Below are positions 1 to 49,263 of a stretch of 49,263 bases of DNA, one piece after another. This DNA is from a bacterium (GTDB taxonomy: Bacteria; Myxococcota_A; Bradymonadia; UBA7976; UBA1532). A program made the translations under genes and the position numbers. Location: the NCBI GenBank assembly GCA_030426085.1, contig JAUHYW010000076.1, positions 1-49,263 on the forward strand. The letters are read 5' to 3'. The notes beneath the pieces are model-generated. The model ran no database searches. It was not told the DNA's origin and saw only the letters and a list, made by a program, of their open reading frames with translations. The stretch's first letter is position 1, and each line of letters starts with the position of its first letter.

Positions 1-1
1 G

Positions 2-250
2 GTGCACGACCCCGACTCGGGCGCGGTGATCGGGGTCATCGAGCGGGTCAAGGCCCACCTGATCGCCGAGCACGTCCAGCCCCGGCTGAGCCAGCTCGGC
101 GCGCTGCCCGAGCCGACCGGCGGGGGGTCGCCCCAGGTGCTGTCGGCGGTGCTCGCCCGGACGTCGGTGCCCGCCCCGCGCAACTCGGCGCCCGGCCGGC
201 GGGCGCGCCCGGCGAAGGGCGATCGGGTCCGGCGGCTCATCCGTCGCTGA
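2..250 (+). CDS. C-terminal fragment of an unidentified protein (5' truncated)
   Basis: The frame is open from the first bases of the window and ends in TGA at 248-250. It is probably the last ~82 residues of a gene beginning upstream, since a GTG at 2-4 would be the only in-window start and has no visible ribosome binding site. The first half looks like a folded, mildly amphipathic segment; the last third is Pro/Arg-rich and disordered-looking, ending in a basic tail. I do not recognise a family. It converges with the lipoprotein gene on the other strand and the two stops are 12 bases apart. Codon use matches its neighbours. Confidence 0.55.
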   Translation: MHDPDSGAVIGVIERVKAHLIAEHVQPRLSQLGALPEPTGGGSPQVLSAVLARTSVPAPRNSAPGRRARPAKGDRVRRLIRR

Positions 251-266
251 GCGGCGCCGGTCTCAG
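247..266. terminator. Hairpin spanning two convergent stops
   Basis: CTGAG at 247-251 pairs with CTCAG at 262-266, and the inner bases 252-259 are themselves a perfect CGGCGCCG palindrome. It covers the stop codons of both convergent genes, so it could act in both directions. There is no T-tract, so intrinsic termination is only inferred. Confidence 0.3.
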
Positions 267-679
267 AACGAAGGCAGGCTGTCGTCGGCCTTCGACGGGG
301 GCCGGCGTTCGGGGTGGGGCGGCGCCTCCGAGTCGGGTTCGGGCGGCGCGGGCGGCGCGGGCGGCGCGCCGGCGGGGGCGGGCGTCGTCGGCGCGAGGCC
401 GCGGCCCAGCGGCGCCGGTGGGGCTGTCGATCGGGCGGACGGCGCGCCGCCGGTGCCGTCGGGGGCGCCGCGTGCGTCGCGCAGGTGGGCCGCCCGGGCC
501 GGCGTCACGCACGTCAGCGCCACGCAGCGCAGGGGCTCGGCGCAGTCGGCCGTGCGCCGACACGACTCGCCCTCGGCGCTGGGTCGCTCGGGCGCGCACC
601 CGCCGAGCAGCGCGAGGGCCGCGGCCAGCGCCAGCGTCGTCGCGGCGGGGCCCGCCCGGGTGTGCTCTCGGTGATGCAT
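263..679 (-). CDS. Small predicted lipoprotein with a short Cys motif and Pro-rich tail
   Basis: A 138-residue product from the ATG at 679; an upstream in-frame ATG at 736 would place a charged extension before the signal peptide and is less likely. The N-terminus has a signal sequence ending in a lipobox (ALLGGC), so the Cys should be lipidated. A short Cys motif follows, of the form GESCRRTADC...LRCVALTC, of a kind common in myxobacterial surface lipoproteins and probably disulfide-bonded. The rest is low-complexity Ala/Pro/Arg with a C-terminal acidic/Ser tail. No enzymatic domain is visible. It is divergent from the PP2C-type gene (104-base spacer). The function is unknown. Confidence 0.65.
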   Translation of the reverse strand: MHHREHTRAGPAATTLALAAALALLGGCAPERPSAEGESCRRTADCAEPLRCVALTCVTPARAAHLRDARGAPDGTGGAPSARSTAPPAPLGRGLAPTTPAPAGAPPAPPAPPEPDSEAPPHPERRPPSKADDSLPSF

Positions 680-783
680 CGGCCGTCGACTCCCCGCCTT
701 CGGGCCGATGATCGGCCGCGGGGCACGGCCGATCAAGCCCCCGCGGCCTTGCCCGGCGGTCGGCGACGTGAGATGCCTACGGC

Positions 784-1548
784 ATGCGACAGCCGCCGCG
801 TCATTTCGAAACCTCGGCCGCCTCGGTCATCGGTCAGTTCCACCGTCGGCGGGGGCAGGGCGGGCAGGACGGCTGGTCCACCGCGACCGGCGACGGGTGG
901 GCGGTCGCGGTGGTCGCCGACGGGGTCTCGGCCAGCCACGGGTCGGAGATCGGGGCCCGGCTCGCCGCCCGGTGGGTGGCCGCCGCCGCCGCCGCCGAGC
1001 TGTCGGCCGGGCGTCAGGTGGCCGATCGGGCGAGCATCACCCGCTGGGTCGACGGCCTCACCGAGCGCCTCGCCCGCCTCGCCGGCGAGATGGCGTGGCC
1101 CGGCGACGACCCGGTGTATGCCATCGCCGACTACTTCCTCTTCACCCTCCAGATGGCCGTCGTCGACCGCGAGCGCTACTGCGTGGCCGGGGTGGGGGAT
1201 GGCATCGTGGGCATCGACGGCGTGTGGACGGTGCTCGAGGCCGAGCAGGCCGGGCCCACCTGCCCGATGTACGCCCGGGTCGGCCCCGAGATGCTCGACG
1301 CGCCGGTCGACACCGCGGTGCAGGTGCACCTCGAGGGCCCCCGGGACGGGTTCCGCCGGCTGGTGGTGGCCACGGACGGCTGCCTGGACTTCCTCGAGGG
1401 CAAGCCGGAGCCGATGACCGGGCTGGTCGACGACCCCGACGCGATCTGGCGCCCGGCCCGGCTGCAAGCGCAGCTCGAGCACCTCTGCGCCCGCCTGGGC
1501 TGGCCCCCGGACGACGCGACGGTGGCCATCATCGGCGCGGTCGGCTGA
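784..1548 (+). CDS. PP2C-family Ser/Thr protein phosphatase
   Basis: A 254-residue protein, single-domain sized. Three acidic metal-site motifs of PP2C phosphatases appear in order: VVADGVSASHGSE near residues 43-55, LVVATDGCLDF near 197-207, and DDATVAIIGA close to the C-terminus. These Asp residues bind the Mn/Mg pair used to hydrolyse phospho-Ser/Thr. There is no signal peptide or membrane segment, so it is cytoplasmic. The start at 784 is the first in-frame ATG before the conserved region, but its ribosome site is weak. No kinase or FHA gene lies beside it here, so its substrate cannot be inferred. Family assignment is firm; role is open. Confidence 0.85.
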   Translation: MRQPPRHFETSAASVIGQFHRRRGQGGQDGWSTATGDGWAVAVVADGVSASHGSEIGARLAARWVAAAAAAELSAGRQVADRASITRWVDGLTERLARLAGEMAWPGDDPVYAIADYFLFTLQMAVVDRERYCVAGVGDGIVGIDGVWTVLEAEQAGPTCPMYARVGPEMLDAPVDTAVQVHLEGPRDGFRRLVVATDGCLDFLEGKPEPMTGLVDDPDAIWRPARLQAQLEHLCARLGWPPDDATVAIIGAVG

Positions 1549-1663
1549 GCGCCGCCCGGCGCGCTCCGAAAAAAACACCGCCCCCGCGCAACCCGCCCGC
1601 CGCTCGCCGGTTGACGTCGACAGCCCCGGCCGTCACCCGACCCATCACGCCGAGAGAGACCCC

Positions 1664-3376
1664 ATGCATCCGTCCGCCCCGTATCGCCTGCTCGCCGCCG
1701 CGCCGCTCGTGCTCGCCCTCGCCGCCTGTGACGAGGGCGGCGGTGAGCCGGGCGCCGAGCCGCCCGCGCCCCAGGCCGTCACCTGGCACCAGGACATCGC
1801 CCCGATCGTCGCCCAGCGCTGCGGGACGTGCCACGTCCCCGGCGGGGTCGCCCCGTTCCCCCTCGACAGCTACGAGACGGTCCGCGACATGGCCTCGGTG
1901 GCCCTGTCGTCGATCGAGGCCGGGCGCATGCCGCCGTGGATGCCCGACCCCGACTGCCGGGACTTCCTCGACGCCCGCATCATGCCCGAGGCCGAGAAGG
2001 AGATGTTCCGGGCGTGGGTCGCCGCCGAGGCGCCCGAGGGCGATCCGACGACGGCGAGCCCGATCGAGGTCGACCCCGGCCCGACGTTCGAGCCGACAGT
2101 GATCGCGGCCCCGGTCGAGGCCTACACCCCCGACGAGGCCTACGACGACGACTACCGCTGCTTCGTGCTCGACGCCGAGTTCCCCGAGGACACTTTCCTG
2201 ACCGCCAGCCAGGTGGTGCCCGACGCCGACGCGCTGGTGCACCACGTCCTGGTCTACGCGGTGGGGCCCGATACGCTCGACGCGGTCACCGAGGCCGACG
2301 CGACCGACGAGGGGCCGGGCTACACCTGCTTCGGCGGGCCCTTCCCCCGCACCGAGGGCGCGGCGGCCAGCGGCAACCCCGGCCTGCCGACCCAGATCGG
2401 AGCCTGGGTGCCGGGCAGCGTGCCCCAGATCTACGAGGACGGCCTCGCGGTGCCCATCGCCGCCGGCAGCCGCATCGTGATGCAGGTGCACTACAACCTG
2501 CTCGGCTCGGCCAGCGAGCCCGACGCGACCACCCTCGAGCTGCGGCTGACCGACGAGCCGCCGGAGATGCTCGTCTCGACCCGCCCGATCATCATCCGCA
2601 ACCTGGACATCCCCGCCGGCGAGGCCGAGGCGGTCAACTTCGCGACCTACCGCAACTACACCGACGAGGCGCTGACCATCGCCGCGGTCGCCGGACACAT
2701 GCACACCCTCGGCACCAGCGTGCGCTCGACCATCCAGCGGGCCGACGGCAGCGAGGAGTGCCTGCTCGACATCCCCGACTGGGACTTCTCGTGGCAGCAG
2801 GGCTACCGCATCCCCCGGGACGCGTGGGTGCGGGTCGAGCCCGACGAGGCCCTGACCATCCGCTGCACCTACGACAACTCGCCGGCCAACCAGCCCTTCG
2901 TCGACGGGCAGCAGATCGAGCCCCGGGACGTGACCTGGGGCGAGGGCACCCTCGACGAGATGTGCATGGTCTACATGACCCTCATCCGCCCCTACACCCC
3001 GCCGGCCCCGGTCGACACGGTCTGCTCGGCGGCCGACGCCGACTGCGTGGCGACCTGCGCCGAGGGCGGGCGGGACAGCGCCGAGTGCATCCTGAGCTGC
3101 GCCGGGCAGGCGACCTGCGGCATCTGCGCCCTGCGTCAGACCATCGGCTGCGGCGGGGCCCGCTGCGCGGCGCCGTTCAGCGCGCTGCAGAATCACGCGT
3201 GCATGGAGAACTGCTTCATCAACACGTTGATGCTCGGCGGCGACACCTCGGCCTGCTTCGCCGAGAAGTGCCCCGTCGAGTTCGCCGAGCTGTCGACCTG
3301 CCTCAGCGAGGTCATCGACTCCGGGAGCTGCGACGCGCCCTTCGCCGACACCTGCGGGCTCGAGCTGCTGCGCTGA
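1664..3376 (+). CDS. Lipoprotein: cytochrome-c domain fused to a copper type II (PHM-like) monooxygenase
   Basis: A 570-residue lipoprotein; the signal peptide ends at a lipobox (ALAAC, Cys22) followed by an acidic tether. An N-terminal c-type cytochrome segment carries CGTCH at residues 53-57 with a distal RMPPWMPD Met motif. The central region matches copper type II ascorbate-dependent monooxygenases: His193-His194 (VHHV) and His276 (QVHYN) for one copper, and His345/His347 (GHMH) plus Met433 (DEMCMVYM) for the other. The last ~110 residues are a Cys-rich module with about 14 cysteines. The family hydroxylates C-H bonds using two coppers and an electron donor; here the attached haem could supply electrons (inference). 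The substrate is unknown. It sits alone between a phosphatase and a convergent regulator. Location is envelope or surface. Confidence 0.85.
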   Translation: MHPSAPYRLLAAAPLVLALAACDEGGGEPGAEPPAPQAVTWHQDIAPIVAQRCGTCHVPGGVAPFPLDSYETVRDMASVALSSIEAGRMPPWMPDPDCRDFLDARIMPEAEKEMFRAWVAAEAPEGDPTTASPIEVDPGPTFEPTVIAAPVEAYTPDEAYDDDYRCFVLDAEFPEDTFLTASQVVPDADALVHHVLVYAVGPDTLDAVTEADATDEGPGYTCFGGPFPRTEGAAASGNPGLPTQIGAWVPGSVPQIYEDGLAVPIAAGSRIVMQVHYNLLGSASEPDATTLELRLTDEPPEMLVSTRPIIIRNLDIPAGEAEAVNFATYRNYTDEALTIAAVAGHMHTLGTSVRSTIQRADGSEECLLDIPDWDFSWQQGYRIPRDAWVRVEPDEALTIRCTYDNSPANQPFVDGQQIEPRDVTWGEGTLDEMCMVYMTLIRPYTPPAPVDTVCSAADADCVATCAEGGRDSAECILSCAGQATCGICALRQTIGCGGARCAAPFSALQNHACMENCFINTLMLGGDTSACFAEKCPVEFAELSTCLSEVIDSGSCDAPFADTCGLELLR

Positions 3377-3388
3377 TCGGGCCCCGCG

Positions 3389-5044
3389 TCAGGCGCGGTC
3401 GAGCCCCAGGCGCCCGATGCGGCTGGCCAGCGTCGTCCGGGGGATGCCCAGCGCCCGCGCGGCGCGGGTCACCACCCCGTCGTGCTCGGCGAGCGCCACC
3501 TGGATGACCCGCCGCTCGAGATCGGCGAGCGCCCCGTGCTCGGCCTCGAGGCGCTGCCAGGTCTCGGCGAGGCGGTCGGCCTCGATCTGGAACCCGTCCA
3601 CCAGCGGCCGCCCCGCGGGCAGCGGGGCCAGCGCCTCGGGCTCGAGGCTGTCGAGGCCCAGGTCGAACGGGTCGAGGTGCCGGGCGTCGATGCGATCGGC
3701 CTCGGCGTCTTCGACCAGCGCCCGGTCGCGGGCCCGCCCCATCACCGCCTCGAGCTGGCGGATGTTGCCCGGCCACTCGATGGACGGCGAGGTCAGCAGC
3801 CGCCGCAGCCCCAGGGTCAGCGTCCAGCCCCGGGTCGGGTCGCGTCGCCGGAGGTAGCTCTCGGCGAGCCACGAGATGTCGCCCCGCCGATCGCGCAGCG
3901 GCGGCATGCGCAGCACCACCCCCGCCAGCCGGTAGTACAGATCACTGCGGAAGCGGCCCGCGCGCATGGCGCCGCTCAGGTCGCCGTTGGTCGCGGCGAT
4001 GATGCGCACCCGCGCCCGCCGGGGGTGGGGCCCGCTGTAGCCCAGCGGGCGGTAGGTGCCGAACTGGGTGAAGTCGAGCAGGAGCTGCTGGGCGGCGGGC
4101 GGCAGGTTCAGGATCTCGTCGAGGATGAGCGTGCCCCCGTCGGCGTGGGTCACGACCCCCTTGCGGGCGCCGACCGCCCCCGAGAAGGCGCCCTTCTCGT
4201 GCCCGAACAGCTCGCTGGTGATGGTGTTGAGGTCGTCGCTCGAGCCCAGGGTGGCCCGGATGACCGGCGCCCGCCCGCTGGCCTCGGCGATGACTTGGGC
4301 CAGCAGCGTCTTGCCGGTGCCCGACTCGCCCGTGATCAGGATCGGCGCGTCGCTGCGCAGCGCGCTGTGCACCTCCCGCCGGGCCCGGTCGAGGTGGCTC
4401 GAGCGCAGCAGCTCGTCCAGGTCGGGCAGGGGCCCCTCCCAGGTGGCCCGCCGCTGGCGCTCGACGGCCAGCGCGGCCTCGGCCCGCCCGGCGCGGCGGG
4501 CCTGGGCGATGGCCGAGGCGATGACCTTGGCCGCGGTGTCGAAGAAGCGCAGGTGCGCCTCGCCCACCTGCTGGCGGATGTGGCGGAAGTCGACGTACAG
4601 CGCGCCGATGGGCGCCGGCTGGTCGCCCTCGCTGGCCGAGAACGGGCGCAGCGGGCCGGCCAGCGCCGAGAAGATGCCCAGCTCGGCCATGCTGGCCACC
4701 GCGCCGGCCTCGGCCATCGGGTGCACCACGGTCGAGGCGCCCCGGCGCAGCGCGTCGTCGATGACCGTGCGGCTGATCTCGAGGCGCTCGGCCTCGCCCA
4801 GCGCCCGCTTGTGGCCCCGGGCGTGGATCGGGGCCGGCGCCTCGCCGGGGCCGCCGAGCAGGATGAGGCCCCGATCGGCGCCGAGCAGCTCGATGAGCAG
4901 GTCGAGGCAGTCGTCGAGCACGCTGTCCCGCTCGACGGCGCGGCCGATGGCGTCGATGAGCGCGCTCAGCGCGCGCCACAGGGCGTCGGGGGAGGGGTCG
5001 GGCAGGTCGGAGAGCGCGGGCGGGCGCGGGGTGGGCTCGATCAT
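3389..5044 (-). CDS. GAF domain sigma-54-dependent transcriptional activator
   Basis: 551 residues from the ATG at 5044; an upstream ATG at 5092 adds a basic 16-residue extension. An N-terminal GAF-like sensor (about residues 30-195) is followed by an AAA+ sigma-54 interaction domain with Walker A GESGTGKT, a sigma-54 contact loop reading GAFSGA (consensus GAFTGA) and Walker B GGTLILDE. The C-terminus is a Fis-type helix-turn-helix (AARALGIPRTTLASRIGRLG). It would bind upstream activating sites and remodel sigma-54 RNA polymerase in response to a small ligand or a partner. There is no receiver domain, so it is not a classical response regulator. The ExbD-like gene is 61 bases upstream on the same strand and may be co-transcribed. 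No sigma-54 promoter was convincingly located nearby. Confidence 0.9.
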   Translation of the reverse strand: MIEPTPRPPALSDLPDPSPDALWRALSALIDAIGRAVERDSVLDDCLDLLIELLGADRGLILLGGPGEAPAPIHARGHKRALGEAERLEISRTVIDDALRRGASTVVHPMAEAGAVASMAELGIFSALAGPLRPFSASEGDQPAPIGALYVDFRHIRQQVGEAHLRFFDTAAKVIASAIAQARRAGRAEAALAVERQRRATWEGPLPDLDELLRSSHLDRARREVHSALRSDAPILITGESGTGKTLLAQVIAEASGRAPVIRATLGSSDDLNTITSELFGHEKGAFSGAVGARKGVVTHADGGTLILDEILNLPPAAQQLLLDFTQFGTYRPLGYSGPHPRRARVRIIAATNGDLSGAMRAGRFRSDLYYRLAGVVLRMPPLRDRRGDISWLAESYLRRRDPTRGWTLTLGLRRLLTSPSIEWPGNIRQLEAVMGRARDRALVEDAEADRIDARHLDPFDLGLDSLEPEALAPLPAGRPLVDGFQIEADRLAETWQRLEAEHGALADLERRVIQVALAEHDGVVTRAARALGIPRTTLASRIGRLGLDRA

Positions 5045-5105
5045 AGGGGCATTGATCGCCCGCCGACGGGCCCGGGTCAACCGGGGAGCCATCGGGGGCG
5101 CGCGC

Positions 5106-5690
5106 TCAGCGCATGGCCACGGTCAGCATCGCGCTGGGGAAGAGCAGCCGATCCTCCGGCGGCCCCTCGCGGGTGGCGGCGGCGGCGAGGGCGTCGGGGC
5201 CGTCGTAGTGATCGGCGGCGAGGCGGGTGCGGGCGACGTCCATGGTCGAGACGACCTCCCGCCAGGGGATGCCCGCGTCGGCCCCGACCATGACCTGGGT
5301 GACGGCGGGCCGCTCGGCTTTGAGCAGCACCAGCGCGTTGTACAGCCCGGCGAAGTCCAGCGCGCCGCCCTTGCGGGGGATGGCGACGTGCTCCGGTTCG
5401 GCGATGGTCGGGTCGAGCAGATCCATCAGCGCGGTGAGCAGGGTGACCCGATCGGCGGCCCGCAGCTCGAAGCCGCCGTGGGCCACGGTGACCGTCAGGC
5501 CCAGCGGGGGGCCGTCGTGGGTGGCGTGGCAGCCGGCGCAGATGCGGGGGGCCTCGACCTCGACGACGCCCACCTGGATGAGCGAGGTGCCCAGCAGGAC
5601 GATGGGGATGAGGCAGACGACGAGGTTCATGATGGGCACGAGGTTCAGCTCGTCGGGGCGGGGTTCGGTCTCGGGGCGGGTGCGGGCCAT
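5106..5690 (-). CDS. ExbD/TolR-like membrane protein with a CxxCH haem-c motif
   Basis: 194 residues. The N-terminus has the typical ExbD/TolR layout: a short cytoplasmic stretch ending ELNLVPIMNLVVCL and one membrane helix to about residue 42, then a periplasmic domain. ExbD/TolR proteins normally couple the proton motive force, with ExbB/TolQ, to outer-membrane transport or division. No ExbB/TolQ gene is in the window. The usual membrane Asp that carries protons is not evident: the helix reads PIMNLVV where ExbD has a PLIDV-like sequence. Just after the helix lies CAGCH (about residues 52-56), a c-type haem attachment motif foreign to the family. The protein may therefore be a repurposed scaffold or a chance motif. 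It is divergent from the lipoprotein gene at 5818. Confidence 0.7.
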   Translation of the reverse strand: MARTRPETEPRPDELNLVPIMNLVVCLIPIVLLGTSLIQVGVVEVEAPRICAGCHATHDGPPLGLTVTVAHGGFELRAADRVTLLTALMDLLDPTIAEPEHVAIPRKGGALDFAGLYNALVLLKAERPAVTQVMVGADAGIPWREVVSTMDVARTRLAADHYDGPDALAAAATREGPPEDRLLFPSAMLTVAMR

Positions 5691-5786
5691 GTCGGCCTCC
5701 TGGTCGCAGTGGATGAACGCGCCTCTGCGACCGGCCGCGACCCGGCGGGTTCCCGACGCGCGTTAGATCTGCCCCGCCGGCCCATC

Positions 5787-5792
5787 TATGGT
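5787..5792 (+). promoter_or_regulatory. Candidate -10 box (TATGGT)
   Basis: TATGGT lies 25 bases before the chosen GTG start at 5818 and fits TANNNT. TAT is uncommon in this GC-rich window, but no convincing -35 box is visible. Confidence 0.35.
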
Positions 5793-5817
5793 GGGCACAC
5801 CCGCAGTGGAGTGCCCC

Positions 5818-6705
5818 GTGAACCCGAAGCGCATCACCTTCCTCGGCGGCGGCCTCGCGATGATGGCCAACGCCGCCTGCATCGAGGACGCCCCCCTCGC
5901 CCCCGACGCCGAGCCGGCCCCCGACGCCACGGTCGACGCGGCCCGCGAACCCCTCCCCGAGCCGGAGCCGCCGCCCGGCCCCGAGCCCGAGCCGCCCCCC
6001 GAACCCGAGCCGCCCACCGACAGCCAGTGCCCGCCCGACGGCTGGGCGTGGTCGGTCATGGGCGCCGCCGTGCGGGGCCCGATCGGCGACGACCGGCCGG
6101 AGGACGGGTTCGGCGTCGAGATCCCGCCGACCGCGCTGACCGTCGTCGCCACCGGCCAGGGGGCGCCGCCGGACGAGGTGCTGCCCGAGCCGATGCGGGA
6201 CGACGGCGTCCTGCGCTTCGGCAGCCGCGACCTCACCGTCTGGTTCACCGCCCGCGACGCCGAGGATCGGCCGTGGACGGTGGCCTTCGCCAGCCCGGTG
6301 CCGCTCGCGTTCGCCGAGGGCGAGGCGGTGACCCTCGGCGGGGTGGTACAGGACGACGGCTGGTTCGGGATCGGCGGCGCGCTGCGGCTCATGGATGCCA
6401 CCGGGCTGCGGGTGTTCGTGACCGCCGCCGGCAGCGCCTTCGACGCGCTGGCGCTGCCCGAGGACATCGCTCTGGGCCGGGGCGCCGAGACGTGCAGCTA
6501 CGCGGAGCCCGACGAGTACTTCTGCGCGTATCAGGGCTTCGCGCTCGAGGCCACCCACGGGGGCGAGGTCCATCGGATCGAGCACCGCGAGACGGCCGCG
6601 GTGGGGCCGTTCGAGGTGGTGCACGGGGGGCTGATGAACATCATCGACCGCGGGGCGTGCAACGCGGCGCCGGAGCAGTTCAACATCGGGATCATCCGCC
6701 GATGA
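5818..6705 (+). CDS. Predicted lipoprotein with a Pro/Glu tether, function unknown
   Basis: 295 residues from the GTG at 5818, chosen because it leaves a clean signal peptide (VNPKRITFLGGGLAMMANAAC) with a lipobox-like end. An ATG at 5788 would add ten residues and overlap a -10-like box. The lipidation site is followed by an Asp/Ala segment and a (PEPEPP)n-rich tether to about residue 64, probably spanning to the cell surface. The remaining ~230 residues look like a beta-rich globular domain with few cysteines (SQCPPDG, ETCSYAEPDEYFCAY, GACNAAP). I do not recognise the family. The stop overlaps the next start (ATGA), so translation with the ferritin-like gene is coupled and the two proteins probably work together. 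Confidence 0.7.
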   Translation: MNPKRITFLGGGLAMMANAACIEDAPLAPDAEPAPDATVDAAREPLPEPEPPPGPEPEPPPEPEPPTDSQCPPDGWAWSVMGAAVRGPIGDDRPEDGFGVEIPPTALTVVATGQGAPPDEVLPEPMRDDGVLRFGSRDLTVWFTARDAEDRPWTVAFASPVPLAFAEGEAVTLGGVVQDDGWFGIGGALRLMDATGLRVFVTAAGSAFDALALPEDIALGRGAETCSYAEPDEYFCAYQGFALEATHGGEVHRIEHRETAAVGPFEVVHGGLMNIIDRGACNAAPEQFNIGIIRR

Positions 6706-7541
6706 CCCGCACTCCGCCGGTCGGGCTGGGCCCGGGCGCCTTCGATGGCATCGACGCGCCATCGGATGCCACGACCGATGCCATGCATGGTGCCATGCCC
6801 GATGCCATGCGGGGCATCGACTGGCAGGCCTTCGACCCGTCGGCCCACGCGCCCGATCTGCTCGAGCGGGCCCGGCGGGTGTGGGCCGAGCGGGTGCAGT
6901 CCGAGTTTCGCTCGCTCCAGATCATGAACCGCTTCCTGACCGAGCTGACCGGGGCCGGCGAGCCGGTGCGGTTCTACGGCGGCGCGGCCGAGCTCGTCGC
7001 CGACGAGGGGCGCCACGTCGCGCTGTGCGGCCGGCTGGTGCAGGCGCTCGGCGGCGCGCCCCGGCTGCCCGACGAGCCCCGGCTGCTCGACCCGCCCGAG
7101 TTCCTCGCCGCGCCGATGGTGCAGCGGGCGCTGGCCACCGCGCTGACGATGCTGGTGGTCGACGAGACGATGTCGGTGGCCTACCTGCGCGATCTGGCGG
7201 CCCGCTGCCGCGACCCGGTGGTCGGCGCCGTGCTGCGGGCGATGGTCGAGGACGAGGACGGGCACGACGCCTACGGCTGGGACTACGTCGGCTGGTCGCT
7301 GCGCCGCTTCGGCGAGGGCACGCTGGGGCGGTGGCGGGCGCTGGTGCAGGGGGCCGTCGCCCGCCACCTGACCTGGGCCGACGGGGTGCTGGGCCCCGAC
7401 GCCGACCTCGACCGGCCGCTGCCCGAGGAGCCGGCGCTGGCCGATCTGGGGCTCTTCGGCGAGGTGCGGCAGGCGCTGATCTGCCGGCGGACGTGGCGTG
7501 ATCTGATCGGCCCCCGGCTGGTGGCGCTCAGGCTCCAGTAG
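6702..7541 (+). CDS. Ferritin-like diiron-fold protein
   Basis: 279 residues. The ATG at 6702 overlaps the preceding stop by four bases, which supports this start, although the first ~36 residues are low-complexity and in-frame ATGs exist up to 6807. The remainder is helical and carries the four-helix diiron pattern: an early Glu (QSEFRS), ExxH (DEGRHVALC), a Glu in helix 3 (VVDETMS) and ExxH (EDEDGHDAY). Such proteins range from iron storage and oxidoreductases to structural relatives; no substrate can be assigned. There is no signal peptide, whereas its coupled upstream partner is a lipoprotein. The 3' end overlaps the convergent amidase gene by 14 bases. Confidence 0.75.
   Translation: MTRTPPVGLGPGAFDGIDAPSDATTDAMHGAMPDAMRGIDWQAFDPSAHAPDLLERARRVWAERVQSEFRSLQIMNRFLTELTGAGEPVRFYGGAAELVADEGRHVALCGRLVQALGGAPRLPDEPRLLDPPEFLAAPMVQRALATALTMLVVDETMSVAYLRDLAARCRDPVVGAVLRAMVEDEDGHDAYGWDYVGWSLRRFGEGTLGRWRALVQGAVARHLTWADGVLGPDADLDRPLPEEPALADLGLFGEVRQALICRRTWRDLIGPRLVALRLQ
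6744..6809. repeat. Cluster of GATGSCAT-type words
   Basis: Within the first 36 codons of the ferritin-like gene, GATGGCATC (6744-6752) and two GATGCCATG copies (from 6777 and 6801) occur with partial copies such as GATGCCACG and GTGCCATG. They encode the low-complexity Asp-Ala-Met segment. This is the densest local run of a word that recurs through the window. Confidence 0.6.
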
Positions 7542-9084
7542 CGGCGGGCAGACCGGCGCCGAAGATCGGGGTCGGCGGGCGGTAGCCGGGCCCCAGGGCG
7601 GCCTCGATGGCCGCGCCGATGGCCAGCAGCCGGTGATCGTGCCACCGGGGCGCCACGAGCTGGATCCCGACGGGCAGCCCGCGGCGGGCGGCGGGGATGG
7701 CGAGGCACGGCCCGCCGAACAGCGCCAGCGGGCAGTTGTACATCCCGATCAGGTCGCCGTAGGGCACCGGCCGCCCGTCGACGTCGATCGCCGCGCCGGT
7801 GCGCTGGTGGGTCAGGGCCGGCGGGCCGATCGGGACCGCCCACACGTCGACGGCGGCGACCCACCGGTCGAACTGCTCGGCCATCGCGTCCCGGGCGTCC
7901 AGCGCTTCGAGGTACGCCATCCGCCCCCCGCGCATGCCCCGGCCGACCCACCGGGCCAGCCGCCCCGGGCCGAAGCGGGCCCGAAGCGCGAGCGACGTCA
8001 GCCAGTTGCCGGGCCACATCCGCAGCGGCGCGGGCAGCGCCCAGCGCAGCTCCGCGCCTTGGATGCGCCCCCACACCGCGTAGGCCCGGTCGAAGTCGAT
8101 GGCCCCCCGGGGGTCGTGCGCTTCGAGCCGGGCGCCGGCGTCGGCGAGCCGGCGCCGCAGATCGGCGAAGGCCTCGACCACCACGTCGGGCAGCGGCACG
8201 TCGCCCAGGGTCTCGCACCAGCCGATCCGCAGGCCGCTCAGCGTGACCGGTGGGGCGGGGTGCAGCGGCGGGTCGGGCCCCTGGAACGGCGCCGGGGTGC
8301 GCAGCGCCTCGAACAGCATCCGGCAGTCCTCGACGGTGCGGGCCATCGGGCCGACGGTGCTCAGGTGGCGCATCGCGGTGGGCTGGCCCGGCATGTGGGC
8401 GTGGCCCCGCTGGGGCAGCGCGCCCTCCGATGGGCGCAGGCCGACGACCCCGCAGAAGGACGCTGGCAGCCGGATGGATCCGGCGACGTCGCTGCCGACC
8501 TCGAGCGGGGTGAAGCCCGCCGCGAGCGCCGCCGCCGCGCCGCCCGAGCTGCCCCCCGGGGTGCGGGTCGGGTCGTGCGGGTTGCGGGCGCGGGGGCGGC
8601 CGGGGGGCGCGGTCTGCCAGTCGTAGCTGGCGAAGGGCAGCGCGGTCTTGCCCATGATGATCGCCCCGGCTGCCTTGAGCCGGCGCACGAGGGACGCGTC
8701 TTCGGCGGGGCGGTTGTGCCTCATCCAGGGCAGGCCCAGCGTCGTGGGCAGCCCGGCGACGTCGATCCCGTCCTTGACGGTCATCGGCAGCCCGGTGAGC
8801 GGGCCCAGCGGGCCGCCCCGCGCGCGGCGGGCGTCGGCCGCGTCGGCGGCAGCTCGGGCGCCCTCGGCGTCGAGCGTCGTCAGCGCGGCGAGGTGCGGTT
8901 CGTGGCTCTCGATGTGGGCCAGCAGCCCGTCGACGAGCTGGCGGGCGGTGAAGCGGCGGGCGTCGAGGCCGGCCTTCATCGCGGTCGCGGTCATCGCCGC
9001 GAAGCCGGTGACCCGCCGGGGGCCGAGGGGCGGCAGGGGGTCGGTGTCGGCCCGGCGGGCGGCCCGGGGCAGGTCGGCGCTCAT
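7528..9084 (-). CDS. Amidase signature family hydrolase
   Basis: 518 residues. It has the amidase signature layout: catalytic Lys in TVKDGID, the Gly/Ser motif GGSSGG with the bridging Ser, and the nucleophile Ser in GSDVAGSIRLPA, together forming the Ser-cisSer-Lys triad that hydrolyses carboxamides. A GatA role (charged-tRNA amidation) is possible by homology but unlikely, as no GatB or GatC is nearby. No signal peptide is evident, so it is cytoplasmic. The start ATG at 9084 overlaps the glpQ stop (ATGA), so the two are translationally coupled. It is the last gene of the five-gene minus-strand cluster led by the CHAT gene, and it converges with the ferritin-like gene. Confidence 0.88.
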   Translation of the reverse strand: MSADLPRAARRADTDPLPPLGPRRVTGFAAMTATAMKAGLDARRFTARQLVDGLLAHIESHEPHLAALTTLDAEGARAAADAADARRARGGPLGPLTGLPMTVKDGIDVAGLPTTLGLPWMRHNRPAEDASLVRRLKAAGAIIMGKTALPFASYDWQTAPPGRPRARNPHDPTRTPGGSSGGAAAALAAGFTPLEVGSDVAGSIRLPASFCGVVGLRPSEGALPQRGHAHMPGQPTAMRHLSTVGPMARTVEDCRMLFEALRTPAPFQGPDPPLHPAPPVTLSGLRIGWCETLGDVPLPDVVVEAFADLRRRLADAGARLEAHDPRGAIDFDRAYAVWGRIQGAELRWALPAPLRMWPGNWLTSLALRARFGPGRLARWVGRGMRGGRMAYLEALDARDAMAEQFDRWVAAVDVWAVPIGPPALTHQRTGAAIDVDGRPVPYGDLIGMYNCPLALFGGPCLAIPAARRGLPVGIQLVAPRWHDHRLLAIGAAIEAALGPGYRPPTPIFGAGLPAATGA

Positions 9085-10151
9085 CGGGGCTTCGCCTCGG
9101 CCGGGCGCAGGGCCGCGGCGCGGTCGGGGAAGTCGGTGAAGAGCCCGTCGACCTCGGCCTGATCGATCGCGATGCGGATCCAGTCCTCGAAGTCGGCGGC
9201 GTAGGCCGGCACCTCGCCCGGATCGGCCCGGAATGTATACGGGTGCACGACGAGCCCGGCGGCGTGGGCCCGCTTCACCAGCGGGGTGATCACCGGCGCG
9301 CCCCGACGGGATGCCTCGGGGTCGATCACCATCGGGTGCCACGGCCCGACGCCCTGGGCGTACTCGGCGATCCGGGCCATGCCATCGGGCGCGAACATCC
9401 AGCCGGTGTCGTAGGGCGTCGCCCGGCCGTCGGGGCCCACGACCTTCGTCTCGGCCCACGCGGTGGGCGCGAGGAGCTGCACCAGCTTCAGGTCGACCCC
9501 CAGCGGGGGCATGACCTCGGCCCGCAGCCGGCGCAGCTCGCGGGGGTCGAAGCACTGGACCCACGCCGCCGCGTCGCGGGTCGTGTAGCCGTGGCGCTTC
9601 AGCGCCTCGATGACCGCCCGGCCGAGGTCCTTGCCCGCGGCGCGGTGGAACCAGGGGGCCTTGATCTCGGGGTAGAGCGCCACCGCCCGCCCGGTCGTCT
9701 TCGCGAGGCCGCGCAGCGCCTCGATCTCTTCGTCCAGCGTGTGCAGCGCGAAGCGGCCGGCGCCCTTGGGGAAGCGGTGGTCCCGGGCCTCGGTGACCGC
9801 CAGCCGGCGCAGCTCGGCGAGGTCGAAGTCGATGGCGTAGAAGCGGCCGTCGGGCCGGGCCCGGTCGGGGAAGACCCGGGCGACGTCGGTGGTGCGCTCG
9901 AGGTGGATGTCGTGCAGCACGATCAGCGCGCCGTCGCGGCTCATCACGACGTCCTGCTCCACCGCGTCGGCCCCCATCTGCACCGCGAGCACCTTGGCCT
10001 CGAGCGTATGCTCGGGCAGGTAGCCCGAGGCGCCGCGGTGGGCGACGACGACGAACGGGCGCGCGGTGGTCGGGGGCGGCCCGGCGAGGGCCGGTGTGGT
10101 CACGATCAGCAGAAGGAGGAGCAGGCGGGCGGGGCGGGCGAGGACGCGCAT
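9081..10151 (-). CDS. glpQ: Periplasmic glycerophosphodiester phosphodiesterase GlpQ
   Basis: 356 residues with a signal peptide (Leu-rich core, cleavage near ALAG). The mature protein begins with the GlpQ signature AHRGASGYLPEHT, then EQDVVMSRDG and VLHDIHLERTTDVA, and the family-specific FPDRARPDGRFYAIDF block. It hydrolyses deacylated phospholipid headgroups (glycerophosphodiesters) to sn-glycerol-3-phosphate and an alcohol in the periplasm, using calcium. Length and order match Escherichia coli GlpQ. It lies 16 bases after the sigma-factor stop and overlaps the amidase start by four bases. A TATAAC box five bases before its ATG could give a leaderless internal transcript (see separate entry). 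No glpT transporter is nearby. Confidence 0.93.
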   Translation of the reverse strand: MRVLARPARLLLLLLIVTTPALAGPPPTTARPFVVVAHRGASGYLPEHTLEAKVLAVQMGADAVEQDVVMSRDGALIVLHDIHLERTTDVARVFPDRARPDGRFYAIDFDLAELRRLAVTEARDHRFPKGAGRFALHTLDEEIEALRGLAKTTGRAVALYPEIKAPWFHRAAGKDLGRAVIEALKRHGYTTRDAAAWVQCFDPRELRRLRAEVMPPLGVDLKLVQLLAPTAWAETKVVGPDGRATPYDTGWMFAPDGMARIAEYAQGVGPWHPMVIDPEASRRGAPVITPLVKRAHAAGLVVHPYTFRADPGEVPAYAADFEDWIRIAIDQAEVDGLFTDFPDRAAALRPAEAKPR

Positions 10152-10156
10152 GCCCC

Positions 10157-10162
10157 GTTATA
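10157..10162 (-). promoter_or_regulatory. Candidate leaderless -10 box for glpQ
   Basis: On the minus strand TATAAC is followed by GGGGC and then the glpQ ATG, so transcription could begin at the start codon. It lies in the 16-base spacer after the sigma-factor gene. The placement fits a leaderless promoter, but no -35 box was established. Confidence 0.3.
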
Positions 10163-10167
10163 GCCCC

Positions 10168-10773
10168 TCAGACCTCGGCCAGATAGGCCCGGGCGTCCTT
10201 GCGGATGCGGAACTTCCAGTTGTGCACCACCTGCTGGCTGACCCCCAGCGCGTCGGCGGCCTCCCGGGTCGACAGGCCGTCGCCGAAGACGCAGCGCAGC
10301 ACGAGCCGGCCCTTGCGGGGCAGGGTCTCTTCGAGGTGGGTGAACAGGCGCTCGAGCAGGTCCCGATCGAGGATGGGGCGGTCGACGGCGCCTCGGGCGT
10401 CCTCGACCTGGCTCGGCAGGCCGCTGACGGTGCGGGCCACGTCCCGCTTGCCGGCCCGGCTGCGGCGGACGGCGTCGCTGGTGACCCGGTCGGCGATGCC
10501 GCCCACGTAGCCCTCCAGCGAGCTGCCCCGGGCGGGGTCGTAGCGCCGCAGCAGCCGCTTGTCGTCCTGCATCAGCGTCACCCAGACCTCCTGCACGACG
10601 TCGTCGGGCGACAGGGACGAGCTGCGTCGGCGCAGGGTGGAGCGCACCCGGGACTGGATCACCGGCGTCAGCCGTCGCAGCATCGAGCGCGCGGCGTTGC
10701 GGTCGCCCCGGATGAACCGGGTCACCTCGAGGTCGCCGCTGATCCCCAGCGCGGCGAAGATCATCGCCAGCAT
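10168..10773 (-). CDS. ECF-like RNA polymerase sigma factor
   Basis: 201 residues from the ATG at 10773, chosen because GGGGAG lies nine bases before it. An upstream in-frame ATG at 10836 would overlap the preceding gene by 46 bases. Region 2 is clear (SPDDVVQEVWVTLMQ with YDPARGSSLEGYVGGIADR for -10 recognition), as is region 4 (LPRKGRLVLRCVFGDGLSTREAADALGVSQQVVHNWKFRIRKD in parts) for the -35 element. Regions 1.1 and 3 are absent, as in ECF factors. It follows the anti-sigma-like gene by 17 bases, so the pair should form a regulatory couple. Likely targets are the operon itself and the divergent subtilase (inference). Confidence 0.88.
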   Translation of the reverse strand: MLAMIFAALGISGDLEVTRFIRGDRNAARSMLRRLTPVIQSRVRSTLRRRSSSLSPDDVVQEVWVTLMQDDKRLLRRYDPARGSSLEGYVGGIADRVTSDAVRRSRAGKRDVARTVSGLPSQVEDARGAVDRPILDRDLLERLFTHLEETLPRKGRLVLRCVFGDGLSTREAADALGVSQQVVHNWKFRIRKDARAYLAEV

Positions 10774-10790
10774 CGAACGCAGCTCCCCAT

Positions 10791-11570
10791 CTACGGCACG
10801 ATCTCGGCGGTGATCGTCATCCAGCAGCTCTCGCACAGCGCCGCCCGGGCGTCGTCGACGCTGCGCCGGGTGAGGCGGGGGCTCTCGTCGGGCGCGCTGA
10901 GCGCCAGATGCAGCCGCGACGGGCCCACCGCCTCGCCGAACAGATCACCCGCCCGGCCCTCGACCCGCACCGCCGAGCGGCCCCGGGTCACCCGCACGTC
11001 CACCGGGTGCAGGCGGTCATCGGGCCCGACCCGCCACGCGCTGACCTGGGGCACGCCGCCGGTGTGATCCTCGAGCGGCCCGAGCATGAGCTTGACCCGG
11101 GCGTCGGGCACGAAGCGCAGCGGGCCGGCGCCGGGGTCGTCGCCGCTGCGCACCGCCTTGATCTGACCGCTGACGCTGGCGACCTCCATCCGGGGGGCGA
11201 AGTCGGGCGTCGCCGGGCGCATGACCCAGGCCACCACGCTGGCGGCGAGGGCGATGGCCACGGTGACGATGCCCACCCGGTTGGCGATCGTGCCCTCCTC
11301 GCTGGGCGGCACGACGATCGCTTCGAGGCGGGCGAGCAGCGCGTCGTCCACCGGCGCGGTCGACTCGGCGAGCACCGCCCGGGCCTGGGCGCTCTGCAAC
11401 AGGATCTGCTCGACCCGGGCGGTGTTGCCCTCGTCCAGATCCCCCCGGCGATAGCGGGCGAGCTGAGCGTCGTCGAACGGGCGGTCGACGTCGGGGAAGG
11501 GCATCCGGGCGAGCTCGGCGTCGAGCTGGGCATCGGTCAGCGGGGTCATGTCGGCCTCGTCGTCGCTCAT
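10791..11570 (-). CDS. Membrane-spanning anti-sigma-like regulator
   Basis: 259 residues. The N-terminal ~95 residues are cytoplasmic and resemble the helical sigma-binding part of anti-sigma factors (FDDAQLARYRRGDLDEGNTARVEQILLQ), but lack the HxxxCxxC zinc motif of the ZAS class. One membrane helix spans about residues 99-117 (VGIVTVAIALAASVVAWVM). The outer part (about 140 residues) is beta-rich, reminiscent of FecR-type sensory domains, with a CESC pair near the end. Its start overlaps the CHAT stop by four bases and the sigma gene follows after 17 bases. I infer it holds the sigma factor at the membrane until the outer domain is cut or altered; the CHAT protease is the obvious candidate. 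Confidence 0.75.
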   Translation of the reverse strand: MSDDEADMTPLTDAQLDAELARMPFPDVDRPFDDAQLARYRRGDLDEGNTARVEQILLQSAQARAVLAESTAPVDDALLARLEAIVVPPSEEGTIANRVGIVTVAIALAASVVAWVMRPATPDFAPRMEVASVSGQIKAVRSGDDPGAGPLRFVPDARVKLMLGPLEDHTGGVPQVSAWRVGPDDRLHPVDVRVTRGRSAVRVEGRAGDLFGEAVGPSRLHLALSAPDESPRLTRRSVDDARAALCESCWMTITAEIVP

Positions 11571-14236
11571 GGGTGTCCGGTGAGCCGGAACGCCGACCAG
11601 ATCGGGTCGCCCCGGCGGTGGAATTCGGCGGTGGTCGCGGCGAGGGCGGCGCCGGGGCGGTCGAGGCCGCCGGCGGCGTGGAACCGCGCGATGAAGCGGG
11701 CCGCGCCCTCGTCGGGGATGTTGCGCCGCGTCGCCAGCACCGCCCGGCTGCCGGCCGCCACGAAGGCGTCGGCCAGCCCGAGGGCCTCGCGGTCGGACAG
11801 CGCGCCCCGCACCCCGGTGCGGCAGCCGCTGAGGACCACGGTGCCCGCGGGCACCTCGGCGGTGAGGATGTCGGCGACGGTCAAGGTCGTCTCTCCGGCC
11901 AGAGCCAGGTGAGCCTGCCACGGGCTGTCGGCGCGGGCTACTCCGTGTCCTGCGTAGTGCATCGCCCGAGCCCCGCCCATCGCCGCCTCGACCGCGTCCC
12001 GGGTCGCCGCGCCCCGGACGATGAGGCGGGCGTCGGGCAGCCTCGCGGCGACGGCCTCGCCCTCGGCGAAGGCGTGGGGCAGGTCGATGGTCGGATCGGC
12101 CACCACCAGCGGGGGGCGGGTGGCCGGCGAGCGGGGGCGGCGGGCGAGGCCGGCGTAGGCCAGGTCGCTCAGCGAGATCCGGGTGCTCAGCGGGGCGCCG
12201 CCGTGCTCGGCGAGGCCCAGGCGGCGGGCGGCGGGCACGTCCCCCGGGACGACGTAGAGGTGCTCGAGGCCGGCGAGCCGCTCGGCGAAGGGCGCGATGA
12301 GCGCCGCCGGCTCGGGCGCGTCGCCGGGCACCACCGCGTGGGCCACCGGGGCCGCGTGGGCCAGCCAGAAGCCGTGCACCGCGCCCCCGACGCGGCCGAA
12401 GGCGACCAGCGCCCGCCCCGCGGGCAGCGCGGCGGCGATCGCGGCGGCGTCGGCGGTCGCGGTCCGGGGCGGGGCCGCCTGGGCCAGCAGCGCCTCGGCC
12501 GCCTCGAACGCGGCGACCATCGCCTTCTGGCGCCCGGCCTGGGCCGCCTGCCACGCGGCCGCCTCGGGGCCGTCGAGCAGCTCGCCCTCGTCCCGGGCGG
12601 CGTCCCACGCCTGGCGGGCGGCGGCGAAGCGGCTGCGGTGGGCCTCCCACTCCGAGCGCCGGGCGGGGGGCAGCCGGTCGAGGCGGGTCCGGGCTTCGAG
12701 GGCCCGCAGCGCGCGGGCGTTGGCCGCGTCGATCACCGCGAACGCCCCGGCGACGTCGCCCCCGTCGAGCAGCAGGCGCACCGTGTCGTCGACCAGCGGC
12801 CGGCGGTCGGCGTAGAACCGGGCCCGGGCGTGCCAGACGCCGGTGCGGGTGCCGACCGCGTCGAGGGCGGCGAGCGCCTCGCGGAACCGGCGCAGCGCCT
12901 CGCCCCGATCGCCGCGGGCGGCGGCGATGCGCCCCAGGCCGTAGCTCGCCCGCCAGGTGTTGTCGGTCGGCAGCCCCGCCGCGCTGCGGGCGCTGGCCGC
13001 CGCCGACCGCTCGAACGCGGCCTCGGCGGCTTCGAGCGCGCCCCGCCGCAGGGCCACCTCGCCCCGGATGAGCTCGGCGGCGACGTTGCGGGCCCCGACC
13101 TCGACCTTCTGGATGGCGCTCCACGCGGCGTCGAGATCGTCGCGCAGCAGAGCGGCCCAGGCGAGATTCGCCCGGGTGTTCTCCAAGACCGGGCCGCCTT
13201 CCACGAGCGCCTCGGCGGCGCGCAGGTCGCGCTCGGCGTCGGCGAGGCGGGCGGGCGGCACGGCGCCCGAGGCGATCGCCAGGAGCTGGATCCAGCCCCG
13301 GTTGCTGAGGAAGACGGCCCGCCCGATGGGGTCCCGCGACTCGGCGAGGCGGGCCAGCCGCGGGTCGGCGATCGTCTCGAGCGCGTCGGCCGTGCGCCCC
13401 TGGTCGACGAGCGTGACCGCCAGCAGATCGAGCGCGAAGCCGAAGGTGGCGTCGTCGCCCAGATCCCAGGCGCGGGCGGCCGCCTGCTCCAGCGCCTCTG
13501 TCGCCGAGCGATAGCGGCCCCGCATGGCGTCGAAGCCCGCCCGGTAATACAGCAGCCGCAGCGCGTCGACCGGCGCGTCGAGGTCGGCGAGCAGGCCTTC
13601 GGCGCGTTCGAGCAGCGTGTCGGCCTCGGTCAGCCGGCCCTGGTTGGCGTGCAGGAGCGCCGCCGCCCGCAGCGCTCGTGATCGAGTCCGAGGCAGCCCC
13701 AGCCGCTCGGCGTGGGCTTCGGCGGCGTGCCAGGTCTCGATCGCGTCGGTGATCGCGCCCCGTCGACGCTGGGCGCGGGCGAGCGCGTGCAGCGCCCACA
13801 GCCGGGTGAGGCTGGCGTCGGGCGGCAGATCGGCGACCGTCGAAGCGTCGGGGGCCCCAGCGTCGGGGGGCTCGGCCCACCGCGCCGGCCAGCAGTGGCC
13901 CACCGCCTCGACCGCTACGCACAGCGCGCCCGCGGTGCCGACCGGGCTCGGGGCGGTGATCCGGAGCAGCCGCCGCTCGCCGCGGATCCCGCCTTCGAAG
14001 GGCAGCGGCTGGCGGCGGCCGTCCCCCAGCATGAACACCGACGCACCCGACAGCCGCGCCGGCAGCGCGATCCGGGGCTTGCGCCCGGCGTCGAAGACCA
14101 GCCGGCCGTCGGCCGCGACGACGCGCTCGCCCATCACCGTCGCCGACCACGGGGCCTCGGCGGGCGCGCCCTCCCGGCAGGCGGCGGTCGCCACGCCGAC
14201 GGCGATCAGCGGGACCAGCGTGCGGGGGGTGGCCAT
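11567..14236 (-). CDS. TPR-CHAT caspase-like protease, predicted lipoprotein
   Basis: 889 residues. The N-terminus is a signal peptide with lipobox (GVATAAC, Cys20), placing the protein in the periplasm or outer envelope. A short beta-rich region and DAGAPDAS linker precede about 450 residues of helical TPR-like repeats (roughly 130-560). The C-terminal CHAT domain (about 590-889) has both catalytic residues: His764 in MHYAGHG and Cys805 in VVLSGCRTG. CHAT enzymes are clan CD cysteine peptidases related to caspases and separase, usually gated by partner proteins. It is first in a five-gene cluster and overlaps the anti-sigma-like gene (ATGA), so that protein is a plausible substrate. The start ATG at 14236 follows a GAGAG sequence. 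An exported CHAT protease is unusual, since many known ones are cytoplasmic. Confidence 0.88.
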   Translation of the reverse strand: MATPRTLVPLIAVGVATAACREGAPAEAPWSATVMGERVVAADGRLVFDAGRKPRIALPARLSGASVFMLGDGRRQPLPFEGGIRGERRLLRITAPSPVGTAGALCVAVEAVGHCWPARWAEPPDAGAPDASTVADLPPDASLTRLWALHALARAQRRRGAITDAIETWHAAEAHAERLGLPRTRSRALRAAALLHANQGRLTEADTLLERAEGLLADLDAPVDALRLLYYRAGFDAMRGRYRSATEALEQAAARAWDLGDDATFGFALDLLAVTLVDQGRTADALETIADPRLARLAESRDPIGRAVFLSNRGWIQLLAIASGAVPPARLADAERDLRAAEALVEGGPVLENTRANLAWAALLRDDLDAAWSAIQKVEVGARNVAAELIRGEVALRRGALEAAEAAFERSAAASARSAAGLPTDNTWRASYGLGRIAAARGDRGEALRRFREALAALDAVGTRTGVWHARARFYADRRPLVDDTVRLLLDGGDVAGAFAVIDAANARALRALEARTRLDRLPPARRSEWEAHRSRFAAARQAWDAARDEGELLDGPEAAAWQAAQAGRQKAMVAAFEAAEALLAQAAPPRTATADAAAIAAALPAGRALVAFGRVGGAVHGFWLAHAAPVAHAVVPGDAPEPAALIAPFAERLAGLEHLYVVPGDVPAARRLGLAEHGGAPLSTRISLSDLAYAGLARRPRSPATRPPLVVADPTIDLPHAFAEGEAVAARLPDARLIVRGAATRDAVEAAMGGARAMHYAGHGVARADSPWQAHLALAGETTLTVADILTAEVPAGTVVLSGCRTGVRGALSDREALGLADAFVAAGSRAVLATRRNIPDEGAARFIARFHAAGGLDRPGAALAATTAEFHRRGDPIWSAFRLTGHP

Positions 14237-14283
14237 CGGCTCTCGATCGCTGGGGCGGATCACATACGACCCGCGGTCGGGCG

Positions 14284-14289
14284 ACGATA
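14284..14289 (-). promoter_or_regulatory. Candidate -10 box upstream of the CHAT operon
   Basis: TATCGT on the minus strand, 47 bases before the CHAT start, within an AT-richer patch. It resembles TANNNT boxes seen before other genes here. No clear -35 element. Confidence 0.3.
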
Positions 14290-14438
14290 GCAGATACACA
14301 GCGTGACGGGGGCCCGGGCCGCGGGCCGCGCCGAGCGGGCGGGGCAGCGAGGTCGGCGCGCTATGGGACGAGGGCGGATGCATGTCACCCTCCACTTGGC
14401 CGGACACTGAACGGATTTTTTTTCGTGAGGTCGAAAAA

Positions 14439-14467
14439 GAAACCTCTGGCGGAGGCCAACCGATGAA
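14439..14467 (+). promoter_or_regulatory. ECF-type promoter candidate for the subtilase gene
   Basis: GAAACC at 14439-14444 and CGATGAA from 14461 are separated by exactly 16 bases, close to the GGAACC-N16-CGTCTA pattern recognised by many ECF sigma factors. It lies 43 bases before the subtilase ATG, next to an unusual T-tract at 14416-14423. The neighbouring sigma factor is the natural candidate; this is an inference from spacing and sequence only. Confidence 0.35.
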
Positions 14468-14471
14468 TAGA

Positions 14472-14489
14472 CGCGGCCGCCCGGCCGCG
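14472..14489. promoter_or_regulatory. 8-bp inverted repeat in the subtilase 5' leader
   Basis: CGCGGCCG at 14472-14479 and CGGCCGCG at 14482-14489 form a perfect inverted repeat around CC. It would sit at the very 5' end of a transcript from the ECF-like promoter candidate, where a hairpin could protect the mRNA, or it could be an operator. Confidence 0.35.
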
Positions 14490-14509
14490 GCGAGTCCCGA
14501 GGAGGAGAG

Positions 14510-16930
14510 ATGTCTTTCGTCAAATACAGCCTGACCGCCGCCGCGTTCGGTGCGTCGGTCCTGGGCGCTACGGTGGCCGACGCCGGCAAGGCCGAGGGCG
14601 TGGGGGACGCCCGCTCGGTCGAGGTGGAGCCGGCCGGCGACGCCGGTGATGGGTGGGTCGTGGTGCGGGGGCAGGCCGCCGAGGCCCAGATCGCGCCGGC
14701 CTGCGTCCAGCCCGCTCCGCCACCGCCGTCGCAGGCGCCCGGCGCCGCCGGCCTGGGCTGCTTCAGCGACCGCTTCTTCGTCGACCTGCCGGCCGAGGCC
14801 GGGCCCCTGCCCGATGGCTACACCATCGAGCTCTACGACCAGCTCGATGGCATGAAGGCCGACGTGCTCGACTGGGTCTGCCCGGACAACGACCCCGGCT
14901 GCCACGACCTGTCGAACCCCCTTCCGCTCGCGGTGCACGAAGTGCTCGACGCCAACCGGGCGTGGTCGGTGCAGTTCACCAGCCCGGTGCGGGACGACAA
15001 GCTGTGCCTGGCGGTGATGGGGCTGCGCAACGCGGCCTACGAGGCCAAGAAGGTGCTCCAGCCCGGCGGCCCGATCCCGCTCGTCGGGCGGGAGTGCGCG
15101 ATGCGCATCATGGGTGGAGCCCAGTCCCAGCCCAGCCCCGACATGCTCCAGTGGCACCTGCGCAAGCTGGGGGTCCAGCCCGGCGCCGGGGAGCCGGGGC
15201 CGCCGGTGCCGGTGGTGGTGCTCGACACCGGCATCCGGGCCGAGGTCGGGGGGCCGCTCGGGGTCCGGGTGATGGTCGACAGCCTCGCCGTCGGGGGGGC
15301 GAATCCGATGGCCACGATCCACCCCCACGGGACCCACATGGCGGCGCTGATCGATCAGGTCTCGCCCAACGCCCACATCCACGACCTGCGGGTGCTCGAC
15401 GAGAACGGCCACGGGGCCATCGCCGACCTCGCCGCCGGGCTCGAGCAGGTCGCGCAGAGCGACTGGTTCGAGGAGGGCCCGCTCATCGTCAACATGAGCC
15501 TGGGCTGGGCCCCCGAGCTGAGCCGCCCCCGGCGGCTGGAGGGCGCCGGCTGCACGGTGCAGGAGGATCCGGTGGGCGAGAGCGTGCGCTGGGCCCTGAG
15601 CCTGCTGGCCGATCGCGGTGAGACCCTGCCGACGCTGGTGGTGGCCGCCGCCGGCAACCGGCCCCACCGGGCGGCGCTGGTCGACGGGCTCTACGCCGAC
15701 CTCTTCGCCGTCGACCGCGACGTCGCCGGCCTGCTGCCGCCCCGCTCGAACTGCAACAGCGCGCCCGCCGCGCCGTCCCCCGACTGGTTCTACCCCGCCG
15801 AGTGGAACCGCCGGCCGACCTGCGACGACCAGGGCAACGACCCCCGCTACCTGGTGTGGGCCGTGGGGGCCACCGACAGCCGTGAGCTGCCCGGGGCCCT
15901 GACGGTGGACAACGCCGAGACGCCGGTGGTGGCCCCCGGGGAGCACGTCTACGTCGACTTTCCCTACAGCGACCCGCTGCCGCCCGACGACTGCGGCGGC
16001 GACGGCTACCCCAACCGGCTGACCCTGCCGGCGGCGGTGACCGGCAGCTCGGCCTCGGCCGCCCTGACCAGCGCGGTGGCCGCCGAGGCCCAGTCCCGGC
16101 TCATCAAGAACGTCGAGCCCACCCTGAGCGGTCCGGCCATGCAGCGGCTGATCTGGCTCACCGGGGACGACGTCACCGGCTTCGGCGGCTGGGTCCGCGA
16201 CCCGTGGCGGCCCGATCCGATGAACGGCAACCCGGTCGGGCTCAGCCGCCTCTCGTGGTGCGGCGTGTTCCACGCGGTGGAGCAGGGGACCGTCGGCAGC
16301 GACCCCGGCTGCGAGGCGCTGCTGGCCTGCGCCGAGCCGGCGGCGCTGCCGGCGGCGGTCGTCGACGGCGACCTGGAGGCCGACTGCCGGGCGGCGGCCG
16401 ACGCCTGCCTCGCCTCGGCGGTGTGCAACCCCCCGCAGGAGGTGCGGATCGGCTGGCCGGCGAACTACACCGCCCCCGCCACCTGCCTCGCGCCGTTCGC
16501 CTGCCCCTCGGCCTGGAGCAGCGCCAGCCCGTGTGAGGCGACCGGGGTCGGCTGCGGCTACGAGCGCTCGATCGAGCAGCACTCGGCGGCCCCGGTCGGC
16601 CCCCAGCCGGGCACGATGGGCTGCCCGGACTGCGCCTTCGACATCGCCGGCACCCTCTTCGGCGAGATCAACCCGGCCTTCGCCCCGGGCACGACGCTGA
16701 CCTACCCCTACCTGGTCGTGGACTACTACCCCACCGGCTCGTGGACCAGCGAGCGGGAGTGGGTGGCCGTGCCCCAGGGCGGCGCGTGGCAGCCGGGGGA
16801 CTACGTCAAGGTCTCGAACCTGCCCCCGCTGCCGGCGGGCACCGGGCACAAGCTGAGCCTGTGGACCTACGTCGACCCCCCCGGGACGGGCAACGCGACC
16901 TCCGACATGTCGCCCCTGCGCCTGGAGTGA
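14510..16930 (+). CDS. Secreted subtilisin-family (S8) serine protease
   Basis: 806 residues, preceded by a strong GAGGAGGAG ribosome site. A signal peptide (to about residue 25) is followed by a ~200-residue N-terminal region that may be a propeptide. The S8 catalytic domain has Asp239 (VVVLDTGI), His273 (HPHGTHMAAL), the oxyanion Asn383 (AAAGN) and Ser514 (VTGSSASAAL). The Ser motif departs from the usual GTSMAxP, reading GSSASAA with no following Pro, but all catalytic residues are present. The ~290-residue C-terminal part is Cys-rich and beta-like, with CPDCAFD and EINPAF motifs. It is transcribed away from the CHAT operon across 273 bases that hold an ECF-like promoter candidate. It may act in, or respond to, the same envelope signal (inference). 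Confidence 0.88.
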   Translation: MSFVKYSLTAAAFGASVLGATVADAGKAEGVGDARSVEVEPAGDAGDGWVVVRGQAAEAQIAPACVQPAPPPPSQAPGAAGLGCFSDRFFVDLPAEAGPLPDGYTIELYDQLDGMKADVLDWVCPDNDPGCHDLSNPLPLAVHEVLDANRAWSVQFTSPVRDDKLCLAVMGLRNAAYEAKKVLQPGGPIPLVGRECAMRIMGGAQSQPSPDMLQWHLRKLGVQPGAGEPGPPVPVVVLDTGIRAEVGGPLGVRVMVDSLAVGGANPMATIHPHGTHMAALIDQVSPNAHIHDLRVLDENGHGAIADLAAGLEQVAQSDWFEEGPLIVNMSLGWAPELSRPRRLEGAGCTVQEDPVGESVRWALSLLADRGETLPTLVVAAAGNRPHRAALVDGLYADLFAVDRDVAGLLPPRSNCNSAPAAPSPDWFYPAEWNRRPTCDDQGNDPRYLVWAVGATDSRELPGALTVDNAETPVVAPGEHVYVDFPYSDPLPPDDCGGDGYPNRLTLPAAVTGSSASAALTSAVAAEAQSRLIKNVEPTLSGPAMQRLIWLTGDDVTGFGGWVRDPWRPDPMNGNPVGLSRLSWCGVFHAVEQGTVGSDPGCEALLACAEPAALPAAVVDGDLEADCRAAADACLASAVCNPPQEVRIGWPANYTAPATCLAPFACPSAWSSASPCEATGVGCGYERSIEQHSAAPVGPQPGTMGCPDCAFDIAGTLFGEINPAFAPGTTLTYPYLVVDYYPTGSWTSEREWVAVPQGGAWQPGDYVKVSNLPPLPAGTGHKLSLWTYVDPPGTGNATSDMSPLRLE

Positions 16931-16973
16931 GGCGCCGGTGACGGATGGGGTGGGCCCCGGCCCGCCGGCGGGC

Positions 16974-16979
16974 TATCTT
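16974..16979 (+). promoter_or_regulatory. Candidate -10 box (TATCTT)
   Basis: TATCTT lies 34 bases before the GTG start at 17014, in an otherwise GC-only stretch. The -35 element is not apparent. Confidence 0.35.
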
Positions 16980-17013
16980 CGAGCGGAGGACACCCGCATC
17001 GAGGAGGACCGCC

Positions 17014-17547
17014 GTGCTGCGCATCATCGCTCTTGCCGCCCTGCTGCTGACCCTGTTCGCCCCGCCGGCCCCGGCGGCGCCCTACGAGCCGGGCAAGAAG
17101 GACACCCCCGCGAAGCGCATGCCGGCGGGGGACTACCTGTGCAGCCTGGGGTCGTACCGCTACAAGCCGTGCACCGTCAGCGCCCGCGACGGCCGCTCCT
17201 ACCTGACGGTGACCGCGGGCGCCCGCTTCCCGTTCGAGGCCCAGCTCCTGCCCACCGACGAGAAGGGCCAGCTCGTCCTGCTCGGGGCCCCCACCGACCC
17301 CGACGCGCTGTGCCCCACCTGCCCCGATGATCAGCTCGGCGTCGAGTGCGCCGGCGACGTCGCCGAGAAGGCCGCCTGCGCCGCCCAGCCGGTGCACGCC
17401 TCGCTGCGCAAGGGCAAGAACGGCGTGTGGACCGGCGAGCTGCTGCACTACCTCGTGCGGGCGGTGGACGGGGTGCCGAAGAACGGCTGGTACCGGCTGG
17501 GGCTCACCGAGCGATTCCGGGTGAAGCCGGCCCGCAAGAAGAAGTAG
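17014..17547 (+). CDS. Small secreted protein, function unknown
   Basis: 177 residues from the GTG at 17014, selected because GAGGAGG lies six bases upstream and it opens a clean signal peptide (LRIIALAALLLTLFAPPAPAAP). An in-frame ATG at 16945 would put 23 Arg-rich residues before it and overlap a -10-like box. The mature part has conserved-looking cysteines (DYLCSLGSY, KPCTVSA, CPTCPDDQ, VECAGD, KAACAAQ) and ends in a basic RVKPARKKK tail. No family is recognised. It converges with the SGNH gene; only 13 bases separate the stops and I see no terminator there. Confidence 0.7.
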   Translation: MLRIIALAALLLTLFAPPAPAAPYEPGKKDTPAKRMPAGDYLCSLGSYRYKPCTVSARDGRSYLTVTAGARFPFEAQLLPTDEKGQLVLLGAPTDPDALCPTCPDDQLGVECAGDVAEKAACAAQPVHASLRKGKNGVWTGELLHYLVRAVDGVPKNGWYRLGLTERFRVKPARKKK

Positions 17548-17560
17548 GGCGGCCCGGCGG

Positions 17561-19078
17561 CTATCGCAGGCAGTCCAGCGGCTCGAGGCCGGCGGCGCGC
17601 AGGGCGGCGGGGTTCTCGGTGTCGTCGAGCGCCACCGCCGTCAGATCGAGCGGCGGCAGGTCGACGTCGAGCGTCGCCGCGATGGTGTCGACCACCGCCT
17701 CGGCGACCAGGGCGTAGCCGGTGTCGGTGAAGTGCAGCCCGTCCAGCCCCACCAGCCCCCCGAAGCGGCGCACGTCGAAGCGCACCTCCCCCAGGGTCAG
17801 CCCGTCGTCCAGCGCGTCCAGCCGATCGGCGAGCCCGACGACGTGCACGTTGGGCCAGCGCTCGGCGAGCGCCCACAGCTTCGCGTTGGTGGCCTCGACG
17901 TCGGCGTCGATGCGGGCGATGCGGGCCTCGGCCTCGGCCCGCTCGCCCCGGGCCTCGGCGCGGGCGAGGCGGAAGGCGGCCCGGGCCAGCACGCTGGGGC
18001 GGGGCAGATCGCCGATGAAGATCTCGGCGTCCAGCGCGGCGAGGCGGGCCAGGGTCGCCTCGAGGTCGGCGTGCAGCGCGTCGAGCGGGCTGTTGGCGTC
18101 GGGGTCCAGCGCGTCGGCGTTCACGATGCCGTTGATCAGATCGTTGCCGTAGAGGTCGACCGAGATCACGACGTCGGGCGCGATCTCTTCCAGGACGTCG
18201 AGCTGGGAGCGGCTCACCGGGCCGAACGGGTCGTTGTGGGTCTCGTAGACGAAGTGGGACAGGATGCGGGCCGGCAGATCGTCGGTGGGGCCGCGCAGCA
18301 CGTCGGCCACCCGGCAGTTGCCCGCGCTGAGGTTGTAGGGCTGCGTACCGGGCGCGACCCGGGCCAGGGCCAGCGAGATGGCCCCGGTGTCGGGGTCGAT
18401 CAGGGACGGCAGCGCCCGGGTGGCCTGGCTGATGATGAAGTCGGCCACGTCGGGGGTCTCGCACTCCGGCGGGGGGCCGACGTCGCCCAGCGTGATCTGC
18501 CCCAGGAAGCCGGGCACCGGCACCGGCAGCGGCATGAAGGCCCCCAGGTGGCGGGCGACCTGAGCCGGAGGCGACATCAGCGCCCCGTGGGTCGTCGGCA
18601 CCCCCCGCTGCACGCCTTGCCCCAGGCTGGCGCCGATGGCCGCCACCCGCCCCAGCCGGGGGTCGAGCGGCGGATCGTAGGCGAAGATCGGCCCCAGATC
18701 GTGCAGCGCGTCGCCCACCTCGACCGCGACCGCCGCCGGGCCCGGATCGGGCGCGCCCTGCACCGTGACGACGATCCGACCGCCGTCGACGACCGGGTCG
18801 TAGGTCTCGACGTCGGCGACGAAGACCGCGGTGACCGCCGCCGGGTCGAGGCCCACCGGCTCCAGATCGATCGCCACCCGGAAGTAGCCCGCCATCGACC
18901 CGCTGGGCGGATCGGCGGTCGCGGTGGCCGGCTCGACGTCCAGCTCGACGTCCGGCGAGGCGTCCGGCGCCTCGACCGCGGCGTCGGCCGCGGGCTCCAT
19001 CGTCGACTCGGCGGGGTCGCAGCCGGCCCCGAGCGCGGTCAGGGCGGCCAGCGAGAGCAGGTGCAGGGGGTGTCGCAT
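17561..19078 (-). CDS. SGNH/GDSL-type hydrolase lipoprotein
   Basis: 505 residues with a lipobox (ALGAGC, Cys20) and an Asp/Pro/Ala tether. A beta-sandwich-like segment (about 60-140, an IPT/TIG-like repeat by appearance) precedes the hydrolase. SGNH blocks are visible: block I reads IGASLGQG, with the nucleophile Ser kept and the usual Asp replaced by Ala; block III is YGND; block V is DGLHFTDTGY with the Asp-His pair. Such enzymes are esterases, lipases or deacetylases of surface polymers; no substrate can be named. A TATCGT box six bases before the ATG suggests a leaderless mRNA. It lies downstream of typA on the same strand (62-base gap) but looks independently transcribed. Confidence 0.8.
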   Translation of the reverse strand: MRHPLHLLSLAALTALGAGCDPAESTMEPAADAAVEAPDASPDVELDVEPATATADPPSGSMAGYFRVAIDLEPVGLDPAAVTAVFVADVETYDPVVDGGRIVVTVQGAPDPGPAAVAVEVGDALHDLGPIFAYDPPLDPRLGRVAAIGASLGQGVQRGVPTTHGALMSPPAQVARHLGAFMPLPVPVPGFLGQITLGDVGPPPECETPDVADFIISQATRALPSLIDPDTGAISLALARVAPGTQPYNLSAGNCRVADVLRGPTDDLPARILSHFVYETHNDPFGPVSRSQLDVLEEIAPDVVISVDLYGNDLINGIVNADALDPDANSPLDALHADLEATLARLAALDAEIFIGDLPRPSVLARAAFRLARAEARGERAEAEARIARIDADVEATNAKLWALAERWPNVHVVGLADRLDALDDGLTLGEVRFDVRRFGGLVGLDGLHFTDTGYALVAEAVVDTIAATLDVDLPPLDLTAVALDDTENPAALRAAGLEPLDCLR

Positions 19079-19084
19079 GGCGGG

Positions 19085-19090
19085 ACGATA
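19085..19090 (-). promoter_or_regulatory. Candidate leaderless -10 box for the SGNH gene
   Basis: On the minus strand TATCGT is followed by CCCGCC and then the ATG at 19078. The spacing would put the transcription start at, or within a base or two of, the start codon. There is no Shine-Dalgarno sequence between them, consistent with a leaderless transcript. Confidence 0.4.
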
Positions 19091-19140
19091 CCGTCGCTCG
19101 CGCCTCGGGGTCGAGCGACCCGGGCGGCGGTGGAGGGCGC

Positions 19141-20961
<1,821 letters not shown>

Positions 20962-21084
20962 GGTGTCCTCTCGGGGGCCGACGAGGCGGGCCGACGCGGT
21001 GGATGGTGGACCCGCCGGGGCGAAGGGCGCTGTGGGCGACCCCTCGGGTGGCCCGGCGGAAGCGGGGGATTGCCACAGAACGGC

Positions 21085-21102
21085 GCGGGTTTGCAAGCCC
21101 GC
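21085..21102. promoter_or_regulatory. Near-perfect 18-bp palindrome, operator-like
   Basis: GCGGG at 21085-21089 and CCCGC at 21098-21102 flank a TTGCAA core, with a single T/G mismatch pair. It lies in the divergent typA/lipoprotein spacer and could bind a dimeric regulator. It is also one of the few AT-containing spots there. Confidence 0.3.
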
Positions 21103-21192
21103 ATCGCCACGGACCGCCCGCCGGTGGGCGGCCGCGCTTGCCCACACCGGCCTCGACCCGCAGAATCGGGCACCGCACGGACGGAGGCGTTC

Positions 21193-24000
21193 ATGACCCG
21201 TATGGCTCGACGATGGCTGCTCCTGGTCTCCGGCGCGGTGCTGCTCGCCGGCTGCCCCGAGGAGGTCGAGCCCGAGCGCGACCGCCTCCCGCCGGAGAGC
21301 AGCGCGACGCTGGTCTATCCGTCCGGCGCGACCCTCGACCTCATCGAAGGCCAGACCATCCGGGTGAACACCGTCGACGTCGGCCTGCGGCTCGACATCG
21401 GCGAGCCGGGCGTCCTGCGCTACACCCTCGACGGCAGCGACCCGACCGGGCCCGGGGCCATCCCGGTCGAGCAGAAGACGACCGTCACCCTGCGCGAGAC
21501 GACCACCGTGCGCTGGTTCGGCACCGACGACGCGGACAACGCCGAGGACCCCCGACAGGTCGTCGTCGAGTTCGACCGCACCCCGCCCACCGTGCGGGTC
21601 GACCCCCCGCCGGGGCAGTACTTCGGACGCCTCGTGGTGACCGTCTCGGCCGACGAGCCGGGGCGGGTGTACTGGACGGTCGACGGCAGCCTGCCGGTGC
21701 GGGGCACCCCGCTCACCCGGGAGGCCGAGCTGCCCGCCGACATCGAGCTGGAGCTGCCCGTCGAGCTGCGGCTCGTCGTCGAGGACACCGTGGGCAATGA
21801 CGTCGCGCTGCCCCCGCTGGCCTACGTGATCGACGCGGAGGCCCCCATCACGCTCGTCGACCCCCCGCCGGGCCGCTACCTGGCGCCGGTGGACGTCGCG
21901 CTGACCACCGACGACCCCACCGGGGTGGTGCGCTACACCCTCGACGGCAGCACCCCCGACGAGACCTCGCCGGTCTACGCCGCCCCCATCCGGGTCGACC
22001 GCGACCTGACCCTCACCGTGCGGGCCTACGACGAGGGCGGCAACGCCGAAGACCCCCGCCCGCTGAGCTACGCGATCGGCCCCCGGGGCGCGTTGTCGCC
22101 GATGGCCGAAGAGCAGCCCGAGCTATTCCCCTTCGCCGGCGGGCTGCGCATGGCGGCGGCGCTGGTCGACGCCTCGGGCGAGCTCGCCGGGCGGCCGGGC
22201 GCCGCCTCGACCGGGGCCGACTGGGTGACCTGGAGCCTGGGGCGCATGGCCATCGACGCCACGCTGCTCTACAGCGGGCTGGGGCCCCACGGCATGAACA
22301 GCATCGCGATGATCGACGTGTCGGCCGCCGGCGAGGGCGCGCCGGACGAGAACGGCAACGGCTCCAACCTCGACGAGACCTTCTTCGCCCGGGTCGACGC
22401 GCTGGCCGAGCGCACCGGCGAGAGCCGGGTGCCCGACGGCCTGCACCCGCCGTCGGTGGTGCTCGCCGCCGGGGACGCGACCCTGGCCTCGGCGCTGCCC
22501 GCGCGGCGCACGCAGGCCGGGCGTCCGGCGTGGAGCGACGACTACCGCCAGATGCGGTGGAGCGGGGTCGCCCCCGACGGCGCGGCCACCGGCGCCGATC
22601 TGCTCGCCGCCGGCCTGCGGACCCTCGAGGTCCGGGCCCGCTCGGCGCTGACCACCGACCACCCGGTGGGCGACGGGGCCTACGCCCGGGAGGCGGCGGC
22701 GATCGTCGGCCTGCGCTGCGTGAGCTGCCACGGCGCCTTCGCCGAGCCGCGCATCACCGGGGCCGCCGACCTCGAGGCTCAGGGGCTGCTCGAGGGCCCC
22801 GCGCCCCGGCTGATCGCGCTGCTCGCCGGGGACGAGCGCCACGCGTCCGACGCGGCGATGCCGGCCGAGGTCGAGGCCGTCGCCGCGTGGATCGAAGGCG
22901 GGGCCGAGGCGCAGGCAGACGCCGAGCGGCGGCCGGGCGCCGACCCGCGGGAGGGCCTGCTGGGCCTGCTGGCCATCGAGCACGCCGGGATCCTGGTGCA
23001 CGAGGCCACCGAGCGGCTCATGTTCGACGTCGAGCGCAACCGCCTCTCGCCGGGCGACCCCGCCCGGGCGCAGTACCCGGTGGGCGCGGTCGAGCTGATC
23101 ATCGGCGCCGGCCCCACCGGCACCGCCGCGCTGGACGTGGTGCAGGTCGCCGACCGCACGTTCTCCACCGGGGCCCAGTCCCGGCTGCTGGCGGCGCTCG
23201 TCGACTGGGTCGAGCTGGCCGATACCCGCCCCGACCTCTTCGAAGGCCCCCTGGCGGGCAGCGCCGCCTTCCCCGGCATCATCGCCAGCGCCCGCCCGCT
23301 CGCCGAGCGGCTGGTGGACGAGCTGTCGGAGCGGGTCCGCGGCGACGAGGGCGTGCCCCGGGCGAGCTGGAACCCCGGATCGGGCCGGGCGGCGCAGATC
23401 GAGGCCCGGGCGCTGGCCGACTTCGCGATGGCGATGCGGGCCGCCGGGGCCGCCCTCGATCGGGGCGAGGCCGCCAGCGAGGCCGCCGGCGCGCTGCGGT
23501 TCCTCGTCGAGGAGCTGCGGGGCCCCGAGGGCGACTACGCCGACGCCTGGCGGGACGGCGAGCGGGTGCGCGGGGTGCGGGTGCTCGGCACTCAGTGGGC
23601 GGTCCTGCGGGCGCTGCTCGACGCCGCGGCCGGCGGGGACGCCGACGCGTTCGACGCCGCCGAGGACCTGTGGGGCCGCATCGACGGCATGTGGTTCGAC
23701 TCGGGGGCCCGGATCTGGCAGACCGTGCGCGGCCTCGAGACCTGGACCTACGACCCGGCGCTCATCGCGCTGACGCTCGACGGCTTGCGCGCCGCCGCCG
23801 AGGCCGATCTGCCGCAGGCCGGGCTCCGGCTGTCGGAGGCGCTCGACCGGCTGGTGATCCCGTTCGTCTGGGCCGACACCTGGCTCAGCGGCGAGACCAC
23901 CGCCGGGGCCGACGTCGACCGCGACGACCTGCCCAAGCCCCAGGACGCCGGCCCGGTCAACGGGGCGGCGCCGGTGTTCCGCCGGGCGATGAGCCTCTGA
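21193..24000 (+). CDS. Lipoprotein with three chitobiase-C-like repeats and a cytochrome-c motif
   Basis: 935 residues; GGAGG lies five to six bases before the ATG. The lipobox is VLLAGC (Cys18). About residues 70-300 hold three CHB_HEX_C-like (chitobiase/beta-hexosaminidase C-terminal) beta modules, seen as repeated [20 protein letters not shown] and [10 protein letters not shown] motifs, each introduced by VDPPPGxY. Residues 509-513 are CVSCH, a haem-c site, with [18 protein letters not shown] as a likely distal part. The C-terminal ~400 residues are helical with a [26 protein letters not shown] region of unknown function. It is probably a cell-surface or periplasmic electron-transfer protein with adhesive modules. 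The 3' end overlaps the convergent sctJ-like gene by 44 bases. Confidence 0.8.
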
Positions 24001-24673
24001 GCCGGGCGCGCATCCGGGCGGCGCGCCACCACCGGGGCCGACGCCACGCCAGCGCGCACGCGATCCCCATCAGCCCCACCGCCACCGTCGCCAGCCCCAG
24101 CGGGATCCGACTGTGGGGCGGGGGCAGCCCGACCGGCGCCGGCTCGACCCCGTGGATCGTGATCGCCACCGGGCCGCTCACCCCCGCCACCGCCCGGACC
24201 CGGGCCTCGATCGACGGCGCGTCCAGCGTGTCCGGATCATTCGCCCGCAGGCTCACCGCGGCGCCCGTCGGGCTCAGCACCACCCGGGCGTCGCGCACTC
24301 GGGGATCGACGCGCAGCAGCCCGCTCAGCTCGCGGGCCAGCGCCGCCCGCCGCCGTGCCCCGCCGTCGGCGCGCAGGTGAGCCGGGCGCAGATCGGGCAG
24401 CAGGCGCCCGGTCGGCTCGGGCCGCGGCCGGGGCAGACCCGCGGCGCGGGCCACCTGCCATGCCCGGGGGAAGTCCGCCCGCCACACCTCGACCGCGTAG
24501 CGCCCCGCGGCCCCGACCTTGTCCCCGTGGATGCCCGCGCCGGCCAGCGCCACCACCAGATCGTTCGCCTCGGGCTCGGCCAGCCCATCGAGCACCCGCA
24601 CCGTGCAGCCGGCCGCGAGGGCCGTCAGGGCCACGAGCCCCAGCCGCGCCAGCCGCCCGAACCGCCGCTTCAT
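23957..24673 (-). CDS. SctJ/YscJ-like lipoprotein (type III secretion inner ring family)
   Basis: 238 residues. The layout matches SctJ/YscJ/PrgK: a lipobox (LAAGC, Cys23), a first periplasmic domain starting VRVLDGLAEPEANDLVVALAGAGI (the diagnostic segment), a linker, a second small domain (ELSGLLRVDPRVRDARVVLSPT), a C-terminal membrane helix at about 190-210 and a short basic tail. SctJ forms a ring in the inner membrane of type III secretion systems and is related to flagellar FliF. No other secretion or flagellar gene is in the window, so this may be an orphan paralog or a detached piece of a system elsewhere. It lies 81 bases downstream of the rhomboid gene. Confidence 0.8.
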   Translation of the reverse strand: MKRRFGRLARLGLVALTALAAGCTVRVLDGLAEPEANDLVVALAGAGIHGDKVGAAGRYAVEVWRADFPRAWQVARAAGLPRPRPEPTGRLLPDLRPAHLRADGGARRRAALARELSGLLRVDPRVRDARVVLSPTGAAVSLRANDPDTLDAPSIEARVRAVAGVSGPVAITIHGVEPAPVGLPPPHSRIPLGLATVAVGLMGIACALAWRRPRWWRAARMRARLRGSSPGGTPAPPR

Positions 24674-24754
24674 CGCGCACCTCCCGCCCGCCGTCGGGCG
24701 GGTCGACGTCCGGCGCGCAGAGAGCCCCGCCCGAACGCTACCAGAGGCGCCCGC

Positions 24755-25624
24755 TCAGCCGTAGCCCGCGTCCCGGGCGACGAGCCCGGCCTTGTCCGCC
24801 AGCGCGGTGAGCACCAGCCCGGCGACGAAGCCGCCGACGTGGGCCCCGTACGACACCCCGCCCGCGTCGCCGCCCAGCATCGAGACGAGCTGCACCACCG
24901 CCCAGATCGGGATCAGGTACATCGCCACGATCGAGACCTTGAAGCTGCGGAAGATCACCAGCAGCCACAGGACCACCAGCAGGTGCACCTTGACCCGGGC
25001 GTGGCCCAGCAGGAACCCGGCCATCAGCCCGGCGATGGCCCCCGAGGCGCCCACCAGCGGCATCGTCGGATCACCGGTGACCGCCCCGTGCAGCAGCGCC
25101 GCGGCCACCCCGCTCAGGATGAAGAGGCCCAGGTAGGCCCAGTGGCGCCAGAAGCACTCCAGCACCCCGCCGGCCACCAGCAGGAAGAGCACGTTGCCGA
25201 TGAGGTGCATCCAGCCGCCGTGGGCCACCTGATAGGTCAGCAGCGTCTGGGGCCGGGCCTCGGCCGGCACGTAGCCCAGGGCCAGCGGGGGCAGCCGGCG
25301 CACCGCGTCGCCGAAGAGCGCCGCCGCCTCGCCCAGCGCCTCGTCCACCGCCGGATCGTCGGCATCTTCGGCGATCCACCGGTCCAGCTCGCCGCGCACG
25401 TTGGCCGGCAGCGCCCCGGCCACCTCGGGCGAGATGCGGGCGCCCCGATCGAGGGCCAGCTCCTCGAAGAACGCCTGACCCGTCTGGTTGACCGCCATCG
25501 CCCGATCGTCGCTGGCCCACACCGCCCAGACGTGCACCAGCACGCACAGCAACGCGATGGCCCAGGTGACGTAGGGGCGGGAGTAGACCGCCTGATCGCT
25601 GCCGATCGGCAATACGAAGAACAA
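24755..25624 (-). CDS. Rhomboid family intramembrane serine protease
   Basis: 289 residues from a TTG start at 25624, chosen because GGAGG lies six bases upstream; an ATG further up would add 49 Arg/Cys-rich residues. Rhomboid features: HGGWMHLIGN at about 135-144 (helix 2 His and Asn), catalytic Ser194 in GASGAIAG and catalytic His262 in YGAHVGG. It cleaves single-span membrane proteins within the membrane. A ~90-residue hydrophilic insertion lies between the first and second membrane helices. It is followed by the sctJ-like lipoprotein gene and diverges from the cytochrome gene at 25753. The substrate is unknown; the anti-sigma-like protein is only a distant possibility. Confidence 0.92.
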   Translation of the reverse strand: MFFVLPIGSDQAVYSRPYVTWAIALLCVLVHVWAVWASDDRAMAVNQTGQAFFEELALDRGARISPEVAGALPANVRGELDRWIAEDADDPAVDEALGEAAALFGDAVRRLPPLALGYVPAEARPQTLLTYQVAHGGWMHLIGNVLFLLVAGGVLECFWRHWAYLGLFILSGVAAALLHGAVTGDPTMPLVGASGAIAGLMAGFLLGHARVKVHLLVVLWLLVIFRSFKVSIVAMYLIPIWAVVQLVSMLGGDAGGVSYGAHVGGFVAGLVLTALADKAGLVARDAGYG

Positions 25625-25630
25625 TGTGCG

Positions 25631-25635
25631 CCTCC
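25631..25635 (-). promoter_or_regulatory. Ribosome binding site that fixes a TTG start
   Basis: GGAGG on the minus strand, six bases before TTG at 25624. This is the only good site near the rhomboid N-terminus and decides the start in favour of TTG. Confidence 0.6.
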
Positions 25636-25752
25636 GGCGACATGGGATCGACGCGTGCCGCGTGGCCCCGCCGCGCCGATTGCACCGCTTCACCGCCGGC
25701 CGCGCAAGCCCGTCGCCCTCGAGCCCGCGCCCGGCCCCACGGAGGAGACAGC

Positions 25753-27630
25753 ATGAAGCACCTCGCCCCATCCCTCGCCGCCGCGGCCCTCCTCGGGCTC
25801 GCCGGCTGCGAGATGACCCCCGACGAGATCGGCGGCATCCCCGCGGTGCCCGACCGGCCGGGCATCGAGAACGTGACCCCGCCGGACCACGCGCTGCCCC
25901 CGATCTCGGGCGGCACCCTGACCCTCACCCCCGACGGGGCCACCGCGGTCGTCGGCGACCCCGAGCGGGATCTGATCTACATCGTCGACCTCGACCCCCG
26001 CGAGATCCGGGCCATCCTGCCCGCCCGCGGCGAGCCGGGGCGGGTGGTCGTCGACGCCGCCGGGCAGCGGGCGTGGATCGCCCTGCGCCGGGCGGGCGGC
26101 ATCATCGAGATCGACGTGCAGCAGGGCACGATCGCCCGCCAGTACCAGACCTGCCCCGCGCCCCGGGGCATCGCGCTGAGCATGGACGAGCAGCAGCTCC
26201 ACGTCGCCTGCGTCGGCGGCCACCTGATGACCCACGCGGTCGCCGGGGGCGACATCGTGCGCCGGCTGCCGGTGGCCCCCGACCTGCGGGACGTGCTCGT
26301 CTTCCGCGACCGGATCGAGGTCAGCCGCTTCCGGGCGGCCGAGCTGATCACCCTCTCGCTCGACGGGCAGATCGTGCGCCGGCGCCAGCCGGCGAACGTG
26401 CGGGGCACCGCGCCGGCCAACGTGGCGTGGCGCATCGTCAAGACCCCCGAGGGCGGCACCGCGATGCTGCACCAGATCGCCAGCACCGCCATGATCCGGG
26501 TCGACGCGCCGGGCGACCCCGACGCGCCGCCGGGTGACCGCGAGCCGCCCGGCGATCAGGAGCCGCCCGACGTGCCGCCCGGTGACCGGGAGCCGCCGGG
26601 CCGGGGTGACGAGACCCCGCCCCACGGGGCCTACGGCGGCGACATCAACGACCCCTGCCGGGCCGCGATCGCCGCGGTCGCCGTCACCGAGTTCCGCCCG
26701 TTCGACGAGGCCCCGACCCCCCGCACCGCCGGCCAGGCCGTGCTCGGCGTCGACCTCGCCATCGACGCTGGCAGCATCCTCATCGCCGCCCCGGGCAGCG
26801 TCGACCGCGACGGCACCGGCGACTTCCTGCCGCTCGCCCGCTTCGACCGGGCCCCCAACCGCCTCGGCTGCCTGCTGACCGGCCAGGAGTCGCCCCAGGG
26901 CGCCTTCACCGCGGTCGCCATCCGCCCCGACGGCCGGGCCGTCGCCTTCCAGCGGGAGCCCGCCGCGCTCGTCGACCAGCGGGGCGAGGTGCTCGTGATG
27001 CTGCCCGTCGAGTCCACCGCCGACGCGGGCCACGACCTGTTCCACCAGGCCCCCGGCGTCGGCCTCGCCTGCGCGAGCTGCCACCCCGAGGGCAGCGAGG
27101 ACGGCCACACCTGGCTGTTCGAGGGCTTCGGCTTCCGCCGGACCCAGGAGCTGCGGGGCGGCATCGCCGGCAGCGCGCCCTTCCACTGGCAGCAGGACAT
27201 GGCCGACATGCAGCAGCTCCTCGACGAGGTCATGCACGGCCGCATGGGCGGGGCCCCGGTGGCGGTCTTCGAGACCGACGCCCTCACCGGCTGGCTCGAC
27301 GCGCTGCCCGCGCCCAGCGTCGACCCCATCGGCGAGGGTGATCCCATCGCCGGCCAGCTCGTCTTCGAAGATCCCACCGTCGGCTGCGCCGGCTGCCACG
27401 CCGGGCCCCGCTACAGCGACGGCCGGCGCTACGACGTCGGCGCCGGCGAGCCGCTCGAGACGGCGACCCTCATCGGCATCGGCCGCCGGGCGAAGCTGAT
27501 GCACGACGGCTGCGCCGACACCCTCGAAGGCCGCTTCGACCCGAGCTGCGGCGGCCGGGACCACGGGCGCGTCAACCACCTCTCCACCGCCCAGATGAGC
27601 AACCTGCTCGCCTTCCTGCGCACGCTCTGA
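25753..27630 (+). CDS. Beta-propeller lipoprotein with two cytochrome-c sites
   Basis: 625 residues after a strong GGAGGAG ribosome site; lipobox LGLAGC (Cys17). Residues about 45-240 have repeated YVTN/YncE-like beta-propeller blades (GTLTLTPDGATAVVGDPERDLIYIVDL). A PPGDREPPGDQEPPD spacer with imperfect repeats (about 258-285) follows, then more propeller-like sequence. The C-terminus has two haem-c motifs, CASCH at residues 440-444 and CAGCH at 545-549, resembling diheme MauG/peroxidase-type modules by arrangement. It is probably periplasmic or surface-bound and involved in electron transfer; its partner is unknown. A large hairpin starts 11 bases after its stop. Confidence 0.82.
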   Translation: MKHLAPSLAAAALLGLAGCEMTPDEIGGIPAVPDRPGIENVTPPDHALPPISGGTLTLTPDGATAVVGDPERDLIYIVDLDPREIRAILPARGEPGRVVVDAAGQRAWIALRRAGGIIEIDVQQGTIARQYQTCPAPRGIALSMDEQQLHVACVGGHLMTHAVAGGDIVRRLPVAPDLRDVLVFRDRIEVSRFRAAELITLSLDGQIVRRRQPANVRGTAPANVAWRIVKTPEGGTAMLHQIASTAMIRVDAPGDPDAPPGDREPPGDQEPPDVPPGDREPPGRGDETPPHGAYGGDINDPCRAAIAAVAVTEFRPFDEAPTPRTAGQAVLGVDLAIDAGSILIAAPGSVDRDGTGDFLPLARFDRAPNRLGCLLTGQESPQGAFTAVAIRPDGRAVAFQREPAALVDQRGEVLVMLPVESTADAGHDLFHQAPGVGLACASCHPEGSEDGHTWLFEGFGFRRTQELRGGIAGSAPFHWQQDMADMQQLLDEVMHGRMGGAPVAVFETDALTGWLDALPAPSVDPIGEGDPIAGQLVFEDPTVGCAGCHAGPRYSDGRRYDVGAGEPLETATLIGIGRRAKLMHDGCADTLEGRFDPSCGGRDHGRVNHLSTAQMSNLLAFLRTL

Positions 27631-27640
27631 GCGCGCCCCT

Positions 27641-27697
27641 CGTCGACGCCGCGTGACCGGCGCCCACGCCGGGCTCCGGTCACCCGCGGCGTCGACG
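27641..27697. terminator. Long stem-loop after the cytochrome/propeller gene
   Basis: The arms 27641-27660 and 27676-27697 are complementary over 20 bases, with a two-base bulge (27684-27685) and a 15-base loop. It starts 11 bases past the stop at 27630. There is no T-tract, so it may be a Rho-assisted terminator, an mRNA 3'-end stabiliser or a repeat element. Confidence 0.5.
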
Positions 27698-27821
27698 CGA
27701 GAGCCCCCGGGCGTCCTGCTCCGGGCTCGACCCGATTCATCGCCGACAGGCGCGGGGCCGTGGGCGCCGACACGGCGGCCGGGACGTGGTACCCATCCGG
27801 TACACCCTTCGGAGGAACACC

Positions 27822-28646
27822 ATGAATCGACTGCCGGCCCTCGCCCTGGCGCTCGCCTGCCTGAGCCTGCCCGTCGCCGACGCCGCGCCGCCCGCCGAGG
27901 GGCCGTGGATCAGGCCGACCACCGCCACCGCCGTCTACGACGCGCGGCTCGTCGGGGACGACGCCGGGGACGCACCGCAGGGCGCGAAGCTGGCCCCCAC
28001 CGACGAGACGCCCCCTCGCATCCGGCTGGCGCAGATCGAGCGGGGGTCGGTCTTCGACCAGCTCGGGTTCGCCGACGGTGACGTGCTGGTCTCGATCGAC
28101 GGCCGGCCGATCACCACCGAGGTGCAGGCGCTCGAACTCCACGCAGCCCTGCGCAGCAACGACCGGATCAGCGTCGTGCTCGAGCGCCGCGGTCGACCGC
28201 TCACGCTGACCTTCCTGCGCGAGCGATTCGAAGCGCCGATGCCCGCCGCGGCGCCGACGGGCGGGCGGGCGGAGGGATCGGGCGCCGGGCCGGCCGACGA
28301 CGGCGCCGTCCGGGCCACCGGGCCCGGGGCCTACACCGTCGACGGCGCCCGGTGGGACGCGATGCTCGCCGACGGCGGCGCGCTGGCCCGCAGCGCCCGC
28401 CTCGTGCCGGCGGTGAAGGACGGCGCGGTCATCGGGTTCAAGCTCTACGCCGTGCGCGCCGGCTCGTGGTTCGACCGGCTGGGCCTGAAGAACGGCGACG
28501 TGCTGCGCGCCGTCAACGGGCTGCCGCTCACCTCGCCCCACGAGGCCCTCGAGGCGTATGAGAAGGTGCGCGACGCGCCGGTGCTCACCGTCGGGATCGA
28601 CCGGGCCGGCCAGCCGCTGACCCTGCGCTACACGATCGAGCGCTGA
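27822..28646 (+). CDS. GspC-like periplasmic protein with two PDZ domains
   Basis: 274 residues from the ATG at 27822 (GGAGG ribosome site). A signal peptide (ALALACLSLPVADA) gives a secreted protein; there is no membrane anchor as in true GspC. Two PDZ-like domains are seen: about residues 70-140 (IERGSVFDQLGFADGDVLVSIDG) and 190-272. The second closely follows the GspC C-terminal domain pattern (RLVPAVKDGAVIGFKLY, SWFDRLGLKNGDVLRAVNG). In type II secretion that domain contacts substrates and the secretin. No other gsp gene is in the window, so this is probably a GspC-derived adaptor. Two tandem hairpins follow its stop, before the lytic transglycosylase gene. Confidence 0.75.
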   Translation: MNRLPALALALACLSLPVADAAPPAEGPWIRPTTATAVYDARLVGDDAGDAPQGAKLAPTDETPPRIRLAQIERGSVFDQLGFADGDVLVSIDGRPITTEVQALELHAALRSNDRISVVLERRGRPLTLTFLRERFEAPMPAAAPTGGRAEGSGAGPADDGAVRATGPGAYTVDGARWDAMLADGGALARSARLVPAVKDGAVIGFKLYAVRAGSWFDRLGLKNGDVLRAVNGLPLTSPHEALEAYEKVRDAPVLTVGIDRAGQPLTLRYTIER

Positions 28647-28664
28647 CCCCGGCCCGCTCCGGGG
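28647..28664. terminator. Short hairpin after the GspC-like gene
   Basis: CCCCGG (28647-28652) and CCGGGG (28659-28664) enclose a six-base loop and start directly after the TGA. No T-tract follows, so termination is tentative. Confidence 0.35.
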
Positions 28665-28672
28665 TGCCCATT

Positions 28673-28689
28673 GCGCCGCCGGGCGGCGC
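28673..28689. terminator. Second hairpin between GspC-like and Slt-like genes
   Basis: GCGCCGCC (28673-28680) and GGCGGCGC (28682-28689) are perfectly complementary. With the hairpin at 28647-28664 it fills most of the 60-base gap, which suggests separate transcription of the two genes. Confidence 0.35.
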
Positions 28690-28706
28690 TCGGCCAAGAT
28701 GCGCCC

Positions 28707-30920
28707 ATGCCGCGCCCCGCCCCCCGAGTCATCCGCCTGCTGTCCTTGATCTGCGCCGCGCTCATCGCGGGGCCCGTCGCCGCCGATCCGGCGCCCGAGC
28801 CGCTGCGCCTCGCCGCCGCGGCCGCCCGGGTGGGGGACGGCGAGCGGGCGTTGAAGCTGCTCGACGGGGTCGAGCTGGCCGGCGACGCCGCGCTGGCCGG
28901 GGCGGTGGTCCGGGGCCGGGCGCTGCTGCGGGTCGGCAAGCCGGGGCAGGCCCAGGCGGCGGTCGCCGGGGTCGACGAGCCGGCGCTGGCCGAGCCGGTG
29001 GGCCTCATCCGGCTGCGGGCGGCCGAGGCCGAGGGCGACGCGGCGGCGATCCAGGCCGCGGCCGATACGCTGCTGGCGCTGAAGGATCCGGCGAAGTCCA
29101 CGGTGGCCGAGGCCCGGCTGCGGCAGGCGCTGGCGGTGATGGCCGCCGACCCCGAGCGGGGCCGCCCGCTGGTGCAGGCGCTGGCCGATCGGCCGCCGGT
29201 CGACGCGATCGTGCCAATGGCGCTCGGCGCGCTGGGCGCCGCCGGCGACGCGGCCGCCGACCGCCGGCTGCTGCTGGCCCACGGCGACACCGCCGAGGGC
29301 CGGGCCGCGATGCAGCGCACGCCGCCGACCGGGCTCTCCCGCGAGGATCGCCTCACCCGGGCCCGCGATCTGTGGATCCAGCGGGCCTACGCCCTCGCCG
29401 AGCCCGAGTTCCAGGCGCTGGCCGATGACCCGAAGAGCGATCCGAAGATGCGCCAGGAGGCGCTGCTGCGGCTGGGCACCATCCGCCAGCGGCTGCGCGA
29501 GCGGTACCCCGAGGCGCTGGAGCTGTTCGAGAAGGTCGAGACCGGGCCCGACCGGGAGATGGCCGACGAGGCGCAGTATCGGGTGGGGCTGGTGCTGGGC
29601 TATCTGGGGCGCTTCCGGGCGGCCTCGCAGGCGATGCAGGCGTATCTGGAGCGGGCGCCGAAGGGCAAGTACGCCGGCTCGGCGGGCTATCAGGTCGGGC
29701 GGCTGCTGCATCAGGGCGGGCACTTCGCCGACGCCATCGCGGCCCATGAGCGGTTCCTGCGCACCAAGCCATGGGATCGGGCGAAGTACGTCTGGTTCCA
29801 CGGCTGGAGCCACTTCCGAAAGGGCGACTGCCCCGGGGCCCGGGCCACCTGGAAGCCGCTGGCCCGCAGCCGCAACGTGCTGGTGGGGGCCAAGGTGCTC
29901 TACTGGAGCGCCCGCTGTCACGTCATCGAGGGCGATCGGGCGGCCGCCGATCGGGCGCTGGATCAGCTCGCGAAGCGGGCGCCGCTGTCTTATTACGGCC
30001 TGCTCGGCGCCCGGCTGGCGGGCAAGCCGCTGCCCCGGGTGATCGAGCGCACCCCGCCGCCCGATCCGCCCGATCTGGAGCGCTACGAGGCGAAGCTGCC
30101 CCGGGCCCACCGCCGCTCGCTGCGCGCGGCCCGCCTGCTGAGCTGGGCCGGCCACCCCCGCCTCGCCCGGCGGGCGCTGAACCGGAAGCGGGTCGAACAA
30201 GCGGCGCGCAAGGCGCATGGCAAGGCCGCCGCCCGCCGCTTCTCCCGGGCGCTGGACGAGGCGCTCGAAGAGTGGGGCGAGCGCTGGCGCGGGCTGCCCA
30301 AGAAGACCCGCCGCGTCCCGTGGAACGAGGGGCTGGCCCGGCTGCCCGACGGGCGGGCGATCGCGGCCTACCCCGCGGCGTATCGGGCGCTGGCCGAGGC
30401 CGCCGGCGCGCCCCACGGCGTGCCCCCGTGGTGGCTGCTGCCCCACATGCTGCAAGAGAGCCGCTACCGGGAGAAGGCCCGCAGCCACGCCGGCGCGCTG
30501 GGGCCGATGCAGGTGCTGCCCCGCACCGGGCGCATCATCGCCTCGAAGCTGGGCTTCCCCGCGGGCGACTTCATCGAGGATCGCCTGTTCGAGCCGGGCG
30601 TCGCCCTGCGTCACGCCGCGTGGTACCTCGAAGCGCTGCGCGACGAGTATCGGGGGGACATCGTCCTGGCCATCGGGGCCTACAACGGCGGCCCGCTGCG
30701 CATCGGCGAGCACCTGACCGGGCCGGCCGGCACGCTGCCCTACGACGTGATGATCGAGGAGATCGGGGCCCACGAGAGCCGCAACTACGCCCGCAAGGTC
30801 ACCGATCACGTCGTGCGCTACCTGGCGCTGTACGCCCCCGACGCCGAGCGGGACGCCTGGATGAAGGCGCTGACCCCGCCCGAGAGCCCGCCCACGCCCA
30901 AGGGCGCCGTCCGCTTCTGA
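28707..30920 (+). CDS. Soluble lytic murein transglycosylase (Slt70-like)
   Basis: 737 residues from the ATG at 28707, which opens a signal peptide (RLLSLICAALIAGPVAA). A long helical superhelix (about 25-540) contains TPR-like units such as AMQAYLERAPKGKYAGSAGYQ. The catalytic SLT domain follows: Glu584 in MLQESRYREKA, then HAGALGPMQVLP and IGAYNGGP. It cleaves the MurNAc-GlcNAc bond in the periplasm, leaving 1,6-anhydro ends. The stop overlaps the start of the GT51 gene by one base (TGATG), so a glycan-cleaving and a glycan-polymerising enzyme are made together, which suggests coordinated wall remodelling. Confidence 0.93.
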   Translation: MPRPAPRVIRLLSLICAALIAGPVAADPAPEPLRLAAAAARVGDGERALKLLDGVELAGDAALAGAVVRGRALLRVGKPGQAQAAVAGVDEPALAEPVGLIRLRAAEAEGDAAAIQAAADTLLALKDPAKSTVAEARLRQALAVMAADPERGRPLVQALADRPPVDAIVPMALGALGAAGDAAADRRLLLAHGDTAEGRAAMQRTPPTGLSREDRLTRARDLWIQRAYALAEPEFQALADDPKSDPKMRQEALLRLGTIRQRLRERYPEALELFEKVETGPDREMADEAQYRVGLVLGYLGRFRAASQAMQAYLERAPKGKYAGSAGYQVGRLLHQGGHFADAIAAHERFLRTKPWDRAKYVWFHGWSHFRKGDCPGARATWKPLARSRNVLVGAKVLYWSARCHVIEGDRAAADRALDQLAKRAPLSYYGLLGARLAGKPLPRVIERTPPPDPPDLERYEAKLPRAHRRSLRAARLLSWAGHPRLARRALNRKRVEQAARKAHGKAAARRFSRALDEALEEWGERWRGLPKKTRRVPWNEGLARLPDGRAIAAYPAAYRALAEAAGAPHGVPPWWLLPHMLQESRYREKARSHAGALGPMQVLPRTGRIIASKLGFPAGDFIEDRLFEPGVALRHAAWYLEALRDEYRGDIVLAIGAYNGGPLRIGEHLTGPAGTLPYDVMIEEIGAHESRNYARKVTDHVVRYLALYAPDAERDAWMKALTPPESPPTPKGAVRF

Positions 30921-33493
30921 TGTCGCCGCCCGATCGACCCCCGCGGCGGACCCGGCGGCGGGTCGCGCTGATCGCGCTGGGCGTCGCCCTGGCCCTCGCG
31001 GCGGCGGCGCCCTTCGTCCTGCCGCTGCTCGTCGAGGCCGCGCTGTCCCGGGCGGTCGACCGGCTCGCCGGGCGCTCCGGGCTCGACGTGACCTGGGCCG
31101 CCAGCGACCTGCGGGCCGACGGGCTGACGCTGACCGACGTGGGGGTGCGATTCGAGGCGGGCCGGGCCCGGGTGGCGGCGGTGGAGGTCGAGGTGTCGCT
31201 GTGGGCCGCCCTGACCGGTTCGGTGCGGGTGACGGCGGTGCGGCTGGACGGGCCCGAGCTGTGGGTCGGGGCCGACGCGGTCGACCCGCCGTCGGGCGAC
31301 GCCGCGGACGACGGTGGCGTCGCCGATCGCCTCGAACGTTTGCTGGGCGAACCCTTCTCGATGCCATCACAGGTGACTCGGTCGCTGGCCCGGGTGGGCG
31401 AGCTCGATCCCATCCCCCGGGTGCATGTCGAGCGGGCCCGGGCGGTGGTGCGTCGCGGGCGGCGGACCCATACGGCGGCGGTGGGAGAGGCGTGGCTCGA
31501 TCCCATCGACGGGGGCTGGCGGCTGCGGGCGCCGGACGCCGCGCTCGAGGTCGGCGGGCGGCGGCTGGACGGGGTCGCCGTCGAGGGTGCGATCACGCCC
31601 GAGCGGGTGGTCGTCGAGGCGCGGCTGCCGGCCGATGTGAGCCTGCCGATCCCCGGGGGGCGGGCGGTGGCGGCGTCGGCCCGGGTGACGGCGACCGAAG
31701 GCGGCGTCGAGGCCCGGGTGGGCGGGCTGGCCATCGCCAGCCGATACGGGCGGGTCGAAGGGGCGACGCTCACCGCGCGCTGGGCCGAGGATGTCCGGGT
31801 GACGCTGTCCGATGGGGCGGTGCGGCTCGATCCGCCGGCCCGCCCTGCGGATCCGGTTGGGGCGGGGGCCGGCGCGTCGGGGGCCGGGCTCGATCCGTGG
31901 CGCGTGCCGCCGACGCTGCGGCTCGCCGCCGAGGGGCTGACGATCGAGGCGCCCGGCCTGCCGCGGCTGCTCCAGGCCGGCGGGACATGGCATCGGGGGC
32001 GGCTGGACGCCCGGGCGGTGCTGGCCGGGGGCGAGGTCCGGCTGGCGGCCGGCTTCACCCCTGGGCGCCGGCGCCCCGACGGCCTGCGGGTCGAGATCGA
32101 GGGCGTGCGGCTGGCCCCGCTCTTCGCCCGCCGGCTGCCGCCCGAGCCGCCCCGCCGGCCGCGCCGCCGCAGCCGGGCGGATGGCATCCTCGATGGCACC
32201 TTGACGATCGCGACCCCCGGTGACGATGTCATCGGGCGGGGGGTCACCCTGGTCGACGGGTCGCTGGCGTGGCGCGAGGGGCGGGTCGAGCTGGCCGGGC
32301 TGGCCGACGGGCCGGTGGATGGCATCGACCTGCGCCTCGACGGTCGCTTCACCTGGGATCCGGCGGCCGATCTGCTCGACGTCGCCGGGCGGATCGCCCA
32401 GGGTCCGCTGGCGCTGGTCGGCGAGGGGCGGGTGAGCGACGCCCGGGGCGATCCGCGGGTCCGGCTCGACGCCCGGGGCGAGCCCATCGACTGCGCGGCG
32501 GCCTTCGCCGCGATCCCCGCTGGCCTGTGGGGGCCCTACGACCGGGCCGACCTCACCGGCCGGCTGGCGCCGACGCTCCGCCTCGACTGGCCGGTGCACC
32601 GGCCGCAGGCGCTCGAGCTGAAGATCCGGAAGCTCTTCAAGGCCTGCGAGGTGCGCGCGCTGAACGCCCGGTCGTGGCCCCCGGCGACGGTCGAGGGGCA
32701 GCCGGCGCCGGGGCTGGACGACGTGGGCTGGCTCGACAGCCGCTTCGTCCTGCCGGTCGCGGAGGGGGTCAGCGACGGGGCCGAGGTCCGGGTGGGGCCG
32801 GGGGCGCCGGGCTACGTGCCGATCGAGCAGCTCCCGCGGTACGTCGGCGCGACGATGTACCAGAGCGAAGAGATGAACTTCTGGCGCAACAACGCCATCG
32901 ACCGGGGCCTGCTGGTGCGGGCGCTGCGCATCGATCTGACCCACGGGCGCTTCGTCTACGGGGGCTCGACGGTGACCCAGCAGCTCGTCAAGAACCTGTT
33001 CCTGACCCGGCGCAAGACGCTCGCCCGCAAGCTTCAGGAGCTGCTGGTCGCGACCCGCATCACCCAGGCGGTCGACCGCCATCGGGTGCTCGAGCTGTAC
33101 CTCAACTGCATCGAGTTCGGGCCCGATGTGTATGGCATCGGGCCGGCGGCGCGGTACTACTTCCAGAAGGACGCCCGCCAGCTCACGCCGCGGGAGGCGG
33201 TCTTCCTGGCGATGCTCAAGCCGGCGCCCCGTCGGGGGGCGTATTATCGGCGCCGGGGGCACGGCCCGACCCACGGGTGGTGGGTCGAGCGGGCCGAGGA
33301 GCTGATGCGGCGGCTGGTGGACAACGGGCAGATCGCGGCGGCGACGGCCGCGGCCGAGCGCCCGTATCACATCGAGTGGATCGATCGGCGCTACGTGCCC
33401 CACCGCGGCGGCCCGCCGGGCCCGCCGGACACGCCGGATGCCTCGCCCGAACCCCTGCCCGACGGCGGCCGCCGATTGCCGATCGGCCCCTGA
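30920..33493 (+). CDS. AsmA-like region fused to a GT51 peptidoglycan glycosyltransferase
   Basis: 857 residues. An N-terminal membrane helix (about 14-40) anchors it. Residues about 45-600 are a long beta-rich region resembling AsmA/DUF-type lipid-handling repeats. The C-terminal ~220 residues are a GT51 glycosyltransferase: motif 1 QSEEMNFWRNNAIDRG with catalytic Glu650 or Glu651, motif 2 YGGSTVTQQLVKNLFL, motif 3 ARKLQELLVATRI and motif 4 VLELYLNCIEFG. The enzyme polymerises lipid II. The usual His in motif 1 (ExxFxxHxGxD) is Asn here. There is no transpeptidase domain, so it differs from class A PBPs and from the small MtgA enzymes. Coupled with the slt-like gene. The C-terminal tail is Pro/Gly-rich. 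Confidence 0.87.
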   Translation: MSPPDRPPRRTRRRVALIALGVALALAAAAPFVLPLLVEAALSRAVDRLAGRSGLDVTWAASDLRADGLTLTDVGVRFEAGRARVAAVEVEVSLWAALTGSVRVTAVRLDGPELWVGADAVDPPSGDAADDGGVADRLERLLGEPFSMPSQVTRSLARVGELDPIPRVHVERARAVVRRGRRTHTAAVGEAWLDPIDGGWRLRAPDAALEVGGRRLDGVAVEGAITPERVVVEARLPADVSLPIPGGRAVAASARVTATEGGVEARVGGLAIASRYGRVEGATLTARWAEDVRVTLSDGAVRLDPPARPADPVGAGAGASGAGLDPWRVPPTLRLAAEGLTIEAPGLPRLLQAGGTWHRGRLDARAVLAGGEVRLAAGFTPGRRRPDGLRVEIEGVRLAPLFARRLPPEPPRRPRRRSRADGILDGTLTIATPGDDVIGRGVTLVDGSLAWREGRVELAGLADGPVDGIDLRLDGRFTWDPAADLLDVAGRIAQGPLALVGEGRVSDARGDPRVRLDARGEPIDCAAAFAAIPAGLWGPYDRADLTGRLAPTLRLDWPVHRPQALELKIRKLFKACEVRALNARSWPPATVEGQPAPGLDDVGWLDSRFVLPVAEGVSDGAEVRVGPGAPGYVPIEQLPRYVGATMYQSEEMNFWRNNAIDRGLLVRALRIDLTHGRFVYGGSTVTQQLVKNLFLTRRKTLARKLQELLVATRITQAVDRHRVLELYLNCIEFGPDVYGIGPAARYYFQKDARQLTPREAVFLAMLKPAPRRGAYYRRRGHGPTHGWWVERAEELMRRLVDNGQIAAATAAAERPYHIEWIDRRYVPHRGGPPGPPDTPDASPEPLPDGGRRLPIGP

Positions 33494-33552
33494 ACCGTTT
33501 GTGCCGTTTGCGGTACGGTGGGCCCCCGTTCCGTCGATCCGGGGCGCCCTGA

Positions 33553-33558
33553 TACCCT
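33553..33558 (+). promoter_or_regulatory. Candidate -10 box (TACCCT)
   Basis: TACCCT lies 23 bases before the MopE-type gene start at 33582 and fits TANNNT. No firm -35 box. Confidence 0.25.
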
Positions 33559-33581
33559 GGCCGTTGAACGCGAGGATCCCC

Positions 33582-36500
33582 ATGCGCCGACTGTCCGCCC
33601 TCATCGCCATCGCTGCCGCCGCGCTCTGCGCGGGGGGCTGCGAAGACGACGCCCGCTCCAACGAGGGCAAGGGCGGCTCGATCGACGTCGGGCAGGTGGA
33701 GCCGCCGAACGACGACGACGAGCTGGGGGTGTCCGAGGCCGGCGTGCCCGACGCGGGGCCCGACATGAAGGCCCCGCCGACGCCCGATCGGGGGCTCGAC
33801 GCCGGCCCCGAGGACCGGTCCGACGCCGACGTGGGGCCCGACGTCGCGGTGGACATGGCGCCCGACGGCGAGGTCGGGCCGCCGGCGCCGTGCGTGCTCC
33901 AGGCGACCCGCCCCTGCGGGGCCTGCGCCGACAGCTACGAGGTGTGCGAGGCCGAGGGCTGGGGGCCGTGCGAGCCGCCGCCCGAGGTGTGCAACGGCGC
34001 CGACGACGACTGCGATGGCGCCGTCGACGAGTCGTTCGCGGTGGGGGAAGTGTGCGCGGTGGGCGTCGGCCTGTGCGCCGCCGAAGGGACGCGGGTCTGC
34101 GGCGCCGACGGCGGCGTGGTGTGCAGCGCGACGCCCGGTCCGCCCGAGCCGGAGGGCTGCAACACCCTCGACGATGACTGTGATGGCATCGCCGACGAGG
34201 ACTTCGGCGGGGGGCAGCCGTGCACCCTGGGCATCGGCGCCTGCGCGGCGCCGGGGGTCACCGTCTGTAGTCAGGAGCGGGTGTACTGCTCGGGCGAGGC
34301 CAACCCGCCCCTCGAAGAGCGCTGCAATGGCATCGACGATGACTGCGATGGCACGTCGGACGAGGACTTCGGCCTCGCCGACGTCTGCGTGGTGGGTGAA
34401 GGCGTCTGCCGCCGCGAGGGGGTGTGGGGCTGCACCCCGGCCGGCGGGGTGGCGTGCTCCGAAGAGGCGGGCGGGCCGCTGCGCGAGGTGTGCAACGGGC
34501 TGGACGACGACTGCAACGGCGTGATCGACGATGGCTTCGGCGGGGACGAGCCGTGCGTCGTGGGCGAGGGCGTCTGCCGCCGCGAGGGGCGGATCATCTG
34601 CGACGCCGACGGCGAGTTCGTGTGCAGCGTCGCGCCCGGCGCGCCGAGCGCGGAGCTGTGCAACGGGCTGGACGACGACTGCGACGGCGCGGCCGACGAG
34701 GGCTTCCGCCTGGGCGACCCCTGCGAGGTGGGCAGCGGAGCGTGCGCGCGCCCGGCGATCCGGGTGTGTGCCGCCGACGGGGGCGCGGTCTGCCCGGTCG
34801 AGCCCGGCCCGCCGTCGGACGAGGTCTGCAATGACATCGACGATGACTGCGACGGCGAGGTGGACGAGGGCTTCCCGGTCGACGAGCGGTGCGAGCTGCA
34901 GCTCGGGACGTGCTTCAGCGGCGGGCGCTTCGCCTGCGGGGACGACGGCGACGTGTACTGCGACGCGCCGCCCATCGCGCCGGGCGTCGAGATCTGCGAC
35001 GGGGCGGACGACGACTGCGACGGCGCGGCGGACGAGGGGCTGGGGGTCGGCGCCCCGTGCGAGGTGGGCGTCGGCGCCTGCGCCCGGGTCGGCGAGATGG
35101 ACTGCGGCGGCGGCCCCGAGGCGGCGGTGTGCGACGCGGTGCCCGGCCCGCCGGGCGAAGAGGTCTGCAATGCCATCGACGATGACTGCGATGGCGCCGT
35201 CGACGAGGGCATCACGCTGGACGGAGTGCCGGTCGGCGGGGTCTGCGCGCCGGGGCTGGGGGTCTGCCGGGCCGAGGGCACGGTGGTGTGCAGCGTGGAC
35301 GGGCGCCCGAAGTGCGACGCCGAGCCCGATCAGCCCGCCCCGGTGGAGCGGTGCGACGGGGTGGACGACGACTGCGACGGGCGCACCGACGAGGGCTTCG
35401 ACGATCTGGGCCAGCCGTGCGCGGTGGGCGTCGGCGCGTGCGAGGCCCGCGGGGTGTGGGTGTGCGGCGGCGGCGAGGCGGTGTGCAGCGCGACGCCGGG
35501 CGCGCCGGCGGGCGAGGTGTGCAACGGGGCGGACGACGACTGCGACGGCGCGGTGGACGAAGGCATCACGCTGGCCGGCGCCCCCCTCGGGGGGCGGTGT
35601 GAGGTCGGGGTGGGGCGGTGCCTCGCCGGGGGCGAGGTCGTCTGCCGGGGCGGCGTGGCGGCGTGCGACGCCGAGCCGGGCCCCCGGGGGGTCGAGGTGT
35701 GCAACGGCCAGGACGACGACTGCGACGGGTCGAGCGACGAGGGCCTGAACCTGGGCGAGGCGTGCGCCGCGGGGATCGGCGCCTGCGCCCGGGCGGGGGT
35801 CTACATCTGCGGCGACGGCGGGGACGCCCGGGGCGTGGTGTGCACCGCGAGCCCGGGCGATCCGCGGGTCGAGCGGTGCGACGGGGCCGACGACGACTGC
35901 GATGGCGACACCGACGAGGACTTCGACGATCTGGACGAGGCGTGCACCGTGGGCCTGGGGGCCTGCGCCCGGGACGGGGTCCGCGTCTGCGGGGCCGGCG
36001 GCCTGCGCACCCGCTGCGGGGTGGTGCCCGGCGCGCCGGCGGCCGAGGCGTGCAACGACGTCGACGACGACTGCGACGGCGAGGTGGACGAGGGGCTGGG
36101 GCTGGGCGACGACTGCGCCGAGGGCCTGGGGGTCTGCCGGGCCGAGGGCGAGGTGGTCTGCACCGACGACGGGGCGGCGGTGTGCGACGCCGTGCCGGGC
36201 GCGCCCGCCGTCGCCGAGCGGTGCGACGAGGCCGACGACGACTGCGACGGCGCGGTGGACGAGGGCTTCCGGTTGGGCGCGGCGTGTATCTCGGGGCTGG
36301 GCATCTGCGCGGTCGAGGGGCGCCGGGCGTGCGCCGACGACGGCACCGCGGTCTGCGACGCCGAGCCGGGTGATCCCGAGGAGGAGGTCTGCGACGACCT
36401 GGACAACGACTGCGACGGGATCGTCGACGAGGGCGAGGGCGACGCCGCGGGGGTCGCGTTCGGCGGCTGCGGGCCGCGCTATCGGAGCTGCCTCGACGTG

Positions 36501-37913
36501 CTGCGCGCCGGCGGGGTCGAGAGCGGGGTCTACCGGGTCTCGCCGGTGGACGCCGCCGGGCGCGAGGTCTACTGCGATCAGGAGACCGACGGCGGCGGCT
36601 GGACCCTGGTGCTGGCGACCGCCGCGCCGCCCACCGACGGCCTCGGCGTCTGGCACGCCGATCTGCTGGGCGTCGACCCCCAGGGCGAGCGGCCGGGGGT
36701 CTGGGCCGGGCTGAGCCACCTCGGCGATCAGCCGTTCGACGTGCGCTTCGCCTGCCGGGCGGCGGCGGGGGCGGTGGACGCCGACGGCGACGCCGCCGGG
36801 TACGGGGTCGACGTCTCGTTCTACGGCACGCCGTGGTATCGCCAGTTCATCCGGGGCGGCGAGGCGGTGAGCTGCTTCGCCCCGCCCGGGGGTGATCCGG
36901 TGCTGCCCGCCCGGCGGGACAACCTCGGCCGCGGGGTCCGGGCCCACGGGCAGCCCTTCCCCCCGGCGGCGGGCGGGCGGCTGGTGGGCGAGCGGGACTG
37001 CGAGGCGCCGGGCGACTTCGTGGTGGACTTCGACGACGGGGGCCTCGCCGGCTCGGGCCCCGCCGCGCTCGACGGCACCGACTGGGGCGTCGTCGACGGG
37101 CAGGGGGTGTGCGGGGCGCTGACCGGGGACGGGCAGTGGCTCGTCTTCGCCCGCGAGGCGATCCCCCATCCGCTGGGGCCGGTGGGTCTCATCGGCCTGC
37201 CCCAGCTCGCCGGGCCGCTCGAGGCGGCCGGCTTCGAGCCGCGCCTGCTCGACCCGACCGACGCCGACTTCGCCGATCAGCTCGACCCCGAGACGCTGCC
37301 GGCCGTCTTCCTCGGGCGCTACGCCGACGACTGGCCGGCCCTGCCCGCGGCGCTGGTCTGCGAGGGGCTCGACGCCTACACCCGGGACGGCGGGGGGCTG
37401 GTGACCGAGTACGACGGCTTCTCGCTGCTCGGGACCCGGCTGGCCGACGACTTCCTGTACCGGGCGGGGGCCCCCGGGGTGTGGGGCTGGGCCGGCGCGC
37501 TGGTCGGCGGCGGCGGGGCCCGGGCGGTGGACGATCCCATGACGGTGGTCGAGCCCGACGACCCGATCACCCGGGGGCTGGGCGATGTGTTCGAGGCCGG
37601 CGCCGGCAGCGAGCGGTTCTTGAGCATCAACCAGGTCCACCCGACCATCCCGGTGCCGATGCGCACCCTGGCCCGGTTCGCGGGGGACGGGGCCGGCTTC
37701 CCCGCCGACGACTACCCGGCGCTGCTGCGCGGGCGGCGGTGCGGGGCCAACCTGCTGGTGGGGGTCTTCGACTACGCCGACGCGCCGCTCGACGCGACCG
37801 TCGCCCGGCTGGTGGGCAACCTCGCCGCGGCGGCGGTCTCGCCGGCCGATGTCGACCAGGACGATCTGTGCCGCCTCGGCTTCGGCGGCCGCTGCCAGTC
37901 CGACGATCCCTGA
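33582..37913 (+). CDS. Giant MopE-repeat surface lipoprotein with fibrinogen-like and ThuA-like C-terminus
   Basis: 1443 residues; lipobox LCAGGC (Cys21) then an Asp/Pro tether. Fifteen MopE-type units of about 45-55 residues follow, each with a core like EVCNGxDDDCDGxxDEGF and paired cysteines (about residues 135-950). The motif was named from the copper-binding MopE protein, and the acidic loops look calcium- or metal-binding. Residues about 964-1035 resemble a fibrinogen C-terminal fragment (VYCDQETDGGGWTLV). The last ~250 residues look like a ThuA/GATase-like fold (AVFLGRYADDW, GGLVTEYDGFSLLG). It is probably a long surface adhesin or matrix protein. Unit 4 has DDDCNG and unit 15 DNDCDG, so the array is mildly degenerate. 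A hairpin follows its stop. Confidence 0.85.
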   Translation: MRRLSALIAIAAAALCAGGCEDDARSNEGKGGSIDVGQVEPPNDDDELGVSEAGVPDAGPDMKAPPTPDRGLDAGPEDRSDADVGPDVAVDMAPDGEVGPPAPCVLQATRPCGACADSYEVCEAEGWGPCEPPPEVCNGADDDCDGAVDESFAVGEVCAVGVGLCAAEGTRVCGADGGVVCSATPGPPEPEGCNTLDDDCDGIADEDFGGGQPCTLGIGACAAPGVTVCSQERVYCSGEANPPLEERCNGIDDDCDGTSDEDFGLADVCVVGEGVCRREGVWGCTPAGGVACSEEAGGPLREVCNGLDDDCNGVIDDGFGGDEPCVVGEGVCRREGRIICDADGEFVCSVAPGAPSAELCNGLDDDCDGAADEGFRLGDPCEVGSGACARPAIRVCAADGGAVCPVEPGPPSDEVCNDIDDDCDGEVDEGFPVDERCELQLGTCFSGGRFACGDDGDVYCDAPPIAPGVEICDGADDDCDGAADEGLGVGAPCEVGVGACARVGEMDCGGGPEAAVCDAVPGPPGEEVCNAIDDDCDGAVDEGITLDGVPVGGVCAPGLGVCRAEGTVVCSVDGRPKCDAEPDQPAPVERCDGVDDDCDGRTDEGFDDLGQPCAVGVGACEARGVWVCGGGEAVCSATPGAPAGEVCNGADDDCDGAVDEGITLAGAPLGGRCEVGVGRCLAGGEVVCRGGVAACDAEPGPRGVEVCNGQDDDCDGSSDEGLNLGEACAAGIGACARAGVYICGDGGDARGVVCTASPGDPRVERCDGADDDCDGDTDEDFDDLDEACTVGLGACARDGVRVCGAGGLRTRCGVVPGAPAAEACNDVDDDCDGEVDEGLGLGDDCAEGLGVCRAEGEVVCTDDGAAVCDAVPGAPAVAERCDEADDDCDGAVDEGFRLGAACISGLGICAVEGRRACADDGTAVCDAEPGDPEEEVCDDLDNDCDGIVDEGEGDAAGVAFGGCGPRYRSCLDVLRAGGVESGVYRVSPVDAAGREVYCDQETDGGGWTLVLATAAPPTDGLGVWHADLLGVDPQGERPGVWAGLSHLGDQPFDVRFACRAAAGAVDADGDAAGYGVDVSFYGTPWYRQFIRGGEAVSCFAPPGGDPVLPARRDNLGRGVRAHGQPFPPAAGGRLVGERDCEAPGDFVVDFDDGGLAGSGPAALDGTDWGVVDGQGVCGALTGDGQWLVFAREAIPHPLGPVGLIGLPQLAGPLEAAGFEPRLLDPTDADFADQLDPETLPAVFLGRYADDWPALPAALVCEGLDAYTRDGGGLVTEYDGFSLLGTRLADDFLYRAGAPGVWGWAGALVGGGGARAVDDPMTVVEPDDPITRGLGDVFEAGAGSERFLSINQVHPTIPVPMRTLARFAGDGAGFPADDYPALLRGRRCGANLLVGVFDYADAPLDATVARLVGNLAAAAVSPADVDQDDLCRLGFGGRCQSDDP
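33984..36434 (+). repeat. Array of fifteen MopE-type DDDCDG repeats
   Basis: Fifteen imperfect coding repeats of about 130-180 bases each. Cores read GACGACGACTGCGA(C/T)GG with small changes; units 8 and 10 share an extended DEGITL segment, suggesting internal duplication. They encode Cys-flanked acidic loops. Confidence 0.9.
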
Positions 37914-37924
37914 ACACCCGGGTT

Positions 37925-37945
37925 CGGGTCGCCGTGTGGCACCCG
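37925..37945 (+). terminator. Hairpin after the MopE-type gene
   Basis: CGGGT (37925-37929) pairs with ACCCG (37941-37945) and GCC (37931-37933) with GGC (37938-37940) around GTGT, with one bulged C. It lies 12 bases past the stop and upstream of the TatD promoter candidate. No T-tract. Confidence 0.35.
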
Positions 37946-37959
37946 ACGCGCCGTCCGGG

Positions 37960-37965
37960 TATCCT
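37960..37965 (+). promoter_or_regulatory. Candidate -10 box (TATCCT) for the TatD-like gene
   Basis: TATCCT lies 49 bases before the ATG at 38015, leaving room for a leader with the AAGGAGA ribosome site. The -35 element is not clear. Confidence 0.35.
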
Positions 37966-38014
37966 CCGGGCGACGACGCCGACCCCGCCTCCCTCCCACC
38001 GCCAAGGAGACCCG

Positions 38015-38887
38015 ATGCGCATCTTCGAGCCCCACATCCACTGCTACAGCCGCACCACCGACGACTACGAGCGCATGGCGCTCGCCGGCATCGAGGGGGT
38101 CTGCGAGCCGGCCTTCTGGCTCGGTCAGCCGCGGACCCACGTCGCCACGTTCAAGGACTACTTCGACACCCTGCTCGGCTGGGAGCGGCACCGGGCGGCG
38201 CAGTTCGGCATCCGCCACTACTGCACGATGGGCCTCAACCCCAAGGAGGCCAACGACGACCGGCTCAACGACGACGTGCTGGCGCTGGTGCGGGAGTACG
38301 TGCACAAGGACGGCGTCATCGCGGTGGGCGAGATCGGCTACGACGACATCACCCCCACCGAAGAGCGCATCCTCCAGGAGCAGATCCAGATCGCGATCGA
38401 GGCCAGGAAGCCGATCCTGATCCACACCCCCCACCGGGACAAGACCGGGGGGGTCAAGCGCACCCTCGACGTGGTGCGCGAGTCGGGCATCGAGCCGTCG
38501 ATGGTGCTCGTCGACCACAACACCGAGATGACCATCCCGATGGTCAAGGAGACCGGCTACTACGCCGGCTTCTCGATCTACCCCAACACCAAGATGACCC
38601 CCGAGCGCATGGTCGAGATCTTCCGGCGGTTCGGCACCGACCGCATGATCATCAACAGCGCCGCCGACTGGGGCATCAGCGATCCGCTGCTGGTGCCCAA
38701 GACGGTGCAGGTCATGCGCAAGGCGGGCATGGACGAGGACGAGATCGAGAAGGTGGTGTGGGGCAACCCGATCGGCTTCTTCGCCCAGTCGGGGCAGATC
38801 GCGTTCTCCGACTTCGACCGCGACCGCAGCATCGACCGCACCCGGCTGCACGCGGGCAACTCGGTCCTGCGGGGTCAGAAGCCCTGA
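38015..38887 (+). CDS. TatD-family metal-dependent hydrolase
   Basis: 290 residues after an AAGGAGA ribosome site. The N-terminal FEPHIHCYSRT gives the HxH metal ligands; further ligands are the Glu in AVGEIGYDD, His in LIHTPHRDK, His in VDHNTE and Asp in NSAADWG. This is the TIM-barrel amidohydrolase layout of TatD-type enzymes (DNases and related phosphoester or amide hydrolases). The phrasing GLNPKEAND and GFSIYPNTKM is typical of the TatD subgroup found with eboABC-type clusters in other bacteria, but no other ebo gene lies here. It is cytoplasmic. It is a solitary gene between surface-protein genes, and its substrate is unknown. Confidence 0.88.
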   Translation: MRIFEPHIHCYSRTTDDYERMALAGIEGVCEPAFWLGQPRTHVATFKDYFDTLLGWERHRAAQFGIRHYCTMGLNPKEANDDRLNDDVLALVREYVHKDGVIAVGEIGYDDITPTEERILQEQIQIAIEARKPILIHTPHRDKTGGVKRTLDVVRESGIEPSMVLVDHNTEMTIPMVKETGYYAGFSIYPNTKMTPERMVEIFRRFGTDRMIINSAADWGISDPLLVPKTVQVMRKAGMDEDEIEKVVWGNPIGFFAQSGQIAFSDFDRDRSIDRTRLHAGNSVLRGQKP

Positions 38888-38922
38888 GCGGGCCCCCGGT
38901 CGGCCCGGGCCGGGGCGCTAGC

Positions 38923-39040
38923 AGAGACCGGGGAAAGTCGCCGTCGCGAGCCGAGCGAGAGGCTGTGGCCGGCAAGGCGCGACGCCGAAGGCTTGCTGGA
39001 GGCAAGTCGAGAAGGAGCAACGCAGCCGGACGCGGTCTCT
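38923..39040. other. Nested structured intergenic element (possible RNA or palindromic repeat)
   Basis: AGAGACCG (38923-38930) pairs perfectly with CGGTCTCT (39033-39040). Inside lies CCGGC/GCCGG (38969-38973 with 39025-39029) enclosing two hairpins: GGCG-CGA-CGCC (38976-38986) and CTTGC-TGGAG-GCAAG (38992-39006). A third hairpin AGCC/GGCT sits at 38949-38964. It fills the 189-base gap between convergent genes (TatD-like and the beta-barrel gene), contains no good coding frame, and its AAGG/GAGAAGGAGCAACG composition is unlike nearby coding DNA. Confidence 0.45.
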
Positions 39041-39076
39041 CGTTGGGCGCAGCAGGTGTACTTTCCCCGGGATCTG

Positions 39077-39688
39077 CTACAGCGAGACCCGGATGCCGGC
39101 GGTGCCGGTGAGGGCGGCGGCGCTGCCCGCGTCGTCGGGCACGTCCACGCAGTCGTCCTCGAACGAATCGACCTCGTCGCACTGCGAGAAGGGCACCATC
39201 TGGCGATACGACAGCCGGGCCCCGATCGCGAGGTTGTCGATGAGCTGGTACCAGCCGTCGACCGCCGCCCCCACGGCCAGCCCGCCGATGTTGCGCTTCA
39301 CCTCGCTGAAGCCGTCGACGCCGCTGACCGACTGATCGAAGGCGCCCACCTGCGCGGCCAGCCCCACCTCGAAGTCGGCGTGGCGCCAGACCGGGAAGCC
39401 GAGCTCGAGCCCGTAGGCCAGCAGCAGCCCGCTGCCGTCTTCGAGGGTGAACGGGGGGTCTTCGATGGGCGAGAGGCTCATCATGTCGACGTGCATGTGC
39501 ACCGCGAGCCACGACGTGAGCTGCAGCCCGACCGAGAAGTTGAGCGCCACCCCCGGATCATAGCTGTCGACCCCCGCCACGTAGCCCCCGGCGCCGATCC
39601 GGCTCGCCGCTTCGAAGGTCATCGCGCCTGCCGGTGGGGCGGCGAGGGCGGCGAGGGCGCTGAGCAGCAGCGGGCGGGACGGGCGCAT
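39077..39688 (-). CDS. Small outer-membrane beta-barrel-like protein
   Basis: 203 residues with a signal peptide (LLLSALAALAAPPAGA). The mature protein alternates hydrophobic and polar residues in strands (RIGAGGYVAGVDSYDPGVALNFSVGLQL, LLLAYGLELGFPVW, GLAVGAAVDGWYQL, LAIGARLSYRQMV), consistent with an eight-strand-size OmpA-like or OmpW-like barrel. A loop holds CDEVDSFEDDC, which could form a disulfide. The chain ends in IRVSL rather than the usual terminal Phe. No porin family can be named. It is downstream of the hairpin-dense spacer at 39724-39928 and converges with the TatD-like gene. Confidence 0.7.
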   Translation of the reverse strand: MRPSRPLLLSALAALAAPPAGAMTFEAASRIGAGGYVAGVDSYDPGVALNFSVGLQLTSWLAVHMHVDMMSLSPIEDPPFTLEDGSGLLLAYGLELGFPVWRHADFEVGLAAQVGAFDQSVSGVDGFSEVKRNIGGLAVGAAVDGWYQLIDNLAIGARLSYRQMVPFSQCDEVDSFEDDCVDVPDDAGSAAALTGTAGIRVSL

Positions 39689-39723
39689 GACGGACTCCGC
39701 GGACGATCCCCGGCATCATGGAC

Positions 39724-39736
39724 CGGCCGCCGGCCG
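39724..39736. repeat. Short palindromic repeat
   Basis: CGGCCG occurs at 39724-39729 and 39731-39736, separated by one C. Each copy is self-complementary. First of five palindromic units in this spacer. Confidence 0.4.
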
Positions 39737-39757
39737 CGATCAATGCGCCCCGCGCCA

Positions 39758-39803
39758 CGCCCGCTCCGCGGATGCTCCCCCCGGCGCATCCGCGGAGCGG
39801 GCG
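39758..39803. repeat. Perfect 18-bp inverted repeat with 10-base loop
   Basis: Bases 39758-39775 and 39786-39803 are exactly complementary over 18 positions around a TCCCCCCGGC loop. It sits between two minus-strand genes (the 70-residue protein and the beta-barrel). There is no T-tract; it may be a terminator, a processing signal or a palindromic repeat element. Confidence 0.65.
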
Positions 39804-39861
39804 GTCGTCCGATGGCTCCCCCCCGAGCGCCATCGATGCCAACGGCGGCATGAGATCGGTG

Positions 39862-39883
39862 GACCCATGGCATGCCATGGGTC
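39862..39883. repeat. Perfect 22-bp palindrome
   Basis: The two 11-base halves (39862-39872 and 39873-39883) are exact reverse complements with no spacer; the centre reads ATGGCATGCCAT. It could be a regulator-binding site or a cruciform-forming element. Confidence 0.6.
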
Positions 39884-39898
39884 GGGCGCGCTGCGCCC
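39884..39898. terminator. GGGCGC/GCGCCC hairpin abutting the palindrome
   Basis: GGGCGC (39884-39889), a GCT loop and GCGCCC (39893-39898). It lies just downstream of the minus-strand 70-residue gene and may help end its transcript. Confidence 0.4.
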
Positions 39899-39912
39899 GG
39901 CGAACGGCCGAG

Positions 39913-39928
39913 GCCGGCGTCAGCCGGC
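39913..39928. repeat. GCCGGC inverted repeat over a stop codon
   Basis: GCCGGC at 39913-39918 and 39923-39928 with GTCA between. The stop of the small minus-strand gene (39920-39922) lies in the loop. Confidence 0.35.
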
Positions 39929-40132
39929 GCGGGCCACGGTGGGGGCGGTGGTCCACACGTCGTCGGTGACCACGATGTGGCGCACCAGGGCCTCGGGGTC
40001 GCGCTCGGCCAGCACCCGGGCGGCGGTGTGGGCCAGCATCTGCTTGAGCTCGAGGCCCTCGGCCTCGGTGTCGGTGGTCGCGGTCAGGGGCAGGCTGATG
40101 ACGAACTCTACGCGACGGGGCAGGGCGCTCAT
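39920..40132 (-). CDS. Small conserved-looking protein, 70 residues, unknown
   Basis: 70 residues from the ATG at 40132; GGAGG lies six bases upstream on the minus strand and fixes the start. The sequence (MSALPRRVEFVISLPLTAT... ...LVRHIVVTDDVWTTAP) suggests a beta-alpha-beta arrangement of about one small domain. There is no signal peptide, Cys or known motif. A TATGAT box is 58 bases upstream of its start (40191-40196), and several palindromes lie immediately downstream. I do not recognise the family. The clean ribosome site and dedicated promoter candidate make it more likely real than a chance frame. Confidence 0.6.
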   Translation of the reverse strand: MSALPRRVEFVISLPLTATTDTEAEGLELKQMLAHTAARVLAERDPEALVRHIVVTDDVWTTAPTVARAG

Positions 40133-40190
40133 GGGAGACCTCCGGGCGATGATGGCTGCCGATGTGATGGCTCGGCGTCGATGCGCGGGC

Positions 40191-40196
40191 ATCATA
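40191..40196 (-). promoter_or_regulatory. Candidate -10 box (TATGAT) for the 70-residue gene
   Basis: TATGAT on the minus strand, one base from TATAAT, 58 bases before the ATG at 40132. It is the closest consensus match among the -10 candidates in this window. Confidence 0.4.
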
Positions 40197-40233
40197 GCCA
40201 GGGGGTCGGCGGGGCGGCAGGGGGGTGGAGGCG

Positions 40234-40260
40234 GTCTGCTGACGGGGGCTGTCAGCAGAC
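40234..40260 (-). terminator. 10-bp stem-loop after the kelch/SRCR gene
   Basis: GTCTGCTGAC (40234-40243) and GTCAGCAGAC (40251-40260) are exactly complementary with a seven-base loop. It lies 26 bases past the stop of the large minus-strand gene. No T-tract, but size and position suit a terminator. Confidence 0.55.
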
Positions 40261-40286
40261 TCGGGGCGGGGCGGAGCGGCGCCGGC

Positions 40287-43200
40287 TCACTCGAGCCGGC
40301 AGGTCATCCGCGCGGTCTCGTTCGACCCGCAGTTGTCGTTGAACGGCCCGGTGTAGCGGCACTCGGCGAGGCTGCTCTCGGCGCCGTTGCACTGCACGTC
40401 GTCGAAGACGAAGACCGCCGCCGGGCCCTGGCCGCAGCAGGCCGCCACGCCGGTCACGCCGGGGCCGAAGATCTGGCGGCACGCGACGCTGGCGTCGACG
40501 TTGTCCCAGTTGTCGTCGCAGACATAGCGCCAGGTGCCGTCCCAATAGACCTCCACGATGGCCCGGACCCCCAGCCGGTTGCCGTTCTGCAGCCGGGCCT
40601 CGCCCTGGCGCGGCGGCAGCGGCAGCGGGCAGCCGCCGCCGGCGTCGAACGGCACCAGATCCGCGGCCTCCTCCCGCCCGTCGAGCACCCCGTTGAAGCA
40701 TTGCCCCATCACCGCCTGCACCCCGGCGGCGCCTTCGGGGCCGACGTTGACGCTCTGGTTGCCGCCCAGGATGTAGACCCGCCCGTGGTGGGCGACCGCC
40801 GCCGCTCGATCGCGCGCGTCGAACAGGTTCGAGGACGACAGCATCTGGCGGGTCGCGATCCGGCTGTTCAGGTCGACGCTGCTCGGCTGGCGCACGAGCC
40901 CACCCGGCCCCCGGCCGTTGAAGATGGTGAGCTGGTGGTCGCCGATGAGCGCCATCTGGTGCCACGCGTGGGGCGCCGAGTAGCGCCGTTGCCATGCCCC
41001 GCCCACCAGCGCCAGCAGGTCGGCGAAGACTGCGTCGTCGGGGCCCACCCCGCCGACGACCAGGATCTCGCCGTCGTGCACCACCGCCCGCGCGGCCCGC
41101 CGCCCCTCGGGCAGCACCGGGCCCGCCCGCCAGCGATCGGCCGCCGGGTCGTAGATCTCCACCGTCTGCTGGGCCCCGTTGTTGTCCCCGCCGATGACCC
41201 AGATCTCGTCGTCGAGCACCACCGCCGCGGCGTCGGTGCGGGCGGTGATCATCGGCCGCAGCTCGGTCCACCGGCGGGCGGCCGGGTCGTAGCGCCGCAG
41301 GGTGGGCACCGCGTTGTTGAACTGGTTGGCCCCGCCGATGGCATAGACCAGACCGTCCAGCTCGACCGCCGCGACCCCGTTCTGCAGCGAGGGCAGCGGG
41401 GGCAGCTCGACGCTGCGGCCGGTCTCGGGGTCGTAGGCCCAGAAGACGTCCGTCGGCTGGAAGTTGCGCCCGCCGAGCAGATAGAACAGGCCGTTGATCT
41501 CGACCGCCGCGTGGGCGAAGCGGCCGTCGGGCAGCGCCGGGCGGGTCCGCAGGTAGTCCTTCTCGTGGCCGAACGACACCACCCCGGCGGTGGCGCCGGC
41601 CCCCACCGGGCCGCCACCCCCGACGAGGCCGCCGATCGCGAGCACCCGCCGCTCGACCATGTCGAGCGGGTCGGGCACGTTCACCGCCGCCGAGCCGGCG
41701 CTGTGCCGGGGCACGTCCAGCGGCCGCCGGGTGCGCCAGATGCCATCGGGCAGGACCAGCGACTCGACCACCGCGGTCCCCGAGCCGTCGCCCAGCCGGC
41801 CGCCGGCCACGACGATCTCGTGCGACCCGCCGGTGACCCGGCCCTCGTTGTAGATGCGCCCGGCCGCGGCGAACGACCGCGGCGTGGGCAGCGCCGGGCC
41901 CGCGCTCCACTCGAGGGCGCGGGTGTCGAAGACGTCGACCTCGGCGATGGGCACCCCGTCCTCGTCCTCGCCGCCGATGACGAACAGCAGATCCTCATAG
42001 AAGACCGTCGAGTGCCCGTAGCGCGGGCGGGGCATCGCCGGGATGTCGTTGTTCCAGGTGTCCGTCCGCCAGTCGTAACGCTCGGCGGTGTCGAGCACCA
42101 CGCCGCCGTTGGTCTTGCCCCCGAAGGCGTAGAGGTGGTTCGGGTCCTGGGCCCGGCTCAGGCTCAACCCGAAGCGGGTCGTCGGCATCGGGCTGAGGAC
42201 CTCCCACTGCTCGGCGCCCGCGCCGTCGAGGCGCAGCAGCCCGTTGAGCGGGATGCCGTCGTCCTGGCCGCCCACCAGATAGACCGCGGTGCTGACCGAG
42301 GTCGCCGCCGCCTGCGCCCGCGCGGTGGGCAGGGCCGGGCTCTCGACCCACGCCGCCCCCTCGCTGTCGTAGCGCCACGCCCCGGCCTGGGGCTCGTTGC
42401 CATCGCTGCCGCCGATGACATGGATGCCTTCGGTCGTCACCACCACCGCCGGGTGGATCAGGGCCTCGGGCAGCGGCGCCTCGGCCCGCCAGCCGGTGCC
42501 CTCGGTCGTGATCTCGAAGCTCGACTCGACGATGCCTTCGCTCCAGTTGCCCGCCTCGTCCCGGGCCCGGAAGCGGAAGCGCACGTCGTGGAAGACCCGG
42601 ATGCGCTTGATCGAGCGGAAGCGCTTGCTCCAGTTGTCGGGGGTGCCCCCGTCGTCGGTGTAGTAGACCGTCGCCGGCTCGTCGGTGCTGACGGTGAGCG
42701 TGATGCCATCGGTGAAGACACCCCCGTCGGGGGTCACGGTGATGGTGGGCGGGGTGATGTCATAGACCACGGTGACGGTCACCGTCTCCGAGTCGACCCC
42801 CATGTCGCGGGTCCCGATCTCGAAGACGTTCTCCCCCGGCTGGAGCTGCAGCTCGATCGACCAGTCCTCGTCGGGGCTCTCGGGGGCCGCCTCGGCGCCG
42901 TTGATCTGGACCGAGGCCCCCGCCGGCTTGGTGCCCCGCAGGGTCAGATCGCCCTCGTTGGTCGGGCTCTGCACCGGCTCGACGGTCGGCGGCTCGATGC
43001 ACCCGGGGATGCCTTCGCCCACGCAGACGCCATCGACGCAGGCGTCGACGGTGCACGCGTTGCCGTCGCTGCACAGGGCGTCCACCGGCACGTTCACGCA
43101 GGCGTTGCGCACCGGATCGTAGAGGTCGTCGGTGCAGGCGTTGCCGTCGTCGCACAGCGCCGCGGCGTCGAGCGCCTCGCAGACGCCGTTGCGGCACGCC

Positions 43201-44921
43201 TCGCCCACCGGGCAGACGCCGGTGGGGTTGTTCTCGCCGCAGGCCGCGCCCCGATCGTCGCACACGCCGACGAGGCAGCTCCGGCCGCCGGGGCACAGCC
43301 CCACCGGGTTCGCCTCGCCGCACAGCTCGTCGGGGCTCCGGCAGACGCCGTCGAGGCAGACGTCGTCGCCCACGCAGTCGCAGCCGTCGCCGCCCACGCA
43401 GACCCCGCCCGGGGCGCACGCCGCCCCGTCGGGGCATACGCCGCACACCCCGCCGCAGCCGTCGTCGCCGCACGCGCGCCCGGCGCACACCGGCACGCAG
43501 CGCTCCACGCAGATGCCGTCGACGTCGCACTCTTCGTCCGGGCCGCAGCCCCCGCAGTCGCCGCCGCAGCCGTTGTCCCCGCACTCCCGGCCGTCGCAGT
43601 CGGGCACGCACACCGCCTCGCACAGCCCGTCCTCGGTGCAGAACGCGCCCACCCCGCAGTTGCCGCAGAAGCCGCCGCAGCCATCGGGGCCACACATCCG
43701 GCCTTCGCAGTTCGGCGAGCAGATGGCCTCGCAGGCGCCGTCGGTGCACTGCTCGCCGGCCTCGCACATGCCGCACGACCCCTGGCAGCCGTCACCCCCG
43801 CACACCCGGCCCTCGCACATCGGCTGGCAGACGTCCCGGCAGACGCCCTCGGCGCACTCCTGGGCCGGCAGGCACTCGCCGCACAGCCCGCCGCAGCCGT
43901 CGTCGCCGCAGTTGCGCCCGGCGCATTGGGGCACGCAGACCGGCTCGCAGCGGCGGTCCTCCACATCGCACGCCTCGCCGTCGGGGCAGCCGCAGTCGGC
44001 GGGGCAGGTCGAGCAGTCCTCGCCGACCCCCGGAGCGCACTGCCCGTCGCCGCAGCAGTTGCCGCAATCGGCGGGGCAGGTCGAGCAGTCCTCGTCGGCG
44101 TCGCACACGCTATCCCCGCAGCGGGCCGGCGGATCGACGCAGGCCCCCTCGGCGGTGCACACGTCGTCGCCCGCGCAGTCGCCGCACGACCCGCCGCAGC
44201 CGTCGCCGCCGCACGCCCGATCGGCGCACGCCGGCACGCACGGGTCGTCGCACTGCCCGGCCACGCACTCGACCCCGTCGTCGCAGGCCCCGCACTGCCC
44301 GCCGCAGCCGTCGTCGCCGCACGCGCGGCCGGCGCATTGCGGGGCGCACGCCTGACAGGTGGCCGATCCGGCGTCGCACACCTCGCCCGGCGCGCAGCCG
44401 CAGTCGGCGGGGCAGGTGGTGCACGACTCGCCCCCGTCGGCGGCGCAGGTCCCGTCGCCGCAGCAGTTGCCGCAGTCGGCGGGGCAGGTCGCGCAGTCCT
44501 CGTCCCCGTTGCACGCGTCGTCGCCGCAGCGGGGGGCCGGCGGATCACACCGCCCCTCGAGGGAGCACGTCTCACCCGGCGCGCACCCGCCGCACTCGCC
44601 GCCGCAGCCGTCCGACCCGCAGATGCGCCCCTGGCAGTCGGGCTCGCACGCCGGCTCGACGCACTCACCGCCCTCGCAGACCGTGCCCCCGGGGCAGGGC
44701 CCGAGCACCTGCCACGCCCGGCCGTCGGCGCACACCTCGACCCCGTCGTCGGTGCAGCGCCGCCGCTCGGCCTCGCAGATGTCGGGCTGCACGTCCTCGT
44801 CGGTCTCGACCGCCATGTCTTCGGCGGGCGGGTCGCCCGGCGGGTCTTGTGAGCCGCCGTCGCAGCCGCCTGCCGCCATCGCAGCGAGCGGGATGAACAA
44901 TCGCAGGAATCGCCGGGCCAT
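40287..44921 (-). CDS. Giant Cys-rich, kelch and SRCR-domain surface lipoprotein
   Basis: 1544 residues after a GGAGG ribosome site; lipobox AAGGC (Cys20) and an acidic tether. About residues 92-505 hold eight Cys-rich units of the form CxPxCxGRxCGxDGCGGxCGxC, mixed with two longer CxTCPADCGNCCGDG units. A beta-sandwich pair follows (about 640-800; PTNEGDLTLRGTKPAGASVQING, then a chitobiase-C-like VYYTDDGGTPDN). Kelch-type blades (HVIGGSDGN, YLVGGQDDG, YAFGGKTNG, FVIGGEDED, YLLGGRN, YAIGGANQ, WVIGGDNN) form one or two beta-propellers to about residue 1420. The last ~105 residues (1440-1544) match an SRCR domain: VEVYWDGTWRYVCDDNWDN, then VACRQIFG and DDVQCNGAESSLAECRY. SRCR domains bind ligands in animals. 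It is probably a surface adhesin or receptor. Confidence 0.88.
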   Translation of the reverse strand: MARRFLRLFIPLAAMAAGGCDGGSQDPPGDPPAEDMAVETDEDVQPDICEAERRRCTDDGVEVCADGRAWQVLGPCPGGTVCEGGECVEPACEPDCQGRICGSDGCGGECGGCAPGETCSLEGRCDPPAPRCGDDACNGDEDCATCPADCGNCCGDGTCAADGGESCTTCPADCGCAPGEVCDAGSATCQACAPQCAGRACGDDGCGGQCGACDDGVECVAGQCDDPCVPACADRACGGDGCGGSCGDCAGDDVCTAEGACVDPPARCGDSVCDADEDCSTCPADCGNCCGDGQCAPGVGEDCSTCPADCGCPDGEACDVEDRRCEPVCVPQCAGRNCGDDGCGGLCGECLPAQECAEGVCRDVCQPMCEGRVCGGDGCQGSCGMCEAGEQCTDGACEAICSPNCEGRMCGPDGCGGFCGNCGVGAFCTEDGLCEAVCVPDCDGRECGDNGCGGDCGGCGPDEECDVDGICVERCVPVCAGRACGDDGCGGVCGVCPDGAACAPGGVCVGGDGCDCVGDDVCLDGVCRSPDELCGEANPVGLCPGGRSCLVGVCDDRGAACGENNPTGVCPVGEACRNGVCEALDAAALCDDGNACTDDLYDPVRNACVNVPVDALCSDGNACTVDACVDGVCVGEGIPGCIEPPTVEPVQSPTNEGDLTLRGTKPAGASVQINGAEAAPESPDEDWSIELQLQPGENVFEIGTRDMGVDSETVTVTVVYDITPPTITVTPDGGVFTDGITLTVSTDEPATVYYTDDGGTPDNWSKRFRSIKRIRVFHDVRFRFRARDEAGNWSEGIVESSFEITTEGTGWRAEAPLPEALIHPAVVVTTEGIHVIGGSDGNEPQAGAWRYDSEGAAWVESPALPTARAQAAATSVSTAVYLVGGQDDGIPLNGLLRLDGAGAEQWEVLSPMPTTRFGLSLSRAQDPNHLYAFGGKTNGGVVLDTAERYDWRTDTWNNDIPAMPRPRYGHSTVFYEDLLFVIGGEDEDGVPIAEVDVFDTRALEWSAGPALPTPRSFAAAGRIYNEGRVTGGSHEIVVAGGRLGDGSGTAVVESLVLPDGIWRTRRPLDVPRHSAGSAAVNVPDPLDMVERRVLAIGGLVGGGGPVGAGATAGVVSFGHEKDYLRTRPALPDGRFAHAAVEINGLFYLLGGRNFQPTDVFWAYDPETGRSVELPPLPSLQNGVAAVELDGLVYAIGGANQFNNAVPTLRRYDPAARRWTELRPMITARTDAAAVVLDDEIWVIGGDNNGAQQTVEIYDPAADRWRAGPVLPEGRRAARAVVHDGEILVVGGVGPDDAVFADLLALVGGAWQRRYSAPHAWHQMALIGDHQLTIFNGRGPGGLVRQPSSVDLNSRIATRQMLSSSNLFDARDRAAAVAHHGRVYILGGNQSVNVGPEGAAGVQAVMGQCFNGVLDGREEAADLVPFDAGGGCPLPLPPRQGEARLQNGNRLGVRAIVEVYWDGTWRYVCDDNWDNVDASVACRQIFGPGVTGVAACCGQGPAAVFVFDDVQCNGAESSLAECRYTGPFNDNCGSNETARMTCRLE
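43405..44648 (-). repeat. Array of Cys-rich CGxDGCGGxCG repeats
   Basis: Eight units encoding CxPxCxGRxCGxDGCGGxCGxC cores of about 28 residues, interleaved with two CPADCGNCCGDG units. Repeated codons are nearly identical (CGACGGCTGCGGCGG on the coding strand), which makes recombination likely. Confidence 0.85.
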
Positions 44922-45101
44922 CGGGCCTCCTCACGTCCGGGGTTGCCAGCGCATGGTGAGGGCCCGCGGCGACCCGCGCAACGCTGACGCGATACCGTCT
45001 CGAGCCCGGTAGAGCGGGGTTTCGGAGACGGTCCACCGTACGCGGGACTGGCCCTCCGGCCACCGAGCGGGCACCCTGCCGGCAGACGTCATGGAGACCC
45101 G

Positions 45102-47246
45102 ATGCGCGCATTCGAACACCCCGAGGACGAGGGATCCATCGCCGCCCGCGCCATCGGCCTGATGGCATGCACCCTGCTCGTGCTGGTGGGCTGCACCGAC
45201 GTCGGTGGTGGCGGCAGCGGGGCGGCGGACGGCGCCCTCGACAGCACGCCGACCGACGCCGAGGCGACCGACGGCCCGAGCGTCGACGCCACCCCCACCC
45301 CCGACGCCACCCCGGGCGACATGCAGCCGACGGCCGACACCGGCCCCACCCCCGACTCGGGCCCCGCGCCCGACGCCGCGCCGCCGGAGTGCGAGAGCGG
45401 CGCCCGGGGCTGCGTCGAGGAGGGCCCCCCGGCCCGGCTGGAGTGCGTCGGCGGGCGGTGGGCGGTGGTGCCCTGCGCCGCGGGCGAGGTCTGCGCCGGC
45501 GACGGGCTGTGCGTGCCCGACCCGGCGACCTGCGTCGAGGGCGACCGCGCCTGCCTCGGCGACCGGCGGCCGGCGGTGTGCGAGCCGGGCGAGGGCTGGG
45601 TCGACGAGTCGCCGTGCCTCCAGGGGCGGGTGTGCTCGGGCACCGGCCGTTGTCGGGCGCCGACCTGCCTCGACACCGCCGCCCGGACCTACCTCGGGTG
45701 CGACTTCTGGGCCACCGATCTGCCCAACCTGGCCTTCGCCCCCCTCGGCGCCACCGCCGACGCCCCCCTGGGGCTGGTGCTGGCCAACCCCGACCCCGAG
45801 CTGCGGGCCCGGGTCTGGATCCGCGAGCCGGACGGATCGCCCGCGGCGCTGGTGGGCGAGGTGACCATCCAGCCGCCGCCCACCGCGTTCGGCGCCGAGC
45901 CGGTCACCGTCTACAGCGAGCTGCGCCGGGCGGATGCCATGCTGGTCGAGCAGGGCTTCGAGGGGGCCCACCCCATCGACATCCCCGGCGGCGGCCTGGG
46001 GGTCTTCCTGCTGCCCCACCACCCGTACACCGAGAGCAGCCGGGTGGCGTTCGATAGCTGGCGGGTCGAGACCGACCGCCCGGTGGCGGCGTATCAGTTC
46101 AGCCCCTATTGCTGTAACTACAGCTTCACCAACGACGCCAGCCTGCTGCTGCCCATCCCCGCGCTGGGGGTGAACTACATGTACATCGGGGTGCCGGCGT
46201 GGCAGCAGCCCGACGAGCCCGATCCGGCCGACCCCAACCCGCCGCCGCCGGCCGACATCCCGGCCACGCTGACGGTGGTCGGCACCGTGGATGGCACCAA
46301 CGTGCGCATCGAGCTGCCCCCCGGCGCGTCCCTCGAGCCCGACGGCGCGGGGCGGGCGACGGTCAACGGCCAGACGATCACCGCCGATCTGGCGGCCGGG
46401 GAAGTGATGACGCTGATGACACCCCCGCCGGTGAACCGCGGCGGCCGCCCGCCGCTCTCGGTCGACCTCACCGGGACCCGGGTGACCGGCAGCGCCCCGA
46501 TCGCGGTGTTCAGCGGCCACATGTGCACCTTCTACCCATGGGATCAGGAGGCTTGCGATCACCTCGAAGAGCAGCTCTTCCCCACCGACACCTGGGGCAA
46601 CCGCTTCGTGCTCGCGCCGACGAAGCTGCGCACCGAGACCCCTGATCTGGCCACCGAGACGACGTTCTGGAAGATCGTCGCCCGGGACGCCAACACCCGG
46701 GTGCGGCTCTCGGTGCCGTTCGACCAGCTCGACGCGTCGCGGCCCGGCTTCGACGGCGTGCCCGACTGCCGCGCGGCGCTGATCGACCCCGAGACCCTCG
46801 TCTTGCAGAGCGGCGAGACCTGTGAGTTCGGCACCCGCCTGCCTCTGGCCCTGTCGACCGATCGGCCGATCGCGGTGATGGGCATCATCAGCGGTCAGGC
46901 GTCGGTGGGCTTCCTGGCCCAGAACGCGGGTGATCCGGCGATCTTCCTGGTGCCGCCGGAGTATCAGTATCGCCAGGACTATGCCTTCCTGACGCCCACC
47001 ACCTACTTCGTCGACTACCTGACCGTCGTCGCCCCGCCCGAGGCGTCGCTGACGCTCGACGGCGCGCTGCTCGACCTGAACGACGCGACGCCCGTGCCGG
47101 GCTCGACCCAGGTCTACAAGCACTTCGAGGTCGACGACGGGCCCCATCGCATCGCGGGCGATGTGCCATTCGGGATCCTGGTGTATGCCTACGATGACTA
47201 CGTGAGCTACGCGTACACCGGGGGGCAGAACATCATCAAGCGGTAG
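45102..47246 (+). CDS. IgGFc-binding-domain surface lipoprotein
   Basis: 714 residues; lipobox LVLVGC (Cys31), with an in-frame ATG (Met21) just before the hydrophobic core as an alternative start. A long (TPDATPGD)-type tether (about 40-95) and two short Cys modules (CESGARGCVEEGP, CVEGDRACLGDRRP) precede the main domain. Residues about 185-714 match the IgGFc-binding-protein N-terminal family by its motifs: NLAFAPLGATADAPLGLVLANP, RPVAAYQFSPYCC and SFTNDASLLLP, and VFSGHMCTFYPWDQEACDHLEEQLFPTDTWG. The name comes from a mucin-like vertebrate protein; bacterial members are surface proteins of unclear role. It is divergent from the kelch/SRCR gene (180-base spacer), so the two may be coordinately expressed. 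Confidence 0.85.
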   Translation: MRAFEHPEDEGSIAARAIGLMACTLLVLVGCTDVGGGGSGAADGALDSTPTDAEATDGPSVDATPTPDATPGDMQPTADTGPTPDSGPAPDAAPPECESGARGCVEEGPPARLECVGGRWAVVPCAAGEVCAGDGLCVPDPATCVEGDRACLGDRRPAVCEPGEGWVDESPCLQGRVCSGTGRCRAPTCLDTAARTYLGCDFWATDLPNLAFAPLGATADAPLGLVLANPDPELRARVWIREPDGSPAALVGEVTIQPPPTAFGAEPVTVYSELRRADAMLVEQGFEGAHPIDIPGGGLGVFLLPHHPYTESSRVAFDSWRVETDRPVAAYQFSPYCCNYSFTNDASLLLPIPALGVNYMYIGVPAWQQPDEPDPADPNPPPPADIPATLTVVGTVDGTNVRIELPPGASLEPDGAGRATVNGQTITADLAAGEVMTLMTPPPVNRGGRPPLSVDLTGTRVTGSAPIAVFSGHMCTFYPWDQEACDHLEEQLFPTDTWGNRFVLAPTKLRTETPDLATETTFWKIVARDANTRVRLSVPFDQLDASRPGFDGVPDCRAALIDPETLVLQSGETCEFGTRLPLALSTDRPIAVMGIISGQASVGFLAQNAGDPAIFLVPPEYQYRQDYAFLTPTTYFVDYLTVVAPPEASLTLDGALLDLNDATPVPGSTQVYKHFEVDDGPHRIAGDVPFGILVYAYDDYVSYAYTGGQNIIKR

Positions 47247-47305
47247 ACCGGCGACGCGCCACGACCGCCTGACACAGCCACCTCGGCTCGACCTCGGCGA
47301 TGGGC

Positions 47306-47311
47306 TATCAT
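47306..47311 (+). promoter_or_regulatory. Candidate -10 box (TATCAT) for the last gene
   Basis: TATCAT lies 28 bases before the ATG at 47340, in a GC-rich spacer after the IgGFc-type gene. GGGGGGAGG (47325-47333) serves as ribosome site. Confidence 0.4.
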
Positions 47312-47339
47312 GCGGCCCGCTTGCGGGGGGAGGTTCTCG

Positions 47340-49263
47340 ATGTCGGTGGTCGATCTGCGACGCGCGGCGCCCTGGATGGCGCTGGTGCTGGGTCTGGCGG
47401 GGGGCGGTTGCTTCCCCCCGTTGCCGGCGCCCCTCCCGGCCGCCGAGGAGGCGCCCGACACCGGGCTGGACGGCGGGACCGACGCTGTGGCCGATGTCGG
47501 GCCCGACGCGGGGCCCGACGCCGCGGTCGATGGCCCGCCCGACGAGGGCCCGGCGCCCGATGGCGGGTCGGGCGAGATCTGCAACGGCGACGACGATGAC
47601 GACGATGGCCTCGTCGACGAGGGCTTCACCGCGCCCGACGGGTCGCGCATCGGTGAGGACTGCGCCGGGCAGGGGATCGGGATCTGTCAGGATCGGGGGA
47701 CCGCTGTCTGCGATGGCCCGATGGCGGCCCGGTGCCTCATCCAGACGCCGGGGGCCGACGCGTCCGAGGCCGAGGCGTGCAACGGGCTCGACGACGACTG
47801 CGATGGCATGGCCGACGAGGGCGCCGACGAGGCGTGCTGGGACGCGGTGCCCGAGCAGAACCGCCAGGGGGTCTGCACGCCCGGCGTGCGGCGCTGCGAG
47901 GGCGGCGAGCCGTCGGCGGTCTGCGCGGGCGAGGTGGCGCCGGTCGACGAGGTCTGCGGCAACGGGGCGGACGACGACTGCGACGGCGCGACGGACGAAG
48001 GCTTCGACGTCGAGACCGACCCCCGCCACTGCGGGGCCTGCGGCGCTGACTGCAACCGGCCCGGCGGCGTGCCGCGCAGCGGCGAGTTCCAGTGCGTAGA
48101 CGGCACATGCGACCTCGTCGGCTGTCCGCCGGGCGCCTTCGACGTGGACGGCGCGCCGGACAACGGCTGCGAGTGCGCGGCGGGCGACGAGGCCATCGAC
48201 TTCGACGATGACGACTGCGACGGGGTGGTCGACGCCCGCCGGGACGGGCGGCATATCTTCGTCGCGCCGTCCGTCGGCGACGGGGTCGACGGCAACGGGG
48301 CGTCCTTCGTCGGGTGGGACGGGGCCGGTCAGCGGGTCGCGCCGTACATCAGCCTGGGCGACGCGCTGGCCGACGTGCGCGCGCTGCGCGGCCGGGGGGA
48401 CGACGAGCCGCTGACGCTCGTGCTCGAGGCCGGGGAGTACGTCGTGCCCGAGGGGATCGAGGTGCCCGATCGGGTCTCGATCCTCGGGGGGTATCGCTTC
48501 GAGCACATCGGCGAGGTCGACGCCCGCGACGGCCCCGGCGCGGTGCGGGCCCACCGGTGGATCCGCGATCGGCGCGACGCCGACGGCGCGTTGGTCACGG
48601 TCTTGCGGGGGAGTCGGGTGGCGCTGCGCTACCGAGGGCTCACCGGGCCCACCGTGCTGCACAACGTCGTGGTCCGCGCCGAGGACGCCGGGCCGGGGGC
48701 CAGCAGCGTGGCGGTCCTCGCCGTGGGCGTCGGCGAGTGGCTGCACATCGCCGACGCCTTGCTGGCCGGCGGTCAGGGTGGGTGGGGCCTCGACGGCAGC
48801 CCCGGCGCGGACGGGGCGGCGGTCGAGCCGGGCATGGACGGGGCCGACGGTGAGCCAGGCGACGGCGGGGGCTGCGCGGCGTGCGGCGGGTCGGGCGGTC
48901 TCGCGCCGACCTGCGCCGCCGATCTGGCCGAGGTCGACCCCGACCGCTCACCGGCGTCGGGCGGCCGCGGGGGGGATGGCGGGGCAGAAGGCGAGGACGG
49001 GGCCCGGACCGAGCCCGATCAGCTCCTGGCGCTCGGCGGGCGTCAAGGGCTCGCGATGCAGCGCGGCGAGTCGGGCCGCGAAGGTCAGCAGGGTCGGGCC
49101 GGCGCCAACTCGCAGAGCGGCGCGCCCGATGGGCGGACCGTGGACGGGCCGCTGGTGCCGTGGGTGCCGACGGTCTCGGGTCAGGCGGGGGACGGCCTGC
49201 CGGGCAGCGGCGGCGGAGGCGGCGGCGGCGGCGCGACCGTGGGCGGCGGGGGCGGCGGGGGCG
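47340..49263 (+). CDS. MopE-repeat lipoprotein with beta-helix and Gly-rich region (3' truncated)
   Basis: The frame is open to the window end (641 codons visible). The N-terminus is a signal sequence with a Cys after AGGG (Cys24), then an Asp/Pro/Gly tether. Four MopE-type units follow: the first reads EICNGDDDDDDGLVDEGF with Asp in place of the core Cys, the next two are ADDDCDG/LDDDCDG units and the last is FDDDDCDGVVDARR. Residues about 300-480 resemble a DUF1565/pectate-lyase-like right-handed beta-helix entry (HIFVAPSVGDG, YISLGDALADVRAL, GIEVPDRVSILGGY). A collagen-like Gly-rich tract (GSPGADGAAVEPGMDGADGEPGDGG) and a poly-Gly segment end the window. It is a probable surface protein; the C-terminus is not seen. 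Confidence 0.8.
   Translation, partial: MSVVDLRRAAPWMALVLGLAGGGCFPPLPAPLPAAEEAPDTGLDGGTDAVADVGPDAGPDAAVDGPPDEGPAPDGGSGEICNGDDDDDDGLVDEGFTAPDGSRIGEDCAGQGIGICQDRGTAVCDGPMAARCLIQTPGADASEAEACNGLDDDCDGMADEGADEACWDAVPEQNRQGVCTPGVRRCEGGEPSAVCAGEVAPVDEVCGNGADDDCDGATDEGFDVETDPRHCGACGADCNRPGGVPRSGEFQCVDGTCDLVGCPPGAFDVDGAPDNGCECAAGDEAIDFDDDDCDGVVDARRDGRHIFVAPSVGDGVDGNGASFVGWDGAGQRVAPYISLGDALADVRALRGRGDDEPLTLVLEAGEYVVPEGIEVPDRVSILGGYRFEHIGEVDARDGPGAVRAHRWIRDRRDADGALVTVLRGSRVALRYRGLTGPTVLHNVVVRAEDAGPGASSVAVLAVGVGEWLHIADALLAGGQGGWGLDGSPGADGAAVEPGMDGADGEPGDGGGCAACGGSGGLAPTCAADLAEVDPDRSPASGGRGGDGGAEGEDGARTEPDQLLALGGRQGLAMQRGESGREGQQGRAGANSQSGAPDGRTVDGPLVPWVPTVSGQAGDGLPGSGGGGGGGGATVGGGGGGG

Follow-up and report, generated by a model that had tools for sequence, protein, structure and literature searches.

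A TPR-CHAT, anti-sigma and ECF sigma factor cassette of Myxococcota as a candidate split relative of DdvA/DdvS

Described systems and the window locus

Control of a sigma factor by a caspase-like protease has been described for type III-E CRISPR systems, in which Csx29 cuts Csx30 and so relieves CASP-sigma (PMC10028731). In Myxococcus xanthus, the ECF sigma factor DdvS is held by the membrane anti-sigma factor DdvA, whose inactivating signal is unknown (PMC4374960), and DdvS controls a CBASS and type III-B CRISPR island (PMC12288465). Proteolytic control without an anti-sigma factor has been proposed for the ECF54 loci of actinobacteria, which carry carboxypeptidase, subtilase and CHAT genes (reviewed in PMC8999054). 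A further precedent is the regulated intramembrane proteolysis of RseA (DegS/RseP) and RsiW, where a membrane anti-sigma factor is opened outside by a protease before its span is cut. The site-1 protease of these systems is DegS or PrsW.

The window, that is, the whole stretch of 49,263 nucleotides that was analyzed, belongs to a host genome of 10.1 Mb in 178 contigs with 23 CHAT matches. It holds genes for a predicted TPR-CHAT protease, a membrane anti-sigma-like protein, a predicted ECF sigma factor and a subtilase. Among known systems, DdvA/DdvS comes nearer to it than Csx29/Csx30 does. Like the DdvA/DdvS pair (PDB 8rot, 8rw5), the window system combines an ECF sigma factor with a membrane anti-sigma factor in Myxococcota, and the outer part of DdvA (residues 324-991) has, by fold, the TPR-CHAT arrangement of the window CHAT. 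In DdvA, however, this arrangement lies on the anti-sigma polypeptide, a feature met here only in fusion proteins of relatives, whereas the window encodes it by a separate gene for a separate, exported-looking and possibly lipid-anchored protein. Further differences are the added subtilase and the number of CHAT paralogues, about ten or more in each genome.

The window system resembles Csx29/Csx30/CASP-sigma in having an ECF sigma factor, an inhibitor protein and a predicted TPR-CHAT protease whose fold is the same; in the CRISPR case, the inhibition is relieved by proteolysis. Csx29, however, is cytoplasmic and RNA-activated via Cas7-11, whereas the window CHAT looks exported; Csx30 is a 565-residue two-domain protein, unlike the window inhibitor, which appears to be of the zinc-type membrane anti-sigma kind; and the type III-E system has no subtilase. 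ECF54, compared by description, shares an ECF sigma factor with conserved subtilase and CHAT neighbors and a proposed proteolytic control, but is described as having no anti-sigma factor, whereas the window cassette has a predicted membrane one. The site-1 protease of RseA and RsiW is not a caspase-like CHAT protein, unlike that of the case proposed here. On balance we lean towards reading the locus as a DdvA-type transmembrane switch of sigma and anti-sigma factor, split and expanded, whose CHAT protease would cut or open the anti-sigma factor outside the membrane.

Genes and predicted proteins of the cassette

10168-10773, minus strand: predicted ECF sigma gene (201 aa; TIGR02937 2.5e-16)
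10791-11570, minus strand: predicted one-span anti-sigma gene (259 aa; from zf-HC2 in homologues, PDB profile matches and AF2)
11223-11285, minus strand: predicted transmembrane helix of the anti-sigma factor (residues 96-116, AF2 model)
11567-14236, minus strand: TPR-CHAT (caspase-like) gene (889 aa; exported-looking; Pfam CHAT 6.7e-28)
11822-11824, minus strand: predicted catalytic Cys805 codon of CHAT (kept in 31/31 paralogues)
11945-11947, minus strand: predicted catalytic His764 codon of CHAT (kept in 31/31 paralogues)
14360-14388, minus strand: promoter-like pair GTGACA-N17-CATAGC, 5' of the CHAT operon and common to the sister genome
14510-16930, plus strand: predicted S8 subtilase gene (806 aa; divergent from CHAT; Pfam Peptidase_S8 2.8e-11)

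A first-pass annotation had described a three-gene minus-strand operon, and its coordinates were confirmed: the CHAT and anti-sigma genes overlap by ATGA (11567-11570) and a 17-base gap separates the anti-sigma gene from the sigma ATG (10773), a longer sigma start at GTG 10836 being a possible alternative. To these three members the divergent exported subtilase is added as a fourth. The ECF-like label of the sigma factor is borne out by matches to Sigma70_r2 (2.6e-07), r4_2 (8.2e-06) and TIGR02937, which predict an ECF sigma factor with regions 2 and 4 only; the sister-genome protein is 91% identical. Between the divergent CHAT and subtilase genes, the pair GTGACA-N17-CATAGC recurs with the same spacing in the sister genome, which weakly hints at a promoter function. 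Each of the two genomes holds one exact match, at this locus, and the attempt to derive a regulon from the pair was dropped on that ground.

The window CHAT comprises a signal peptide with a possible lipobox (residues 1-20), a beta domain (~30-120), a TPR superhelix (~130-510) and the CHAT domain (~590-889), the last three of which are folded as such in an AF2 model (pLDDT 85.8, pTM 0.86). His764 and Cys805 lie in the contexts HYAGHG and LSGC, and none of the 31 paralogues checked has lost either residue of this dyad. Among solved structures Csx29 matched the model best (VIA Z 27.5 over 549 residues), which upholds the kinship proposed earlier; separases reached Z ~23 and DdvA Z 20.8 over 616 residues at 19% identity, with model residues 36-887 on DdvA 324-991. 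Domain, dyad and fold thus place the protein in the TPR-CHAT (caspase-like, clan CD) family as a predicted protease. PDB sequence searches did not recover DdvA, whether the query was a fusion protein, the CHAT profile, the window CHAT or another CHAT from Myxococcota. PADLOC, run on seven cassette-near proteins, gave as its sole match a marginal BovA hit to the CHAT. In the host genome, two loci (L043 and L044) on two contigs have identical CHAT N-termini, perhaps through recent duplication or as an assembly duplicate.

Export of the CHAT proteins was judged by a simple in-house rule on N-termini, not SignalP, which found a signal-like N-terminus in 26 of the 31 paralogues and a lipobox-like Cys in 18; the five in which the rule recognized no signal may have wrongly called starts. 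The window CHAT looks exported and is possibly lipid-anchored. Of the earlier description as a lipobox-bearing protein with both catalytic residues, the residues and the export-like N-terminus stand, but the window lipobox (TAAC) is weak, that of the sister genome (SAGC) being better. An in-frame ATG upstream of the CHAT gene (within 14237-14509), which coincides with the promoter-like site, lies at the conserved GGAGGGTGACATG and has a good ribosome-binding sequence, would add ~48 residues before the signal-like segment; this earlier start is disfavored because the upstream peptide is poorly conserved.

The 259-residue protein has a predicted cytoplasmic helical domain (~13-86), a transmembrane helix and an Ig-like outer domain (~124-259). 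Its AF2 model (pLDDT 82.7) places one span in the membrane and 143 residues outside, in agreement with the ~140 first proposed. No Pfam match supports the anti-sigma label for the window protein; zf-HC2 is matched by 4 of 16 homologues (best 6.2e-06), and the family profile searched against PDB gave as top matches, at modest significance, RslA (E 0.0044; chain 3hug_B, titled 'probable conserved membrane protein', which we take to be RslA) and ChrR (E 0.052). The label is sustained by these homologue and profile matches, and the N-terminal domain is probably of the RslA/ChrR-type, Class I (zinc-type) membrane anti-sigma kind, an assignment of modest significance. The HxxxCxxC zinc motif is lost in the window copy, which reads LLQSAQAR where homologues have HLARCAECR. 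Zinc-less members are included in the Class I (zinc-type) anti-sigma class. By homology, the domain would bind the sigma factor.

No Csx30 chain was matched by the anti-sigma profile in PDB at E up to 1. The idea of a CRISPR-free Csx29/Csx30-type system is supported for its Csx29-like CHAT, its anti-sigma factor and its sigma factor, but this search yielded no Csx30 relative, the profile having matched zinc anti-sigma factors, and DdvA/DdvS is nearer. The Ig-like outer domain (Z up to 7.6) has a common fold that is uninformative on function. In the linker of the anti-sigma proteins, no common cleavage motif could be made out. The outer domain (window 10794-11222) ends in a CxxC, which reads CESCWM in the window and CGSCWM in the sister genome and did not appear in the other homologues. 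A common origin of this domain and the CHAT N-terminal beta domain was considered and rejected (hhalign E 0.08, probability 0.7%).

The N-terminus of the subtilase reads as a signal peptide, and its Asp-His-Ser triad (D239, H273, S514), invariant in 9 homologues, together with the Pfam match assigns it to the S8 family. It is counted as a cassette member because its homologues adjoin paralogous CHAT genes of other cassettes.

Recurrence and rearrangement across Myxococcota

An anti-sigma and a sigma gene were found within four genes of CHAT at 47 loci, in about 20 gene orders and several Myxococcota families. These loci were gathered around CHAT matches and sigma-baited loci, and sister genomes add orthologous pairs, so that not all are independent. 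The surveys cover retrieved stretches around loci, with genes from a simple in-house caller. The anti-sigma and sigma genes are adjacent on one strand in 41/47, mostly with a 4-base overlap. Window-like CHAT matches number ~11 in the host genome and 14 in its sister. Such co-occurrence, in varied orders and even as fused genes, agrees with what a comparative search was expected to find, and joint function is well supported because the association persists through rearrangement.

Loci baited with CHAT are circular evidence, and the sigma factor was therefore taken as bait. A CHAT gene lay within 10 kb in 13 of 18 loci of a named-genome scan and within ~9 kb in 17 of 20 loci from other Myxococcota families, where ~0.04 CHAT per such stretch would be expected by chance (our own arithmetic, from 23 CHATs in 10.1 Mb). 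These surveys rule out a chance neighborhood. The relatives from the sigma-baited scan are metagenome-assembled genomes, assigned to Myxococcota or Myxococcales where a group is given. In the remaining five of the 18 loci no CHAT was seen within the stretch examined, at least one of which ends at a contig edge, and CHAT may for this reason be non-obligatory. Same-family sigma/anti-sigma pairs with no CHAT in the stretch occur at L072, L073, L080 and L086, the last two near TonB-receptor-like genes.

An internal contrast is offered by the other CHATs of the host genome, which are not window-like: most (L041-L046, L048 and L049) have no such sigma neighbor in the retrieved stretches, whereas L040 and L047 do. 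These two loci encode a second, longer CHAT class of ~1330 aa, in which no signal was seen; nearby lie genes for an exported protein, a 207-aa protein and an ECF sigma factor. The GDPD and amidase genes downstream of the window cassette were rejected as members, since they were not seen beside the sister's cassette.

A subtilase gene also lies within four genes in 29 of the 47 cassettes. It is conceivable that the subtilase, and not CHAT, is the site-1 protease, with CHAT controlling the subtilase; its triad is conserved and its gene sits inside several cassettes, between other members. This arrangement is very improbable given the 18 cassettes without a subtilase in that range. A possible third protease, an exported-looking C14 caspase (Pfam 5.1e-15), is encoded within the cassette at L078:7292-9097 (also L124), beside anti-sigma, sigma, a partial subtilase and CHAT.

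Fusion open reading frames of 1051 or 1052 aa were found in two genomes of another family; both genomes are from one genus and count as one event. In each, an anti-sigma part (2-241, transmembrane segment ~75-97) precedes TPR-CHAT, which runs to the C-terminus and retains the dyad; upstream is an overlapping sigma gene, and downstream a gene for a subtilase. With the anti-sigma domain necessarily on the cytoplasmic side, the fused CHAT would lie outside the membrane. The fusion and DdvA argue, without proving it, that CHAT acts on the signaling side. That CHAT is a non-cutting receptor, which docks on the anti-sigma outer domain and signals by a change of shape, the dyad serving another substrate or none, would fit the fusions and DdvA, where the TPR-CHAT fold simply is the outer part of the anti-sigma factor, and ECF systems that need no dedicated protease next to them for signaling are known. 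It appears unlikely, however, as a pure receptor has no need of a dyad kept in 31/31 paralogues and both fusions, and a second exported protease accompanies 29/47 cassettes. The retained dyad argues for a catalytic role of CHAT but does not prove it.

Across 22 paralogous loci, pairwise distances of CHAT, anti-sigma and sigma factors are correlated (r 0.58, 0.45 and 0.47; Mantel p 0.0005), so the cassettes appear to have diverged as units. CHAT and subtilase might also be output of the switch, the sigma factor turning on two exported proteases against prey, phage or a damaged envelope; CHAT might then activate the subtilase. ECF sigma factors often target genes next to their own, and the window subtilase diverges from the operon and shares with it a 273-base upstream region. 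Defense genes under DdvS control point the same way (PMC12288465). Yet the anti-sigma::CHAT fusion and the DdvA structure link CHAT to the signaling side, and the CHAT-anti-sigma distance correlation at least equals that of CHAT and sigma, which makes the output reading quite unlikely.

A possible envelope switch

The cassette, its predicted parts, the export-type N-termini, the retained catalytic residues of both proteases and the anti-sigma::CHAT fusions are supported by sequences and models. In the split DdvA-type switch that we prefer, the 259-residue anti-sigma factor would use its N-terminal domain to keep the ECF sigma factor at the inner membrane. Outside the membrane, the TPR-CHAT lipoprotein, usually together with the exported subtilase, would act on or with the Ig-like outer domain. 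An envelope signal read by the TPR and beta parts may activate the CHAT protease, which would then either cut the outer side of the anti-sigma factor or bind and thereby open it. The span could subsequently be cut by an RseP-like site-2 protease (M50, RseP-type, proteases are present in the host genome), and the freed sigma factor would turn on other genes as well as its own cassette. We infer the signal, the cut, the protease that makes it, the order of the proteases and the target genes alike. A bolder version, in which these widespread envelope cassettes use an exported caspase-like protease as site-1 protease of their own anti-sigma factor, in a two-protease relay with the exported subtilase and with DdvA related by gene fusion or splitting, is offered tentatively and with some doubt.

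Such a switch could explain the retention of CHAT and subtilase genes at ECF54-type loci. As a split relative of DdvA with a separate caspase-like protein that keeps its catalytic residues, the window system makes the question of the inactivating signal of DdvA testable by single-residue mutants. If the proposal is true, caspase-like control of sigma factors would extend from the CRISPR-bound Csx29 to the bacterial envelope. The many-copy cassette of Myxococcota looks like a protease-driven switch from envelope signal to gene expression.
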